Assembly (NCBI GenBank): GCA_029008875.1
Contig: JAQXJP010000035.1
Coordinates: forward strand, 186,001 to 250,000
DNA from: Lachnospiraceae bacterium
GTDB taxonomy: Bacteria > Bacillota > Clostridia > Lachnospirales > Lachnospiraceae
Reading direction: 5' to 3'
Length of the DNA: 64,000 nt
Of this stretch, positions 1 to 64,000 are shown one piece after another (position 1 is the first letter of the stretch; each line of letters opens with the position of its first letter). Under the pieces are notes generated by a model that saw only the letters and a program-made list of their open reading frames with translations, made no database searches and had not been told where the DNA came from. A program made the position numbers and the translations under genes.

Positions 1-919
1 ATGCATCCGTTCCCTGAATCTCACCGTCTGCCACGGTGTCGTCAAAGAACGTGACAGCCAGAGATTTCGCATCCGCCACCACATGGTTGTTGGTAGCAAT
101 ATAGATATTTTCATCGTCCTGAGCCACGATAATTCCGGATCCGCAGCTTTCCGTCTCATAGGATTGTGACATTCCGAAGAAACTCTGGTATGTGACAGTT
201 CCGGTATTTGTGATTGCCACAATACTCGGCATAACCGCATCCACCACAGCGGACACATCCAACAGATCCGCCGCATGTCCGGTGCTGGTCTGCTGGAGAG
301 CCCCGTCTGAGTTGCCGCCGGCACTGCTTCCGCTACTGTTCCCATTTTCACCACCTGACGACGCGTCAGATTCCAGCGCACTTCCCGACGCTCCGATTGT
401 CTTGGTTCCCGCAAAAGTAATTCCGGTGAACATCAAACCGGACACCAGTCCAAACACAAGCGCTATGGCCGCCGTCTTGGCAAGCGTCACGCCAAAGCCC
501 GATTTTCCGCCGTTGGCGCGATCGCCTCTGTTTCTCCTCTTCTTCTTTCCTCTCTCTTGGGGAACCTGTCCCCCACAGTAAGCCGTGCCCCCTTGAGATT
601 GGCCGTAGCCGCTCTGAGATTGCTGGCCATATGCGCCGTAGCCACCCTGGGTTTGTTGACCGGATGCGCCGTAGCCACCTTGGGTTTGTTGACCGGATGC
701 GCCGTAGCTGCCTTGGGTTTGCTGGCCGGATGCGCCGTAGCCACCCTGGGTTTGTTGACCGGATGTACCGTAGCCACCCTGGGTTTGTTGACCGGATGTA
801 CCGTAGCCGCCCTGGGTTTGTTGACCGGATGACCCGTAGCTTCCTTGCCCTTGACTTCCGTATCCCGAGCCCCCCTGTCCTTGGTTCCCCTGTTGCATAT
901 TCTCAAAATTATGATCCAT
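1..919 (-). CDS. HtrA/DegP-like trypsin-family serine protease, N-terminal part (runs off the left edge), with Gly/Gln-rich repeat N-terminus and one TM segment
   Basis: Minus-strand reading from ATG at 919: MDHNFENMQQGNQ...(ASGQQTQGGYG)n...TM...VMPSIVAITNTG...SCGSGIIVAQDDENIYIATNNHVVADA. The GSGIIV...ATNNHVV motif is typical of HtrA proteases. Absent from the ORF track because it is truncated by the window edge. Confidence 0.85.
   Translation of the reverse strand, partial: MDHNFENMQQGNQGQGGSGYGSQGQGSYGSSGQQTQGGYGTSGQQTQGGYGTSGQQTQGGYGASGQQTQGSYGASGQQTQGGYGASGQQTQGGYGAYGQQSQSGYGQSQGGTAYCGGQVPQERGKKKRRNRGDRANGGKSGFGVTLAKTAAIALVFGLVSGLMFTGITFAGTKTIGASGSALESDASSGGENGNSSGSSAGGNSDGALQQTSTGHAADLLDVSAVVDAVMPSIVAITNTGTVTYQSFFGMSQSYETESCGSGIIVAQDDENIYIATNNHVVADAKSLAVTFFDDTVADGEIQGTDA
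603..833. repeat. 33-bp in-frame tandem repeat (about 6 near-perfect units plus 1 degenerate) encoding ASGQQTQGGYG
   Basis: Direct reading of the repeated unit ccgtagccaccctgggtttgttgaccggatgcg. Confidence 0.9.
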
Positions 920-966
920 GATAATCGTCCCTTCCTTCTATAGATTTGTGTTTCTCCAAATATATC

Positions 967-1058
967 ATCGCAATTCCTTTTAATCATATTGCAATACTTT
1001 TTCATCATATCGCAATTTCTTTTTGTCTTATTGCAACATTTTTTCATTATATCGCAAT
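967..1058. promoter_or_regulatory. Five AT(C/T)GCAA motifs at exact 21-bp spacing upstream of the HtrA-like gene
   Basis: ATCGCAAT 967, ATTGCAAT 988, ATCGCAAT 1009, ATTGCAAC 1030, ATCGCAAT 1051. Confidence 0.7.
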
Positions 1059-1181
1059 TTTTATTATATCTCATTTTCTTTCTCGATGATTATTTACCAT
1101 CAACTCTAATGTGATTCTGTGTTCAAAATGTGTCACAAATCTATATTTTTTGTGAAAAATCCCCCCGGCTTCTCTTCACCT

Positions 1182-1425
1182 TTTACTAACGTTTTTCTCC
1201 TTTTCACCACATTCCTTTAGTAATCTTTCAGCGGTTTACTAACTTTTCTTCCTGTTCTCCCATATCCATTAGTAAATTCTCCATCCAATCTTCCCGTATC
1301 TGCCTCATTTTACTAATGATTTGCCGTTTCCCGGTCAATCCGTTAGTAAATCTCATGGAATCCCCCTGGAGTTCAGTCCATTTTTACTAACGTTTTTCTC
1401 CTTTTCTCCCCATCTCGTTAGTAAA
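1182..1425. repeat. Four inverted pairs of TTTACTAAY ... RTTAGTAAA in the intergenic region
   Basis: TTTACTAAC 1182, 1235, 1383 and TTTACTAAT 1309; partners (TTAGTAA) at about 1216, 1268, 1342, 1417. Start-to-start spacing is 33-34 bp in every pair. Confidence 0.75.
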
Positions 1426-1443
1426 TCGCCAGGGTGCACCTCC

Positions 1444-1478
1444 AAAAAAATCGCTGTGGGCTCTCCCACAGCGATTTC
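1444..1478 (-). terminator. Rho-independent terminator downstream of glmS
   Basis: AAATCGCTGTGGG-CTCT-CCCACAGCGATTT hairpin followed on the minus strand by TTTTTTT. Confidence 0.85.
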
Positions 1479-1502
1479 TCTTTAAACTACTTCACAGAAC
1501 AT

Positions 1503-1553
1503 TTCGCCTCAGACTATTATCTTTATCTGCCTTCGCCTCAGACTATTATCTTT
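1503..1553. repeat. 22-bp direct repeat TTCGCCTCAGACTATTATCTTT, period 29 bp
   Basis: Exact copies at 1503-1524 and 1532-1553. Confidence 0.9.
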
Positions 1554-1590
1554 GTCCTTATCCTTTGTACCACTTTCCCGAAATGCACTA

Positions 1591-3426
1591 CTATTCCACC
1601 GTAACGGATTTCGCCAGATTACGTGGTTTATCCACATCAAGCCCCTTGCCTACCGATACATAGTAGCTGAACAGCTGGAGCGGAACAATGGCAAGTGAGT
1701 TTGTGAAATACTTGTTGGTCTTCGGAACATAGATTACATAGTCCGCATTCTTCTCAATCTCGATATTGTCCTCATTGGTAACGGCAAGGACAACAGCGCC
1801 TCGGGTCTTCACCTCAACCACGTTGCTGACAGTCTTTGCATACAAATCCTCCTGAGTCACAACCGCGGTGACAAGGGTGCCATCCTCAATCAGGGAGATG
1901 GTTCCGTGCTTCAACTCTCCGGCAGCGTACGCTTCCGAGTGAATATAGGAGATCTCCTTCAATTTCAGAGAGCCCTCCAGGGAAATCGCATAATCGATGC
2001 CTCGCCCGATGAAAAATACATCCTTTGCGGCAACATAGCGATTTGCAAACTTCTGAATGCGCTCCTTGCTTCCCAACAGGGATTCAATCTGATTCGGAAG
2101 CATCTCCATATCGTGGAGATAATCCTTCAGTTGAGCATCATTAATCTGTCCGCGGACATAGGCAAACTTCAAGGCTAGCAAATACTGTGCTACAAGCTGG
2201 CAGCTGTAAGCTTTTGTAGTTGCAACGGAAATCTCCGGTCCGGCCCAGGTATACATTACCTTGTCAGCCTCGCGGGCGATGGAACTTCCCACCACATTGA
2301 CGATACCGAGAGTGGTAATTCCCCGCTCTTTTGCCAGGCGAAGTGCCGCAAGAGAATCCGCCGTCTCCCCGGACTGGCTGATAATCACCACAAGTGCTCC
2401 ATCCTCCAAAATCGGATTGCGATAGCGGAACTCCGATGCCAAATCCACTTCCACCGGGATTCTTGCCAGACCTTCAAATACATACTTGTTGGTCACGCCG
2501 GTGTGATAAGCGGAACCGCAGGCAACAATATAAATCTTCTTGATTGCACGGATCTCATCATCCGTCATACCAAGCTCTTCGATCACAATCTGTCCGTCCT
2601 TGATCCGGGGGCTGATGGTATCCCGGACAGCCTTGGGCTGCTCGTAAATCTCCTTCAGCATAAAATGCTCAAAACCATTCTTCTCGGCAGCATTCACGTC
2701 CCAATCGATATGCTTTGCTTCCTTCTCAATTGGCTCCCCGTCCACGTTAAAGAACTCGATGGAATCCTCTGATAGGCGGGCAATCTCCTCATTCTCAATG
2801 AAATACACATCTCTGGTGTACTTGAGAACCGCGGGGACATCGGATGCAATCAGGTTGCCCTCCTTGGACTGTCCCACAATCAGCGGGCTGTCCTTGCGGA
2901 CAGAATATACCACATCCGGGTAATCCGCAAAAATGATTCCCAATGCATAGGAACCCTCAACACGGTGGATGACCTTGGTCACGGCAGTCAGTGGATCCTT
3001 ATCGTACTTGTTATAATAGTAATCCAACAGGTGCGCCACCACCTCCGTATCCGTCTCGGATAAAAACTCATAGCCTTTGTCTGACAGTTTCTTCTTCAAC
3101 TTAATGTAATTTTCTATAATTCCGTTGTGAACCACAGCAATGGACTGATCCTTGTTAAAATGAGGATGTGCATTGGTGTCAGACGGTTCTCCGTGGGTTG
3201 CCCAGCGTGTATGTCCGATTCCGATGGTTCCCGGCATGGTCTCCCCTCCGTGGGTCAACTCATCCAATACCTTCAGACGTCCTTTTGCTTTTTTGATATT
3301 GATCTGTTCTCCATCGTAGATTGCCATTCCGGCGGAGTCATATCCACGGTACTCCAGCTTGGACAGACCATCCAACAAAATCGGAGCTGCCTGCTGTCTT
3401 CCCACATATCCAACGATTCCACACAT
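1591..3426 (-). CDS. glmS: Glutamine--fructose-6-phosphate aminotransferase (isomerizing)
   Basis: MCGIVGYVG N-terminus (class II amidotransferase), two SIS domains, C-terminal KPRNLAKSVTVE. Confidence 0.98.
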   Translation of the reverse strand: MCGIVGYVGRQQAAPILLDGLSKLEYRGYDSAGMAIYDGEQINIKKAKGRLKVLDELTHGGETMPGTIGIGHTRWATHGEPSDTNAHPHFNKDQSIAVVHNGIIENYIKLKKKLSDKGYEFLSETDTEVVAHLLDYYYNKYDKDPLTAVTKVIHRVEGSYALGIIFADYPDVVYSVRKDSPLIVGQSKEGNLIASDVPAVLKYTRDVYFIENEEIARLSEDSIEFFNVDGEPIEKEAKHIDWDVNAAEKNGFEHFMLKEIYEQPKAVRDTISPRIKDGQIVIEELGMTDDEIRAIKKIYIVACGSAYHTGVTNKYVFEGLARIPVEVDLASEFRYRNPILEDGALVVIISQSGETADSLAALRLAKERGITTLGIVNVVGSSIAREADKVMYTWAGPEISVATTKAYSCQLVAQYLLALKFAYVRGQINDAQLKDYLHDMEMLPNQIESLLGSKERIQKFANRYVAAKDVFFIGRGIDYAISLEGSLKLKEISYIHSEAYAAGELKHGTISLIEDGTLVTAVVTQEDLYAKTVSNVVEVKTRGAVVLAVTNEDNIEIEKNADYVIYVPKTNKYFTNSLAIVPLQLFSYYVSVGKGLDVDKPRNLAKSVTVE

Positions 3427-3491
3427 AATCTTCTACCTCGCTTTTTCGGTAATTCCTATATCATACACTTCCGTGCGTATAAAAACAAGAC

Positions 3492-4700
3492 TTACACCTG
3501 AATTCCGTTCTTTGCCAACAATTCCCTTGCGGACTCCACGGAATCCACGCCGGTGGCATTTTTGATGGGTGCAAACTCACGCTCACGCACCACCTCAAAG
3601 GACAGACAGTCGTCCATCATGTAGATCATATCCAAAATCAGGGTTTCAAACTTGTAAGCATTCGGGGTCTCCGGCTTTACCAGCTGTCCCTGCTCATCCA
3701 GGTACGGAACCTTTTTCTCCACGATGTGCATGGGCAAATTGCAATTTAAAATCTCCATCAGCTTATCCACCCGGAACAGATAATTCAGGATCACGCCGAA
3801 TCCATACAAGAGGGATCCGTTTTCGTTGGTGGCGGTGGCCATCTCCTCCGTCAACTCATAGTACTCGATGATGGACGGCTTGCCATCCTCCAGGCAGAGA
3901 GCTCCCACGCGCTCATGGGGATCCGCCTTGCGCACCACCTTGGCCCCGCTGACACACCCGGACTGGATGGTTGCACCCACAAACACCGGATCTGCAATCT
4001 GCTGCAACACGTTATCCACCGCAAACACATTGAGCCATTCCACGCCCTTTTCCTGCATATCCTTGTCAAGCCCGGCCCGAACCAGGGACTTGAACCAGCC
4101 ACCGTTTCCGTTGGGGGACATTGCGAGAGAATCCTCACTCTCCAGGAGCACATTTCCCTCAAAGTCCACCGCCGGAACCATCTCCTGCACGAAGAACTTC
4201 ACAAAATCCGGATTGTATCCGAAGAAATCGTGCTCTGTGAAAAAAGCACGAGTCTGGGCATCATTTTTGTCACTTGTCATGATGTAAAGGGGAATCCACG
4301 TTCCCGCGGCCTCCTTCACCTTCATCAGGTTGGCAATCAGCTGTTCAAAAATGTACAAATCCCTGGTCACACCGATATTGTACATTCCCTTCGCCTTGTC
4401 GAAACCGAGGCGGGTTCCCTGTCCGCCTGCCAGAAGGATAGCCCCCACCTTGCAGGCACGAATAGCCTCGATTCCGGTTTCCCGGAAAGCGTCCTTCTTC
4501 TGCTCGATCTCCGACAGTTCCATGGCTCCAAGAGGGGCGAAGGTTCCCCTTGCCGCCGCCTTTTGATGGATCATGTCCAGGCAGGACCAATCCATATTAT
4601 CCAACTGATTCTCCAGCTTTTCAGGGAGTTCCTGTCCCACAAGCGGAATCAGATATTTCTGATTTGTTGACAAAATCTGTTGTTCCGTCGCCTTATTCAT
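3492..4700 (-). CDS. UDPGP-family nucleotidyltransferase (UDP-N-acetylhexosamine/UDP-sugar pyrophosphorylase-like)
   Basis: AILLAGGQGTRLGFDKAKGMYNIG signature; likely start MNKATEQQ at 4700 within ORF 3492..4757. Confidence 0.85.
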   Translation of the reverse strand: MNKATEQQILSTNQKYLIPLVGQELPEKLENQLDNMDWSCLDMIHQKAAARGTFAPLGAMELSEIEQKKDAFRETGIEAIRACKVGAILLAGGQGTRLGFDKAKGMYNIGVTRDLYIFEQLIANLMKVKEAAGTWIPLYIMTSDKNDAQTRAFFTEHDFFGYNPDFVKFFVQEMVPAVDFEGNVLLESEDSLAMSPNGNGGWFKSLVRAGLDKDMQEKGVEWLNVFAVDNVLQQIADPVFVGATIQSGCVSGAKVVRKADPHERVGALCLEDGKPSIIEYYELTEEMATATNENGSLLYGFGVILNYLFRVDKLMEILNCNLPMHIVEKKVPYLDEQGQLVKPETPNAYKFETLILDMIYMMDDCLSFEVVREREFAPIKNATGVDSVESARELLAKNGIQV

Positions 4701-4716
4701 CTGTAAATCCCCCGTT

Positions 4717-4920
4717 TTACTTTTTGCGGTTATGGATATACATCCAACCATCGACATAATCCTGCCGTTCTTGTTCCGACATTTCCGTGTACTTGTTAAA
4801 ATCCAGATTCGTCACGCGCATATGCTTTTCGCCACACTTATGGCATTCCACATCACTTCTCCTCGAGACCATCCGAACCCAGCCACACTTCGGACAAATG
4901 TATATCTTCATCATAGCCAA
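4717..4920 (-). CDS. Small zinc-ribbon protein
   Basis: CPKCGW...CHKCGE, 67 aa. Confidence 0.6.
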   Translation of the reverse strand: MAMMKIYICPKCGWVRMVSRRSDVECHKCGEKHMRVTNLDFNKYTEMSEQERQDYVDGWMYIHNRKK

Positions 4921-4943
4921 AACCTACTCTACCAAAAATCTAA

Positions 4944-6668
4944 TTACTCAAAAATGCGAAGGACATCCGCCTTAAGTTCCTCAAGCTTTGCATCTGCGCT
5001 TTCCAGAGTTGTTCCCTTCACGCCGCAATAGAACTTAATCTTCGGCTCTGTTCCGGAAGGGCGGACACAGCACCATGCATTGTCTGCCAATTCATAATAC
5101 AGCACGTTGGAACTCGGAAGTCCCGTGGCGGTAACCTCCCCGGTCTTCATATCCTTTCTGGTATCCGCCTTGTAATCGCGCACGGCGAGAACCTCGTATC
5201 CTCCAACGGATGCAGGAGTATTCTCACGGGCACGAGCCATGGTCTCCTGAATCTGGGCAGCCCCATCGATTCCCTTGAGTGTGAGGGTTGCGATTCCCTC
5301 GCGGTAATATCCGTACTTTTCATACATATCAATCATGGCATCCCACAGCGTCTTACCCTGTGCCTTGTGATATGCCGCAACCTCGCAGAGCATACAAACT
5401 GCTGCCGGAGCATCCTTATCCCTTGCGTAGGTTCCCGGAAGACAGCCATAGCTCTCCTCCATACCGAACACATAATTGTTGCATCCGGTCTTCTCGAACT
5501 TGAGCATCTGCTCACCGATATATTTGAATCCGGTCAACACTTCAATCAACTCCACATCATACGCCGCCGCAATTGCCTTGGCCATGTCGGTGGACACGAT
5601 GGACTCCACAAGAGCCGGATTCTTCGGCATGGTGCCATTCTTTCTCTTCTCACCCAACATGTAATCCGCAATCAGCATCGCAGACATGTTGCCGGTGAAG
5701 GTGACATACTCCCCACTTTTAGTATCCTTGCAATATACGCCAAGACGATCCGCATCCGGGTCCGTTGCCAGCACGATATCCGCATCCTTTTCCTTGGCCA
5801 GTTTCAGCGCCAGCTCCCAAGCGTCCGGGTTCTCCGGGTTCGGGTAAGGGCAGGTGGGGAAGTTTCCGTCCGCAACCGCCTGCTGGGGCTCGATATATAC
5901 GTTCTCAAAGCCCAGATCCTGCAACACTCTCTGAACCGGGCGAAGCCCCGTTCCATGCAGAGGAGTGTACACAATCTTGATGTCCTTTGCCATCTCCTTG
6001 ATGATCTCCGGATGGATGGAAAGCTTGCGAAGCTCCGCAAAATATCCTTCCTCCACATCCTCACCGATGATATTGTACAATCCCGCGGCGATAGCGGCAT
6101 CCTTATCCATGGTTTTCACCATATCAAAGGAAGTCACCTTCACAACCTCTGCCATGATATTGGTGTCATGGGGCGGTGTCACCTGTGCGCCGTCCTCCCA
6201 ATATACCTTGTATCCGTTGTACTCTCTGGGGTTGTGGCTTGCCGTAATGACGATACCTGCGATGGTTCCCAATGTACGAACCGCATAGGACAGTTCCGGC
6301 ACCGGAGCAAGCTGCGGGAAAACATAGGTCTTGATTCCGTTTGCCGCAAGACACAGAGCAGCGGCATCGGTAAACTCATCATGCATCAGGCGGGAATCGT
6401 GTGCGATTGCAACGCCCCTGTCCTGGGCTCCTTGAGAGATAATATAGTTTGCCAGACCCTGTGTCGCCTGACGAACGGTATATATATTCATACGGTTGGT
6501 TCCTGCACCGATCACTCCGCGCAGACCGGCAGTACCAAATTCCAAAGTACGATAGAAACGGTCTTCAATCTCTGCCTTATCATCCGCGATTGCTGCAAGT
6601 TCAGCCTTCGTCGCCTCATCAAAGTAAGGATCTGTGCACCACTTTTGATACTCACTATAGAAATCCAT
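4944..6668 (-). CDS. Phosphoglucomutase/phosphomannomutase (alpha-D-phosphohexomutase)
   Basis: TASHNPREYNGYK catalytic Ser loop, DPDADRLG metal loop, RPSGTEPKIKFY; likely start MDFYSEYQKW. Confidence 0.95.
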   Translation of the reverse strand: MDFYSEYQKWCTDPYFDEATKAELAAIADDKAEIEDRFYRTLEFGTAGLRGVIGAGTNRMNIYTVRQATQGLANYIISQGAQDRGVAIAHDSRLMHDEFTDAAALCLAANGIKTYVFPQLAPVPELSYAVRTLGTIAGIVITASHNPREYNGYKVYWEDGAQVTPPHDTNIMAEVVKVTSFDMVKTMDKDAAIAAGLYNIIGEDVEEGYFAELRKLSIHPEIIKEMAKDIKIVYTPLHGTGLRPVQRVLQDLGFENVYIEPQQAVADGNFPTCPYPNPENPDAWELALKLAKEKDADIVLATDPDADRLGVYCKDTKSGEYVTFTGNMSAMLIADYMLGEKRKNGTMPKNPALVESIVSTDMAKAIAAAYDVELIEVLTGFKYIGEQMLKFEKTGCNNYVFGMEESYGCLPGTYARDKDAPAAVCMLCEVAAYHKAQGKTLWDAMIDMYEKYGYYREGIATLTLKGIDGAAQIQETMARARENTPASVGGYEVLAVRDYKADTRKDMKTGEVTATGLPSSNVLYYELADNAWCCVRPSGTEPKIKFYCGVKGTTLESADAKLEELKADVLRIFE

Positions 6669-6860
6669 AATTATTTTCCTCCATTTCAACTCGCTATCAC
6701 ACGGTATTCTATCACACTCCACCCAAATTTGGAAGTTTTTCGGAAAAATGTTTTTTTTATTATTCAATTATATTATAATCATTCCATAATGGTTACGTTA
6801 CGGAACCTTTTGTGTTTTTCCAAATTTACGACCGGTTCCCGGAAAAAGGAGCTTAATATT

Positions 6861-8090
6861 ATGAAATTACCGGGCTATTATTCCTCCGGGCAGTTCGCCA
6901 AGATGGCGCAGGTATCCATCCGCACTGTCCGCTTCTACGACAAACAGAACATTTTGAAGCCTTCCTATGTCAATGAGTCCGGAGCCCGCTTCTACACCGA
7001 TGCGGACTTTGCGCGTCTGCAGCAGATTCTTCTGCTCAAATATCTGGGCTTTTCCCTGGACGATATCAAGGGAATTCTGGTGGACGATCTGGACACCCAC
7101 TATCTCAAGAACTCTCTGCAGCTTCAGAAGCAGCTGGTTTTGGACCGCATCGAGCAGATGGAGCTGGTGGCCAGCGCCATCGACGACACCGTAGCCGCCC
7201 TCACGGACGACACCGCCATCGATTGGAGTCAGATGCTGGATTTGATTCACCTGACGGGCATGGAAAAAAGCTTGAAAACCCAATATCAGAACGCCAGCAA
7301 TATCTCCGCCCGCATCCGCCTGCACAAGGACTACTCCACCAACCCCAAAGGATGGTTTCCCTGGATATTTGAACAGTGTTCAGAGTTCTTTACATCCGCT
7401 GTTTCCAAGCCTTTTCGCGTTTTGGAGATTGGGTGCGGAAACGGCGCTCTGTGGACCGAGAATCTGGAAAAATTGCCCGGTTCCGACCAAATTCACATCA
7501 CTTTGTCCGACATCTCCGAGGGAATGATCCGTGATGTGCGCCGTACCATCGGGAACGATTCCCGCTTCTCCTTTGCCACCTTCGATTGCCATGCGCTGCC
7601 CTATGAGGCCAACTCCTTCGACCTTGTCATCGCCAATCATGTGCTCTTCTACTGCGAGGACATCCCCGGAGTCTGCCGTGAAGTACGCCGCGTGCTGAAA
7701 TCCCCCTCCGCCGGGTGTAAACCGGACTGTCGGGGCGGAGTCTTTCTGTGCAGTGCCTACGGTGCCGCCCACATGCAGGAGATCACACACCTGGTACAGG
7801 AATTCGATCCCCGCATCGTCCTCTCCGCCCAGAAACTGTATGAAAACTTCGGCCTGGAAAATGGTGAAGGTATTTTGAAAAAAGCCTTTTCCCGGATACT
7901 GCTGAAGCGCTACGAGGACGAGATTGTACTTGACTCTGCGGAACCCTTGATTGAATACATTCTCTCCTGCCACGGCAATCAGAATCAATATCTGCTGGAC
8001 CGATACCACGATTTCCGGGTTTTTGTGGAGAAAAAGACAAAAAAAGACTTCCACATCACCAAGGATGCAGGAGTCTTTCTCTGCTCATAA
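6861..8090 (+). CDS. MerR-family regulator fused to a class I SAM-dependent methyltransferase
   Basis: YSSGQFAKMAQVSIRTVRFYDKQNILKPS (MerR HTH) and VLEIGCGNGALW (motif I). The true start is MKLPGYYS at 6861, not 5367. Confidence 0.85.
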   Translation: MKLPGYYSSGQFAKMAQVSIRTVRFYDKQNILKPSYVNESGARFYTDADFARLQQILLLKYLGFSLDDIKGILVDDLDTHYLKNSLQLQKQLVLDRIEQMELVASAIDDTVAALTDDTAIDWSQMLDLIHLTGMEKSLKTQYQNASNISARIRLHKDYSTNPKGWFPWIFEQCSEFFTSAVSKPFRVLEIGCGNGALWTENLEKLPGSDQIHITLSDISEGMIRDVRRTIGNDSRFSFATFDCHALPYEANSFDLVIANHVLFYCEDIPGVCREVRRVLKSPSAGCKPDCRGGVFLCSAYGAAHMQEITHLVQEFDPRIVLSAQKLYENFGLENGEGILKKAFSRILLKRYEDEIVLDSAEPLIEYILSCHGNQNQYLLDRYHDFRVFVEKKTKKDFHITKDAGVFLCS

Positions 8091-8126
8091 TCACTGCCGA
8101 CAGCGTTGTCAGCGATTCCTCTATGC

Positions 8127-8735
8127 TTAAAATGCAAAGGTATCCTTCAGTCCAACCCACAGCTGATCCTTATCACTGAGATTCAGCGGAGTTCCGTCCG
8201 CAAGGGTATATCCTGCAGCGGAGGCATTTCCCGGATACTCTCCCTGAAGGGTGGGCCACTCAATTCCGATCTCCGGATCGTTCCACGCAAGTCCGCCCTC
8301 GTCTCCCTGGTGCCAGAAATCTGTCACCTTGTAGCAGAACTCTGCAATGTCAGAGAGCACCAAAAATCCATGGGCAAACCCCTCCGGAATCAAAAACTGT
8401 TTCTTGTTCTCCTCGGTAAGCTCCACACCATACCATTTTCCGTATGTCTTGGAATCCTTCCGCAAATCCACAGCCACATCAAACACCGATCCCTTCACCG
8501 CCCGAACCAGCTTTGCCTGTGGAAATTCCTTCTGGAAATGCAGCCCGCGAAGCACGCCCTTGGTGGAGCAGGACTGATTATCCTGCACAAACACACGGTC
8601 GATTCCCGCCTCCTGCATATCTCTGGAATTGTAGGTTTCCATAAAATATCCGCGATTATCTCCATGTACCGCAGGCTCGATAATGCAAAGTCCCTCGATT
8701 CCGCCCACGTTTTTCTCTACTTTAATCTGTCCCAT
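8127..8735 (-). CDS. rfbC: dTDP-4-dehydrorhamnose 3,5-epimerase
   Basis: GLCIIEPAVHGDNRGYFMETYNSRDM, SCSTKGVLRGLHFQ, GFAHGFLVLS. Confidence 0.95.
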   Translation of the reverse strand: MGQIKVEKNVGGIEGLCIIEPAVHGDNRGYFMETYNSRDMQEAGIDRVFVQDNQSCSTKGVLRGLHFQKEFPQAKLVRAVKGSVFDVAVDLRKDSKTYGKWYGVELTEENKKQFLIPEGFAHGFLVLSDIAEFCYKVTDFWHQGDEGGLAWNDPEIGIEWPTLQGEYPGNASAAGYTLADGTPLNLSDKDQLWVGLKDTFAF

Positions 8736-8862
8736 GATGACAAACAATCCTCCAATTCTATCTCTGTTACTAACGAATCCCTCTCTCCCGGCATTCTTCT
8801 CTGTCCGAAAGCCTTCTCCTTACGAATTTCCTCTCCGCACCAAATCCATCCCTGCACTATAT

Positions 8863-9813
8863 TCAGAGTTCCTCGATGGAAATCGCCTTCAGATACCGGC
8901 TGAGGGCATCCTGCCAGGTAGGCAGAGGCGTAAAGCCCTCCCGCACAAGCTTGCTCTTATCCAGTCGGCTGTTAAAGGGTCTGGTAGCCTTTGAAACCCC
9001 GTATTCCGCGGTGGTAACCGGGGAAACCGTCAAATGCCGTTCATCATACTCCTCGAAGCCTATGGCGGCAGCCTGATGAAAGATTTCTTGCGCGAAGTCA
9101 TACCAGCTGACGTATCCTCCTTCATTTGTGGCGTGATAGTAACCGTATTTCTCTGTTGCCAACATATCCACCAGAAGTCTTGCCAGATCGTAAGTATAGG
9201 TTGGGGTGCCAATTTGATCACACACCACCGTTAGCTTGTCATGGTTTTTTCCAACCTGAAGCATTGTCTTGATAAAATTCTTGCCGTTTGTGCCGAACAC
9301 CCAGGCGATACGAACAATGAAAAACTTCTCCAGAGTGTTTGCTACCGCAAGTTCCCCCTCCAGCTTTGTCTTGCCATAGACATTGAGTGGAGCGTAGTCC
9401 TTACAATCCGGATCCCAAGGGGTCTCCCCCTGACCGTCAAACACATAATCGGTACTGATATAGATCATTTTAGCGTCGATGGCCTTGCAGGCTTTTGCAA
9501 TATTGGCAGTTCCGTCCACATTGATGGCCCAAACCTTCTCCTGCTTATCCTCATCCTCCGCCAGATCCACCGCGGTCCATGCCGCACAGTGTACCACCAC
9601 ATCCGGGGCGATGTCTGTCAATGTTTTTTCCACCGCATCCCCATCCGTAATGTCCATTGCCACGTAGGGCATGGTCGTCACCGGGGAACCGTCCGCCGCG
9701 CCGCTGTACTCCGGCGCGATGTCGCTTCCGATACCCTCGTAACCGCGTTTATGAAGTTCATTCATCACATCATGTCCCAGCTGTCCCGCGACACCTGTCA
9801 CGAAAATTTTCAT
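8863..9813 (-). CDS. rfbD: dTDP-4-dehydrorhamnose reductase
   Basis: MKIFVTGVAGQLGHDV, YISTDYVFDG, YGKTKLEGE. Confidence 0.95.
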   Translation of the reverse strand: MKIFVTGVAGQLGHDVMNELHKRGYEGIGSDIAPEYSGAADGSPVTTMPYVAMDITDGDAVEKTLTDIAPDVVVHCAAWTAVDLAEDEDKQEKVWAINVDGTANIAKACKAIDAKMIYISTDYVFDGQGETPWDPDCKDYAPLNVYGKTKLEGELAVANTLEKFFIVRIAWVFGTNGKNFIKTMLQVGKNHDKLTVVCDQIGTPTYTYDLARLLVDMLATEKYGYYHATNEGGYVSWYDFAQEIFHQAAAIGFEEYDERHLTVSPVTTAEYGVSKATRPFNSRLDKSKLVREGFTPLPTWQDALSRYLKAISIEEL

Positions 9814-9884
9814 AGTACCATCTCTCCTATATATGAATTATAGTTGTGATTCCGACAAATATTCCCACCGGATGATGTTGCATA

Positions 9885-10904
9885 TTAACGGTTGGAATAC
9901 ATCTTCTCGTAGTACTCCTGGTACTCACCGGAGATGATGTTCTCCCACCACTCCTTGTTGTCCAGATACCACTGAATGGTCTTCTTGATACCGTCCGCAA
10001 ATTTGGTCTCCGGAAGCCATCCCAGTTCATTGTGAATCTTGGTGGGATCGATGGCGTAGCGCATATCATGGCCCTTGCGATCTCCCACATGAGTGATAAG
10101 ACTCTCCGGCTTACCAAGCTCCTTGCAGATAATCTTGACAATATCGATATTCTTCATCTCGTTGTGGCCGCCGATGTTGTACACTTCCCCGACACGGCCC
10201 TTGTGAATAATCAGGTCGATGGCCTTGCAGTGATCCTCCACGTACAGCCAGTCACGGACATTCAGTCCTTCACCGTATACCGGAAGAGGCTTATCGTTCA
10301 GCGCATTTGCGATCATAAGCGGAATCAGCTTCTCCGGGAAGTGGTAAGGTCCGTAGTTGTTGGAACAACGGCTGATGGTCACCGGAAGTCCGTAGGTTCT
10401 GTGGTATGCCAGCACCAAAAGGTCTGCGCCGGCCTTGGAAGAACTGTATGGGCTGGAGGTGTGAATCGGAGTCTCCTCCGTGAAAAACAGATCCGGGCGA
10501 TCCAGCGGGAGATCCCCGTACACCTCATCGGTGGATACCTGATGGTAACGGGTAATGCCGTACTTGCGGCACGCATCCATCAAAGTCGCAGTTCCGATAA
10601 TGTTGGTCTGGAGGAAAATCTCCGGATTCTCAATGGAGCGATCCACATGGGACTCTGCCGCGAAGTTCACCACAATGTCCGGGTGCTCCTCCTCAAACAA
10701 TTTGTACACACCCTCACGATCACAGATATCCAGCTTCACAAAGCGGAAATTCGGGTTGCTCATAACCGGCTCCAGGGTTGAGAGATTGCCCGCATAAGTC
10801 AGCTTATCCAAGCATACTATGCGGTAATCCGGGTACTTATCCAGCATGTGAAAAACGAAGTTACTTCCGATAAATCCGGCACCGCCGGTAACAATAATTG
10901 TCAT
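9885..10904 (-). CDS. rfbB: dTDP-glucose 4,6-dehydratase
   Basis: TGGAGFIGSNFVFHML, VSTDEVYGDLPLD, YSSSKAGADLLV. Confidence 0.97.
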   Translation of the reverse strand: MTIIVTGGAGFIGSNFVFHMLDKYPDYRIVCLDKLTYAGNLSTLEPVMSNPNFRFVKLDICDREGVYKLFEEEHPDIVVNFAAESHVDRSIENPEIFLQTNIIGTATLMDACRKYGITRYHQVSTDEVYGDLPLDRPDLFFTEETPIHTSSPYSSSKAGADLLVLAYHRTYGLPVTISRCSNNYGPYHFPEKLIPLMIANALNDKPLPVYGEGLNVRDWLYVEDHCKAIDLIIHKGRVGEVYNIGGHNEMKNIDIVKIICKELGKPESLITHVGDRKGHDMRYAIDPTKIHNELGWLPETKFADGIKKTIQWYLDNKEWWENIISGEYQEYYEKMYSNR

Positions 10905-10927
10905 ATTTTTTCTCCTTTTTTGAAAAA

Positions 10928-11824
10928 TTAATACAGATTCTCCTGATACTTTCCGTCAAGAACATCCTTCAGATACTGTCCGTACTGATTCTTTTTCAGA
11001 ATCTCATACACCTGGAGCACATCCTCCTTGGTGATCCAGCCGTTCAGGTAGGCAATCTCCTCCAGGCACGCAATCTTGCGGTGCTGGTGTGTCTCGACGG
11101 TCTTGACAAAGTTGGTGGCATCCACGAGGCTCTCGTGAGTACCGGTATCCAGCCATGTGAATCCCTGTCCCAGAAGTTCCACATTCAAGGCTCCCTGCTC
11201 CAGATAGATGCGGTTCAGATCCGTAATCTCCAGTTCCCCTCTTGCGGACGGCTTCAGATTTTTCGCATACTCCACAACCTGATTGTCATAGAAATACAGA
11301 CCGGTCACACAGTAATTGCTCTTGGGCTGTGCCGGCTTCTCCTCGATGGAGATAGCCTTGCCCTCCTTGTCAAACTCCACAATACCGAAGCGCTCCGGAT
11401 CATCCACATAGTAACCGAACACGGTGGCTCCCCTTCCCTCGGAAGCATTTGCCACAGCAGCCTGAAGTCTCTTTTTCAGGCCATGTCCGGCAAAAATATT
11501 ATCTCCAAGTACCATGGCAACCGTATCATCGCCGATGAAATCAGCGCCGATGATGAATGCCTGCGCCAATCCGTCCGGGCTGGGCTGAATCGCATAGGAC
11601 AAGTTCACGCCAAACTGGTGACCGTCGCCGAGAAGTTCCTGAAATCTCGGGGTATCCTGGGGTGTTGAGATGATGAGAATATCGCGAATCCCCGCATTCA
11701 TGAGAACGGACATCGGATAATAAATCATCGGCTTATCGTAAATTGGAAGCAGCTGCTTCGATGTTACCATTGTCAGCGGATACAGACGTGTTCCGGATCC
11801 ACCGGCCAAAATAATACCTTTCAT
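10928..11824 (-). CDS. rfbA: Glucose-1-phosphate thymidylyltransferase
   Basis: [37 protein letters not shown]. Confidence 0.98.
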
Positions 11825-11870
11825 GGTTGCCCTCCTATATCTTAAAATTTACTGTTTGAAGTTATTATAA

Positions 11871-11891
11871 AAGGTGACCATAGGTCACCTT
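11871..11891 (-). terminator. Hairpin terminator overlapping the udk 3' end
   Basis: AAGGTGACC-ATA-GGTCACCTT followed on the minus strand by TTATAAT. Confidence 0.6.
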
Positions 11892-12517
11892 CAAGAACTT
11901 TTTTCATTTTTTTCCAAAATTCTTTGGATGCTCTCTTTCACCAGTTCGAAAGCCACGTCGTTCATGCCGCTGTTGATGACGATATCCGCCAGATATTTGG
12001 TGGGTTCCACGTGGATATAATGCATGGGCTTCACCGTAGTCAGGTACTGCTGCATAATGTTTTCCACATCCCGGCCCCGCTCCTTCACATCCCGGACCAC
12101 CCGGCGAAGAATTCTCTCATCCGCATCCGCTTCCACGTAGACCTTGATATCGATCAGTTCCCGCAACCGTTCATCGGCCAGGGCGAGAATTCCCTCCACA
12201 ATCATCACCGGCCGTGGCTCGATGACCGTCACCTGATCTGACCGATTATGGATAGTATAATCATAAACCGGGCACTCTATGCTCTCCCCGGCTTTCAGCC
12301 TCTTAATGTGTTCAATCATCAAATCCGTCTCCAGGGATTCCGGGGAATCATAATTGACCTTCTTGCGCTCCTCAAAAGGGATATCCTGTCTCTTATAGTA
12401 GTTGTCATAATAGATTACCGCAATGTCGTCCCCAAACTCCGCCTTCAGGCGATTGGTAAATGTAGACTTTCCGGAACCGGTTCCCCCTGCAACTCCGATA
12501 ATTGTACATTCCATGCT
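11891..12517 (-). CDS. udk: Uridine kinase
   Basis: IIGVAGGTGSGKSTFTNRL, YYDNYYKRQDIPFEER, NYDSPESLETDL; likely start MECTIIGV. Confidence 0.93.
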   Translation of the reverse strand, partial: SMECTIIGVAGGTGSGKSTFTNRLKAEFGDDIAVIYYDNYYKRQDIPFEERKKVNYDSPESLETDLMIEHIKRLKAGESIECPVYDYTIHNRSDQVTVIEPRPVMIVEGILALADERLRELIDIKVYVEADADERILRRVVRDVKERGRDVENIMQQYLTTVKPMHYIHVEPTKYLADIVINSGMNDVAFELVKESIQRILEKNEKSS

Positions 12518-12590
12518 GTCATCCTCCATCTGTCATCTAATTCCTTATCTCTCTGGGATTGCTCATATCCTATCCCATGCCCGGCAAAAA

Positions 12591-12624
12591 ATGAGGCGCT
12601 CACTTCAAAAAGCTGGCGCCTCAT
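12591..12624 (-). terminator. Rho-independent terminator after the LCP gene
   Basis: ATGAGGCGC ... GCGCCTCAT stem with TTTTTT tail on the minus strand. Confidence 0.75.
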
Positions 12625-12641
12625 TGGTTTCTTATAAAATC

Positions 12642-14201
12642 TTACTCAAAATCAGCATCTGTCAAGCGCTCACCGGATTCAAACTTGTTGATCAGTTCGA
12701 TGGCCTTGTCAACGCTATCCTGATCCGGAATCATGACATATGCATGGGTATTCGGAACAGAATAAGTGGTTCTGCTGTCACCGGTACCGGTAACCGCATA
12801 GGAACGGACATCCCATGAACTCATATCGGAGAGCTGCATGCGGACAAGTGCCGCCATCTCATCGGAAGACAGGCTGGTTGCGAACATACCCTCCATGCTA
12901 TCCATAATCTCACCGTAGTTGGTCAGAATGGTGGTTCCGGAAGACATCTTCTCAATGATCGCCTTAATCAATCTCATAGAGTTGATACCACGGGTGTTAT
13001 CTCCATCCGCAAAGGCGTAACGCTCCCGGGCAAATCCGAGGGCAGCCTCGCCGTCCAATTCATTCAATCCCTCGTAGATTTGTCTATTATAGTGGGTGGT
13101 GACAAAGGTCTTGTCAGATTCCACGGTAACGCCGCCGATGGCATCAACGAGAGTCATAAATCCGTTGAAGTTAATCTGCATATAATAGTTGATCTTGGTG
13201 TCATACAATGCTCCCAAGGAATCCATGGAACACTCAAAGCCGTACAGACCGCAGTGTGTCAGCTTATCGCAAGCACCGCTGCTGCTGACAGAAATCGGAA
13301 TGTAGTAATCTCGAGGAGTATTGACAAGGAGCACCTGCTTCTCAACCGGATTCACAAAGGCGATGATGTTCACATCGCTTCGGCTCTTGGACAACTTGGA
13401 TGTTCTGGTATCGGAGCCGCTACAGTAAATAGCAAACACATCCTTGGTCACATCCTTCGGGGCCTCCACCTCGGCCTGCTCCACAACTGTCTCAATCATA
13501 TGCTGGTACACCACCTTGGTATCCTGCACGAAGGTCTCATATCCCTCCATGTCCACGATAATCTCCTCGTAGGTGATGTTCATAACCATAGCGTCAATAG
13601 TCCCTGCACGAAGCGCATCCACGGTATCAAACACGGACTCGAACTCCTGAACCTGGACTTCGCCGATTTTCTCCTGGATATCCTCCATGGTCTCCTGGGA
13701 ATTCTCATAATCAAATCCCGCTGTAAGACCAAACACAGCACCCTCCAAATCCGTAATCTCCTCCGCCGGGGAAGTGATTGGAACATATACGGACACCGTA
13801 TCCGTGATTACCACCTCGGAGCTGATTGCCACACCTTCAATGGTACTGTTCAACTTGTTCACCATGGAGGAAGCCATGATACATGCAATCATAGTGAGGG
13901 AGGAAATCAAAACTCCCAATCCCCTCTTCAGGTAGAACTTGCTCTTCTTCTGCCCTTTACGCTTCTTCACAAGGAGCATAAGCGCATATGCCATAAAAAG
14001 CAAAAGCCATAGAATAATAAAGAAAAAAACCAGATACAGCACCGGGAACATCTTGGATTTTCCCAAAACCACCACTGCCACAATACTCAAAATAATCTGA
14101 AGTGCCAGAAGAAAATAAGCCGTAACTTTCCACTTTTGTCTGTTGCTCATTCCCTTTTTGTGGGAAGGCTTTCTTGCTGAAGACTTAGTTGTTGTACTCA
14201 T
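12642..14201 (-). CDS. LytR-CpsA-Psr (LCP) family cell-wall/polysaccharide ligase-like protein
   Basis: Several N-terminal TM segments; SRSDVNIIAFVNP...LLVNTPRDYYIPI; GGVTVESDK; GFARERYAFADGDNTRGINSMRLI. Confidence 0.9.
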   Translation of the reverse strand: MSTTTKSSARKPSHKKGMSNRQKWKVTAYFLLALQIILSIVAVVVLGKSKMFPVLYLVFFFIILWLLLFMAYALMLLVKKRKGQKKSKFYLKRGLGVLISSLTMIACIMASSMVNKLNSTIEGVAISSEVVITDTVSVYVPITSPAEEITDLEGAVFGLTAGFDYENSQETMEDIQEKIGEVQVQEFESVFDTVDALRAGTIDAMVMNITYEEIIVDMEGYETFVQDTKVVYQHMIETVVEQAEVEAPKDVTKDVFAIYCSGSDTRTSKLSKSRSDVNIIAFVNPVEKQVLLVNTPRDYYIPISVSSSGACDKLTHCGLYGFECSMDSLGALYDTKINYYMQINFNGFMTLVDAIGGVTVESDKTFVTTHYNRQIYEGLNELDGEAALGFARERYAFADGDNTRGINSMRLIKAIIEKMSSGTTILTNYGEIMDSMEGMFATSLSSDEMAALVRMQLSDMSSWDVRSYAVTGTGDSRTTYSVPNTHAYVMIPDQDSVDKAIELINKFESGERLTDADFE

Positions 14202-14931
14202 ACTTTCTTTCCTTTCGTATGTATCGAATTCTCTTGAGCAATTCGAATATTATCATAAGTCGGTTGCGAATCATAACGCCCACCGAATTGTGATCAAAAT
14301 CAGATACCGCGGCCGAATGCCTTCGGTATAACAATAGCGGTTGCTGCAAAAAACAGGATTTTCCGAAAAACTTGTCGCTGACAAGCCCAATCCACTGATC
14401 GTGCATCGGAAGATTTCGCGGAATCGGAAGGGCAATCTCCGCCACCTCCCTGCGAAACGCCATACAGCATCCCATGTAGGAATTTTTAATCAGACCGTTT
14501 ATCACCCCGGGCTTGGACCCCCGGTATGCAAAAAAGGACTTCATCATGGTCTCCCGCAGATCCTCGGTCATCACCTTGGCATCGTGAATTACCAGCCTCA
14601 GCTTCTCATTGCCCGTGAACTGCTCCATCACAGTCTGCACCTTGTCCGGCAACCACACGTCATCTTGATCCGCCAGGAAGATATATTCCCCCTTGCAGGC
14701 GGCGATGGCATTTTCAAAATTGGCAATCACGCCTTCCCTCGGCCCCCGCTCATAGCGAACGCGTCCATCGCGCTCCATAAATTCTCGAATGATGATCATC
14801 GTATCGTCGGAAGAACCGTCATCCGAGATCACCACTTCATCCTCATCCCCCAATTGACACAGTATGGAATCCAACTGTTCCCCAAGATACAAACCGCCGT
14901 TAAACGTAGCCATCGCAACGGATATTCTCAT
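14185..14931 (-). CDS. Glycosyltransferase family 2
   Basis: MRISVAMATFNGGLYLGEQLDSIL...DDGSSDDT...LADQDDVW. Confidence 0.88.
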   Translation of the reverse strand: MRISVAMATFNGGLYLGEQLDSILCQLGDEDEVVISDDGSSDDTMIIIREFMERDGRVRYERGPREGVIANFENAIAACKGEYIFLADQDDVWLPDKVQTVMEQFTGNEKLRLVIHDAKVMTEDLRETMMKSFFAYRGSKPGVINGLIKNSYMGCCMAFRREVAEIALPIPRNLPMHDQWIGLVSDKFFGKSCFLQQPLLLYRRHSAAVSDFDHNSVGVMIRNRLMIIFELLKRIRYIRKERKYEYNN

Positions 14932-16387
14932 TAAAAAAAGCATCTCCTTGTGAAATATATTTGGACCATCGTGCAAAAAAAATCTTTTTTGCATCATTTT
15001 CATTTACCGGATACTTTTCGTCAGCCAATCTGCCATCCCTCACCGCAGTAACCTGAGGATCAATAACCACAGAATAGCCGGCAGCCTTGAGCTTTAAGCA
15101 AAAATCCATATCCCTGTATGGCGGAGGTAACATCTGATCAAAACCTCCCACTTCGAAAAAGGCTTCTCTATCAACAATACAAAAATCAAGCGATCCACCA
15201 CTCATGTTTTGCGGCAGATATGCTCTTTGAAAATACCCTTTTTTCAATGCGCTAAGACCATAAAAATTAGTCTCGACCGTTCCATCCTCCAGCAATCGAT
15301 AGCCACAGCATTCCACAACTCCACGCAAAGTAGACGACTTATCAATAATTCGCCCGCCTACCATACCGACAGACCTCAGAGACCTATTCATGTAGCTTGC
15401 CAAAACTTGATCCCATTCTATATCCAGCGGCCGAACCGTCTTCGAGGAGAATATGATATACTCCCTCGGTTCCTTGTCCTGGGCCAAAACTCTGCTAAAA
15501 TGGGATGCGATAACCTTCTTCTGCGCCTCAATTGCATATCCTTTATTTCCCGCGCTCAAAGCAGTGGAGTTCACACTGGTTCTCCAATGATACAAAACCT
15601 TGGGGATATGGGCAATTGCCTCCTCCCCGACAGCCTCCGTCACACGCATTACCAAATCATAATCTTGTGCGCCATCGAACTCCGGTTTCAGATAACCTAC
15701 CTTCCGCAATACTTCCCGCTCGACCAAGACTAGATGACAGAAATAGTTATAGTGATTTAATAATTCCTCATTGTAGTCCGATTTAAAGTGTGGTTCAAAA
15801 TAATGCTTGCCATCTTCCGACACCTTGTCCTCGTCAGAATAAATAATCGCAGGCCTACGCTCATTGATAGCCACAGCCATCTCATACAACGCATTCGGCT
15901 CCAATACATCGTCATGATCCACAAACGCCACATAGTCCCCTTTTGCCAATTGGAGACCGGCATTGGTATTGTTCGAGATTCCCCTGTTTCCCTCAAGCTT
16001 CTTATAGACTATCTGTGCTTCCTCTATCCCTTTATTCCTATATCTTTCGCATAATTCTGCAAGATTATTACACACAGAATCATCTTCGGTTGCATCTGCA
16101 ATTATCAATTCCCACTTATCATAGGATTGATTCAGCAGGGAACAGAATAGTTCCTCCAAATATTGTGGTTTTGTGTAAAAAGTGGGGACAACAACGCTAA
16201 TCAACGGGCGACATAAAAGTTTTTTGCTTTGCTGTTTTTGTTCTTGAAGTTCTTCCTCCGATACAGAATGCTTATGTGTCCTCCACATAATGTCAATCGG
16301 ATTTTCTTTCTTCTCTATCCACTTTATGAAAAGCCCACAAAAGCCATTTTGACCCAAAAGCCTCAAAAAACCCGAAATTTTATCCAT
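14900..16387 (-). CDS. Glycosyltransferase family 2
   Basis: ISVVVPTFYTKPQYLEELFCSLLNQSYDKWELIIADATEDD...VDHDDVLEPNALYE. Confidence 0.9.
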   Translation of the reverse strand: MDKISGFLRLLGQNGFCGLFIKWIEKKENPIDIMWRTHKHSVSEEELQEQKQQSKKLLCRPLISVVVPTFYTKPQYLEELFCSLLNQSYDKWELIIADATEDDSVCNNLAELCERYRNKGIEEAQIVYKKLEGNRGISNNTNAGLQLAKGDYVAFVDHDDVLEPNALYEMAVAINERRPAIIYSDEDKVSEDGKHYFEPHFKSDYNEELLNHYNYFCHLVLVEREVLRKVGYLKPEFDGAQDYDLVMRVTEAVGEEAIAHIPKVLYHWRTSVNSTALSAGNKGYAIEAQKKVIASHFSRVLAQDKEPREYIIFSSKTVRPLDIEWDQVLASYMNRSLRSVGMVGGRIIDKSSTLRGVVECCGYRLLEDGTVETNFYGLSALKKGYFQRAYLPQNMSGGSLDFCIVDREAFFEVGGFDQMLPPPYRDMDFCLKLKAAGYSVVIDPQVTAVRDGRLADEKYPVNENDAKKIFFARWSKYISQGDAFFNENIRCDGYV

Positions 16388-16410
16388 AACATTAACATTA
16401 TACCATATAA

Positions 16411-18135
16411 TTATCTATTTTCATCCAAAAAAATTGTTAAAAATTTCTTAATATCCCGCTCAACAGAATTGGCTTCCTCCTGCCCCTTCCCACTGGCAGA
16501 TATATATACTTTGATTTTAGGCTCCGTTCCTGAAGGTCTTACAATGAATGAGCAATTCCCCTCCATCTCAAATTTCAGAACATTTGATTTCGGCAGACCA
16601 TCAATCCCCTGGGAATAGTCTCTCACAGAATGAATCCTTCTATTCGCAACACTGCCATTGTACGCTCTAAACTTCTCCATTATGTGTTCCATTATCTCCA
16701 CTCCGCCGGAGCCTTCAAAAGTATACGAATATAAAGTATTGATTGTATAGCCATATCGCTGATAGAGTTCATCCAATTTCTCCACCAGATTAATCCCCTT
16801 GGTTCTATAGTAAGCAGCCATTTCACAGATCAATAGGGCAGCATTTACGCCATCTTTATCTCGAACAAAACTTCCGCTTAAGTAACCGCAGCTCTCTTCG
16901 ATTCCAAGGACAAAATCATCCTGAAGTCCGCGTTCCTCCAAGATGCCAATCTGTTCCCCAATATATTTAAAACCGGTAAGAACATCTATTAATTTAACCC
17001 CATAGGAATCCGCAATTCGTCTGGCCAGATCTGTAGTTACTATCGTTTTCATCGCCACCGGTTTCTCCGGCATCGTCCCGCTTTCCTTACGCCTTGCACA
17101 GACATAATCAAGCAACAAAACTCCCGTCTCATTCCCGGATAGGAGTACATACTCATTTTTGTTCCCACGTATTCCCACAGTATCCTTGACTGCAATCCCA
17201 ACTCTATCGCAATCCGGGTCTGTTGCAATCAGCAGATCCGCATCCGCTTTCTTTGCATAACGGATACCCAGTTCCATCGCTGCCGGTTCTTCCGGATTCG
17301 GGAATGGACATGTAGGAAAATGTCCATCCGGTTTCTCCTGCTCCGCAACCACTGTAACATTCGTATACCCGGTTTCCTTCAAAACTCTTAATACAGGTTT
17401 CAACCCGGTCCCATTCAAAGGTGAATATACAATCACAATATTCCTATCGATCTGTGCATTTTTACAAAGTTCCTGAGCTTTGACTTCATTAACGTATGAG
17501 TCAATTATCGACTCGGGTACATTTTCAATCAGCTTCTTCTCAAAGGCCTCATCATAGGACATCTTATGAATGCCGGTAAACAAGTCAATTTTCAGAATCT
17601 GACTATAGATCTCTTTTGCAGCCTTTGAAGTTATCTGACATCCATCCGGGCCATACACTTTATACCCATTATACTTTGCCGGATTGTGTGAAGCTGTAAC
17701 TACCACGCCGGCATCACAATGCAATGTCCTCACTGCATAGGACAAGCACGGCGTAGGCATCAGTTCCGAGAAAATATATACTTTTATTCCGTTGGCAGCA
17801 AATACGCCGGCAGCTTGTTTTGCAAACAATTCCGAGTTGATTCTGGAATCGAAACAGATTGCAATCGTTTTCTCCTGCTTTCCTGAAATATTAATATAAT
17901 TTGCCAATCCTTGCGATGCCCTCGCAACCGTGTATATATTCATCCGATTCGTTCCGGCGCCAATCACGCCTCTCAATCCACCGGTTCCAAATTCCAGTTG
18001 CCGATAAAATGCATCCTCAATCTTTGCATAATCCCCCTGCATCTGTTCAAGTTCCAGAGCAAGAACCGGATCTTCGTTTGCGCTCTTTTTCCATCTTTCA
18101 AATTCATCAAGAATACACTGCTGCATCAGAATCAT
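16411..18135 (-). CDS. Second phosphoglucomutase/phosphomannomutase
   Basis: TASHNPAKYNGYK, DPDCDRVGIA, RPSGTEPKIKVY; start MILMQQCILDEFERWK. Confidence 0.93.
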   Translation of the reverse strand: MILMQQCILDEFERWKKSANEDPVLALELEQMQGDYAKIEDAFYRQLEFGTGGLRGVIGAGTNRMNIYTVARASQGLANYINISGKQEKTIAICFDSRINSELFAKQAAGVFAANGIKVYIFSELMPTPCLSYAVRTLHCDAGVVVTASHNPAKYNGYKVYGPDGCQITSKAAKEIYSQILKIDLFTGIHKMSYDEAFEKKLIENVPESIIDSYVNEVKAQELCKNAQIDRNIVIVYSPLNGTGLKPVLRVLKETGYTNVTVVAEQEKPDGHFPTCPFPNPEEPAAMELGIRYAKKADADLLIATDPDCDRVGIAVKDTVGIRGNKNEYVLLSGNETGVLLLDYVCARRKESGTMPEKPVAMKTIVTTDLARRIADSYGVKLIDVLTGFKYIGEQIGILEERGLQDDFVLGIEESCGYLSGSFVRDKDGVNAALLICEMAAYYRTKGINLVEKLDELYQRYGYTINTLYSYTFEGSGGVEIMEHIMEKFRAYNGSVANRRIHSVRDYSQGIDGLPKSNVLKFEMEGNCSFIVRPSGTEPKIKVYISASGKGQEEANSVERDIKKFLTIFLDENR

Positions 18136-18158
18136 TCCTCCCGTTTCTAACAATAAAT

Positions 18159-19199
18159 TCAACATGTCACTTTTAACATCTGCATTTTCCCGTGAATTCG
18201 CATCGTCGAGGAGTTTGCGGGAACAAAAATGCAATCTCCCTTAAATATGGGCATCCGGACATCTTCATCGACGAACAGCATGCCGCATCCCGCAATACAC
18301 AAGAGCACCATAAAAGAATTATCTCCTGTCTTCATCGGAACTAAATCATGTTGTCTCTCCGTATTGAACAACATACGTTCAACCTCAAAATACTTACATC
18401 TGCATAAAAGTTCGGAGGCACATCCCTTTTTGTACTTCAAAACCCGCAGTGGCTGCTTGGGAGATTTCGCAGACTCAAGTTTTGCTACTTGGAGTGCTTT
18501 ATCTATATGTAACTCTCTCAGGTTTCCGTTTTTATCCCTGCGATCATAGTCATATAGTCTGTAAGTCAAATTCGAGTTTTCCTGAATCTCGGCGATGAGA
18601 GCTCCTGCCCCAATTGCATGGACTGTGCCCGATTCTATGAAAAATACATCATCTTTTTCAACATCCACTTTTTGCAAATAATTTTCAAGCTTTCCGGTCT
18701 CGATGCTTTTGCGAATTTCATCTTTTGTGACATCTCGCAAAAAGCCGTAAACCAGCGATGTTTTGGGAGCCGCATCCAGAACATACCACATTTCCGTTTT
18801 TCCCAATTGACCATTTTCAAAGGTCTGCGCATATTCATCTGAAGGATGAACCTGAACGGATAAATCCTTTTTTGCATCAATCAACTTAATCAAAATCGGC
18901 AATTCCCCATTATACGAATTCTTATCAATTCTATTTCCAAAATGGGAGCCCAGAAATTCATGATGTTCTTTCAGCACTTCTGCCAATGTTTTACCGGAAA
19001 AAAATCCATTTGCGACTCCGGACAATCCATCCGGATGCGTCGAACATTCCCAGGATTCCGCAAGAGGATCAAGATTAATATTCTTTGCGAAATCATCATT
19101 GAGACGACTTCCTCCCCACAAGTAGTCTTTTCCGACGGGGCTTAATAAGAATGGATAATTTCCCTCCTTATTCCTCCAACTCAAACTTGTGTTTATCAT
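18159..19199 (-). CDS. manA: Mannose-6-phosphate isomerase, class I
   Basis: DYLWGGSRL, IKLIDAKKDLSVQVHPSDEYA, GKTEMWYVLDA. Confidence 0.93.
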   Translation of the reverse strand: MINTSLSWRNKEGNYPFLLSPVGKDYLWGGSRLNDDFAKNINLDPLAESWECSTHPDGLSGVANGFFSGKTLAEVLKEHHEFLGSHFGNRIDKNSYNGELPILIKLIDAKKDLSVQVHPSDEYAQTFENGQLGKTEMWYVLDAAPKTSLVYGFLRDVTKDEIRKSIETGKLENYLQKVDVEKDDVFFIESGTVHAIGAGALIAEIQENSNLTYRLYDYDRRDKNGNLRELHIDKALQVAKLESAKSPKQPLRVLKYKKGCASELLCRCKYFEVERMLFNTERQHDLVPMKTGDNSFMVLLCIAGCGMLFVDEDVRMPIFKGDCIFVPANSSTMRIHGKMQMLKVTC

Positions 19200-20484
19200 G
19201 CACGCTTATCTCCTTGCCCAATTGAACTTCAATTATTTTAAGCTCCGTATCTGCAATGATGGTATGGCGGCATCCGGATTCAATCGTGACAACATCCCCG
19301 GCCTTTACCGGTTGTTCCATCCCATCAACAATGGTTTTTCCTTCGCCTTCGATAATTGTCCAGACTTCATCCCTATAGTCATGGGAATGATAATTCATTC
19401 GATGTCCGGCATTCAAAGTAATCTTAATGGTCAAGCTCTCATCTTCCACATCTATCACCCGAAAACTTCCCCATGATTTTTCCGCAAACATTATCTGTTG
19501 GTCCATTTCATCGACAAATGGCTTTATATAGCTTGATTGTTCCTTGTCGGAAACCAGAATTCCTTCCGGGCTCGCCGAAATAACAACATCCTTTAATCCC
19601 ATTGCCAAAATCGGAACCCCAATTTCATTGACAATGTGGACGTTGGAACAATTCTCGTTCATCTGAGCATCTCCGACAACCTTCTCGTCCATCGCTTCCG
19701 TTAATGTATTCCAGGTGCCCAAATCCTTCCATTGTCCGGAAAAACGCATTACCTGAATACTGGGCTCCTTCTCGACTACAGCATAATCAAAACTGATCTT
19801 TTCCAGCGTATCATATTTTGCATATAAATCCTGGTAGTCCGTAAAATCAATCATTTCATGGGCACGCTGCAATACATATTTCAATTTGTATGCAAACACA
19901 CCTCCGTTCCACAAAGCGCCCTTTTCAATATACTGTCTCGCTGTTTGCATATCCGGCTTCTCTTTAAATGACAAAACGGTACTTATTGCATCATCATTTT
20001 TGGGAATAATATAGCCATACTTTTCACTCGGATAAGTAGGTTCTATTCCCATAAGCACCAAATTGGCTTCCCCACGCCTTGCAATATCAGCCAAATCACT
20101 GAGTGCCTCAAAATAATCCATTTCGACGTACGGATCAACCGGACAAATCACAACCGGTTCCTCCGGGTCAACCTTTATCACATCAGTTAAGTATGCAGTT
20201 GCGAGAGCAATTGCCGGAAATGTATCCCTCCTGCATGGTTCCACTGAAATCCCTACATTTTCACCCAATTGGTTATGGATTGCAGAAACCTGGTTTTTTG
20301 ATGTTGCGATGGTAATGGTGGCATTCTCATCGACGGCGCGAATTTGTCTGTACATTCTTTGTACCATCGACTCGTAGTCTCCATTTTCATCTTTAAATAT
20401 TTTAATAAATTGCTTTGAGCGAATGTCATTGGAAAGGGGCCATAACCGCTTCCCGGAACCTCCGGATAATAATACAATGTTCAT
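19168..20484 (-). CDS. manC: Mannose-1-phosphate guanylyltransferase with C-terminal cupin
   Basis: MNIVLLSGGSGKRLWPLSNDIRSKQFIKIF; FKEKPD; C-terminal cupin YHSHDYRDEVWTIIEGEG. Confidence 0.92.
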   Translation of the reverse strand: MNIVLLSGGSGKRLWPLSNDIRSKQFIKIFKDENGDYESMVQRMYRQIRAVDENATITIATSKNQVSAIHNQLGENVGISVEPCRRDTFPAIALATAYLTDVIKVDPEEPVVICPVDPYVEMDYFEALSDLADIARRGEANLVLMGIEPTYPSEKYGYIIPKNDDAISTVLSFKEKPDMQTARQYIEKGALWNGGVFAYKLKYVLQRAHEMIDFTDYQDLYAKYDTLEKISFDYAVVEKEPSIQVMRFSGQWKDLGTWNTLTEAMDEKVVGDAQMNENCSNVHIVNEIGVPILAMGLKDVVISASPEGILVSDKEQSSYIKPFVDEMDQQIMFAEKSWGSFRVIDVEDESLTIKITLNAGHRMNYHSHDYRDEVWTIIEGEGKTIVDGMEQPVKAGDVVTIESGCRHTIIADTELKIIEVQLGKEISVHDKHKFELEE

Positions 20485-20497
20485 ATTTTCTCCTTTA

Positions 20498-22351
20498 TCA
20501 ATCATCATTCAGTGAATAGTTTACATAAACTCGCGAAAAATTTGGATTGTAATATGGATCCCCTTGTTTTAATATGTCAATCCATTTTGTTCGCATATAC
20601 TCGATTTCCCCTTGAAACCTCTCCAATTTTTCCGGCGTATCCTCTTGCCCTCTTGATTTCGATTCATAATGATACGCCTCAACAAAAGGGCAATACACTA
20701 TCAATTTTCCGAGTTCTCGCAGTTTCAGGCAAAAATCCACATCGTTGAACGCCACCTTTAGCTTTTCATCGAATCCCCCGACTTCTTCATATGCGCATTT
20801 GGAAACCATCAAACATGCCGCAGTTACAGCAGAATAGTTCATCTGTATGTTCGCCTTGTGCAAATATCCTCCCAACCCTCTGGGCAATCCGACAAACATA
20901 TTGGCGGCAATTCCTCGAACTTTTCCTCCTATTCCCACAACGATGCCTGCATGTTGCACCGTATTATCCGGATAATACAGTTTTGCCCCGACGGCCGCCA
21001 CATTTTTTCTCTGACAGTTCGCAACCATCTTTTGCATCCAGTCTTTTGTAAGAACCTCAATATCGTTGTTCAGTAGGATTAGATACTCTCCTTCTGCAAA
21101 TGACACGCCAAAATTATTGATCGCAGAATAATTAAACTCTCTCTCCCACACGACAACACGAATTTTTTGTCCGCCTCGGAGATTGCCTTCGTAAATCTTT
21201 ACCCCATTCTCAGTTATCGTGATTCTTGGAGCAATCTTTTCATAATAAGCAAACGTTTCCTCGCTGCTGTTATTTTCAACCACCACAACTTCATAATTTT
21301 CATATGAGGACTCTTCTATGGATTTCAAACACTTTTTAAGGCATTTCACTTCATCCTTATTCGGAATTACAATAGAAATCCGCGGATTCCCCTGGACCTC
21401 ATATGACACATTATAGAATCCCACCTGCTTTGTGGGCTCCACGGTTCCTTTCTCGTGCATACGAATGAGATGATCCTCTATTGCACGTTTTCCCGATTCT
21501 ATCGCACATATTTTGCTAAAAGGATTCTCTGCGGTCGAATTCGCATGGGTTCTCCAATGATACAGAATCTTTGGAACATGTCCGATTTTTTCAGCGTTCT
21601 CCGAACACCGAAAAATGAAATCATAATCTTGAGCTCCTTCGTATGAGGGCTCCAACTTACCAACCATTCTGCAGAGTTCCGCTCGAACAGCCAAAAAATG
21701 TGTCACATAATTATTTGAGCGTAACAAATCCTCATTGAATTCCGGTTTAAAATGGGGTTCGAAAAAAGCAGTTCCGCTCTCGTCGACCTTATCCTCGTCC
21801 GAATATATCATGTCATACCCATCCCGCACTAATAAGGCCACCTCATACAGCGCATTTTCCGCAAGCATATCATCGTGGTCAAGAAAAGAGATCACCTCTC
21901 CCTCACACAATGAGATCCCTTCGTTCGTATTTTTTGAGATTCCTCCGTTTTCTTTCAACTTGACATACACAATTCGTGCATCGGAATAATATTGAATTAC
22001 CGACATTGCACGATCGTTGTCGCTCGCATCCGCCAAACATAATTGCCAGTTTTCATAGGATTGCTTCAAAACAGATTCAATCATCTGTTTTAAAAACAAT
22101 TCCGGTGTGTTATACAGTGGAACCACAATGCTAATCATTGGCTTCCAATCCCAGGAACGACTGATTATCCTTTGTTTCGTCAATTCATTCTCTGAAACAG
22201 TATGTTTCTCTCTCCATTCGTCATACGATACCAACTCCCGCTGTTTTTTCTCTCTAATCCGTATGCAAAATTCGCGAAACCCATAATGTTTCCAGTAACG
22301 AAATCCTTTAACTATAATGTTTGACGTTATTTTCATCAAAATCTCCCTCAC
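20498..22351 (-). CDS. Glycosyltransferase family 2, two GT-A-like segments
   Basis: ISIVVPLYNTPELFLKQMIESVLKQSYENWQLCLADASDND; second segment ISIVIPNKDEVKCLKKCLKSI. Confidence 0.9.
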   Translation of the reverse strand: MREILMKITSNIIVKGFRYWKHYGFREFCIRIREKKQRELVSYDEWREKHTVSENELTKQRIISRSWDWKPMISIVVPLYNTPELFLKQMIESVLKQSYENWQLCLADASDNDRAMSVIQYYSDARIVYVKLKENGGISKNTNEGISLCEGEVISFLDHDDMLAENALYEVALLVRDGYDMIYSDEDKVDESGTAFFEPHFKPEFNEDLLRSNNYVTHFLAVRAELCRMVGKLEPSYEGAQDYDFIFRCSENAEKIGHVPKILYHWRTHANSTAENPFSKICAIESGKRAIEDHLIRMHEKGTVEPTKQVGFYNVSYEVQGNPRISIVIPNKDEVKCLKKCLKSIEESSYENYEVVVVENNSSEETFAYYEKIAPRITITENGVKIYEGNLRGGQKIRVVVWEREFNYSAINNFGVSFAEGEYLILLNNDIEVLTKDWMQKMVANCQRKNVAAVGAKLYYPDNTVQHAGIVVGIGGKVRGIAANMFVGLPRGLGGYLHKANIQMNYSAVTAACLMVSKCAYEEVGGFDEKLKVAFNDVDFCLKLRELGKLIVYCPFVEAYHYESKSRGQEDTPEKLERFQGEIEYMRTKWIDILKQGDPYYNPNFSRVYVNYSLNDD

Positions 22352-24771
22352 ACACGCAAAGAAAAGTCCGAACTATTCAAAGTAAGATTTACGTTATAAT
22401 ACGGATCCCCTTTTTCAATATATTCTCCCCATTTCTCGTTGAACAGTGCCATTTCCCCATGAAATCTCTCTATTTTCTCGGGGGTGTCCTCCATGCCGCG
22501 AGACTTCGATTCGTAATGGTATAATTCCGCGTATGGATTATAAACAATAAGCTTTCCGGTAGAAATAATCTTCATGCAAAAATCAATATCGTTGAATGCC
22601 ACCTTCAAATCTTCCGATAATCCCCCCACTTCGTCGAAGACCTGACGCTTTGTCATTAGGCAGGCAGCCGTAACTGCCGAATAATTCTGTGCACATATTA
22701 TTCTTCCGAAATAGCCAATATCATACCTCGACTTCCCGATGAATGTATGACCGGCAATTCCTCCAAATCCCATGACCACTCCGGCATGCTGAATAGTGTC
22801 ATCCTCATAATACAGACGTGCCCCAACCGCCCCGACATCATCGCGCATACAATAACCAAGCAGTTCCTCAAGACATGTGGGATAAATCATTTCCGTATCA
22901 TTATTCAGCAGCAGCAAATATTCGCCCTTGGCATATTTCGCACCGAAGTTATTGATTTTGGAAAAATTGAAATCTCCCTCGAAGTACACAACATGAATAT
23001 GATCACTTTCAATTCCTTTATAATAGTCAAACGTCTCCTGCTCTGTACTGTTGTTCTCCACAATAACAATCTCGTAATTTGTGTATTGCTGTTGCTCAAT
23101 AGATTGCAGACACTTTTTCAAATCCTCGACGTGATCCTTATTGGGGATGATAATTGAAACAAGCGGTTTCTCCGGCCACTCAAACCGGGTCCGATACATC
23201 CCGTAAAACTCGCTATGCTCAACCTTTGCAGGAACCCCTATCCGCGAATAATGGGCCTCCACAGCTCTACGTCCCGCCTCAAATGCATATCTCTTACTTT
23301 CAGGATTCTCTGCCGTTGAATCCGTATGGCATCTCCAATGGTACAAAATCTTTGGAATATGATGTATGTGATTGGCAGCCTCAAAACACCTCAATATAAA
23401 ATCGTAATCCTGTGCTCCGTCAAAAGAAGGATCCTGTCCCTGAACAATGTTCAGAATTGCTCGGGACACACCAAATAAATGGCAAACATAATTCAAGCTA
23501 CACAAAAGATCAATGTTTGCATCTGACTTAAAATGAGGATCAAAGAAACGTTTTCCGTCCATGCTGACTTTATCCTCATCCGTATAAATCACATCGATAG
23601 TCGAATCTTTGCTCAAGGCATCTGCGAATTCATACAAAGCGTTTGCCGGCACCAGATCGTCGTGATCCGCCAACAAAATATATTGTCCTGTAGCCATTTC
23701 CAAGGCCGCATTTGTATTTCCCGCTATTCCCCGGTTCTCAGGCAAAATTCTATATTTTATTCTTTTATCTTTTTGGGAGTAACTTTCCAATATAGAGCGG
23801 AGAGGAGAATCATCCCCGGATCCATCTGCCAAACACAATTCCCAATTTGAATAAGTTTGGTTGCGAAAAGACTCCACCATTGCTGTCAAAAATTTCGGAT
23901 TCGTATGAAACAGTGGAACCGCAATGGAAAACAGAATGTTCTGTTCGAATTCCGTCTCTCTTTGCCTACTCAATTCCTCCCTGGTTATCTCATGCTCGCT
24001 CCTCCATAAAGCGTATGGTTCGGGAGCCATTTTGACACGAAGCTTCTGTATGGTTTCCATCGCGCCGTACTTTTTCAGATACCGAATCCCCTTGTCAATA
24101 TTTTTCCATCTCCAAACCCTTTGATCATCCCGGTTGTCCGACATAGAAACCGCATAATCCGCTTTTTTATGGCCGGAACGCAATTGCAATTTTAACCCGC
24201 GGATATTTCCATCTGTCCACGGAACACTGATTTTAAATCCACATGGATAGCCGGACTCCATCTCAAAAAAAACATTCTCCACATCTCTTCGAGGGAAAGA
24301 GTTTATTTCATAGTCAATTGCCTTTCCATTTTTGGATAAACCAAAGTCAACCCTTTGATCTGAAACAGCCCAGCCGCTGATTTCAACTTTTCCATCATAC
24401 GCCCTAACGTTTTCGATATGATAGTCGACCCTTTGGCTTTTCTTACACAAATATTTTGCAGTAAATACCCTTACATTCTCCTGTGTATCACCAATTCTAC
24501 ACGCGAAAAAAAGCTTCCCCCCATCTTGCCAATCAGCCGGAAGCCTCACTATTCCTTCAATTTCCTCATTAATTTCATACCGTTCCCCGATATGTTTTTG
24601 GCGAATATCAACGCCTTTTTTTACTTTGATATCGCATTCCAATTCCGTGCGTTCCCACAAAACAACCAATTTTGCGTCGGAATTAACCATCGGCAAAAAC
24701 CAGCCGGAAAAAACGATTGTATCCGGCTGCGTCAAGTGGAACCGCACTCTCTCTAAAATGAAATTTTCCAT
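22348..24771 (-). CDS. Glycosyltransferase family 2 with N-terminal extension (paralog of the adjacent gene)
   Basis: FSIAVPLFHTNPKFLTAMVESFRNQTYSNWELCLADGSGDD; VSIIIPNKDHVEDLKKCLQSIE; the C-terminus closely matches 20498..22351. Confidence 0.9.
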   Translation of the reverse strand: MENFILERVRFHLTQPDTIVFSGWFLPMVNSDAKLVVLWERTELECDIKVKKGVDIRQKHIGERYEINEEIEGIVRLPADWQDGGKLFFACRIGDTQENVRVFTAKYLCKKSQRVDYHIENVRAYDGKVEISGWAVSDQRVDFGLSKNGKAIDYEINSFPRRDVENVFFEMESGYPCGFKISVPWTDGNIRGLKLQLRSGHKKADYAVSMSDNRDDQRVWRWKNIDKGIRYLKKYGAMETIQKLRVKMAPEPYALWRSEHEITREELSRQRETEFEQNILFSIAVPLFHTNPKFLTAMVESFRNQTYSNWELCLADGSGDDSPLRSILESYSQKDKRIKYRILPENRGIAGNTNAALEMATGQYILLADHDDLVPANALYEFADALSKDSTIDVIYTDEDKVSMDGKRFFDPHFKSDANIDLLCSLNYVCHLFGVSRAILNIVQGQDPSFDGAQDYDFILRCFEAANHIHHIPKILYHWRCHTDSTAENPESKRYAFEAGRRAVEAHYSRIGVPAKVEHSEFYGMYRTRFEWPEKPLVSIIIPNKDHVEDLKKCLQSIEQQQYTNYEIVIVENNSTEQETFDYYKGIESDHIHVVYFEGDFNFSKINNFGAKYAKGEYLLLLNNDTEMIYPTCLEELLGYCMRDDVGAVGARLYYEDDTIQHAGVVMGFGGIAGHTFIGKSRYDIGYFGRIICAQNYSAVTAACLMTKRQVFDEVGGLSEDLKVAFNDIDFCMKIISTGKLIVYNPYAELYHYESKSRGMEDTPEKIERFHGEMALFNEKWGEYIEKGDPYYNVNLTLNSSDFSLRV

Positions 24772-24773
24772 AT

Positions 24774-25718
24774 CTATCGTTCTGCTCTCATGGGATTATT
24801 CAAAAAGTCTTCATACGCCATTCTGATTCCATCTTCGAGTTCTGTCATATACGACCACCCTAATGATTTGGCCTTTGAGACATCCAACAGTTTTCGCGGA
24901 GTCCCATTCGGTTTCGAGGTATCCCAGTTGATTTTTCCGGTATATCCCACAACCTTTGCAACCAATTCCGTGAGTTCTTTGATAGACAATTCTTTCCCTG
25001 TTCCTGCGTTAACGGTTTCATCACCGCTATAATGATTCATCAGAAAAACGCACAAATTTGCCAAATCATCCACATACAAGAATTCTCTTAACGGCGACCC
25101 ATCTCCCCAACAAGTCACTTCCGCCAAGCCCTGTTCTTTCGCCTCGTGGAATCTTCGAATCAAAGCCGGAAGAACATGACTATGGGTTGGATGGTAATTA
25201 TCATTCGGCCCATACAGGTTTGTCGGCATAACCGAGATAAAATCGGTTTGGTATTGCTTATTTAAAAATTCACAATACTTTAATCCACTGATTTTGGCCA
25301 GTGCATATGCCTCGTTCGTCTTCTCCAATTCGCTGGTGAGCAAGCAAGACTCTTTCATTGGTTGCGGAGCCATACGTGGATAAATACAGGACGACCCCAA
25401 AAACTCCAATTTTTTACATCCATTTTTCCAGGCGGCATGAATGACATTCATCTCGAGCATCATATTGTAGTACATAAAATCCGCCAACGCCTCTTGATTG
25501 GCCACGATTCCGCCCACCTTCGCCGCGGCCAAAAAGACATATTCCGGCTTTTCCTTTGCAAAAAACGCTTCCACATCAGCCTGTCTACACAAATCAAGTT
25601 CGGCATGGGTCCGTGTAACAATATTCGTATAGCCCTGTCGATGTAATTCTCTTACAATGGCCGAACCGACCATCCCTCGATGCCCTGCAACGTAAATCTT
25701 CGCATTCTTTTCCATCAT
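24774..25718 (-). CDS. fcl: GDP-L-fucose synthase
   Basis: [48 protein letters not shown]. Confidence 0.96.
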
Positions 25719-25736
25719 ACCGTTAACACTCCATCG

Positions 25737-26786
25737 TTATTCTTTAGATACAAGTTCCATATCAGATCTAACCATTATTTTTACTAACTCTTCAAATGAA
25801 GTCTTGGTAGGGTTCCAACCCAATTCCGTCTTTGCTTTTGTCGGATCTCCCCACAAATTAACTACATCCGTCGGTCTGTAAAACTCCGGTGACACCTCAA
25901 TCACAACCTCGCCGGTTGCTTTATTGATTCCAACCTCCGACATTCCCTCACCCTTGAATTCCAACTCGATGCCGGCTTCGCGAAAAGCATACTCGCAAAA
26001 TTCTCTTACCGAATGCTGCTCCCCTGTCGCAATCACATAATCATCCGGAACATCATTTTGCAGAATCAGCCACATGCATTCAACATAGTCCTTCGCATAT
26101 CCCCAATCTCGCAGAGATGATAAATTTCCCAGATACAATTTGTCCTGTTTCCCCTGCGCAATCCTTGCCGCTGCCAAGGAAATTTTCCTTGTCACAAAGG
26201 TTTCCCCTCTTCTTTCCGATTCATGATTGAACAGGATACCTGAACAACAGAACATTCCATATGCTTCTCTGTATTCCTTCACAATCCAGTAACCATATTG
26301 CTTTGCTACCGCATAAGGGCTATATGGGTGGAATGGAGTTGTCTCTCTCTGCGGCACCTCCTCCACCTTTCCGAACAATTCAGAGGTTGATGCCTGATAA
26401 ATGCGGCACTTCTTTTCCAAACCGCACACGCGCACCGCTTCAAGGACTCTCAGCACGCCCGTTGCAACCACATCCGCTGTATATTCCGGCACATCAAAAC
26501 TCACCTGTACATGTGACTGTGCAGCCAAATTATATATTTCATCAGGCATAACCGCGGAAATAATCTTGACCAAGCTCATGGAATCAGCCAAATCTCCATA
26601 ATGAAGATGAAAATTAGGGTTGCCATTTAAATGATCGATACGTTCTCTTTTTTCAACAGAAGATCTACGAACCATACCATGGACATCATATCCTTTCTCC
26701 AACAGCAATTCCGCCAAATAACTTCCATCCTGGCCGGTCACACCGGTAATTAATGCTTTTTTCATTTCAAAATTCTCCTTATACAT
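25737..26786 (-). CDS. gmd: GDP-mannose 4,6-dehydratase
   Basis: [64 protein letters not shown]. Confidence 0.98.
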
Positions 26787-26866
26787 GTGAACATTTTTAT
26801 TAAGGATAAATCATATTTATCTCTTTTTCAATTGAATATATTGCCCAAAAATAGTATTATATTGCT

Positions 26867-27739
26867 ATGCAAAAACTATATTTTGAAAACTATACAACTT
26901 CAGAAGTCACACAAACTCGCCGCATTATCTGCACGCCCTCGGATTATGTCAGAAAACATTTCTTCTACACCCAGGAGGTCGGGTACCTAAAAAGCAAGAA
27001 ACCCCATTTGAGTCGTCGAGAAGGCCTAAACTCCTTCCTGTTCATTGTTGTCCTCTCCGGAAGTGGCGAGTTCACATATAACAATACCATCTACCAGGCG
27101 CATGCAAATGATTGCATTTTCCTGGATTGTCAGAATCCCTACTCCCATATAAGTACTCCTGACGATCCTTGGGAGCTACTTTGGATGCATTTCAATGGTC
27201 CGGAAGCGAAGGCGTACTACCAGTACTTCTGCAACCAAAGCCCTTGGCATTTCACCCAGCCCGACACATCCAATTTCGTAGCCGGACTTGAAAAGATTTT
27301 ATCATTACAGGAAAGCCATCCGGATAATTCCGATATCCTTGTGGCCAATGAAATTGTCAACATTCTCACTTTGGCCTGCACGCACCATGATAACAATAAT
27401 ATTGCCCATGCGGTCAATCCAAAGCTGCACGCAATCATCGAATATATCGACAACCACTTTACAGAACAATTGACGCTCGATTCGCTATCCGCCAAATTCT
27501 TTATCAGCAAATATCACATGTGCCGTGAATTCAAAAAAGAATATGGCACTACCATCGTCGTTTACATATTGACCAAGAGAATCACATACGCCAAGGAGCT
27601 CTTGCGATACGACAATTTGCCCATCGAGCAAATCGCAGTCCGCGCAGGGATAAAGGATGCAAGTTATTTTAATAAAGTTTTTCGAAATTTGGAAGGCTGC
27701 ACAGCTTCTGAATACCGCAAACTGTGGCTAAGTGAGTAA
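26867..27739 (+). CDS. AraC-family transcriptional regulator (cupin + HTH)
   Basis: C-terminal IIEYIDNHFTEQLTLDSLSAKFFISKYHMCREFKKEYG...QIAVRAGIKDASYFNKVFRNLEG. Confidence 0.92.
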   Translation: MQKLYFENYTTSEVTQTRRIICTPSDYVRKHFFYTQEVGYLKSKKPHLSRREGLNSFLFIVVLSGSGEFTYNNTIYQAHANDCIFLDCQNPYSHISTPDDPWELLWMHFNGPEAKAYYQYFCNQSPWHFTQPDTSNFVAGLEKILSLQESHPDNSDILVANEIVNILTLACTHHDNNNIAHAVNPKLHAIIEYIDNHFTEQLTLDSLSAKFFISKYHMCREFKKEYGTTIVVYILTKRITYAKELLRYDNLPIEQIAVRAGIKDASYFNKVFRNLEGCTASEYRKLWLSE

Positions 27740-28708
27740 TCAAATCAAAGAGATCAGCCAATACATTGGCCACCCAAGCCCTATCTTTATCATGTGCATG
27801 GTAACACTCACCCCCCACTTTATCTTGGAATTGGGGCCCACCATTCCGATTACCCGATAATAGGGATTTTTGCGATAATTTGGGAACTTTTCATTCAAAT
27901 CCTCGCGAAAGAACGTATATTTTTCCCTCATAAGTCTTGGTTTGCAGCCATGCCCATATGTGATTAGTGCATTTACCATATTTGCGACATAGGCATATTC
28001 CACCATCTGTTGCTTTTTCGTATCCAAAACATCAATAGGATACTTTTCCAATATTTTTCCAAACATTACGGAAACATAACGCTCATGCTTGCCATCATAG
28101 TTAAGCGATTGAGTTGTAGATTGCTGGTTCAGATAATAATAATAGCCAAAATAGTGGATGAACTTCGTTTTTGCATTGCAGCAAAACAGTGCCAGCGTAA
28201 AGTAAATATCCTCTCCAACCCGCACTTCGGAAAAATCAATCCCGTGCTCCAGCAAGAACGCCTTGCGATACATCTTACAGCAGGCAACCGGATAGCACAC
28301 CAGCGTCCATGGACTCTCAATCACATCATGCACCACCAGTTTACCTTCCACATCCTTTGTGTACCCGGCAATCACCATATCATAATCCGCATACTTCAAG
28401 AAAGTTTCAATATAGTCTCTGGCCACATAGTCATCACTATCCACAAACAATATATAATCGCCTTGCGCTATCTCCACCGCCCGCATGCGGCTCCGACCCT
28501 GCCCCATGTTTTCCTCATTTTCCAGAACTTTCATCTTGGATGAATACTTATTTTCGTATTCTTCCAGAATGTCCTGGCAACCATCCGGGCTACAATCATT
28601 CACGCAAATAATCTCATAGTCATCTATCGTCTGATCTAACACACTATCCAGGCATCTTTTCAGATACTTCTCCACATTATACACAGGAATGATGATCGTC
28701 GCTCTCAT
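27740..28708 (-). CDS. Glycosyltransferase family 2
   Basis: MRATIIIPVYNVEKYLKRCLDSVLDQTIDDYEIICVNDCSPDG. Confidence 0.93.
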   Translation of the reverse strand: MRATIIIPVYNVEKYLKRCLDSVLDQTIDDYEIICVNDCSPDGCQDILEEYENKYSSKMKVLENEENMGQGRSRMRAVEIAQGDYILFVDSDDYVARDYIETFLKYADYDMVIAGYTKDVEGKLVVHDVIESPWTLVCYPVACCKMYRKAFLLEHGIDFSEVRVGEDIYFTLALFCCNAKTKFIHYFGYYYYLNQQSTTQSLNYDGKHERYVSVMFGKILEKYPIDVLDTKKQQMVEYAYVANMVNALITYGHGCKPRLMREKYTFFREDLNEKFPNYRKNPYYRVIGMVGPNSKIKWGVSVTMHMIKIGLGWPMYWLISLI

Positions 28709-29910
28709 CTCCTAGCCTCCCGTTCGCAAATTGCGATTAAAAACAACGCCAAAATCGAAAGTGAAATTATCTGTACGATACTTACTCCGTTCGCCCCGAA
28801 TCCGGAGATAATGGGATAGGTTATTATAACACAAATCACAAAATCTGCCAAAATTGCAATCAGCAATGCCTTTATTTTTCGAAGGAGAATCACAATTGCA
28901 GAAATAATCCATACAATGCCTGTCAAAAGTGCAGTAAACACTATTGGCATGAACAAATAATAATAATCAAGTATGGATTCTCCCAGCAAAAGTCGAAGTC
29001 CCCATCTTCCCAGCAACATTGCCCCGACAGAAACCACGACGCCAAAAATCCCCAAAAACATATATACCTTGTGCAACAATTTGCGGAAAACATCTATCTT
29101 CCCATCGTTGTAAATCTGTGAAAATTTGGGTAGAAACGGACTAAACACCACAGATGCGAACAACTGTACCACCAAAACCGGCGATGCAATAGTGGAATAA
29201 ATCCCCAAAGTTTCCGTGTCATAGCACAGCTTCAGAACATCTTTGGGAATCAAATTTTCCAAACTCAGCAAAAATGAGAAAATAACCAGCGGGACACACT
29301 TTTTTAATAATTCAACAATCTCTCTTTCTTTCAGATTTATTTTGATTGCTTCCAATTTTCCGGTCTGTTTCCAGTCAAAGCAGACAACGACAAGGAAATT
29401 CATTCCCGCCATGAGAAACAATATCAGCCAAAGATTATCAACAAGTAACAGGCCAAAAGAAAACACGCCCACCGTTATTATTCCACGGAGGATGTAGGAA
29501 ATTCCGATAAGATTGTAACGATCATGCTTCTGGTTTACCCCGTGTAATACATCGGCCATTGCCTCCGCAACTCTCAAAAACATAAAGGCATCAATACATA
29601 ACATCTGATATGTAGAATTCCCAAATACAGCACAAAAAGCACACACTGTAAAGGCTATTCCACAAGTCCAGATTCTGCTACTCACATACTGTGTCGTCGC
29701 AAACTCCCCCCGAACATCGGATACCTGAAAATTGCGCATACTGAACAATGAAATTGCAGAGAAACTGCTGCTCATTGTCATAGCAAGAGACAGATATCCT
29801 GCATCCTCGTAAGAAGCCACATATACCACAATAATTGTAATTACCCATTGGCACATGCTATAGAAAATGCTGCCAACAGTATTCCATAACAAATTCTTCC
29901 TTATATCCAT
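28705..29910 (-). CDS. Polysaccharide flippase/oligosaccharide transporter-like (Wzx-type) membrane protein
   Basis: About 12 hydrophobic segments, N-terminal MDIRKNLLWNTVGSIFYSMCQWVITIIV, genomic context. Confidence 0.8.
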   Translation of the reverse strand: MDIRKNLLWNTVGSIFYSMCQWVITIIVVYVASYEDAGYLSLAMTMSSSFSAISLFSMRNFQVSDVRGEFATTQYVSSRIWTCGIAFTVCAFCAVFGNSTYQMLCIDAFMFLRVAEAMADVLHGVNQKHDRYNLIGISYILRGIITVGVFSFGLLLVDNLWLILFLMAGMNFLVVVCFDWKQTGKLEAIKINLKEREIVELLKKCVPLVIFSFLLSLENLIPKDVLKLCYDTETLGIYSTIASPVLVVQLFASVVFSPFLPKFSQIYNDGKIDVFRKLLHKVYMFLGIFGVVVSVGAMLLGRWGLRLLLGESILDYYYLFMPIVFTALLTGIVWIISAIVILLRKIKALLIAILADFVICVIITYPIISGFGANGVSIVQIISLSILALFLIAICEREARR

Positions 29911-29961
29911 ATCTCCATTCCTCTAAGCTTTCTGTTTACGGAAGCCGTATTCTCCCGGCTA

Positions 29962-31326
29962 CTATTTCACAGCATCATACACCGCAAAATCCTGGGGTAA
30001 TAAGTTATTGGAATAAATCCCATCCACTCCGCGGGACATACAATCGTACATTTTAGTGAAGGAAGATACGGTATAGTTATATATCAGCAATCCCTTGGAA
30101 TGCAAATTGGCGATATCCAGCGAGCTGAACCGCAAGCCGGATTCATCCACCATATCTGTCCCCTCTCCCAGAGCCGTTCCGTCTCCCGAAGTTGTCACAT
30201 CTCCCGAAGTTGGAAGTGCCTCATACTGTGTGGTGATCACATGGATATTATCCTTGCTCGCACAAAAATCAATAATCTCTCCAGCCTTTGCATCCGTCTT
30301 ATAGCAGGTAAAAATCACGCTTGGGAATGGGTAGATATCCATCAGCCAATCGTACATTTCCTCCGAATAAATCTGGGGCACAATACGATTAAGAAGGGAG
30401 GCATCCCTGCTCACGGCCGCCTGACAGATAATATCAAACTGCAGGCGCACCTCTTCCTCCGTCAAATCCTCAAACTTCACATCCGTAACCATATACATAT
30501 CTTCATTGACCAGCATCTGATCCAGGATATCCTCCACAAAAATTGTGGTGTACGCTCCTGGAGTCGCAGGCTTTGCCACCGCATCCATGGCATCCCATTC
30601 CTCCGAAGATACGGGGTCGCCATCCATATTCCCGTGGTATTTCCAATCATGCACCGCAGCAAGTCTTCCATCCGTGGTGAGCGCAAAGTCAAACTCAAAC
30701 ACCCGGCAACCCAGATTGTAATTCTGCACCATCGCCTCGTAGGAATTAGTATAATTCGAAAAATATCCGCCTTCTGCATCCCGGTACCCGCCACCCGCAT
30801 GGGCAATCACCCGGAAATCCGTCCATGGATGTTTGGAATAATCAACACTCTGTGCACTGCGATTCGTAATGGCATCCAGCTTATCCTCCCGAATGTACCA
30901 CACGTCACGCAATTTCATCAGACTATCTGTCAGATCGAAATCATACTCGTTTTTGCTGCAACTCTCTTGTTCCATATCAAATATCACATGGATATCCATA
31001 TTTGCATTTTTCTTATGAAATGTATATTCCCGATCTGCATCCGCCACCAGGGCGTATCCGCATTCTTCCATCTGCTCTACCAGTGGCACATACCCGGATG
31101 AAATCAAAAATTCCTCCTGCTGCCGCTGTTGGGATTCCACTGTCTCTTCAATGGCGAGTGCAACTGCTTCCTCTTTATCTGCAATCACCTTGCCCCGAAT
31201 CAACACGGCAACAAGAATAATTAGCACAGCCCCGAGAATCCCGCCCACGATCAGACTCAATCTCTTATTCTGTTTTCTTTGCTTATCTTCACTTACCACT
31301 GCCACATCAAATCCTATATAACACAA
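29962..31326 (-). CDS. Glycerophosphodiester phosphodiesterase-family protein with N-terminal TM
   Basis: FRVIAHAGGGY...NSYEAMVQNYNLGCRVFEFDFALTTDGRLAAVHDW (GDPD HAGG/E-D/HD pattern). Confidence 0.85.
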   Translation of the reverse strand: MCYIGFDVAVVSEDKQRKQNKRLSLIVGGILGAVLIILVAVLIRGKVIADKEEAVALAIEETVESQQRQQEEFLISSGYVPLVEQMEECGYALVADADREYTFHKKNANMDIHVIFDMEQESCSKNEYDFDLTDSLMKLRDVWYIREDKLDAITNRSAQSVDYSKHPWTDFRVIAHAGGGYRDAEGGYFSNYTNSYEAMVQNYNLGCRVFEFDFALTTDGRLAAVHDWKYHGNMDGDPVSSEEWDAMDAVAKPATPGAYTTIFVEDILDQMLVNEDMYMVTDVKFEDLTEEEVRLQFDIICQAAVSRDASLLNRIVPQIYSEEMYDWLMDIYPFPSVIFTCYKTDAKAGEIIDFCASKDNIHVITTQYEALPTSGDVTTSGDGTALGEGTDMVDESGLRFSSLDIANLHSKGLLIYNYTVSSFTKMYDCMSRGVDGIYSNNLLPQDFAVYDAVK

Positions 31327-31349
31327 TTCTTAAATAACTTTGAATTTCT

Positions 31350-31868
31350 CTATTCTCCCACCACAGTTCCGGCTTCCACCTTCGCCAAATCGTTCACCTT
31401 ACCACGGGCATGGACAATCGCTCCAGCATCAAGATGGGCGCACTCCCCAATCACTGCATCGTGATCCACCTTCACCCCGATTCCGATAATGGCTCCTTGC
31501 CCCACAATCACATTTGCGTTGACAACAGCCATCGCCTCAACAATCACGCCAGAGCCAAGTTTTGCGGAGGGACTCACCCATGCCGTGGGGTGAACCAGCG
31601 CCGGCATGACACCTCGTCCCCGAACCAACTCCTCGTGCTCTCTCATCCACTTCTGTCTGGCCGAATTATTGCCAAGGGCCGGAAAAACAGCATCAAACTC
31701 TCCGGAATCAAGGAATCTGTCCACGTCCCCCGTTCCACCAATCACTTTCCCGACACCAATCTCCTTGAAGTCATCCAAAAAGCCAATTTTCTCATAACCC
31801 GCGCAGGCTGCGGTCTCGCCAACCACCTGCCCGTGTCCACCGGCAGTCAGTATCAATAAACTTGCCAT
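31350..31868 (-). CDS. NeuD-like sugar O-acyltransferase (left-handed beta-helix)
   Basis: LLILTAGGHGQVVGETA..., hexapeptide repeats VIVGQGAIIGIGVKVDHDAVIGECAHLDAGAIVH. Confidence 0.85.
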   Translation of the reverse strand: MASLLILTAGGHGQVVGETAACAGYEKIGFLDDFKEIGVGKVIGGTGDVDRFLDSGEFDAVFPALGNNSARQKWMREHEELVRGRGVMPALVHPTAWVSPSAKLGSGVIVEAMAVVNANVIVGQGAIIGIGVKVDHDAVIGECAHLDAGAIVHARGKVNDLAKVEAGTVVGE

Positions 31869-31912
31869 CTTCTTATCTCTCCTAAACCTAACCGTTCCTC
31901 CGGCGGGGCACC

Positions 31913-32737
31913 TTATCCAAACACCTTCGCCACATATGCCATCATCGCATCCAACACTTTCAGCGGATCGTCGCCCAAATTATTCTTGCCCACCTCGATA
32001 GAGATATAATTATCATATCCCTCCTCGCGCAGCAGCTTCGCCAAATTGGTATGCAGCGGTCGCCTCTTAATCGGCATAAGCTTGGGCTCACTGATATGAA
32101 CGTGATTGATCTTGCCGACCTTCCCCCGGAGAGACTCCACAGACTCCACATTCTCAACCATGGTTCCCACATCCAGATTCAGTAAAAATCCCGGAGAATC
32201 CATCCTGTCCACAAGTTCCAGCGCCTGGTAGGTGGTATTCATATAGTTGGTATTATAGAATGGCGGATTCGCCTCCATGGCAAGCACCGTCCCCTTGCTC
32301 TCCGCATAATCGCCCAACCGTTGAAAAAAGGCCAGTTCAATGGCATTGGTGATATGCTCATTGTAGGTCCACCCCTGAGGAAAACTCCGGTTGCGCGGGC
32401 AGCCAAACACCAGATTTCCACAACCGAGAGCCACCGCATAGTCAATGGCGTTGATCATGTAATCAAACAATGCATCCCGCTCATCTTCAATGCCAAAGAT
32501 ATGCTCCGTGCGCCCAAACAAAATGGACTGCATGGAACAAACCTGAAATCCATACTTCTCCCGAAGATCATTCGCAATCTCCTTGGCCTTCTCCACCTGC
32601 TCACTTTCGTACGGCATCTCCGGCACCCAAACCGTCGGTGCAATCTCAATGCCCGAAAAGCCATATTTTTGCATCAACCCGTATACCTGCTCATCGAGCG
32701 CAGCCTCCCATCCTATATTCGAAATTGCCAGTTTCAT
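31913..32737 (-). CDS. Sugar phosphate isomerase/epimerase (TIM barrel, AP endonuclease 2-like)
   Basis: MKLAISNIGWE...GFSGIEIAPT...MEANPP...HISEPKL. Confidence 0.85.
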   Translation of the reverse strand: MKLAISNIGWEAALDEQVYGLMQKYGFSGIEIAPTVWVPEMPYESEQVEKAKEIANDLREKYGFQVCSMQSILFGRTEHIFGIEDERDALFDYMINAIDYAVALGCGNLVFGCPRNRSFPQGWTYNEHITNAIELAFFQRLGDYAESKGTVLAMEANPPFYNTNYMNTTYQALELVDRMDSPGFLLNLDVGTMVENVESVESLRGKVGKINHVHISEPKLMPIKRRPLHTNLAKLLREEGYDNYISIEVGKNNLGDDPLKVLDAMMAYVAKVFG

Positions 32738-32900
32738 CTAATCCTCCTCTTTTGTCCCCCCGATTATCTCTGATAGCATCGTCCGGTTCAAAATCTTGCG
32801 CATATAAGCCAAATACTTCTTGTATTATAACAAATAATCGTAGCATAGGAAAATACCTAAAATAACAATCCTAATGCTATCTTAAAGCCATTCAAAAACC

Positions 32901-32973
32901 TATTAGTCCTCCCTCTATCTTTTGTTGGTTTTTGTTGGTTACTGTTGTGTGAAATTCCAAAATGTACTATAAT
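32901..32973 (+). promoter_or_regulatory. Conserved promoter element 1: TATTAGT + three 10-bp direct repeats (TTTGTTGGTT)2 ACTGTTGTGT + -35/-10
   Basis: TATTAGT at 32901, repeats at 32921/32931/32941, TTGTGT 32945-50, 17-bp spacer, TATAAT 32968-73, upstream of ORF start 32995. Confidence 0.75.
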
Positions 32974-32994
32974 TTTGTCGAACGGAGGCGAAAA

Positions 32995-33774
32995 ATGCAC
33001 AAGGAAATAACCATTTTATTAGTTGAAGACGATATGATAGCTTGCCAGGAATTGGAGAAATGCATAAAGAACAGAGAAAATATGCAGCTTGTAGGCATGA
33101 CAAATAACGCCTCTGAAGCATTGGATATGGTAAAATATCATCTCCCCGATGTTATTATCCTCGATTTGGAACTGCATTTAGGTGGAGGAAACGGTTTGGA
33201 ATTCCTCTCTCAGTTACAGTTCCTTTGTCTTTCTCATCAGCCATACATCCTTATCACAACACAAAACTCCAGTCAATTAACATTGGATGCTGCAAGACTG
33301 CTTGGAGCCGACATGATCATCACGAAATACGAAGTCGGCTATTCTGCGGAATACGTCATAAACACAATAAGTCTGTTAGAGAATGTCATACATAAGACAT
33401 CTCCAACAGACTCATCGGATACGCCGGAATCCCCGGCAGAATTTGAGCATAAGCTTCGAACAAGAATTCAACGGGAGCTTACCCGTTTGGGAATTAATCC
33501 CAAGTACAAAGGTTATGGATACCTGGTAGATGCAATCCTTTTGGTATATCAGGATCCCCAGCCGAATGTATGTGTGCAATTGGGAAAACAATACGGAGCC
33601 AACCCCTCCAGCATCGAACGCGCGATGCAGAATGCCATCAATCGCACCTGGAACACAGCGGATTCGGAGGATTTACAGCAATACTATCAAGCAGTTGTGA
33701 ACTCAGAACGTGGGGTTCCAACCATCATGGAGTTTATACATTACTATGCCCAGGAGTTGAGGTCGTTGCAGTAG
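32995..33774 (+). CDS. Response regulator: REC domain + Spo0A C-terminal-like DNA-binding domain
   Basis: ITILLVEDD...DVIILDLELH (REC); C-term KGYGYLVDAILLVYQDPQPN...PSSIERAMQNAINRTWNT...GVPTIMEFIHYYAQEL resembles Spo0A_C (KGY.YL..AI..VY....RVERAIRHAIEVAW...PTNSEFI). Confidence 0.85.
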   Translation: MHKEITILLVEDDMIACQELEKCIKNRENMQLVGMTNNASEALDMVKYHLPDVIILDLELHLGGGNGLEFLSQLQFLCLSHQPYILITTQNSSQLTLDAARLLGADMIITKYEVGYSAEYVINTISLLENVIHKTSPTDSSDTPESPAEFEHKLRTRIQRELTRLGINPKYKGYGYLVDAILLVYQDPQPNVCVQLGKQYGANPSSIERAMQNAINRTWNTADSEDLQQYYQAVVNSERGVPTIMEFIHYYAQELRSLQ

Positions 33775-33931
33775 GTTTTCTTTGCTTCAGCTGACATAGC
33801 AGATTGTCTTGTCATAAATAATCCTATTATTGTTGCAATCCCACATCCCAATGAAAACCATGTATTATTGACAAATTTTGCCGACTGCTCTATGTTTGTA
33901 TATTAAAAAATTACATAGCACATATTATGTA

Positions 33932-36900
33932 TCATTTTTTATCTCGCTTTCTAGGCATATATACACAATACATATCCATCGTCTGATCATATTTAAATGA
34001 TGAAATCATCCTTTTTCTCTGTAGTCTAGCCAATATTTCTTTATTGAATTCTGTTGCCTCCACTCTTGCCTGTTTCCCCCCAATTATTTTCAACCAAGCT
34101 TCGCAATCTGTCTCGACCAGCAGTTTCAAGTACTCTTGCATTTTTTCAGGATTCATATATGGCACTTGCCCTATATACACCGCTTTCCGCACATCCTCCG
34201 GAATATTTCGATTACTAAACAAACTTTTTAGGATTTCATCACTTATTTTAAAATCATACGTTGCAATATCTGCCGCGTACAATTTCAAATTGTCCATAAT
34301 TACATCCTCGATATTATATTTCCGACTCCTATCTTTCTTACTGCTATCTTTTTTAGCATTTCCTTTCTGCACACCATAATCCCGAACAAGCAATTTGTAA
34401 TCCTCATCGTCCAAGTGATTTTTAACAATTTCATATCGTAATGAATTACTCCATTTCTTGTCTAATCGAATTGCCCCATCGTAATGAGGCAACAATTTAC
34501 GGATTTCTTTCTCTTTAAGTTCTCCGCTCTCAATAACTTCGCGAATCTCATCTTCAAATTTCCCTGCCTCTGAAGACGCAACAATTTTTTCATACTCCGC
34601 CACATCATGAGCAATAAAGTGGGACACATGATCCGGATAGATGCTCCTTAATCCAGCCAAGCAGTCCCTTGTCATATGGATTGCATCAACATCAATCAGG
34701 ATATCAAGTTTGTCTGAATCAATCCCCTCCGTAGCAAACCCCTTTACATAGCAACGATTTAATCCTGCCGCTAACCATCGGTAGACATCATTGTTCAGTT
34801 GGCTTTGGATAACTAATTCGCCAAAAAATGCCCCCCTAAGATCTCGTAAAGACTCATCTGTCGCATTTACCCCCAAATTAATATCCCCACGAATATTCCC
34901 ATTCAGGAAATCCACAAGCACATCGTCAATTTTCTCACCACAAAATTGAAAATAACACAAGATATTATCAATACTACACGTAACAACACCTGCCTGATAG
35001 AATACACTCCACTTGTCCTGTGCAACGACGCGAATATCCCGGATCTTTCCTACCCATTTGTCCAAGACGGCGGCCCTATAGTTCTCCCCAAGTCTATCGT
35101 AAAATTCCAGTATGATGCTTTCCTCATCCTCCATTACTGTTTGTCCGTCCAAAGCCAATTTAAAAAAATCATCTGGATTTTCTACAATCTTCGCGCTCAA
35201 CACATCCTCAATAGCCATACACTGCGTTAGAAAAGTTCCCTGCTGTAGTTTCGCTCCACGGATTAACCGCAGGAATTCTCCTATCATATACCGGTTCATT
35301 ATAAATAGTCCTGCTTCCAACACCATGATTCTAATCTCATCATTTAGTTCATCGGAAAAATCAACAAATTCTGTTTCCCAAGACTGCAGATTGCGAATTA
35401 TATTATTACGTTCCTGGGCGTCTGCATTCTGTAACCCAATCTGCGCAATACAATTCTTTACTTTATGACTAATTATGTGGTTTACATTGAACCCTCGGTT
35501 GTCTCCCTTTCCGTACTTTGCAATGTCCGATAATAATTGCAACGCCAGCATACTGTCTCGGCACTCCATAATGATATCTGGCCAAATCTTTAGCAAAACT
35601 TCCACCATCGTTGCCATCAAGAGATCATTTCCGCATTTCACAAATGCATTTTTCAAAAAAATATATTCTCCATTATCCCGCACATACTGCAAAATAGCCG
35701 AAGCTTTCTCCACATCCACTTCCAGTGCCTTTCCTAAAAAGCTATAGTTCATGGCAGAAACGCGTCGACATTCCTCGACGGAGTAATTTCGCAGAATCTC
35801 CTCTGGATTATCCAATGACACTTCGCAATCATTCTCTCTTCGGGCATTAAAATTTAGCACAAAATTCTTGTCAACCACAGACTGCGATACCCCATAAAAA
35901 TATGTAATGTAGTCATGATATCCCTCATTGATAATTCCCTCCTTCACTAAAAAGGAAACCAAATCAATCTTGGGATTCTCTATGTAGCTTCTATATTTTG
36001 TCATCTCATCCGAAGTAAAAGCATAGAAAACCTCTTTCTCCCCATAAAGTTCTTCTGCAGAAGCATTCACTGCACTGGCAATTTTCATATCCAGCCCCGT
36101 AATCTTTTCCTGCAGTTCCTGTATATGACGAATTGTTTGAGAATCTGGGCCAATTAATGCGATTCGATGCTGATATTCATCTGATGCTTTTATGTCCTCA
36201 ACAATATCCGCGACATTAATCCTTTCTAACTCCCACCGTTTTCCATAAATACCGCCAGAAACTACTCTTCCAACCTCAACCCGCTCTCCTTTTAATGCCA
36301 TGCTCACCAATTCAACGAAATTTGGAAAAGAATTTGCAGCCTTCCCATCTACAACATAATCATCTGCCGGAAACAATTCCACTAGCAATTGTTCTTCTCT
36401 CTTACAGCGCTCCTGCGCGATTTGACTTTTTAGCTGCTCCAACTCTGTTTCGATTTGACTTTTTTCCTCTTGATACGCCTGCACACGATAATCAACAATT
36501 CGTTCTCTCCCACCAATTACCGTCCATAGAAAGCCCTCTCCATGTTGCAACGCCAAAAAATCCTTCGGGAACAGATTCTTATAACAGATATAACCCAACA
36601 TATTACGTTTCTCCAACCCAATCTCATATTTTTCGGTGAGCTTTGAGGTATATACCAAAAACTCATTGAAAATGTTCTTGACAATGCGCATATCATCCAC
36701 ATACACACTTATTTTTTTAAGAAAGCTTTTGTCCGCCTTCTCTAAAACCAAATTATGTTGTTCAAATATCTCTATAAATTTATCATAGGAGTTGGAACCA
36801 TCAACAATCGGAATTACTGGAATAATCAAATCAAAAAACTTGGTTCTATCTTCCGATTCAAACATATCATCTCGAAGCAAATACAAAAACTTTACCTTAT

Positions 36901-37873
36901 TACTGACTTTCTTCGGTTCGAAACTCCCTTCCTTTCCATCAGCCCTTGCCTTTTCCCATTTCTTTTCATTTTTCCTCTTCTTTCTCTTCAACCACTTATC
37001 CGAATAATATGGATTTCTCCGTTTATTGATAAGATAGTTCATTTCTCTCAATTTTACGAAGATTCCATTGTCGTCAAATCGATCCAAATCATCGAAAACC
37101 ACTCCAAACACATTACTTTTTTGAAAAAGATAAATAATCTCATCTAGGTATTTGTCAAAATTCTTATCACTCTCCATTTGATTCATTGGAATCGAACTAT
37201 CCTTAAAATTGAACTGCGTAATAAACGGATGTAAGAATTGCCGACGAATAATTCGATACACTAAAAAGACTAAAGAAATACCAAAAATAATTCCCATAAG
37301 AATCAACCCTAGATTCCCACACCAAAATTTTAGAAAACTATTGTTCAGGCAAATTGCGAGAAAACCTATTTTTGAATAATTTGTCCAATACAATAATGGC
37401 AACATTATTCCTAACACTGCCGTTGTATAGCTTACAATGCTTCTTGTTGTAACAAGTTCCTTGATCATGAAACGGGTCTGTGGGATATCACACATACGCA
37501 TCTGATGTACCAGTTGATTGATAATACGACCGACTAACTGCTCGCTATCATTGCTATTACCTACACCCTTTTTTAGCCCGCCCCCATTCTGGAATCTTTC
37601 TATTTCTCTACTTGTAATATTATTGTCCATCTCTTTATTTGACGCAAAATGAGTCAATGAAACGTGGATAAATTTCTTATCCCTATGTAACTCTTCATAT
37701 GAACATATAATACTACTTTTACCAGCGCCATATCCACCAGCAAGAGCAATATTGCATACTTCCTCATCATCCATTGCTTCGTCAAGAATGGTTTCGTATA
37801 CTCCAAGATCAATGTTATTTTCTGGATTTAAATGTTCAAATTGACTGTTTTTTACCGCTTTCCTTCCTCTCAT
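33932..37873 (-). CDS. KAP/YobI-like P-loop NTPase with two TM helices, 1313 aa
   Basis: Walker A ALAGGYGAGKSSII; Walker B-like GVVFDDLDRFDD; TM segments between them (TAVLGIMLPLLYW..., LGLILMGIIFGISLVFLVYRII). Confidence 0.8.
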   Translation of the reverse strand: MRGRKAVKNSQFEHLNPENNIDLGVYETILDEAMDDEEVCNIALAGGYGAGKSSIICSYEELHRDKKFIHVSLTHFASNKEMDNNITSREIERFQNGGGLKKGVGNSNDSEQLVGRIINQLVHQMRMCDIPQTRFMIKELVTTRSIVSYTTAVLGIMLPLLYWTNYSKIGFLAICLNNSFLKFWCGNLGLILMGIIFGISLVFLVYRIIRRQFLHPFITQFNFKDSSIPMNQMESDKNFDKYLDEIIYLFQKSNVFGVVFDDLDRFDDNGIFVKLREMNYLINKRRNPYYSDKWLKRKKRKNEKKWEKARADGKEGSFEPKKVSNKVKFLYLLRDDMFESEDRTKFFDLIIPVIPIVDGSNSYDKFIEIFEQHNLVLEKADKSFLKKISVYVDDMRIVKNIFNEFLVYTSKLTEKYEIGLEKRNMLGYICYKNLFPKDFLALQHGEGFLWTVIGGRERIVDYRVQAYQEEKSQIETELEQLKSQIAQERCKREEQLLVELFPADDYVVDGKAANSFPNFVELVSMALKGERVEVGRVVSGGIYGKRWELERINVADIVEDIKASDEYQHRIALIGPDSQTIRHIQELQEKITGLDMKIASAVNASAEELYGEKEVFYAFTSDEMTKYRSYIENPKIDLVSFLVKEGIINEGYHDYITYFYGVSQSVVDKNFVLNFNARRENDCEVSLDNPEEILRNYSVEECRRVSAMNYSFLGKALEVDVEKASAILQYVRDNGEYIFLKNAFVKCGNDLLMATMVEVLLKIWPDIIMECRDSMLALQLLSDIAKYGKGDNRGFNVNHIISHKVKNCIAQIGLQNADAQERNNIIRNLQSWETEFVDFSDELNDEIRIMVLEAGLFIMNRYMIGEFLRLIRGAKLQQGTFLTQCMAIEDVLSAKIVENPDDFFKLALDGQTVMEDEESIILEFYDRLGENYRAAVLDKWVGKIRDIRVVAQDKWSVFYQAGVVTCSIDNILCYFQFCGEKIDDVLVDFLNGNIRGDINLGVNATDESLRDLRGAFFGELVIQSQLNNDVYRWLAAGLNRCYVKGFATEGIDSDKLDILIDVDAIHMTRDCLAGLRSIYPDHVSHFIAHDVAEYEKIVASSEAGKFEDEIREVIESGELKEKEIRKLLPHYDGAIRLDKKWSNSLRYEIVKNHLDDEDYKLLVRDYGVQKGNAKKDSSKKDRSRKYNIEDVIMDNLKLYAADIATYDFKISDEILKSLFSNRNIPEDVRKAVYIGQVPYMNPEKMQEYLKLLVETDCEAWLKIIGGKQARVEATEFNKEILARLQRKRMISSFKYDQTMDMYCVYMPRKRDKK
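37873..37873 (-). other. Start of the NTPase gene, divergent from the RR2 promoter about 140 bp away
   Basis: ORF 33932..37873 (-) and promoter element 2 at 38014 (+). Confidence 0.5.
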
Positions 37874-38013
37874 TTACTATCCTCTCAAAATCATTTTTTG
37901 CTTAGCACCCCATCATCAAACTTCTAATGGCCATTTTGAATCCTATAATCATCCTCTTGTTCCATATAAATTCCCCTTTGTCCGTATATTATAATACCTA
38001 CACTATTCTTGCA

Positions 38014-38086
38014 TATTAGTTCTCTCCATAGCCTTTGTTAGTTCTTGTTAGTTTTTGTTGAAAGAACTCGAAATTTGTAATATAAT
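38014..38086 (+). promoter_or_regulatory. Conserved promoter element 2: TATTAGT + TTTGTTAGTT CTTGTTAGTT TTTGTTGAAA + -35/-10
   Basis: TATTAGT 38014, repeats at 38034/38044/38054, TTGAAA 38058-63, 17-bp spacer, TATAAT 38081-86. Confidence 0.78.
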
Positions 38087-38113
38087 CAACGCGTATAAAG
38101 GAGAAATTCCATT

Positions 38114-38887
38114 ATGGAAATCACAATATTACTGATTGAAGATGATGCCACAGAATGTGAGGCATTATCCCGCTGTATAGAAAAGCAAGCCAATATGAAA
38201 TTAGTTGGAATTACCAACAACGTGACAGAAGCGATTGAATTAGTTCGATTTCATTTGCCAGATGTCATTATTCTGGACTTAGAACTACATCAAGGTGGGG
38301 GGAATGGGCTAGAGTTTCTTGCCCAACTTCAGAGTCTTTACCTTACTCATGAACCATACATACTTGTCTCAACCCAAAACTCAAGCCAACTCACTTTAGA
38401 AGCAGCAAGATTACTAGGAGCAGATATGATAATTACCAAATATGAAATTGGTTATTCTGCTAATTATGTAGTAAAAACAATAAGTCTGCTAGAGAACGTA
38501 ATGCATAAAACGACTCTAACAGACTCATCAAAGGTGCCGGAATCTCCGGCTGAGTATGAGCAAAAATTGCGTGCAAGAATCCAACGCGAACTCTCTTTGG
38601 TGGGAGTAAATGACAAACACAAAGGATACAAATATCTCACCGAAGCAATCCTTCTTGTCTATAATAATCCACAACCCAACGTAAGCACTTTACTTAGTTC
38701 GCAATTTAAAGCAACACCAACGAGTATTGAACGCGCAATGCAAAATGCAATAAACAGAGCATGGAACACTGCCAATCCAGAAGATCTCCAAAGTCACTAT
38801 ACTGCAGTTATCAACTCCGAACGAGGAGTTCCGACTGTAATGGAGTTCATACACTTTTATGCTCGTTTACTCAAAACTGAATTCTAA
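38114..38887 (+). CDS. Second REC + Spo0A_C-like response regulator (paralog of 32995..33774)
   Basis: Strong collinear similarity, e.g. NSSQLTLEAARLLGADMIITKYEIGYSANYVVKTISLLENVMHKT. Confidence 0.85.
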   Translation: MEITILLIEDDATECEALSRCIEKQANMKLVGITNNVTEAIELVRFHLPDVIILDLELHQGGGNGLEFLAQLQSLYLTHEPYILVSTQNSSQLTLEAARLLGADMIITKYEIGYSANYVVKTISLLENVMHKTTLTDSSKVPESPAEYEQKLRARIQRELSLVGVNDKHKGYKYLTEAILLVYNNPQPNVSTLLSSQFKATPTSIERAMQNAINRAWNTANPEDLQSHYTAVINSERGVPTVMEFIHFYARLLKTEF

Positions 38888-38936
38888 TATTACAACATAG
38901 AAATTATGTAAATTAATTCCACGAAAAAGTTCCACA

Positions 38937-38974
38937 TAATCCCCACCTCCTTTACGGTGGAGATTACAATTTTT
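38937..38974 (+). terminator. Probable terminator after RR2
   Basis: AATCCCCACC-tcctttac-GGTGGAGATT hairpin then ACAATTTTT. Confidence 0.5.
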
Positions 38975-39020
38975 GCTGTTCTCTATAAATTTAAAATAGG
39001 ATGGATATTTTTGTTAGATT

Positions 39021-40484
39021 ATGTTAGATTTTTCGATTAATCCAGTAACGTTTTCTTCATCAATCAAATATTTGTGTTTGTTCTTTAATTCTTTCATTTG
39101 CTTCGATAAACTTATCTTCCCACGCATTTTTTGTTCCACTGCAAGAAAACTTTTGACTTCGCTTTTACTAACTATAGTGACAATAGTCTATAAATACTTT
39201 TTTCCGTATAATTATCTCATTTTGCCATTTTTTCTATTTGTTTTCTCCCAAACTATTAATTCTAATAACCCAAGAGTCAGTGTCTCAATTTCCTCAATTT
39301 CATACTGTATTAATCAAATTATTTTCTCAACAATAAGCCTTATTGTTTCGTTTTTCTTTACCCTCATTTGGAATGACTATACGTTTTTTCCTTACGTAGC
39401 TGTGACGGTTATAACATGTATTCTTCATCCGATTGTTCTCCTTTGTATTTTTCGGATTCCTCGATTAAAAAAGGGAATGCCCTTTCTTAACTCATCAAAT
39501 AAAATAAATGTTGGAATGTGTATTTGCATAATTGTTTTCTGTTGCTTATTATTAAATTACGTTTTAGGTCCCGATCACCATTTTTATGCCGTCTTATTTC
39601 AACTTATCATCATCGCCATGTTCATCCCACTCATCGTCTGGTGGCGTCACAAGATCAAGGAATCTTATCTCGCCTACCTACGGGAATTTGAACTGACACA
39701 GCTGCACCAACAAATCAACGACCTGTCGGCTGACAACGAGCGCTTGTCCCGCATTGTCCACAAAGACAATAAGCTGGTATCCGCAATGGCATCATCCGTA
39801 CTGACGCTATTGGAAAAGGCGCCGGAATACGACCGGGAAGAATTCCTCGCTCAATGTGACTCCCTGCACAAGGAACTCAGTGAATTGAGTCTCCACCGCC
39901 AAGAACTGTTGGTATCAACGACTTCAGAAGTATCACCGCTGGGCAACTCCCACAAGTTAGTAGAAGCCGTGCTCTCCTATGAAGTCAAAAATGCGCGCCA
40001 CAGCGGCATCTGCACCAAATACAATATTGATAGCAACTTCATGGCCACGATTGAAACATATCTGACCGACGAAGAATTGGCACACATTCTGGCAGACATG
40101 ATCCAGAATGCAATCATCGCAATGAAGGCCACCGCCCAACAGAACCTACTTATTAGTCTTCATATGATAAACGGCAATCCTACCATATCCGTGATGGACA
40201 GCGGAACAGAGTTTTCGCCGGAAGTATTGCAAAATCTTGGATTAGCGCCATGTTCCACACATCTCGACGAAGGCGGATCCGGAATCGGTTTGATGGACAT
40301 TTGGCAACTCAAGATAAAAAGCAAAGCATCCATGATAATCAAAGAACTTCCCCAACCGGGAAATTACACCAAGCAGTTGAGTATAATCTTCGATGGTAAG
40401 AATAAATACGTGGTATTCACGAATCGAAAGCAAGAATTGACAAAACTAACTAATCGTTTTGATATGTACATAGAAAATATATAG
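39021..40484 (+). CDS. Membrane sensor histidine kinase with GHKL ATPase domain (multi-TM N-terminus)
   Basis: Six or so hydrophobic segments; C-term LAHILADMIQNAIIAM...DSGTEFSPE...GGSGIGLMDIWQL (N and G boxes). Confidence 0.82.
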   Translation: MLDFSINPVTFSSSIKYLCLFFNSFICFDKLIFPRIFCSTARKLLTSLLLTIVTIVYKYFFPYNYLILPFFLFVFSQTINSNNPRVSVSISSISYCINQIIFSTISLIVSFFFTLIWNDYTFFPYVAVTVITCILHPIVLLCIFRIPRLKKGMPFLNSSNKINVGMCICIIVFCCLLLNYVLGPDHHFYAVLFQLIIIAMFIPLIVWWRHKIKESYLAYLREFELTQLHQQINDLSADNERLSRIVHKDNKLVSAMASSVLTLLEKAPEYDREEFLAQCDSLHKELSELSLHRQELLVSTTSEVSPLGNSHKLVEAVLSYEVKNARHSGICTKYNIDSNFMATIETYLTDEELAHILADMIQNAIIAMKATAQQNLLISLHMINGNPTISVMDSGTEFSPEVLQNLGLAPCSTHLDEGGSGIGLMDIWQLKIKSKASMIIKELPQPGNYTKQLSIIFDGKNKYVVFTNRKQELTKLTNRFDMYIENI

Positions 40485-40486
40485 AA

Positions 40487-40517
40487 CTAAGGCGGAGGAA
40501 TTCATACCTCCGCCTAG
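40487..40517 (+). terminator. Hairpin after the sensor kinase
   Basis: CTAAGGCGGAGG-aattcata-CCTCCGCCTAG. Confidence 0.65.
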
Positions 40518-40521
40518 TACA

Positions 40522-40830
40522 CTATAAAAATTTCAAGAGCAGCGCAACTACGGCAATCATACAACTAGCCATAGAAAAAACTCGCCGAAAAATTCCTGAT
40601 TTTTTCATTATCCGTTTCTCTGGAAAAAGATATCGCCGACAGAATAAAAATAACACCATCAATACTACAAAGAAGCACCATAGAATAAAAGCCACTTTAT
40701 CCCGCCACTCGACAAGTCTCCAATGTATTTTATTAATTCCACGATTCCGTACCCCATAGAATATTTTCTGTAGCGGGCTTTTCCTCTGTTAAAGTATCTT
40801 TTGTTGCTCTTCTTTTGTTTTTCTGCTCAT
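40522..40830 (-). pseudogene. Degraded small membrane-protein gene with frame disruptions
   Basis: Minus strand starts MSRKTKEEQQKIL* after GGTGGGTGGAG, continues in another frame (LTEEKPATENILWGTESWN*), then a hydrophobic tail in a third frame (VAFILWCFFVVLMVLFLFCRRYLFPEK...ASCMIAVVALLLKFL*). Confidence 0.4.
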
Positions 40831-40920
40831 ATTATTCTCCACCCACCTAACTCCTCTTGCATTCCAATGTAAGTATAATTACAACTGTAACCCTCAAAAA
40901 GTCAGATACTGGAATTCAAA

Positions 40921-41080
40921 TCTCCCCATCGCCGAGCGGTTAAACAATTTGAGCGCGTAGTTCACGTCCCTGAACCGGATACCTTTCCTCCATCCCTTGG
41001 GACAATTCCTTCAATCCACGGATAATCTACTCATCCATGATAGGAATCCATGGCCTTACGGACCGTCTCGACGTTTAGAT
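40921..41080 (-). pseudogene. Diverged fragment homologous to the small gene at 51431..51727
   Basis: Shares gagcg...ccctgaaccggatac.tttcctccatc...catccatgataggaatccatggccttacg with 51500-51660; contains a short internal deletion. Confidence 0.75.
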
Positions 41081-41165
41081 ATTAAAGGTCTTTTCTAATA
41101 ACACAAAAAAAAATCATAAGTCTGCGCTCATAATCTTAATAAAAAACAAAGGAGAATGTCCACAT

Positions 41166-42092
41166 ATGACAACCATAAATAACTACATTACGGAATATAT
41201 TGAATACTGCCAGTACAGAAAACATTTAGATATAAAATCAATAAAAGCGTACTATATTGACTTAAAACAATACAGCAATTTTTCTTCTGAATTACCATTG
41301 TGCCTAACCAAAGAAACATTAGATCTATACATAACTAACCTGCACAAACAATTCGCCCCCAAAACTATTAAGCGAAAGATTTCAAGTCTTAAAGCATTTT
41401 TTCAATACCTAGTCTATCGAGAAATATTACCAGAGAACCCCATAAATAAATTGGATCTTCATTTCCGCGAAGCAAAAATCTTACCAAAGGTTATACCTTT
41501 TCATTCTATTAGTTTGCTTTTATCTACCATGTATTCTCAAAAGAATCAAGCCAAATCGGAATATCAACTCCGCTGTCGTATCCGAGATATTGCTGTAGTT
41601 GAATTATTGTTTGCTACCGGTATGCGAATATCAGAATTATGTTCCCTAAAGCCCTCGGATATTGATATGGAAAGCCACAATATACTCATCTATGGTAAAG
41701 GCTCCAAAGAAAGAATTATACAACTCGAAAATCCAGAAGTCATTTCTGCTATAACCTCATATCGCGAAAAATTTAGAGAAGATATAAAAATTTGTGGCTT
41801 TTTCTTTGTCAATAGGCTTGGGCACAAATTGTCAGATCAGTCCGTCCGCCTCATGATAAGTCATTATTGTAATCTAGCTGGTATTGACCAACACATCACT
41901 CCACATATGTTCCGCCACTCCTTTGCCACACTTTTACTAGAGCAGGATGTTGACATACGATATATACAGCAAATGCTTGGTCACAGTTCCATTAGTACAA
42001 CAGAAATATATACTCATGTATCCAATACTAAACAAAAAGACATTCTTGTTCATAAGCATCCTCGCAACCTAATGTCAATCAATAACGGATAA
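41166..42092 (+). CDS. Tyrosine recombinase/integrase (XerC/D-like)
   Basis: SAM-like N-terminal domain; catalytic set ATGMRISEL (R), GKGSKER (K), HMFRHSFAT (H-x-x-R), LGHSSISTTEIYTHV (H, Y). Confidence 0.95.
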   Translation: MTTINNYITEYIEYCQYRKHLDIKSIKAYYIDLKQYSNFSSELPLCLTKETLDLYITNLHKQFAPKTIKRKISSLKAFFQYLVYREILPENPINKLDLHFREAKILPKVIPFHSISLLLSTMYSQKNQAKSEYQLRCRIRDIAVVELLFATGMRISELCSLKPSDIDMESHNILIYGKGSKERIIQLENPEVISAITSYREKFREDIKICGFFFVNRLGHKLSDQSVRLMISHYCNLAGIDQHITPHMFRHSFATLLLEQDVDIRYIQQMLGHSSISTTEIYTHVSNTKQKDILVHKHPRNLMSINNG

Positions 42093-42108
42093 TATAGGAT
42101 TATCCGTT
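42084..42108. repeat. Palindromic putative recombination site L: AACGGATAAT-ATAGG-ATTATCCGTT
   Basis: 10-bp perfect arms around a 5-bp spacer, overlapping the integrase stop codon; core 19 bp is the exact reverse complement of the core at 44059-44077. Confidence 0.8.
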
Positions 42109-42184
42109 GTAACATTGTAAAATTTGGACGGATGATTGTTATGGTAAGCTGTATTTTACGGATTTATATTGGAGAAGAATACAA

Positions 42185-42838
42185 TTGAAAGACGAAAGAG
42201 TAGTTAATCAAGAGACTATGCCCGATGGTATAATTGTTTTCATTTCAGGCGTGCCAGGTATGGGAAAAACAACAATTTCATATGAATTACTTAAAAAGTA
42301 TAATAAGTTTAGAATAATTGAAGAGACGGATTTGATTAGAGAAATATTACGAGGATATAATGAACATTTAAAAAAAGAATTTGGTAATCAGGTGGATTTT
42401 TTATTTGAAAAAATATATATTACGGATCATACAAAACTCTTAACTTTCGAAGAGGCAAAATTCCAATGCAAAATTATGAAACAATCATTTGAACAGATTA
42501 TTGCACGGCAGCAGCGAAAGGGGATATCAACCATCATTAATGGAGTTCACATAATTCCAGAAGTGCTGAGTGACATTGCAGAAAAAAACAACGTAATTTT
42601 TGTTAATCTTTATGTAACAGATGAGCATGAAATTTATGAAAGAATCTTTAAGAGAGATTCCACTTCATATATGTTGGAGCATATACCCTTTATTTTTCAT
42701 ACTAACACCGAACAGTATTTAAGTACCAAAAGAATTTCATTAGAATTTAGAAACGTCATTAATGTAGATGTGACGAGATTAAGTGTTGAAAATACTATGA
42801 ATCAAATTATTGAACATATAAAAAATATGTCACCCTAA
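42185..42838 (+). CDS. P-loop kinase-like AAA protein (2-phosphoglycerate kinase-like); probable TTG start
   Basis: VFISGVPGMGKTTISYELL (Walker A); GGAGAAG just upstream of the TTG at 42185; alternative ATG at 42218. Confidence 0.7.
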   Translation: MKDERVVNQETMPDGIIVFISGVPGMGKTTISYELLKKYNKFRIIEETDLIREILRGYNEHLKKEFGNQVDFLFEKIYITDHTKLLTFEEAKFQCKIMKQSFEQIIARQQRKGISTIINGVHIIPEVLSDIAEKNNVIFVNLYVTDEHEIYERIFKRDSTSYMLEHIPFIFHTNTEQYLSTKRISLEFRNVINVDVTRLSVENTMNQIIEHIKNMSP

Positions 42839-42852
42839 AAAGAACATTAATT

Positions 42853-42881
42853 CTTGACACACCCATATTAGGTGTGTCAAG
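42853..42881. terminator. Bidirectional hairpin between convergent genes
   Basis: CTTGACACACC-CATATTA-GGTGTGTCAAG, perfect 11-bp arms. Confidence 0.75.
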
Positions 42882-42933
42882 TCAATCAATTTATATAAAA
42901 GTCATTTACTTCCATGCAGAACATTCAAATTTA

Positions 42934-44025
42934 TTAGTCAAACATATATATAGCCTCATTCCATACTGCAAGATATTTTTTTATACATTCTTTGCCTTTT
43001 TCAGAAGAAGCACTAAACACTTCAAATTTGCTATTAGTCATAATATTAGGCATTCCATACATATCAAAGTGTGGTTTGGCATAGATTATACAATTATCGA
43101 CTCTTATGATAATTTCTTCTCGTCTGTTTGAATACATTTTAAAGCATTGCTGCAGCACTTTATTTGAACCTATAATCCTTTTCGCCCGGGAAATAGTTGT
43201 GCGAAGTTCGGATTCAAATATATCCTGGTCTTTATGGGCGTAATGCACTTCTTCAGCTTCAGGATTTAAAAATAGAACTTTAAAATCGATTCCTCCCATA
43301 TTAGGTTGAACCGCTTTTTTATCTAGATATTCAAATAAATCATTAAAATTGCCTCCAAAAAGTTTCATATTTTTTCGTCCATATATCCACAAATATTTTC
43401 CGGTAAATAGAAAGGATTGTATTATTGCCTTCCATAATTCAAAAGTTTCAAATCCAGACAAAAAGTATGCAACTTTATCCCGATAATATGGGCTGTTTAT
43501 CGTAAACTTATCAACTGCAATTAACTTTTCAACAAGATCTTCACATTGAACATCGACTTGGCGATACTTTTCCTTAATTACATGAACTTTTTCCCTGTAT
43601 TCCTTGATACAAGATTCTGTATAAGGTGAATCAGATAAGGAAAAGGCATCAAGGAAGTCTGTTTCAAAACTATCATTAGAAAAATCAATCTCTTTAGCTA
43701 TATTCATTGGATTATCAATCCATGAATGCCATAAAGAATCATGATCAAATAAAAATGGAATAACTCGTTTATGTAATCCGCTTGCATATCCAGCTTCATA
43801 TAGCAACCAAGGAGATTTTTTGTTTTCTGATGTAAAGCAAAGTATTAAGATATCGCATTGTTCAATGTGCCGGATAATCGTATCCTGAACACATTCCCCA
43901 GCATGAATGTCCTCTTCTGACATAAAAAATCTTGTGTTTGGCAACAAAGCTTCTAAAATATGCTTTGTATATTTGGCTAATTCTCCACTTTTAGATTTAG
44001 ACCAACTAATAAATATTTCTTTCAT
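42934..44025 (-). CDS. TIR-domain protein with uncharacterised C-terminal domain
   Basis: KEIFISWSKSKSGELAKYTKHILEALLPNTRFFMSEEDIHAGE...ILILCFTSENKKSPWLLYEAGYASG (TIR with conserved Glu); start 44025 preceded by GGAGGTG. Confidence 0.82.
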   Translation of the reverse strand: MKEIFISWSKSKSGELAKYTKHILEALLPNTRFFMSEEDIHAGECVQDTIIRHIEQCDILILCFTSENKKSPWLLYEAGYASGLHKRVIPFLFDHDSLWHSWIDNPMNIAKEIDFSNDSFETDFLDAFSLSDSPYTESCIKEYREKVHVIKEKYRQVDVQCEDLVEKLIAVDKFTINSPYYRDKVAYFLSGFETFELWKAIIQSFLFTGKYLWIYGRKNMKLFGGNFNDLFEYLDKKAVQPNMGGIDFKVLFLNPEAEEVHYAHKDQDIFESELRTTISRAKRIIGSNKVLQQCFKMYSNRREEIIIRVDNCIIYAKPHFDMYGMPNIMTNSKFEVFSASSEKGKECIKKYLAVWNEAIYMFD

Positions 44026-44056
44026 CTTTACACCTCCATATGCCAATTAGCAAATG

Positions 44057-44079
44057 AAGGATAATCCTATATTATCCTT
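44057..44079. repeat. Palindromic putative recombination site R: AAGGATAAT-CCTAT-ATTATCCTT
   Basis: Same arms as site L with inverted spacer (CCTAT vs ATAGG). Confidence 0.8.
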
Positions 44080-44247
44080 TATTTACACCTACTCATCTAT
44101 TATTTCTTTGAACCAATCACATGCTTTGATCGCAGAAAAAATCTTGCTACTACATCATCCAAAATGTGTGGCACATTTTACCATTTTTCTAAACTTATAC
44201 CCCACATGAAAGAATCCAATCTCTCCCCCCATTAGCACGTCTTTATC

Positions 44248-45249
44248 CTAACGGTCCTGTTCAACTGACTTATTTGTCCATCGATTCCACATGTATGTAT
44301 ATGCCTCATTTCTACATCTGTGCACCAATTCTTCGACCATATCACTATAATGATGCTTCCTAGCCACATACGCGGCAATCATTAACATAATATTATTATA
44401 TGCGGTATATTCTGCGCCCAATTGTCCCAAAGAAAATATCTCCTGTTCAGAAATACTTGCATCCTTTAATGAAATCATTCTTTCATATATTTCCCTAAAA
44501 ATTCTTTCTGACTCCTCCTTACACAAAGAAAGAGAATCCAGATTTTCTATTTCCCTCTCTTGTCCTACTCCAATTTTATTAGCATCATAGTTATACAGAT
44601 GCAGGCTATCACTATAGTGAATATAGGACCCAACTTCTAAACCGAGCCATCCTGCCAATATTTCCTGCAAACTCGTAAACTGAACAAAATTGTATGGCAT
44701 TCCCAACAGTATGTCATTGCTTCGCATAATTTGAGACCACTCCAGTTTCCCATTTCTTATTTTCAACAATGAACAAACATTACATGGCACATCCGTACTT
44801 CTTGGTTGCCCATTCTCCATAGGAAAATCTTTTTCAACATCATAAATCTGTATTACCACTTGTCGACTCTCGGGAGCATTTTGCAAAACATGGTATGCTC
44901 TTTCTAACTGATCAAAGCCAAAATGAGAACGTATTCGTTTTCCATAGGCGCCATAATAGATATCCCCAGCACCTGCAAACTTTGGTAAACTCGGATTCCA
45001 ATAATTAATAACCTCTGATTGCTCTTTACCATTCATTATCCATACCAATTCTGCCAATGCAAAACCAATGCTCATCGGCGGAATACGGTCATACACCCAT
45101 TTTTGTTTTGGATTTTCTACAGAAACAAACGCATGCAACAATTCATATACGTCTCCATTTCGTCCTTTCAATGTAGTCTCTTGCTTCAATAGAATATCAG
45201 TCGCCTTTTTCCATACTTCATTGGCCGTTCTTCCTTCAATTAGCCACAT
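44248..45249 (-). CDS. Thymidylate synthase-superfamily protein (TS or dUMP hydroxymethylase-like)
   Basis: DVPCNVCSLLKIRNGKLEWSQIMRSNDILLGMPYNFVQFTSLQEILAG...DSLHLYNYD: catalytic Cys, RS-D, uracil-contacting Asn and HLY retained by alignment to E. coli ThyA. Confidence 0.82.
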   Translation of the reverse strand: MWLIEGRTANEVWKKATDILLKQETTLKGRNGDVYELLHAFVSVENPKQKWVYDRIPPMSIGFALAELVWIMNGKEQSEVINYWNPSLPKFAGAGDIYYGAYGKRIRSHFGFDQLERAYHVLQNAPESRQVVIQIYDVEKDFPMENGQPRSTDVPCNVCSLLKIRNGKLEWSQIMRSNDILLGMPYNFVQFTSLQEILAGWLGLEVGSYIHYSDSLHLYNYDANKIGVGQEREIENLDSLSLCKEESERIFREIYERMISLKDASISEQEIFSLGQLGAEYTAYNNIMLMIAAYVARKHHYSDMVEELVHRCRNEAYTYMWNRWTNKSVEQDR

Positions 45250-45270
45250 CCTTTTTCCCCTTTCCCGATG

Positions 45271-46245
45271 TCAGGTTTGTAACTTGCTATTCACTCCCCA
45301 TTTAGGCGGATAAAATAAAACTATCTGCTCCAGTCCACGATTCTTATATTGTTGCTTAATTCTTTTCCGTCCATCCACTCCACAAATATCTGGATGTGCC
45401 ACTCGTGCATATTTGTCAGTTTCACAAAATAAGTTTTGGCAATCAATTAGCTGTAATTCCCGACCAAACAATGATTGAAAGCGCAACCCTCGTTTCTCGA
45501 ATTCCTCATTTTGTCTATCTGCCACGCATCTAATAACATCTTCATAACTGTATCCCTTTATATCCCCAAAACATTTTCGTATTCCGTTCTTCGCTCCTGG
45601 CCCAGCAACAACGAACGACATCTCACTGAAATCACACAACTCACTGTAATTAATATCAATTGCAAATTGAAATGCCAAAAAAGTTCCAAGCGTTGGGTAG
45701 CTTAATAAGACCTCATACAATTCTTTCAAACTACGTACTCTTGCAATTTTCTTCGGCAAACCAGAATTCATCATATATTCCAAAAGTTTTAAATTGTTTT
45801 GATGTTTTTTCTCAAAGCCAAAATAACTTTTTCCTGATGGCATAATATATGCAGACGAATATATACTTGCATTACAACACATTCTCTCCATCAACAACTG
45901 ATTATATCTTTCGTAATTATATGAGGAATACGTAACTTCGCCCACCGCATCCCTTATATACTCCCATGTCTCTATTTTGTTAAATAATTTAAAAAAAAGT
46001 ATCCTAAAGCATTGATCCTCTGGTGTAAAGTAATCATTCTCATAAATAACGTTTCGAATCAAATACTGACTTACTCGATCTGATGCTCTATAAGCATTTG
46101 TAAACTTGTATTTCTGAATAATCTTATCATCTGTCCATGGATAAGCTCGCCCATATAATCGATTAAAAAATACCTCTTGACGTTTTGCCGCAAAACTCCA
46201 ATATGTATCATATACAGGTGTAGGCTTCAATTCTTCAAATTTCAT
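45271..46245 (-). CDS. Protein resembling the helical domain of 5-hmdU DNA kinase (HMUDK_hel; base-hypermodification family)
   Basis: PTPVYDTYWSFAAKRQEVFFNRLYGRAYPWTDDKIIQKYKFTNAYRASDRVSQYLIRNVIY resembles this family's N-terminal signature. Confidence 0.7.
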   Translation of the reverse strand: MKFEELKPTPVYDTYWSFAAKRQEVFFNRLYGRAYPWTDDKIIQKYKFTNAYRASDRVSQYLIRNVIYENDYFTPEDQCFRILFFKLFNKIETWEYIRDAVGEVTYSSYNYERYNQLLMERMCCNASIYSSAYIMPSGKSYFGFEKKHQNNLKLLEYMMNSGLPKKIARVRSLKELYEVLLSYPTLGTFLAFQFAIDINYSELCDFSEMSFVVAGPGAKNGIRKCFGDIKGYSYEDVIRCVADRQNEEFEKRGLRFQSLFGRELQLIDCQNLFCETDKYARVAHPDICGVDGRKRIKQQYKNRGLEQIVLFYPPKWGVNSKLQT

Positions 46246-46249
46246 AACT

Positions 46250-46864
46250 TTAATCTGCTCCCACTATGCAATCATATATTTTTGCTACCACCGCCTCTAT
46301 TCTTCCATTATTTTCGATCAAAACACTTTCTGATTCCTTACCTGCCAACTCCCTATAAAGTTCTAAAATTTTTTTATCCTTTTCCTCTTCATAATCCCGT
46401 TGGCGCAATTCACGTTCTATCAAAAAAATCTTTTTAACATCCAAATCTCTCCATTTCATTAACTCCACCTCAAGAATTGCTTGTACAACACTTTCATCCA
46501 TTCCACTTGCTATTCCATATGCATAAGTAGACCACCAGTAACGATCTAACAAAACAAGAGATTGTTTCTGATTCAATTCTCTTAATTTCCGATCAATCAA
46601 ATCAATATGAGCCGAAATATGCAGTAATTGCAAACTAGTTTCATTTAATTTTTCATCAAAATATCTAGCTTGATTATGATGAATATCGTAAACCAGATTG
46701 CCTAATGTTCTAGGCTCATTTCCTGGAAATGTAACGACCACGCAATCACATCCCACAGATTCATATATCTTTTCCTTTAATTTACCAACAATAGTAGTTT
46801 TTCCAACATTATCTATTCCCTCAAACACATATATTCCTGAATGCTTCTCGTTTTGGCGTTCCAT
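46250..46864 (-). CDS. Thymidylate kinase-like P-loop kinase
   Basis: IYVFEGIDNVGKTTIVGKL (TMPK P-loop), LVLLDRYWWSTYAYG (DR motif). Confidence 0.8.
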   Translation of the reverse strand: MERQNEKHSGIYVFEGIDNVGKTTIVGKLKEKIYESVGCDCVVVTFPGNEPRTLGNLVYDIHHNQARYFDEKLNETSLQLLHISAHIDLIDRKLRELNQKQSLVLLDRYWWSTYAYGIASGMDESVVQAILEVELMKWRDLDVKKIFLIERELRQRDYEEEKDKKILELYRELAGKESESVLIENNGRIEAVVAKIYDCIVGAD

Positions 46865-46875
46865 TGTTCTTACCC

Positions 46876-48714
46876 CTATCCTATAATACTCAATAATCGT
46901 TTTATCATCAGACGATGATTCATATTATAAAATAACCCCTCATTTATCGATTTATCCCATGGATTTATACTTGACCAATCTTCACTTTTTAGTTTTTCAA
47001 AAGCATACTCACTAGATCTTCCACCTACAGTACCAACCAACGCCACTGGGATATTTGCCCTTTGGGCCAAGGCAATTTCAATATCTACCCCCTGTTGTAA
47101 TTTATCAGATTTGATTTTTCCTCCCAGACAAATTAACAGCTCACTTGCCTCTCCGCAGATCATTCTTTCCCTCATTTTCGAAATATTATCTGATAATATA
47201 AGTGTACATTTCTCCTCCAAGTCATCAATATTATACTGATACAAGTACTCTCTAGACATATGCATTTCAATAGAATACTTCATATCAGAAGCGTATAAAC
47301 TTCCAATATCAAATATAAGTCTTTGAAATGTAGGATGAGCACCGAAAACAAGTGTGTAGCCATTCTTGATAATTTCTCTAGAATACACAACTAAAGCTTC
47401 CAGCAAAGACGCTTGGTAAATCTCATCACAATCTGGAAACGCCCCTGACAAAATAATCCGCTTATTACGTCTTTTTCTTTTTTCACCTGAAACATTTTCC
47501 AAGTTCATCAAATAATCATCATAATTTTCTTCTATTATTTTTGATTCTAAAATATGTTTATCACGACATCCATGATTAGATAGCAAAAATAGCCGATCAT
47601 GTGTGTCATAGCTTTTCTCATTTTTTACTCTAGCAATAAACTTCTGTATATCATCTTCTTTCGGATTTCGTCCAAAACACTGTATATAATGTTTTCGTAT
47701 ACCAGAATCATATAAATCTCTCGTTTTTTCATGATATTCAATTTCATATGCTAATACGGAACTATTATCATTTGCCAGTTTTATTTTTCCCGCGCAACTC
47801 ATTTCGGCCAGATATTCAATATATGAGTATACCTGATTAGATGAATTCATAATAAGTTCAAAACACTTATCCTCGACTTCATCCACAATTTCCTCAAGTC
47901 TATCTTTATCCTCAAATTCTTCACTTCTATAGCAGAGAACCGGTGCTTGACCAGGGCGTATTTCCATCTTGTCATATGACGCGTTATCAATTTGAATCCA
48001 TAAAACCGGAATATCATTTACAAGTGCATAACATAATTCTTTCATAATATATGTAGAATATTGTGCCTGTTCAGTCTGCAAAAAAATTACTACATCACTT
48101 ACTGCCAGATGCTTATCGATATCCGCTTGTGCATCATCACCCACATTGACATTAACAACATCCCTGTATACATTTCGTTCTCTGGTTAACAAGCGCAGTC
48201 CATCGGCCAATTTTGCTGCCACATGCTCTCCATCTATTCTTCTATGACTGATAAAATAGAGAACCTCATCTCGATAGAGGGGAGATAATGTTTGTGCTAC
48301 AATTTTTCGTGCAAATATTTGTGCGATTGCCTTTATATTATTCCTCAACGGATTTCTATTTTCTTTCCGACTGCAAACATCAAAACTTTGCCTATCTGTA
48401 ACCGGTTCTGGTGGTCTTCTACATTCAGGAGTCCCTTCTACTGCAATAGCCCATATTCTACTTTGCGCATCATTATATTTTCCTATTAAGTTACGTATTT
48501 CATCTGAATATTCCCCTTTTTCAGATGTAAAAAACACAAGTATATCATTTTTATCTACCTCTTGTGCCAATAATTGCTTTATTTGAAATGACGTTGAAAT
48601 ATACTGCACATTAGCAACATATGAGTTTAATATTTCATAACATTCCCTGTAGAATTCTGTAGCATCTTTCAACTCTGTCATTGTAAGTTCTGGATTACAG
48701 AAAATAACATTCAT
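46876..48714 (-). CDS. TIR-SLOG (STALD-like) multidomain protein
   Basis: TIR: VLYFISHRRIDGEHVAAKLADGL...YIMKELCYALVNDIPVLWIQID. C-term SLOG-like: RIILSGAFPDCDEIYQASLLEALVVYSREIIKNGYTLVFGAHPTFQRL...LLICLGGKIKSDKLQQGVDIEIALAQRANIPVALVGTVGGRSSEYAF. Confidence 0.75.
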   Translation of the reverse strand: MNVIFCNPELTMTELKDATEFYRECYEILNSYVANVQYISTSFQIKQLLAQEVDKNDILVFFTSEKGEYSDEIRNLIGKYNDAQSRIWAIAVEGTPECRRPPEPVTDRQSFDVCSRKENRNPLRNNIKAIAQIFARKIVAQTLSPLYRDEVLYFISHRRIDGEHVAAKLADGLRLLTRERNVYRDVVNVNVGDDAQADIDKHLAVSDVVIFLQTEQAQYSTYIMKELCYALVNDIPVLWIQIDNASYDKMEIRPGQAPVLCYRSEEFEDKDRLEEIVDEVEDKCFELIMNSSNQVYSYIEYLAEMSCAGKIKLANDNSSVLAYEIEYHEKTRDLYDSGIRKHYIQCFGRNPKEDDIQKFIARVKNEKSYDTHDRLFLLSNHGCRDKHILESKIIEENYDDYLMNLENVSGEKRKRRNKRIILSGAFPDCDEIYQASLLEALVVYSREIIKNGYTLVFGAHPTFQRLIFDIGSLYASDMKYSIEMHMSREYLYQYNIDDLEEKCTLILSDNISKMRERMICGEASELLICLGGKIKSDKLQQGVDIEIALAQRANIPVALVGTVGGRSSEYAFEKLKSEDWSSINPWDKSINEGLFYNMNHRLMIKRLLSIIG

Positions 48715-48716
48715 AA

Positions 48717-49331
48717 TTATTCCCCCTTATAATGTGCAAATTGTCCTGTTTTTCTACTGTAAGGAGTCCCCTGAACTCCCTTTTTATAATTATCTTGCAT
48801 GTAACTTATAAAATTGTTTATAACATCAGTATCTCTACTTACTCTATGACCAATACCATGTGCTATTAGACTGTCAAATTTCTTTGGAATAGAAATTGCA
48901 TTATTGCCAAAATAAAAAAATTCTGTTGCAACCAACACTCTATCGGTTCCCGTATCTCGATTCAGATTAATATAGTTCGTACTTCCATCTGCCATACTAT
49001 GATGCGATAATTCCTGCACCCAGTTCATTCCGTCGTGATGATATATATTATCCCCATACATATGTATCACACCTTTACTAAAGACCGGACGCTTACTTAT
49101 AAATCTACTATCATCCCAGTATTGATCAAATGTAAGTGTTTCCTCTACCCGCATTAAAACCACCAATTTCTCATGTACTATTGTCCCCGCGGCCCCAAAT
49201 GCTGCGACCCAATCCCCAACTTGCGCACACCTTCTAATGACAGGTTTACAGGTCGCCAATGTGCAATATCTAAAATACGGATTCGGTGCAAATCCATAAT
49301 CTCTCGGTATAACATATGAATACAATTTCAT
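48717..49331 (-). CDS. Nmad2-like (nucleotide modification-associated domain 2) protein
   Basis: MKLYSYVIPRDYGFAPNPYFRYCTLATCKPVIRRCAQVGDWVAAFG...EETLTFDQYWDDSRF resembles the Nmad2 signature. Confidence 0.7.
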   Translation of the reverse strand: MKLYSYVIPRDYGFAPNPYFRYCTLATCKPVIRRCAQVGDWVAAFGAAGTIVHEKLVVLMRVEETLTFDQYWDDSRFISKRPVFSKGVIHMYGDNIYHHDGMNWVQELSHHSMADGSTNYINLNRDTGTDRVLVATEFFYFGNNAISIPKKFDSLIAHGIGHRVSRDTDVINNFISYMQDNYKKGVQGTPYSRKTGQFAHYKGE

Positions 49332-49344
49332 AGTTTTTATACTC

Positions 49345-49827
49345 CTAACATGTATAATGATTCATGCCCATAGGATTACTTTCCCTAGGAGTCCCATCAG
49401 GTTTTTCCCAATCCATATCCTCCCCATCAATAGCTCGAACAATCTTATCCCCATTCCATCCAACCAGTGCATGTCCATATACGTTCAGTTCCGCTGGAAC
49501 ATCCTCTTCTTTAGCTCCCTGTAAGTAAACCCCAACAACTCTTTTTCCCATTTCACCAGCTGTTTTAATTTCCCAGTTTACATAATCACTTTTTGCTGTA
49601 TCTTTTCCGATAAGCACAACAACAGTTCCCGCCCATACCATTTGGGGCTTAATTAGTTCATGCTTAATATACTGCTCATTTGTCGCATTATTTTTCAATT
49701 TACTCTCGTATATAGAACTGTCCCTCATACTTATTCCATGTTTACCAATAAGACTTTTAAATGCTTCAATTTTATCTGCATCGTTATGCTGATGAGATAC
49801 AAAAATATTTTTAATTTCGTCTGCCAT
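49345..49827 (-). CDS. ThsB-type TIR (MTH538/DUF1863-like) protein
   Basis: NIFVSHQHNDADKIEAFKSLIGKHGISMRDSSIYESKLKNNATNEQYIKHELIKPQMVWAGTVVVLIGKDTAKSDYVNWEIKTA. Confidence 0.8.
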   Translation of the reverse strand: MADEIKNIFVSHQHNDADKIEAFKSLIGKHGISMRDSSIYESKLKNNATNEQYIKHELIKPQMVWAGTVVVLIGKDTAKSDYVNWEIKTAGEMGKRVVGVYLQGAKEEDVPAELNVYGHALVGWNGDKIVRAIDGEDMDWEKPDGTPRESNPMGMNHYTC

Positions 49828-49894
49828 AAGTGCCCCCAATTTATACAAAAACTTTATTCTGTCAAACAGCTTCGTTTATCCGTTCCATATGACT

Positions 49895-50748
49895 TTATAT
49901 TTCCTTCCCATGTAAAATTTCATTTTCTACATTTGTTAGCAACTTAATGCCCGCTAATTGTAAATTGTCAATTTCCCCATGTTCATATAAGTCAATAAAA
50001 TACTTTTCCCTAAGTCCTGATTTGTCATACAAAATTCCTAATTCCCATGAACACCAAGGTCTTATATAGTAATTCCCGCCAATTTTCAACTCACTATTAG
50101 GAGTTCGTAGAAACACCAAATTTTCGGATTCATTTAATGCTTTATGTAACTTTTTCTTTAATAAAATACCCTCCTCTTCTTTTCCATTATTCATCCAATC
50201 TACGAATAGATAAATATTGTATTTTTGAAAGAAAAAAACAGCGCTATTGTATACAATTTGTCTTCATATGCATATGAGAGAAACACTTGCTTCTTTTTTA
50301 TATAATTTGCTTCTAAATATTTTTTGTATGCATTTCTTTTATATTCATTAAGATTCCAATCGTCATCTTCAAAAATTGATTTATTCTGTTTGACTATGTC
50401 TTCTATTATTCCGTCATTAAAATCACTTAATGCTTTTATCAATGCATTAAATCGATTAGGCAGTTTTTTCTTTCTGTTTTCTATTGAAATCAATTCGCTT
50501 AATAGTTTTCCATAATTTGGAATATTCCTTGCTTCTTCTAAATTATATCCTTCGTCAACTATCATCTGAAGGGCATTAAAAAACGCTGCTTCTCGATCTT
50601 CCAATACATTTTCCCGCAAAAAAAGTGGCTCGATATTTCTTAGTATTCTTTCATTTAGAGCAAAGAGAACTTTTATTTCCATGATTAATCTAACATTATC
50701 ACTTTGTAACAAACTCGCATATACATTTGCTCTGCCCAGTATTTCCAT
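49895..50748 (-). pseudogene. TIR-like gene split by a frameshift at a 7-nt homopolymer (ORFs 50200..50748 and 49895..50194)
   Basis: QVFLSYAYEDKLYTIALFF | -1 | FQKYNIYLFVDWMNNGKEEEGILLKKKLHKALNESENLVFLRTP...RPWCSWELGILYDKS; junction at A7 (plus strand) 50232-50238. Confidence 0.78.
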
Positions 50749-50794
50749 AGTCTTATCCTTCTTCCCTTCTTATATCTGCATACAAAAATATAAA

Positions 50795-50925
50795 CTAAAT
50801 TTCTTTCCGAATAGTATACTCATCGATACTATTTTGCCGTTCTACTGCGCTGTCTACATATTTTGAAAAGCAAACTCCATGAACCGCATCCGGCCATCCC
50901 ACATCTAACCTCTCCTTATCACTAA
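50795..50925 (-). pseudogene. Short coding remnant or small ORF upstream of the TIR operon
   Basis: Minus strand ..SDKERLDVGWPDAVHGVCFSKYVDSAVERQNSIDEYTIRKEI*; AAGGAGAGG precedes a possible GTG start. Confidence 0.3.
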
Positions 50926-50951
50926 TTATACCCCTCCCCCTCCCTCTCCCC

Positions 50952-51001
50952 TATTAGTTCTCCCCTATATTTTTGTTGGATTTTGTTAGATTTTGTTGCA
51001 A
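50952..51001 (+). promoter_or_regulatory. Orphan copy of the conserved element: TATTAGT + TTTGTTGGAT TTTGTTAGAT TTTGTTGCAA
   Basis: TATTAGT 50952, repeats at 50972/50982/50992; same 20-bp offset as elements 1 and 2, but no -10 and no regulator ORF downstream. Confidence 0.7.
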
Positions 51002-51031
51002 AAAAGGCCGCCGCATTTACGCGGCAGCCTC
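51001..51031 (-). terminator. Hairpin terminator, minus strand
   Basis: GGCTGCCGCG-TAAA-TGCGGCGGCC followed by TTTTTT on the minus strand. Confidence 0.55.
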
Positions 51032-51430
51032 ACAACTCTCCACTTATTCAAAACTCACCCCATCTCCGTCGAATCCAACAATTCATACCGCCCCGTCAAC
51101 CGTTTCTTCCATCCTTCTGTCTACGGGTTTGAATCCCATTGATGCACAAATACCCTTACCTTATCAATACGGTTTCTAATCGCAATAATGCTCTCATCTC
51201 CATAGGGTGACATGCCCAAAATTTCTCCCCACCCTATCTCTGTTCCTAAGCCAGGTTACGATTGGGGCATTGCCATTCCTCCACCTTTTCTTGCAGAATC
51301 CTTTATCGCTTCAAGCCCCGTGGCCCACAATTTTTGCATTTAAAGAATCTTCCCCGGCAATTCGCAGCAATCGAGGAAAAGAACGCGCAGCAGAAAATCT
51401 GTTACGCAATAAAAGTCAAACTTTTTCCTC

Positions 51431-51727
51431 TTATATCTCCCCCTCCATCCGTTTCACTACCCGTAGCACTTCCATTACTTCCCCCAGCACCACCGGATCC
51501 ATCACCGAACGGTTGAACAAATTGAGCGCATAAACCCGCAGTTCGCGTCCCTGAACCGGATACTTTTCCTCCATCTCCCGGGACAACTCCTCCAAGCCGC
51601 GAATAAGCTGCTCCTCCATGATAGGAATCCATGGCCTTACGTACTGTCTCGTAGCGTACACTTCCATCAGCCAACTGTATAGCGGCTGTAAACCCTGTAA
51701 TTGAACACTTTCCATCAATATACCCAT
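51431..51727 (-). CDS. Small uncharacterised protein
   Basis: MGILMESVQLQGLQPLYSWLMEVYATRQYVRPWIPIMEEQLIRGLEELSREMEEKYPVQGRELRVYALNLFNRS...; GGGAGG upstream; homologous remnant at 40921-41080. Confidence 0.6.
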   Translation of the reverse strand: MGILMESVQLQGLQPLYSWLMEVYATRQYVRPWIPIMEEQLIRGLEELSREMEEKYPVQGRELRVYALNLFNRSVMDPVVLGEVMEVLRVVKRMEGEI

Positions 51728-51917
51728 CACATATACCTCCCATATGTAAAAACCCACTTCCACAATGGTATTATACAGTATATATTTTGTCGAAAAATGT
51801 TGTAACTTGTAGAATACCCAGCCCAATTAACTACACAAGAATCATATTTACAGAGAAAAAATTATGTGATACTGTTGACATAAGATATACAAATGACACC
51901 GGGGAGATAAAGTACAT

Positions 51918-52963
51918 ATGAAACGGATTAAATACTATGATTTGTTGAGAGTTGTTTGCTTTTGCTTCATCATTTTCTATCATATGATGGTGCAATTGAC
52001 AATAAATGGGATTTATCCTAATGAAAAAATTTCCACTTTTTATTCAAATGTAAATATGCATATTGCAACACTAGCCGTTGCAGTTTTTTTATGCTCTCAG
52101 GAGCCAGCCTTTCCTATACCACCAAAGATAATTTTGATATAAAAAAGTTTTATAAGAGACGACTTTTACGATTACTTATTCCTTTTTATGTCGTTGAAAT
52201 CTTATACTTTGCGAAAAAAGCAATCCAGGCAGGATCTATATTTGGCGTATTTTCACCGGCCATTCCTAAATGGAGGATAATTTTTACGATTCTGGGAATG
52301 GATGAATGGGTAAGCATGCACGGAATACCCACTTTTTCTCTCAGTATTGGCGAGTGGTTCCTGGGCGCATTGATTATTCTATATTTGCTGTTTCCCCTAC
52401 TTCGATACCTAATTCGAAAAAACCGCAATTTATTTTTTGTAGTAGCCACCTCAATATACATTATCATAATCTATAATTATTCATCCAATATCCCTATGCA
52501 TATGAATCTCATAATTAAAGGCTATGAATTCATTCTAGGAATGTATTTTGGTGCTTATTACACAAAATTCTCTTCAAAGTGGATGCTGATAACCATTCCT
52601 ACGGTGGTATTTTTCTTCACATCGTCCACTGCACTGAACCTGAATACTGCATTGAAAATCACATTACTGGCAGTTGCCTTTTTCGTATCATTTTCCTATT
52701 TCGAGGATTTGTTATGCAAGCATGATATAAAAATAGTTGGTGTTTTGAGTAAATACTCCTATGAATTATTTTTAGTACACCATATTGTAATTTATGAGAT
52801 TACCCCCCTGGTTCAACCGTATCTCACAGGAAACTGGGGCGTTCTTGTGTTGTTTTTCGTCCAAATTGCAATTATGGGACTATTAACAGTAATTGTTCAT
52901 TATCTTTCTGAAAAGTGCATAGGATTTTTTACATCTACCACCCAAGAGCCATTTCGCAAATAA
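51918..52963 (+). pseudogene. Acyltransferase family 3 (OatA/WecH-like) membrane protein, split by a frameshift at T7
   Basis: MKRIKYYDLLRVVCFCFIIFYHMMVQ... then frame change at 52084-52090 into MLSGASLSYTTKDNFDIKKFYKRRLLRLLIPFYVVEI...; one extra T joins the ORFs. Confidence 0.85.
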
Positions 52964-53226
52964 TTTACATTTGTTTTCTTTCGACTTATTAATACACACA
53001 TAACCAGTTCTTCAAATGACTTACCCATTTTTCGATCGATTGCCAAATAACAAACTATTTAAAAGCGGCATTTTCTTGATCCATTGAGATAGTACTCGCA
53101 ATTGAGGGTATACGTTGGATTACAAGGTCTGATTTCTATTTGACACTGAAATTTCTTCTTTGTCTAGACATGGTAATTGATAGAAGAGTTTTCCAAATTG
53201 TTCAGAGAAAATACGCACCGATTACC

Positions 53227-54153
53227 TTATCGAATTAATCTCATTACATATTCCCTCCATCTAAATATGTTACATATTTTTAAGAAGGAATCAATCATTA
53301 TTGTTACGCGATTTTTTTTATTTTTTAAGATTTTTATAGCAAAAGAAACCCTAAACTCATCCAAAATCTCTCTGCCATAATATACAATATGATATCTTGG
53401 AATATGCGGATATACCATTTTCTCTTTTAATTGTTTTCTTTGTTTTATATGGTCTTCATTATATAATTTACTTTCACTATGTGATATTGAATTTCCAACC
53501 CTATATAGAACGGTCTTCTCATCCATAAAGTATATTTTTTCCCCTTTTGAAGAAAACAATAATTTTAACGGCCAATCCTCAATATTTCTAATATCTAAAG
53601 GAATTCCTCCAAGCATAACGTATCTTTCTACATTTATAAAAAAAGTTGGTGAAAACGGCATATCACGCCTTAGCAAAAATTTATATTGCTTCTCCACCGG
53701 CATTTTCCCAAGTTCTTTTGCATATCTTAAATTATATGGATTTATCACGAGTTGTTCTCCACAATTCGAAAAAGGAATGCATTCTGAATAAACTAATGTA
53801 TCAATATTGTTTTCTTGCAAATATCGCATATTACTTTCACAACAATTCGGCATAAGTATATCATCCCCAGCGATTCCCTTCACCCATCTAGTATCACATA
53901 GTCGTAGTAAACTATCAAAACAATAACTTATTCCGTGGTTTTCTTGATTATAATTCAATATTATTTTTCCAAATCTTTCCCTATGTTTATCTATCCAATT
54001 TTCAACAATTTCAATCGTGTTGTCTTGTGAATAATCATCGTTAATTGCAAGATTTAAATTGCGATATGTCTGAGAAAAAATACTCTCTAATGTTTCAATT
54101 ATTGTATTGCTTGAATTATAACACCAAACTGCAACTGTAATATATTCGTCCAT
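53227..54153 (-). CDS. Glycosyltransferase family 2
   Basis: ITVAVWCYNSSNTIIETLESIFSQTYRNLNLAINDDYSQDNT. Confidence 0.88.
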   Translation of the reverse strand: MDEYITVAVWCYNSSNTIIETLESIFSQTYRNLNLAINDDYSQDNTIEIVENWIDKHRERFGKIILNYNQENHGISYCFDSLLRLCDTRWVKGIAGDDILMPNCCESNMRYLQENNIDTLVYSECIPFSNCGEQLVINPYNLRYAKELGKMPVEKQYKFLLRRDMPFSPTFFINVERYVMLGGIPLDIRNIEDWPLKLLFSSKGEKIYFMDEKTVLYRVGNSISHSESKLYNEDHIKQRKQLKEKMVYPHIPRYHIVYYGREILDEFRVSFAIKILKNKKNRVTIMIDSFLKICNIFRWREYVMRLIR

Positions 54154-54212
54154 AAAATACACTCTATTCCCACATAATAATCAGAAAAAAAAAGAATTGC
54201 TTACTATACTCA

Positions 54213-54611
54213 CTACTTTCCTAAATATTTAATAAATTCCTGATAATCTCTAATATAGTCTGATTCCTGATAAATATCGGATGCTAAAACCAGTAGTACT
54301 GCATCCGCCGAAAAATCAAACATTTCTCTCCAAATAGAATTTGGCACATAGAGCCCTTCATACGGAGAATCTAATAAAACTACTTTTTGTTCGTGCCCAT
54401 CGTCAAGCATAATTTTGCAATTTCCATGAACACATATTAAAATTTGCTCTAATTTCTTATGGGCGTGGAATCCTCTTCTAACACCTTTCCCTGTATCATA
54501 CATATAATACACTCGTTTTATATCAAATGGGATATCTTTTCCCTCTTCTATTGCGACTAATTGTCCCCTATCATCTCCATGTTTTTGAAATGTATACTTT
54601 GTAATATTCAT
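54213..54611 (-). CDS. FdtA/QdtA-like dTDP-4-oxo-6-deoxyhexose 3,4-ketoisomerase (cupin)
   Basis: DDRGQLVAIEEGKDIPFDIKRVYYMYDTGKGVRRGFHAHKKLEQILICVHG. Confidence 0.88.
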   Translation of the reverse strand: MNITKYTFQKHGDDRGQLVAIEEGKDIPFDIKRVYYMYDTGKGVRRGFHAHKKLEQILICVHGNCKIMLDDGHEQKVVLLDSPYEGLYVPNSIWREMFDFSADAVLLVLASDIYQESDYIRDYQEFIKYLGK

Positions 54612-54686
54612 TACCTATCCACTTCCCCCAATAATTATCTATTTAATGCTATTGCCAGTCTCTTACAACAAACCCAATACCATGTC

Positions 54687-56204
54687 CTAACCTCGTGATT
54701 TCCTAAAAATTATACTCCACAAATATGAAAACTCCTCAGTCTTACCAAAAATAAATACAATCAAAAATAAAACCGCTAAAACAGTAATTAAACCTTTAAA
54801 AACAAAAGATAACGGAGTAACATCCGTAATTATTCTAGAAAAAAACCAATTCAACACAAAATATAGCCCGCAAAAAATGAGTATGTATTTAAAATTCCGC
54901 GATTTGTATTCTTTCCCCACACTTGCGTCAACTCCAATCACCTTTTTATATACCAATCGAGTTCTCATAACCCAATTATATACATTTCCAATGAATGTTC
55001 CAACTAAAACGCCTGAAATTCCAATAGCATATGCACCGAGTATAGAAAAAACTATATTTATTATTGCACTTGTAAATAAAAACTTTTTTTGTTCCGCAAA
55101 TAGTCCAAAAGAATCCACCATTGCCCCTGCAGGAATTTGAATAACCGAAATATATTCCGATGCTATAAGAAGCCATATAAAACTAGCGTTCAAAGTATAC
55201 TCCGAACCATAAAATAATGCAACAAAATCGTCAACTAATATTATTGCAGGTAGAAGAAAAAACATCTCTATCACAAAAATTATAAATGTGTAGTTCAAGA
55301 AAATTTTCTCGGCATTTTTGCTTTTTTTTTCAGCCAGATAACTACCTATAATATTCTGAATAGGAGAGGCTATAGCTCCTAAAAGACTTTTTATAGCAAC
55401 TGTAATTGTTGTATAGTTTCCCATAATACTTACAGATGATGCCCCAATTACAGATGAAACAACGATACTATCGGTTGAATTAAAGACATATGCCGCTATT
55501 CTACCCGAGAAGATATTTTTTATATCAATGAAAACATTTTTTTTAAGTTCATTTACTGGCTTCTCTTTATGGAACCAAGGATATATTTTCTTTCTTGTTA
55601 AGAGTATTAATGTATTTGAAACAACATTATTTGCTATATCAACCAAAATATAGAGAATAATATTTCTATAAAGTACAACAATAGCTATCTTTACCATGCT
55701 AAAGAAAAGATTACAAATCAAATCTATTAGCTTTATTTTGTACTCTTTCTGATCTGCCATAAACAGCGCTCTATTATATGACATCAAATATGTTGTAGCT
55801 GTTGAAGCTGACATCAATAACCATATAATGACTATCATGTAATACGGTACAGTAATGCCCTTCAAGAAAACGCCTAAAAATGGAGTGACTAAGAGGCTAG
55901 CACAAGATATAAATAATGCAATATACTTATACATTCTTTTATATATCGTCATTATCCTGTTTACACTTACATAATCATTTTCTATTATGGGCTTAAACAA
56001 TCTATAAGTAATAACCGTTTGTATGCCCATTTCAGAAAGTGCAAGCATGCCTAGAATCTGCGAAAGAGTAGAAGTAATCCCCAAATATTCTACTCCCATT
56101 ATCTCAAGAAAAATTTTTCTATTAACAAATGAAAGTACTGTAATAACAACTTGAGACAATAATCCTATTATCCCACTCACTCTCACAATTGACTTCCTAT
56201 CCAT
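54687..56204 (-). CDS. Polysaccharide flippase-like membrane protein
   Basis: VSGIIGLLSQVVITVLSFVNRKIFLEIMGVEYLGITS..., many TM segments. Confidence 0.85.
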   Translation of the reverse strand: MDRKSIVRVSGIIGLLSQVVITVLSFVNRKIFLEIMGVEYLGITSTLSQILGMLALSEMGIQTVITYRLFKPIIENDYVSVNRIMTIYKRMYKYIALFISCASLLVTPFLGVFLKGITVPYYMIVIIWLLMSASTATTYLMSYNRALFMADQKEYKIKLIDLICNLFFSMVKIAIVVLYRNIILYILVDIANNVVSNTLILLTRKKIYPWFHKEKPVNELKKNVFIDIKNIFSGRIAAYVFNSTDSIVVSSVIGASSVSIMGNYTTITVAIKSLLGAIASPIQNIIGSYLAEKKSKNAEKIFLNYTFIIFVIEMFFLLPAIILVDDFVALFYGSEYTLNASFIWLLIASEYISVIQIPAGAMVDSFGLFAEQKKFLFTSAIINIVFSILGAYAIGISGVLVGTFIGNVYNWVMRTRLVYKKVIGVDASVGKEYKSRNFKYILIFCGLYFVLNWFFSRIITDVTPLSFVFKGLITVLAVLFLIVFIFGKTEEFSYLWSIIFRKSRG

Positions 56205-56220
56205 TTTTTTAGTCCTATAA

Positions 56221-56961
56221 CTACATTTTTTTAAAACAGAATAACCCGCAGTCATACTCTCCAAGTTCTTCTGTAATCAAATCAATCGTCAATTCCTTAT
56301 TGGGAACAATAATTCTATAATTTGAGATATATGCAAAGCTAACTAATTCCATTTCTGTCAATACATTTATTATACTTTTAGGTTCAAATACTCTATGCGC
56401 ATTAAAGTATACCTCATCATGATTTGCTATTGGCACAGCCAAGTAAAAAAAACCTCCACGTTTTACCTTACTTTGTATCGACATCAAGGCTTTTTCCCAT
56501 GCATATGGATCAATACTATCCCCATATCGTCCAAGTCCAAAATGTTCTATCGCGTGTAATGAAGAAATACTCCCTATAGAGTTGTCCTGTATTTCATTCA
56601 GCGATGTTGCATCTGTTTGCACAAATTTCAAATTAGGGATTTCTATCGGAAAAGGTCTTATATCTAAAAGCGTTACACTTCTTCCTGCAGATAATAATTG
56701 TGCAATAAAGCCATCTACCCTACTTCCTATATCAAAATGCATTTCAGGTCTTCTTTCATTTATTATTTTGGAAAAATATAAGTCCATTAGGAAATAATGT
56801 TGATCTGTTACCGCAGCAATCTCATCATCCTGATAAACAGGCATCATATTATATCGTTTTATTACAAATCGACTCTCCCTAAGCAAACCATTATATTTCG
56901 AAACATCATTCATAAATCGTTTTTTCATACTTATTTTTTTCGTTAATTTCGAAAGAAACAC
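56221..56961 (-). CDS. DUF268-like SAM methyltransferase-fold protein
   Basis: HFDIGSRVDGFIAQLLSAGRSVTLLDIRPFPIEIPNLKFVQTDAT...SSLHAIEHFGLGRYGD. Confidence 0.75.
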   Translation of the reverse strand: MFLSKLTKKISMKKRFMNDVSKYNGLLRESRFVIKRYNMMPVYQDDEIAAVTDQHYFLMDLYFSKIINERRPEMHFDIGSRVDGFIAQLLSAGRSVTLLDIRPFPIEIPNLKFVQTDATSLNEIQDNSIGSISSLHAIEHFGLGRYGDSIDPYAWEKALMSIQSKVKRGGFFYLAVPIANHDEVYFNAHRVFEPKSIINVLTEMELVSFAYISNYRIIVPNKELTIDLITEELGEYDCGLFCFKKM

Positions 56962-56978
56962 CTTTTTATCCCTCCCGA

Positions 56979-58670
56979 TTAGTCTGGTCTATAAAAATCC
57001 TCTATTACATCATTAGTTCTAGGCATACCTTCCATATAATAATTGTAATCTTTGACAAGATGTCCAATATCCCACACCATATATCCTAACTCGGTCGCCT
57101 CAACTGTTATGACCTTTGAAGTAGGACCTAATACTGTACATATTAGCCACTCCTTATCGTATTCTTTTATTTGATTCATTATTTTGTCAAGTTCGGTATA
57201 CGCATTTTTTTTAGGAGCTTCTAATAAACTAAATTCTGCAGCCTCTACAAAAAGATTGTGTTGATAAACTGAATATATTCCTTCACCAATAATTAATAAT
57301 ATCTTTTTCCCTTTAAATAATTTGCGGACACGCTTAAAATAATCCGAAAAGTCATATTCATCATAAGTCTGGTATAATTGTGTAATTGCTGTATCAATGT
57401 ATATTTTGTCAGGAGAAGAATGTCTATTTATTATATCACGATATTTTTTCCCAGATGATAATACAAAACTACGAACCTTTGAGGTTAACGGAAATGTTGG
57501 CTGATAGTAGAAATATGGCAAACCAACATATATATTTTCATAATTATTTTTTATAAGTTTTTGCAAGTACTCTTGTAGACCTATTTCAAATTTTTGAAAA
57601 GGAATTGACGTTCCAGTCATTATTGACAATTCTCCATCCCCAAATCTTGTAAAACTTTTAGGGTTATTTTCAAGTAATTCCAAAGTTGCTTCTGGTGACA
57701 GTATTTTCGGGCTATAATATTTTTTTGCAATATTATATATCTCTACATCTTTAGAGTTTATAAACTCATTGAAACTATCACGCCTCAAATCTATAGAAGA
57801 TAAATAAACTAGGTTTTTAAGTAGCCTTTTGCATCTTCTAATGATTTTTCCATTCCTTTTTGTTTTTGGCAATTTTGGAATCAGAATAAAATATGAAGAA
57901 TCTACATGAATAACTTTGTTTTTCTTTCTAGAAATTTTTACGATATCCAGTCTATATCCCTTTTTATTATATAAATAACTCAACGTCTCCGGATCCGTTC
58001 GCCTACTATCATCTATCGGATTGCAATGTGTGTCCTGTACTCTATTAACGGTTATTACTATTGCTTTTCCTTGTCCATCATAACAAGCCAATTTATCACG
58101 AGAAATGTATGTATCAGGTGATAGTTCAACAAACTCCTCAAAATAATTCGGATTCTTGATTTGAATCATACATTTTTCTATAATGCTCTTTACATCACAC
58201 GTTCTATATATGGTGCAATCAAGTTCCCATGGGTAATGAAAATTGTCGGCATTAATCGCATGCCAATCCCACATGCAAAAACCATCTTCATGGCATACAT
58301 TTCTTGGATAATCCACGAGATTATTTCCCAGCCTTACGGAAACTCCAAAAACATCTTCGTGATTTTTTAAGAAATTTTCCATTTCAGCAATGCAAAAATA
58401 ATCTTTAAAAACAACATCATCACATCCAAACATCATAAACTCGTCGTTACAATCACTTATCCATTTTTTCAATTGCTTTTCAAAGTCAATCTCATATATC
58501 CAATTTACCCTCGGAAAGCACCCCTTAACTTTTTCATATGATATATTATCCTTATGGGAGTATAATACAGATATTTTATCCCACTCTATTTTAGAAAACA
58601 TCATTAAACTTTCAAGGTATGCATGCAATTGCATAGGGCGATTTTTTGAAAAAACCAAGATATTACTCAC
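56979..58670 (-). CDS. Two-domain glycosyltransferase: N-terminal GT-A-like + C-terminal GT-D fold (DUF1792)
   Basis: N: ILVFSKNRPMQLHAYLESLM; C: SFTRFGDGELSIMTGTSIPFQKF...ICTVLGPTSKVITVEATELGYMVWDIGHL. Confidence 0.78.
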   Translation of the reverse strand: MSNILVFSKNRPMQLHAYLESLMMFSKIEWDKISVLYSHKDNISYEKVKGCFPRVNWIYEIDFEKQLKKWISDCNDEFMMFGCDDVVFKDYFCIAEMENFLKNHEDVFGVSVRLGNNLVDYPRNVCHEDGFCMWDWHAINADNFHYPWELDCTIYRTCDVKSIIEKCMIQIKNPNYFEEFVELSPDTYISRDKLACYDGQGKAIVITVNRVQDTHCNPIDDSRRTDPETLSYLYNKKGYRLDIVKISRKKNKVIHVDSSYFILIPKLPKTKRNGKIIRRCKRLLKNLVYLSSIDLRRDSFNEFINSKDVEIYNIAKKYYSPKILSPEATLELLENNPKSFTRFGDGELSIMTGTSIPFQKFEIGLQEYLQKLIKNNYENIYVGLPYFYYQPTFPLTSKVRSFVLSSGKKYRDIINRHSSPDKIYIDTAITQLYQTYDEYDFSDYFKRVRKLFKGKKILLIIGEGIYSVYQHNLFVEAAEFSLLEAPKKNAYTELDKIMNQIKEYDKEWLICTVLGPTSKVITVEATELGYMVWDIGHLVKDYNYYMEGMPRTNDVIEDFYRPD

Positions 58671-58684
58671 AATAACCTCCTATA

Positions 58685-59779
58685 CTAAAAATTATTCACT
58701 GTATCAACAACAAACTCTACTTGTTCATCCGTCATCCCATAATATATGGGCAAACTAAGTTCTGTCCTGCTAATCTCTTCCGCAACTGGGAAATCACCCT
58801 TTGCAAACCCAAGTTCTATATAACATTCTTGCATATGCATCGGTATCGGATAATGCTTATTTGTTCCTATTCCTGCTGCATTTAAATATTTTTCAAGTGC
58901 ATCTCTCCTTTTACATCTGATTCCAAAAATGTGCCATACCGGATTTGAATATTCTGGAACATATGGAAGAACAATTTGGGGGTTTGTAATGCCCTCGAGA
59001 TACTTCTTCGCAATTCGGCTTCTTTCTTCATTCATTTTCTTCAGATAGGGAAGTTTAGCCAAAAGAAATGCCGCCTGAATTTCATCTAGTCTCGAGTTAT
59101 TTCCCTGATAAATATGATGATATTTATAATCCGACCCATAATTTCCTAATGCTCTAACTTTATCAGCCAGTTTTCTATCATTAGTCACTGTCGCCCCCGC
59201 ATCTCCTAACGCACCTAAATTCTTACCCGGATAAAAACTAAATCCCGCCACATCTCCAAATGAGCCTACCATTTTCCCCTTGTACGTCGCCCCATGCGCC
59301 TGGGCACAATCCTCCACGATATATAAGTCATACTTTCTTGCAATCTCCATAATCGGATCCATGTCGCAAGATTGACCATATAGATGAACTGGCATAATTG
59401 CTTTTGTCTTTTCTGTTATTTTTTCTACTATAAGTGCCGGATTAATATTAAATGTTCGGATATCCGGTTCTACAAAAACAGGTGTTGCGCCAACATATGT
59501 AACAGCAAGAGCTGTGGCTATAAACGTATTTGAAGGGACAATAACTTCGTCTCCCGCCTTAATTCCAAGTGCCTTAAGTGCGAGCATCAAAGCATCTAAA
59601 CCATTACCAACTCCCACACAATATCTTACCCCACAGAACACCGAAAATGCTTTTTCAAAATCTAGGTTTTCTTTTCCTTCGATATACCAACTATTAGTAT
59701 ATACCCTCTCAAAAGCCCCCCTAAGTTCCTCATCAAGTTCTCTCTCCATTGGAATTAAACTTAAAAATGGTACGTTCAT
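58685..59779 (-). CDS. DegT/DnrJ/EryC1/StrS aminotransferase, FdtB/QdtB-like
   Basis: [25 protein letters not shown]...[15 protein letters not shown]...[14 protein letters not shown]...[17 protein letters not shown]. Confidence 0.93.
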
Positions 59780-59869
59780 ATTTCTTCTTCCTTAATAATT
59801 AAAATTTGAAACAACTAATATGTTCTTATTGTCGTACTATTTTTTCTTTATTAAATAAAATTTCATTTA

Positions 59870-60421
59870 TCAATAACATTCATGGGATTCCTCTGAAATC
59901 ACTGCATACCATATATAGTCCTCTATCTGTTCTCGGCTATAGCCGTCTACAGAATTTATTTCACTAACAGATACTTTTGCAAATCCATTTTTATCATAAA
60001 ATCTACGAGCCCGAAAATTATCTCTAGCAACACACCAATAAATTTTCTTTACCCTATACTTTTCAAACCCGATTCTGATAATTTCATTCATGGCCCAAAT
60101 AGAATATCCCTTACCCATAGCTTCTTTTCTCACCACTATTGCAAATTCAGCAGATTCTGTAGTAATATGTTTTAAACTTACTGTCCCTAGGTAAACATCT
60201 TCATTGTCTACAATCGCAAGGTGAATATTTTTTTTATCTTGACTATTAGCAATAAAATTCCTGCAATCATCAATAGTTTTTTTTTCAAAATCCGTTTGCA
60301 TTTTCCCAACAACTGATTTATCATGCATCCATGAATACATTAGCCATGCATCCCTCATTTCAAGATTTCTCAGCCTCAAATTTCCGCCCCTTATTCTAAA
60401 AGTGTTTTTCGTACTCTTCAT
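59870..60421 (-). CDS. GNAT-family N-acetyltransferase
   Basis: LRNLEMRDAWLMYSWM...VRKEAMGKGYSIWAMNEIIRIGFEKYRVKKIYWCVARDNFRARRFYDKNGF. Confidence 0.85.
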   Translation of the reverse strand: MKSTKNTFRIRGGNLRLRNLEMRDAWLMYSWMHDKSVVGKMQTDFEKKTIDDCRNFIANSQDKKNIHLAIVDNEDVYLGTVSLKHITTESAEFAIVVRKEAMGKGYSIWAMNEIIRIGFEKYRVKKIYWCVARDNFRARRFYDKNGFAKVSVSEINSVDGYSREQIEDYIWYAVISEESHECY

Positions 60422-60666
60422 TTTTGCCTAATTACACAAAATATATGTTACTACAATACCTTACGCAAATCAAGGAAATCATCCTTCTTGAAAATCTGTT
60501 AGTAAACAGTATTTGCTCATCGTATTTTTGAAAAGAACATACAACTCCCCACATTTCAAAAAAAATGTAGTATATCTTAATAAAGAGTCTGACATCTGCC
60601 AGACCCTTACTTAAGCCCCCTCAAAACTGGGAAGTTCATATATACCACTGCTCTAACATAATAAAG

Positions 60667-61527
60667 TCAGATGTAAATTAGTATCATACAAACGATACCA
60701 ATAAATGCCGAAAAGGAAATTAGTATTTTATCATGCAATAATAAACTCATTGGGTCACCATCTGACTGTACTTCCAAATCATATACATATCTTAAACACC
60801 AGATTAAAAACAAGGGAATCAATAATATATAGTTTTTCCCGACACTATCTTTTTCCAAACACCAAAAACTAAAAAATGTTATTACAAGTGTCATACAACA
60901 ATACATGCAACTATTGCAATAAGAATAACTATATTCTTTTAGCACTGTCCTTGTTTCATTTTCACTTTCCTTATACTCATTTCTCCTCTTTCCGAATCCC
61001 ATAAAAAATGCGCCAGCTATAATAACAAGAGATAGCCAATTTGAAAGTTGTATTTCGGAAATTGCTGATCCAAATAATAAACGTAAATAATATCCACCAG
61101 CTAAAATAATAACATCAAGAATTGCTTTATTTTTCCACCCAAAAACACTATAACCTATATTAACAAAATAATAAACGCCCATAATGGCTACTGGTGTGAT
61201 TGAGTTTTGATGCAGTGATAAAACTACTCCCAAAAGCACTGTTAATACTAATAATCCACCTATCATTATGTATGCCTGTTGAACACGAATAGCCCCGGAA
61301 GCTATCGGTCGATTTTTTTTAACAGGATGCAACTTGTCCTTTTCACAATCATGAATATCGTTAATAATATAAATGCTGGATGCCATCGCTGAAAAAGCAC
61401 AAAATCCAAGGATTATATCCATCCAATATTCTCTTTGCATCAGATTTCCGCTAAAAACAACCGGTAAAATAATAATCATGTTTTTCACATAATGCGAAAT
61501 TCTAAGTTCTCTTAACCAATTTTTCAT
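60667..61527 (-). CDS. UbiA-family prenyltransferase, DPPR synthase-like
   Basis: YIINDIHDCEKDKLHPVKKNRPIASGAI (NDxxDxxxDxxHPxKxxRPIASG). Confidence 0.85.
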   Translation of the reverse strand: MKNWLRELRISHYVKNMIIILPVVFSGNLMQREYWMDIILGFCAFSAMASSIYIINDIHDCEKDKLHPVKKNRPIASGAIRVQQAYIMIGGLLVLTVLLGVVLSLHQNSITPVAIMGVYYFVNIGYSVFGWKNKAILDVIILAGGYYLRLLFGSAISEIQLSNWLSLVIIAGAFFMGFGKRRNEYKESENETRTVLKEYSYSYCNSCMYCCMTLVITFFSFWCLEKDSVGKNYILLIPLFLIWCLRYVYDLEVQSDGDPMSLLLHDKILISFSAFIGIVCMILIYI

Positions 61528-61542
61528 AATCGATATCCCTCA

Positions 61543-63051
61543 TTACTCGAACTTAACAACTACTGTACCATCTATTATCTGAATCGAACCTGCATCAGGA
61601 TATACCGACATATTTCTAAATTCTTCAGTAGTCTCGATTTCTTTCGTATTTACAATCCATGCTGGAGAAAATCCCACATAATTTTGTACAAAATACGTTC
61701 TGCTATAGATATTAATTAATCCATCTTCTTCTCCGATTCCATGAATATTTTTAATGTTGGAAAATTCGTCCCATGATGTCAACGTTGGATCCGAAACATT
61801 TCCTACAAAAGCCACCGGCATATCTGCCTCATATTTATCCAAACTCTTAATCTGGGTAACCACAGTATTATAATATGAGAATGCCTGATTATATGCCATT
61901 TGCATCTTCATATATATTTCATTGTCAAGAGTTGCATAGTCTGCCACTTCAAAAATGACAGCTAAAACAATAATTGTTGATGCTATGGATTTTTTCTCAA
62001 GATTGATAACATCAATCAAAATTATTGGCATTATCAAAATCACAATAAAAGGGAAAACCATCAATGTATAGATATCCTTTTCCTCGCATACAACAAACAT
62101 CATATTTATCACTAATGGTAACAGGGCTAGGAAAAACATATATAGAACTTTTACAATTCTGTCCATAATTTTTATAAACATGAACGCAACAGAAACTATA
62201 ATTGTAATTAGAAAAGCAATTCGAAATACTGTATTTTCTGTCAACCCGTAATAATCTGAAATAAATGATTGAAAAAAGACTCTGTAACTATGGGTAATTC
62301 TCTGAAGCCAATTGCCAATTGCCAATTTACCAGCACTATTTATCCCCTTATAATCCGTCATTTCTGTATGTGTTATAAACAGCATCATTTTGTTTGCTAT
62401 ATAGTAAAAAAGTCCCCCAACGACGGCAACCGCTAAAAAAAGTACCACTCTTTTCAAGACAAGCTGATAGGATGAATTTTTGCATAAGGAAATCAGATAA
62501 AGAAGCAGTAATCCCAGAATATACCCAACATATGCTTGATAAATGCCCATTGAACATGCCAATAAAATTGCTGATACTAAAAAACAAAACCTTTTTTCCC
62601 CTTTTGTAGCTAATAATACTGACAAACTTCCAAGGAAAATACCAAAACAATAAAATGGAGATAAAAACATAAAAGCCAGTGTTACAGGTATTACTGGAAA
62701 ACTCATAAATAAAAAAATCACTAAAACCTGGTTAACTCTATTTTTTACATCATATGTTAATAATATGCATACAACAGATGCTGACAGGCACACAATTGAA
62801 ATAACTCCGTACAACCATTGCGCGCTATAGATTCCCATTATCTTTTTTGTCAAATACATCAAAATAAAATAGAACCATCTTCCAAATGTTACATTTCCGC
62901 CTCCACCAAATGGACAAGATGCTTCATCATAGTTAATCAGTTTATTTGTCAGAATGTACATATGCACAAAAAGCCCTGTCAAAAAAGCAATTAAAAAAAG
63001 TTGGCAAATCTTCTTCCAATTCTTATCTATTTCAATGAATTTTGCCTGCAT
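61543..63051 (-). CDS. GtrII-like glucosyltransferase, polytopic membrane protein
   Basis: INYDEASCPFGGGGNVTFGRWFYFILMYLTKKIMGIYSAQWLYGVISIV, about 11 TM segments. Confidence 0.75.
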   Translation of the reverse strand: MQAKFIEIDKNWKKICQLFLIAFLTGLFVHMYILTNKLINYDEASCPFGGGGNVTFGRWFYFILMYLTKKIMGIYSAQWLYGVISIVCLSASVVCILLTYDVKNRVNQVLVIFLFMSFPVIPVTLAFMFLSPFYCFGIFLGSLSVLLATKGEKRFCFLVSAILLACSMGIYQAYVGYILGLLLLYLISLCKNSSYQLVLKRVVLFLAVAVVGGLFYYIANKMMLFITHTEMTDYKGINSAGKLAIGNWLQRITHSYRVFFQSFISDYYGLTENTVFRIAFLITIIVSVAFMFIKIMDRIVKVLYMFFLALLPLVINMMFVVCEEKDIYTLMVFPFIVILIMPIILIDVINLEKKSIASTIIVLAVIFEVADYATLDNEIYMKMQMAYNQAFSYYNTVVTQIKSLDKYEADMPVAFVGNVSDPTLTSWDEFSNIKNIHGIGEEDGLINIYSRTYFVQNYVGFSPAWIVNTKEIETTEEFRNMSVYPDAGSIQIIDGTVVVKFE

Positions 63052-63347
63052 GGTAATCCTCCTCTTTTGTCGGTAAAATTTAATCCATCACATTTATCTG
63101 TGGTACTCCAAAGCACCGCCACATAATCATTAAGGAATTAATAAGCCAAAGATATTGGGGAGATAGGGCGTCGATGACATGGACAAGATGTGTACCATAT
63201 CAGCGATAGACACAACTTATAACTCCACTCTATAATCCCCACACGCAAAAGATCCAACCTATTCCGTGCCATATCCCACTAGTTAACATCCGCAATAACA
63301 AATTAATACAGGTTCTTAGATTTCCTCCTTTCTAGAATATTTATCCT

Positions 63348-64000
63348 TTATAAGTAGAAATCTCTATACCATTCTGCAAATTTCCGTAATCCCTCACGTA
63401 GCGGAGTCGACGGCTTAATTCCAAAATCCCGCTCCAGCGCGCTTGTGTCTGCATAAGTCACCGGAACATCCCCCGGCTGCATAGCAACAAGTTCTTTATG
63501 TGCCTCAAAATCATAATCTTCGGGAAAAACTTTTGCCCGTACCAGTTCCTCCTGAAGTATTTGCACAAACTCCAACAAATTCTCCGGATGATTATTACCA
63601 ATATTATAGATGGCATACGGAGGTATTGGCAAACCGTCCTCTCCAACCTCCTGTTTCGGTGGAGACTGCATCACACGGATTACCCCTTCCACGACATCGT
63701 CAATATAGGTAAAATCGCGCTTGCAATTCCCATAATTAAAAATTTGTATCTTCTCACCTTTTATCATTTTGTTAGTAAAACTAAAATAAGCCATATCCGG
63801 TCTGCCGGCCGGCCCATAGACTGTAAAGAATCGTAGTCCAGTAGACGGAATGTTATAGAGTTTGCTATAGGCATGGGCCATTAACTCATTGGATTTCTTT
63901 GTGGCTGCATACAGAGATACCGGGTTGTCTACTTTATCCTCTGTAGAATATGGCACTTTCTTGTTGGAACCGTATACTGATGATGAAGATGCATATACCA
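63348..64000 (-). CDS. NAD-dependent epimerase (UDP-glucuronate 4-epimerase-like), 5' end beyond the window
   Basis: VYASSSSVYGSNKKVPYSTEDKVDNPVSLYAATKKSNELMAHAYSKLYNIPSTGLRFFTVYGPAGRPDMA; open to the right edge. Confidence 0.9.
   Translation of the reverse strand, partial: VYASSSSVYGSNKKVPYSTEDKVDNPVSLYAATKKSNELMAHAYSKLYNIPSTGLRFFTVYGPAGRPDMAYFSFTNKMIKGEKIQIFNYGNCKRDFTYIDDVVEGVIRVMQSPPKQEVGEDGLPIPPYAIYNIGNNHPENLLEFVQILQEELVRAKVFPEDYDFEAHKELVAMQPGDVPVTYADTSALERDFGIKPSTPLREGLRKFAEWYRDFYL

What the first reader, a model, noticed from the sequence alone, without database searches (positions are those of the whole stretch)
42084..44079. Predicted invertible DNA segment next to its tyrosine recombinase, exchanging a P-loop kinase and a TIR gene
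Seen: AACGGATAAT-ATAGG-ATTATCCGTT overlaps the integrase stop codon. AAGGATAAT-CCTAT-ATTATCCTT lies upstream of the TIR gene. Their 19-bp cores are exact reverse complements, and each core is two inverted arms around an asymmetric 5-bp spacer. Knowledge: this is the architecture of tyrosine-recombinase crossover sites, and inverted spacers predict inversion. The crossover falls 2-6 nt after the integrase stop, so the recombinase would stay intact in both states. Inference: now the kinase (+) follows the integrase and the TIR gene (-) lies beyond the 3' end of the TIR/TS operon. After inversion the TIR gene would follow the integrase (ATG about 45 bp from the crossover) and the kinase would face the operon. 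The perfect hairpin at 42853-42881 insulates the two convergent cassettes.
Basis: partly seen in the sequence, partly recalled or inferred. Interest (0 to 1): 0.92.

Follow-up and report, generated by a model that had tools for sequence, protein, structure and literature searches.

The report
Flip switch between two immune-type genes
A gut bacterium carries a 2-kb DNA segment that its own recombinase very probably flips back and forth to swap a TIR immune-type gene for a kinase gene; about 46 related loci in other gut bacteria carry the same kind of switch, some of them flipping the two halves of the Thoeris anti-phage system, which matters because it suggests that bacteria switch immune genes by DNA inversion.

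Summary
A related genome (L035) has the same recombinase and the same TIR/thymidylate-synthase operon on either side, but the kinase/TIR pair is inverted. In another pair of genomes (L117/L190) the flanks are 97-98% identical and collinear, while the 4.7-kb segment between the sites is 95% identical and inverted, with breakpoints in the sites. I found 47 such loci in Clostridia, each centre matched by its inverted partner. In 41 of 46 the segment holds convergent genes starting just inside each site (median 38 nt, too short for a promoter). In 18 loci a perfect TATAAT promoter sits just outside one site, never both. So a fixed outside promoter probably reads whichever gene faces it. Cargo pairs are conserved: TIR/kinase, STAND-like NTPases, glycosyltransferases, and Thoeris ThsA opposite a TIR. 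Switching in this strain and mutually exclusive expression are inferred, not shown. Alternate-gene inversion is a known kind; this recombinase-site-cargo family, and Thoeris split across a switch, I found nowhere in the papers searched.

The parts
41166..42092 (+). XerC/D-like tyrosine recombinase (308 aa), predicted DNA invertase
   Evidence: PF00589 1.1e-42 plus SAM-like N-terminal domain; XerD 1e-71 and XerC 3.5e-70, both below the equivalog cut-offs; aligned to XerD 1a0p it keeps R, K, HxxR, H and Y
42087..42105 (+). proximal crossover site, GGATAAT-ATAGG-ATTATCC, overlapping the integrase stop codon
   Evidence: the same site is at the same place in L035
42185..42838 (+). P-loop kinase gene (TTG 42185 or ATG 42218), cassette A
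   Evidence: PF13207 AAA_17 3.3e-7; NCBIfam 2-phosphoglycerate kinase 3.7e-18, below cut-off; homologue in L035 37% identical
42853..42881 (.). perfect 13-bp hairpin between the convergent genes, possible terminator
   Evidence: fold -17.3 kcal/mol
42934..44025 (-). TIR-domain protein gene (363 aa from ATG 44025; an upstream TTG at 44046 gives 370 aa), cassette B
   Evidence: PF13676 TIR_2 5.5e-10; PADLOC TIR-TM 4.3e-15; NCBIfam Thoeris type III ThcB4 1.4e-5, below cut-off; homologue in L035 33% identical
44059..44077 (-). distal crossover site, inverted copy of the proximal one
42087..44077 (.). predicted invertible segment
   Evidence: opposite orientation in L035; same architecture in 46 other loci
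44248..50194 (-). flanking operon (ThsB-like TIR, Nmad2, TIR-SLOG, dTMP kinase-like, HMUDK, thymidylate synthase-like) reading into the distal site; likely outside transcription source
   Evidence: domains; no terminator-like site found on the - strand between 44248 and the site; in L035 the distal site overlaps the end of the TS-like gene

Best explanation
The window holds a two-state DNA inversion switch. The XerC/D-like recombinase at 41166-42092 recombines two dif-like sites (ATAA-N7-TTAT) with identical asymmetric centres in inverted orientation and so flips the 2-kb segment 42087-44077. The segment holds two convergent genes, a P-loop kinase and a TIR protein, that begin just inside the sites and have little or no room for promoters of their own. 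Transcription comes from outside: in many relatives from one fixed promoter next to one site; here from the TIR/SLOG/thymidylate-synthase operon on the distal side and, perhaps weakly, from the integrase side. In the present state TIR is the last gene of that operon; after inversion the kinase takes its place, as seen in L035. Shown by comparison: inversion has happened in nature in this family, and the block flips as a unit. Inferred: this recombinase does it, it is reversible in this strain, and only the gene facing the main promoter is well expressed, giving phase-variable immune or stress states.
For: Sites exact and unique. L035: flanks conserved (integrase 74%, TS-like 66%, HMUDK 74%) with TIR and kinase swapped in position and strand. 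L117 vs L190: left flank 97.9% over 4.5 kb, right flank 97.0% over 2.4 kb, middle 95.4% over 4.68 kb but inverted, breakpoints in the 24-nt sites; L190 lies in a single-contig genome. 47 loci have an inverted partner with an identical 7-nt centre; 28 different 5-nt centres among the first 35; the same test across different loci hits only 6.6% inverted and 6.0% direct. Homologous segments are either wholly collinear or wholly inverted, never mixed. About 25 homologue contigs end 7-216 nt after the integrase, mostly at or near the site, as expected of mixed orientations; an isolate (0.1xD8-71) has the segment as its own contig ending exactly in the 47-nt repeat. Convergent ends in 41 of 46 segments; site to start codon median 38 nt. 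A perfect TATAAT promoter lies outside one site only in 18 loci and at both in none; shuffles give 1.7 of 93 flanks.
Against: No reads were available, so both orientations in one culture are not shown for the window strain. L035 is a different species and its cargo is only 33-37% identical, so independent insertion in the other direction is not strictly excluded there. In L117/L190 the linked recombinase is present in both, but that it is the enzyme is inferred. Neither window site has a clear promoter within 130 nt, so exclusive expression is weaker here than in relatives. Thoeris cargo, whose two parts normally act together, fits badly with simple either/or expression. The contig breaks could in part come from repeats longer than the assembler's k-mer.
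Confidence: 0.87

Rival explanations
1. The segment is a mobile gene cassette that integrates at the recombinase's site (integron-like or site-specific integration), and the opposite orientations are independent insertions.
For: Near-identical recombinases carry unrelated cargo pairs (R. bromii group L051, L054, L070, L071), so cargo is exchanged over evolution; IntI4 is a distant relative.
Against: Insertion of a cassette with one site leaves direct repeats; full-strength partners are inverted in all 47 loci. L117/L190 have the same cargo and flanks, flipped. Pairs of genes stay together.
Confidence: 0.06
2. The two sites are transcription terminators or regulator-binding palindromes flanking a convergent gene pair; orientation differences are ordinary rearrangement.
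For: Each site is a near-perfect palindrome around a 5-nt centre and could form a hairpin.
Against: A protein-binding palindrome or hairpin does not need a locus-specific asymmetric centre copied in inverse at its partner (28 centres in 35 loci); breakpoints lie in the sites; the sites sit beside recombinase genes.
Confidence: 0.03
3. The segment inverted in the past but is locked in the window strain, because the site pair or the recombinase is no longer active.
For: One mismatch in the 25-nt repeat; no reads to show activity; some homologues have no recognisable site nearby.
Against: The 19-bp core is perfect and the recombinase is full length with all catalytic residues.
Confidence: 0.12

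Closest known systems
Alternate-gene inversion switches (phage Mu G segment/Gin, P1 C segment/Cin; from general knowledge; P1 C and the E. coli P segment are also cited in PMC12529663)
   Same: A fixed outside promoter and an invertible segment with oppositely oriented genes, next to the recombinase gene
   Different: Those use small serine recombinases and swap tail-fibre ends; here a XerC/D-like tyrosine recombinase and whole immune- or surface-type genes of unrelated sequence
Xer-like DNA invertases of mycoplasmas (Xer1, HvsR) and FimB/FimE-type tyrosine invertases (from general knowledge)
   Same: Tyrosine recombinase used for inversion; Xer-type protein family
   Different: Those flip surface-lipoprotein genes or a promoter; tyrosine-type DNA invertase models match only distantly (5e-19, far below cut-off); cargo and host group differ
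XerC/XerD-dif chromosome resolution
   Same: Closest curated protein models; the site resembles dif (ATAA-centre-TTAT)
   Different: Scores below the equivalog cut-offs; the centre is 7 rather than 6 nt and varies between loci; two sites around cargo
Gut invertons and the C. difficile CwpV switch (PMC11892184, PMC2784873)
   Same: Phase variation by DNA inversion in gut bacteria, including Clostridia with linked tyrosine recombinases
   Different: Mostly invertible promoters and surface genes; the 2025 survey mentions neither defence nor Thoeris in its main text
Thoeris (ThsA/ThsB)
   Same: Cargo of L051, L066, L115, L175 is a SIR2-STALD ThsA (L115: 1.2e-179) opposite a TIR protein; L168 has a SIR2/TIR pair alike
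   Different: Normally an operon; here the two genes face each other inside an invertible segment

Membership tests
Site-specific DNA inversion switch (alternate-gene type) | two inverted recombination sites with matching asymmetric centres | tested here: met
Site-specific DNA inversion switch (alternate-gene type) | both orientations occur with breakpoints in the sites | tested here: met
   family level: L117/L190; window type: L035
Site-specific DNA inversion switch (alternate-gene type) | linked recombinase with intact catalytic residues | tested here: met
Site-specific DNA inversion switch (alternate-gene type) | fixed promoter outside the segment drives only the facing gene | tested here: inconclusive
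   met by sequence in 18 relatives; no clear promoter at either window site; no expression data
Site-specific DNA inversion switch (alternate-gene type) | reversible switching in one strain | not testable with these tools
   needs reads or PCR; contig breaks are indirect
XerC/XerD housekeeping recombinases | score above the curated equivalog cut-off | tested here: not met
   241.7 vs 329.6 and 236.7 vs 335.15
Integron integrase and cassettes | integron integrase model above cut-off | tested here: not met
   115.2 vs 265
Thoeris (window cargo) | ThsA (SIR2-SLOG or equivalent) with ThsB above curated cut-offs | tested here: not met
   window TIR scores 24.1 vs 220 for ThcB4; no SIR2 in the segment; the kinase has no defence match
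Thoeris (cargo of L115) | ThsA plus ThsB-type TIR | tested here: met
   ThsA 1.2e-179; TIR with ThsB 1.7e-13

The most novel reading that the evidence does not exclude
These switches split two-part immune systems so that the parts are made in different cell states. For Thoeris, signal maker and effector would meet only during or after an inversion, so that the flip itself, or induction of the recombinase by infection, arms the defence; in the window the flip would change which output (TIR or kinase) the TIR/SLOG/thymidylate-synthase operon is wired to.
Probability: 0.15. Interest if true: 0.95.

Novelty: new variant of a known kind. Interest (0 to 1): 0.82.

Why it matters
Phase variation by inversion is known mainly for surface structures and restriction specificity. 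Here one recombinase family, spread across Lachnospiraceae and Ruminococcus-type Clostridia, carries a common site design and many conserved pairs of opposed genes: TIR, SIR2, STAND-like NTPases, ATP-grasp, glycosyltransferase and others. If it works as inferred, immune genes would be bet-hedged by flipping. The split of Thoeris components across a switch makes a specific question testable: can an immune system be controlled by keeping its halves apart? It also suggests a function for recombinases often dismissed as mobile-element remains in defence islands (a gap stated in PMC12529663).

Tried and rejected
Viral contigs held no relative of the integrase. A search for the same operon in 396 family genomes found only two more, one (L199) without a site and cut at a contig end, so no further window-type orientation pair. 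Whether a clade fixes the side of the site was tested on a tree: the side is only partly clustered, so I dropped the idea of one clade per side. Solved structures gave no match for kinase or TIR, and I did not spend structure predictions on them. An integron-like cassette model and a terminator model were considered and rejected (see rivals). The only full-strength direct copy (L259) comes with an inverted one too, i.e. three sites. The single other exact GGATAATN5ATTATCC match in the genome (C18) has another centre and no partner. Paper searches for defence invertons gave no description of this family; a search for Thoeris type III names returned only unrelated papers.

Full report
1. The observation. 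They are the only such pair in the window, none of 100 shuffles gave two matches, and the exact 19-mer occurs nowhere else in the genome. The proximal site overlaps the integrase stop; the five-base centre lies 2-6 nt after it.

2. The recombinase. It is a full-length tyrosine recombinase, closest to XerD/XerC models but below their equivalog cut-offs. Aligned with XerD (1a0p) it keeps the catalytic R, K, HxxR, H and Y. The site, written ATAA-N7-TTAT, resembles dif (ATAA-N6-TTAT, from general knowledge) with a 7-nt centre.

3. Relatives show the other orientation. L035 (Clostridia contig CAJTEN010000044.1) has the same recombinase (74%), the same site with the same centre, and the same thymidylate-synthase-like, HMUDK, dTMP-kinase-like and TIR-SLOG genes beyond it. 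Between them the TIR gene follows the integrase and the kinase faces the operon, the reverse of the window. TIR is 33%, kinase 37%, TS-like 66% identical; the cargo evolves faster than its flanks. Stronger still, L117 and L190 are near-identical loci: 97.9% and 97.0% identical collinear flanks around a 4.68-kb segment that is 95.4% identical and inverted, with both breakpoints inside the sites. L190 is in a single-contig genome, so this is unlikely to be an assembly error.

4. A family. Among recombinases about 43-100% identical to the window's, 47 loci including the window have a site near the recombinase and an inverted partner 0.28-7.3 kb away with an identical 7-nt centre. The first 35 use 28 different 5-nt centres. 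Searching one locus with another locus's centre succeeds in only about 6%, so the match is a within-locus constraint, as strand exchange by a tyrosine recombinase requires. In the Ruminococcus bromii group, nearly identical recombinases carry different cargo. Homologous segments compared pairwise are wholly collinear or wholly inverted. About 25 homologue contigs end 7-216 nt after the recombinase and several Ruminococcus-type contigs begin just before it, as assemblies of mixed orientations would. In strain 0.1xD8-71 the segment is a contig of its own whose ends are the same 47-nt repeat that ends both flanking contigs; that is consistent with a mixture but also with a short k-mer.

5. What flips. 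In 41 of 46 segments long enough to judge, the outermost genes point inward and start a median of 38 nt from the site (52 of 82 within 60 nt), leaving little room for a promoter. In 18 loci a perfect TATAAT with a -35-like box lies 4-24 nt outside one site, pointing in; none has it at both; shuffled flanks give 1.7 of 93. So in these the promoter is fixed and the genes flip. The window has no such promoter at either site. Its distal side is the end of an operon without a terminator-like site before the segment, and in L035 the distal site overlaps the end of the TS-like gene. Hence the last gene of that operon is what is exchanged: TIR now, kinase after inversion.

6. The cargo. Pairs of opposed genes are conserved as pairs: TIR/kinase; ThsA/TIR (Thoeris; ThsA 1.2e-179 in Roseburia faecis); a 1,100-aa Mrr-AAA protein opposite a glycosyltransferase; ATP-grasp/radical-SAM opposite pentapeptide proteins; STAND-like NTPases opposite two-gene units; D-Ala-ligase-like ATP-grasp opposite AAA/NACHT-like proteins; carbamoyltransferase opposite a 1,000-aa protein. 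Thus the cargo is partly immune-type and partly surface- or metabolite-type, and 'defence' must not be claimed for every locus. For the window itself, TIR is supported by domain models, the kinase's substrate is unknown, and neither is a proven defence gene.

7. Mechanism and limits. Shown: the sites, the inverted relatives, the architecture. Inferred: the recombinase catalyses the inversion, the switch is active and reversible in the window strain, and the gene facing the transcription source is the one expressed. The Thoeris case is puzzling because its parts act together (general knowledge); both orientations relative to the recombinase occur. Either the silent part has enough basal expression, or switching itself brings the parts together (the novel case).

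8. Novelty. Alternate-gene inversion is known, and gut invertons have been surveyed (PMC11892184; its main text mentions neither defence nor Thoeris). PMC12529663 states that recombinases near defence genes have unknown roles. I found no description of this recombinase-site-cargo family; most subscription papers are outside the library searched.

Noticed in passing
L048/L115 (Roseburia faecis M72), L051, L066, L175, L233, L238: A Thoeris-type SIR2/TIR pair placed convergently between inverted sites, in both orientations across species (L115 vs L233 73.6% identical and inverted).
   Followed up: partly
L168: 5027-7281 (G071 C10): A Thoeris-type inverton with no related recombinase within the 12 kb fetched; the genome's related recombinase lies on another contig, suggesting action in trans.
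   Followed up: partly
window 44248-50194: Operon of ThsB-like TIR, Nmad2, TIR-SLOG fusion, dTMP kinase-like, HMUDK and thymidylate synthase-like genes: a rare (3 of 396 family genomes by HMUDK) nucleotide-modification and TIR locus of unknown action.
   Followed up: partly
L259: Three sites with one centre, two direct and one inverted: a possible shufflon-like or deletion-prone version.
   Followed up: no
L114 (reverse strand) 8243-8523: Inverted site pair only 0.28 kb apart with no gene between: cargo lost or an invertible leader.
   Followed up: no
L070, L071, L058, L059 (Ruminococcus bromii 5AMG): Several modules in one genome with almost identical recombinases but different cargo pairs.
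   Followed up: partly
L037 6161-6344: A second, partial recombinase end with its own site 2 kb after the first: neighbouring or decayed module.
   Followed up: no
window 33932-37873: Large YobI-like P-loop NTPase (2.6e-98) left of the switch, possibly another defence-type gene.
   Followed up: no
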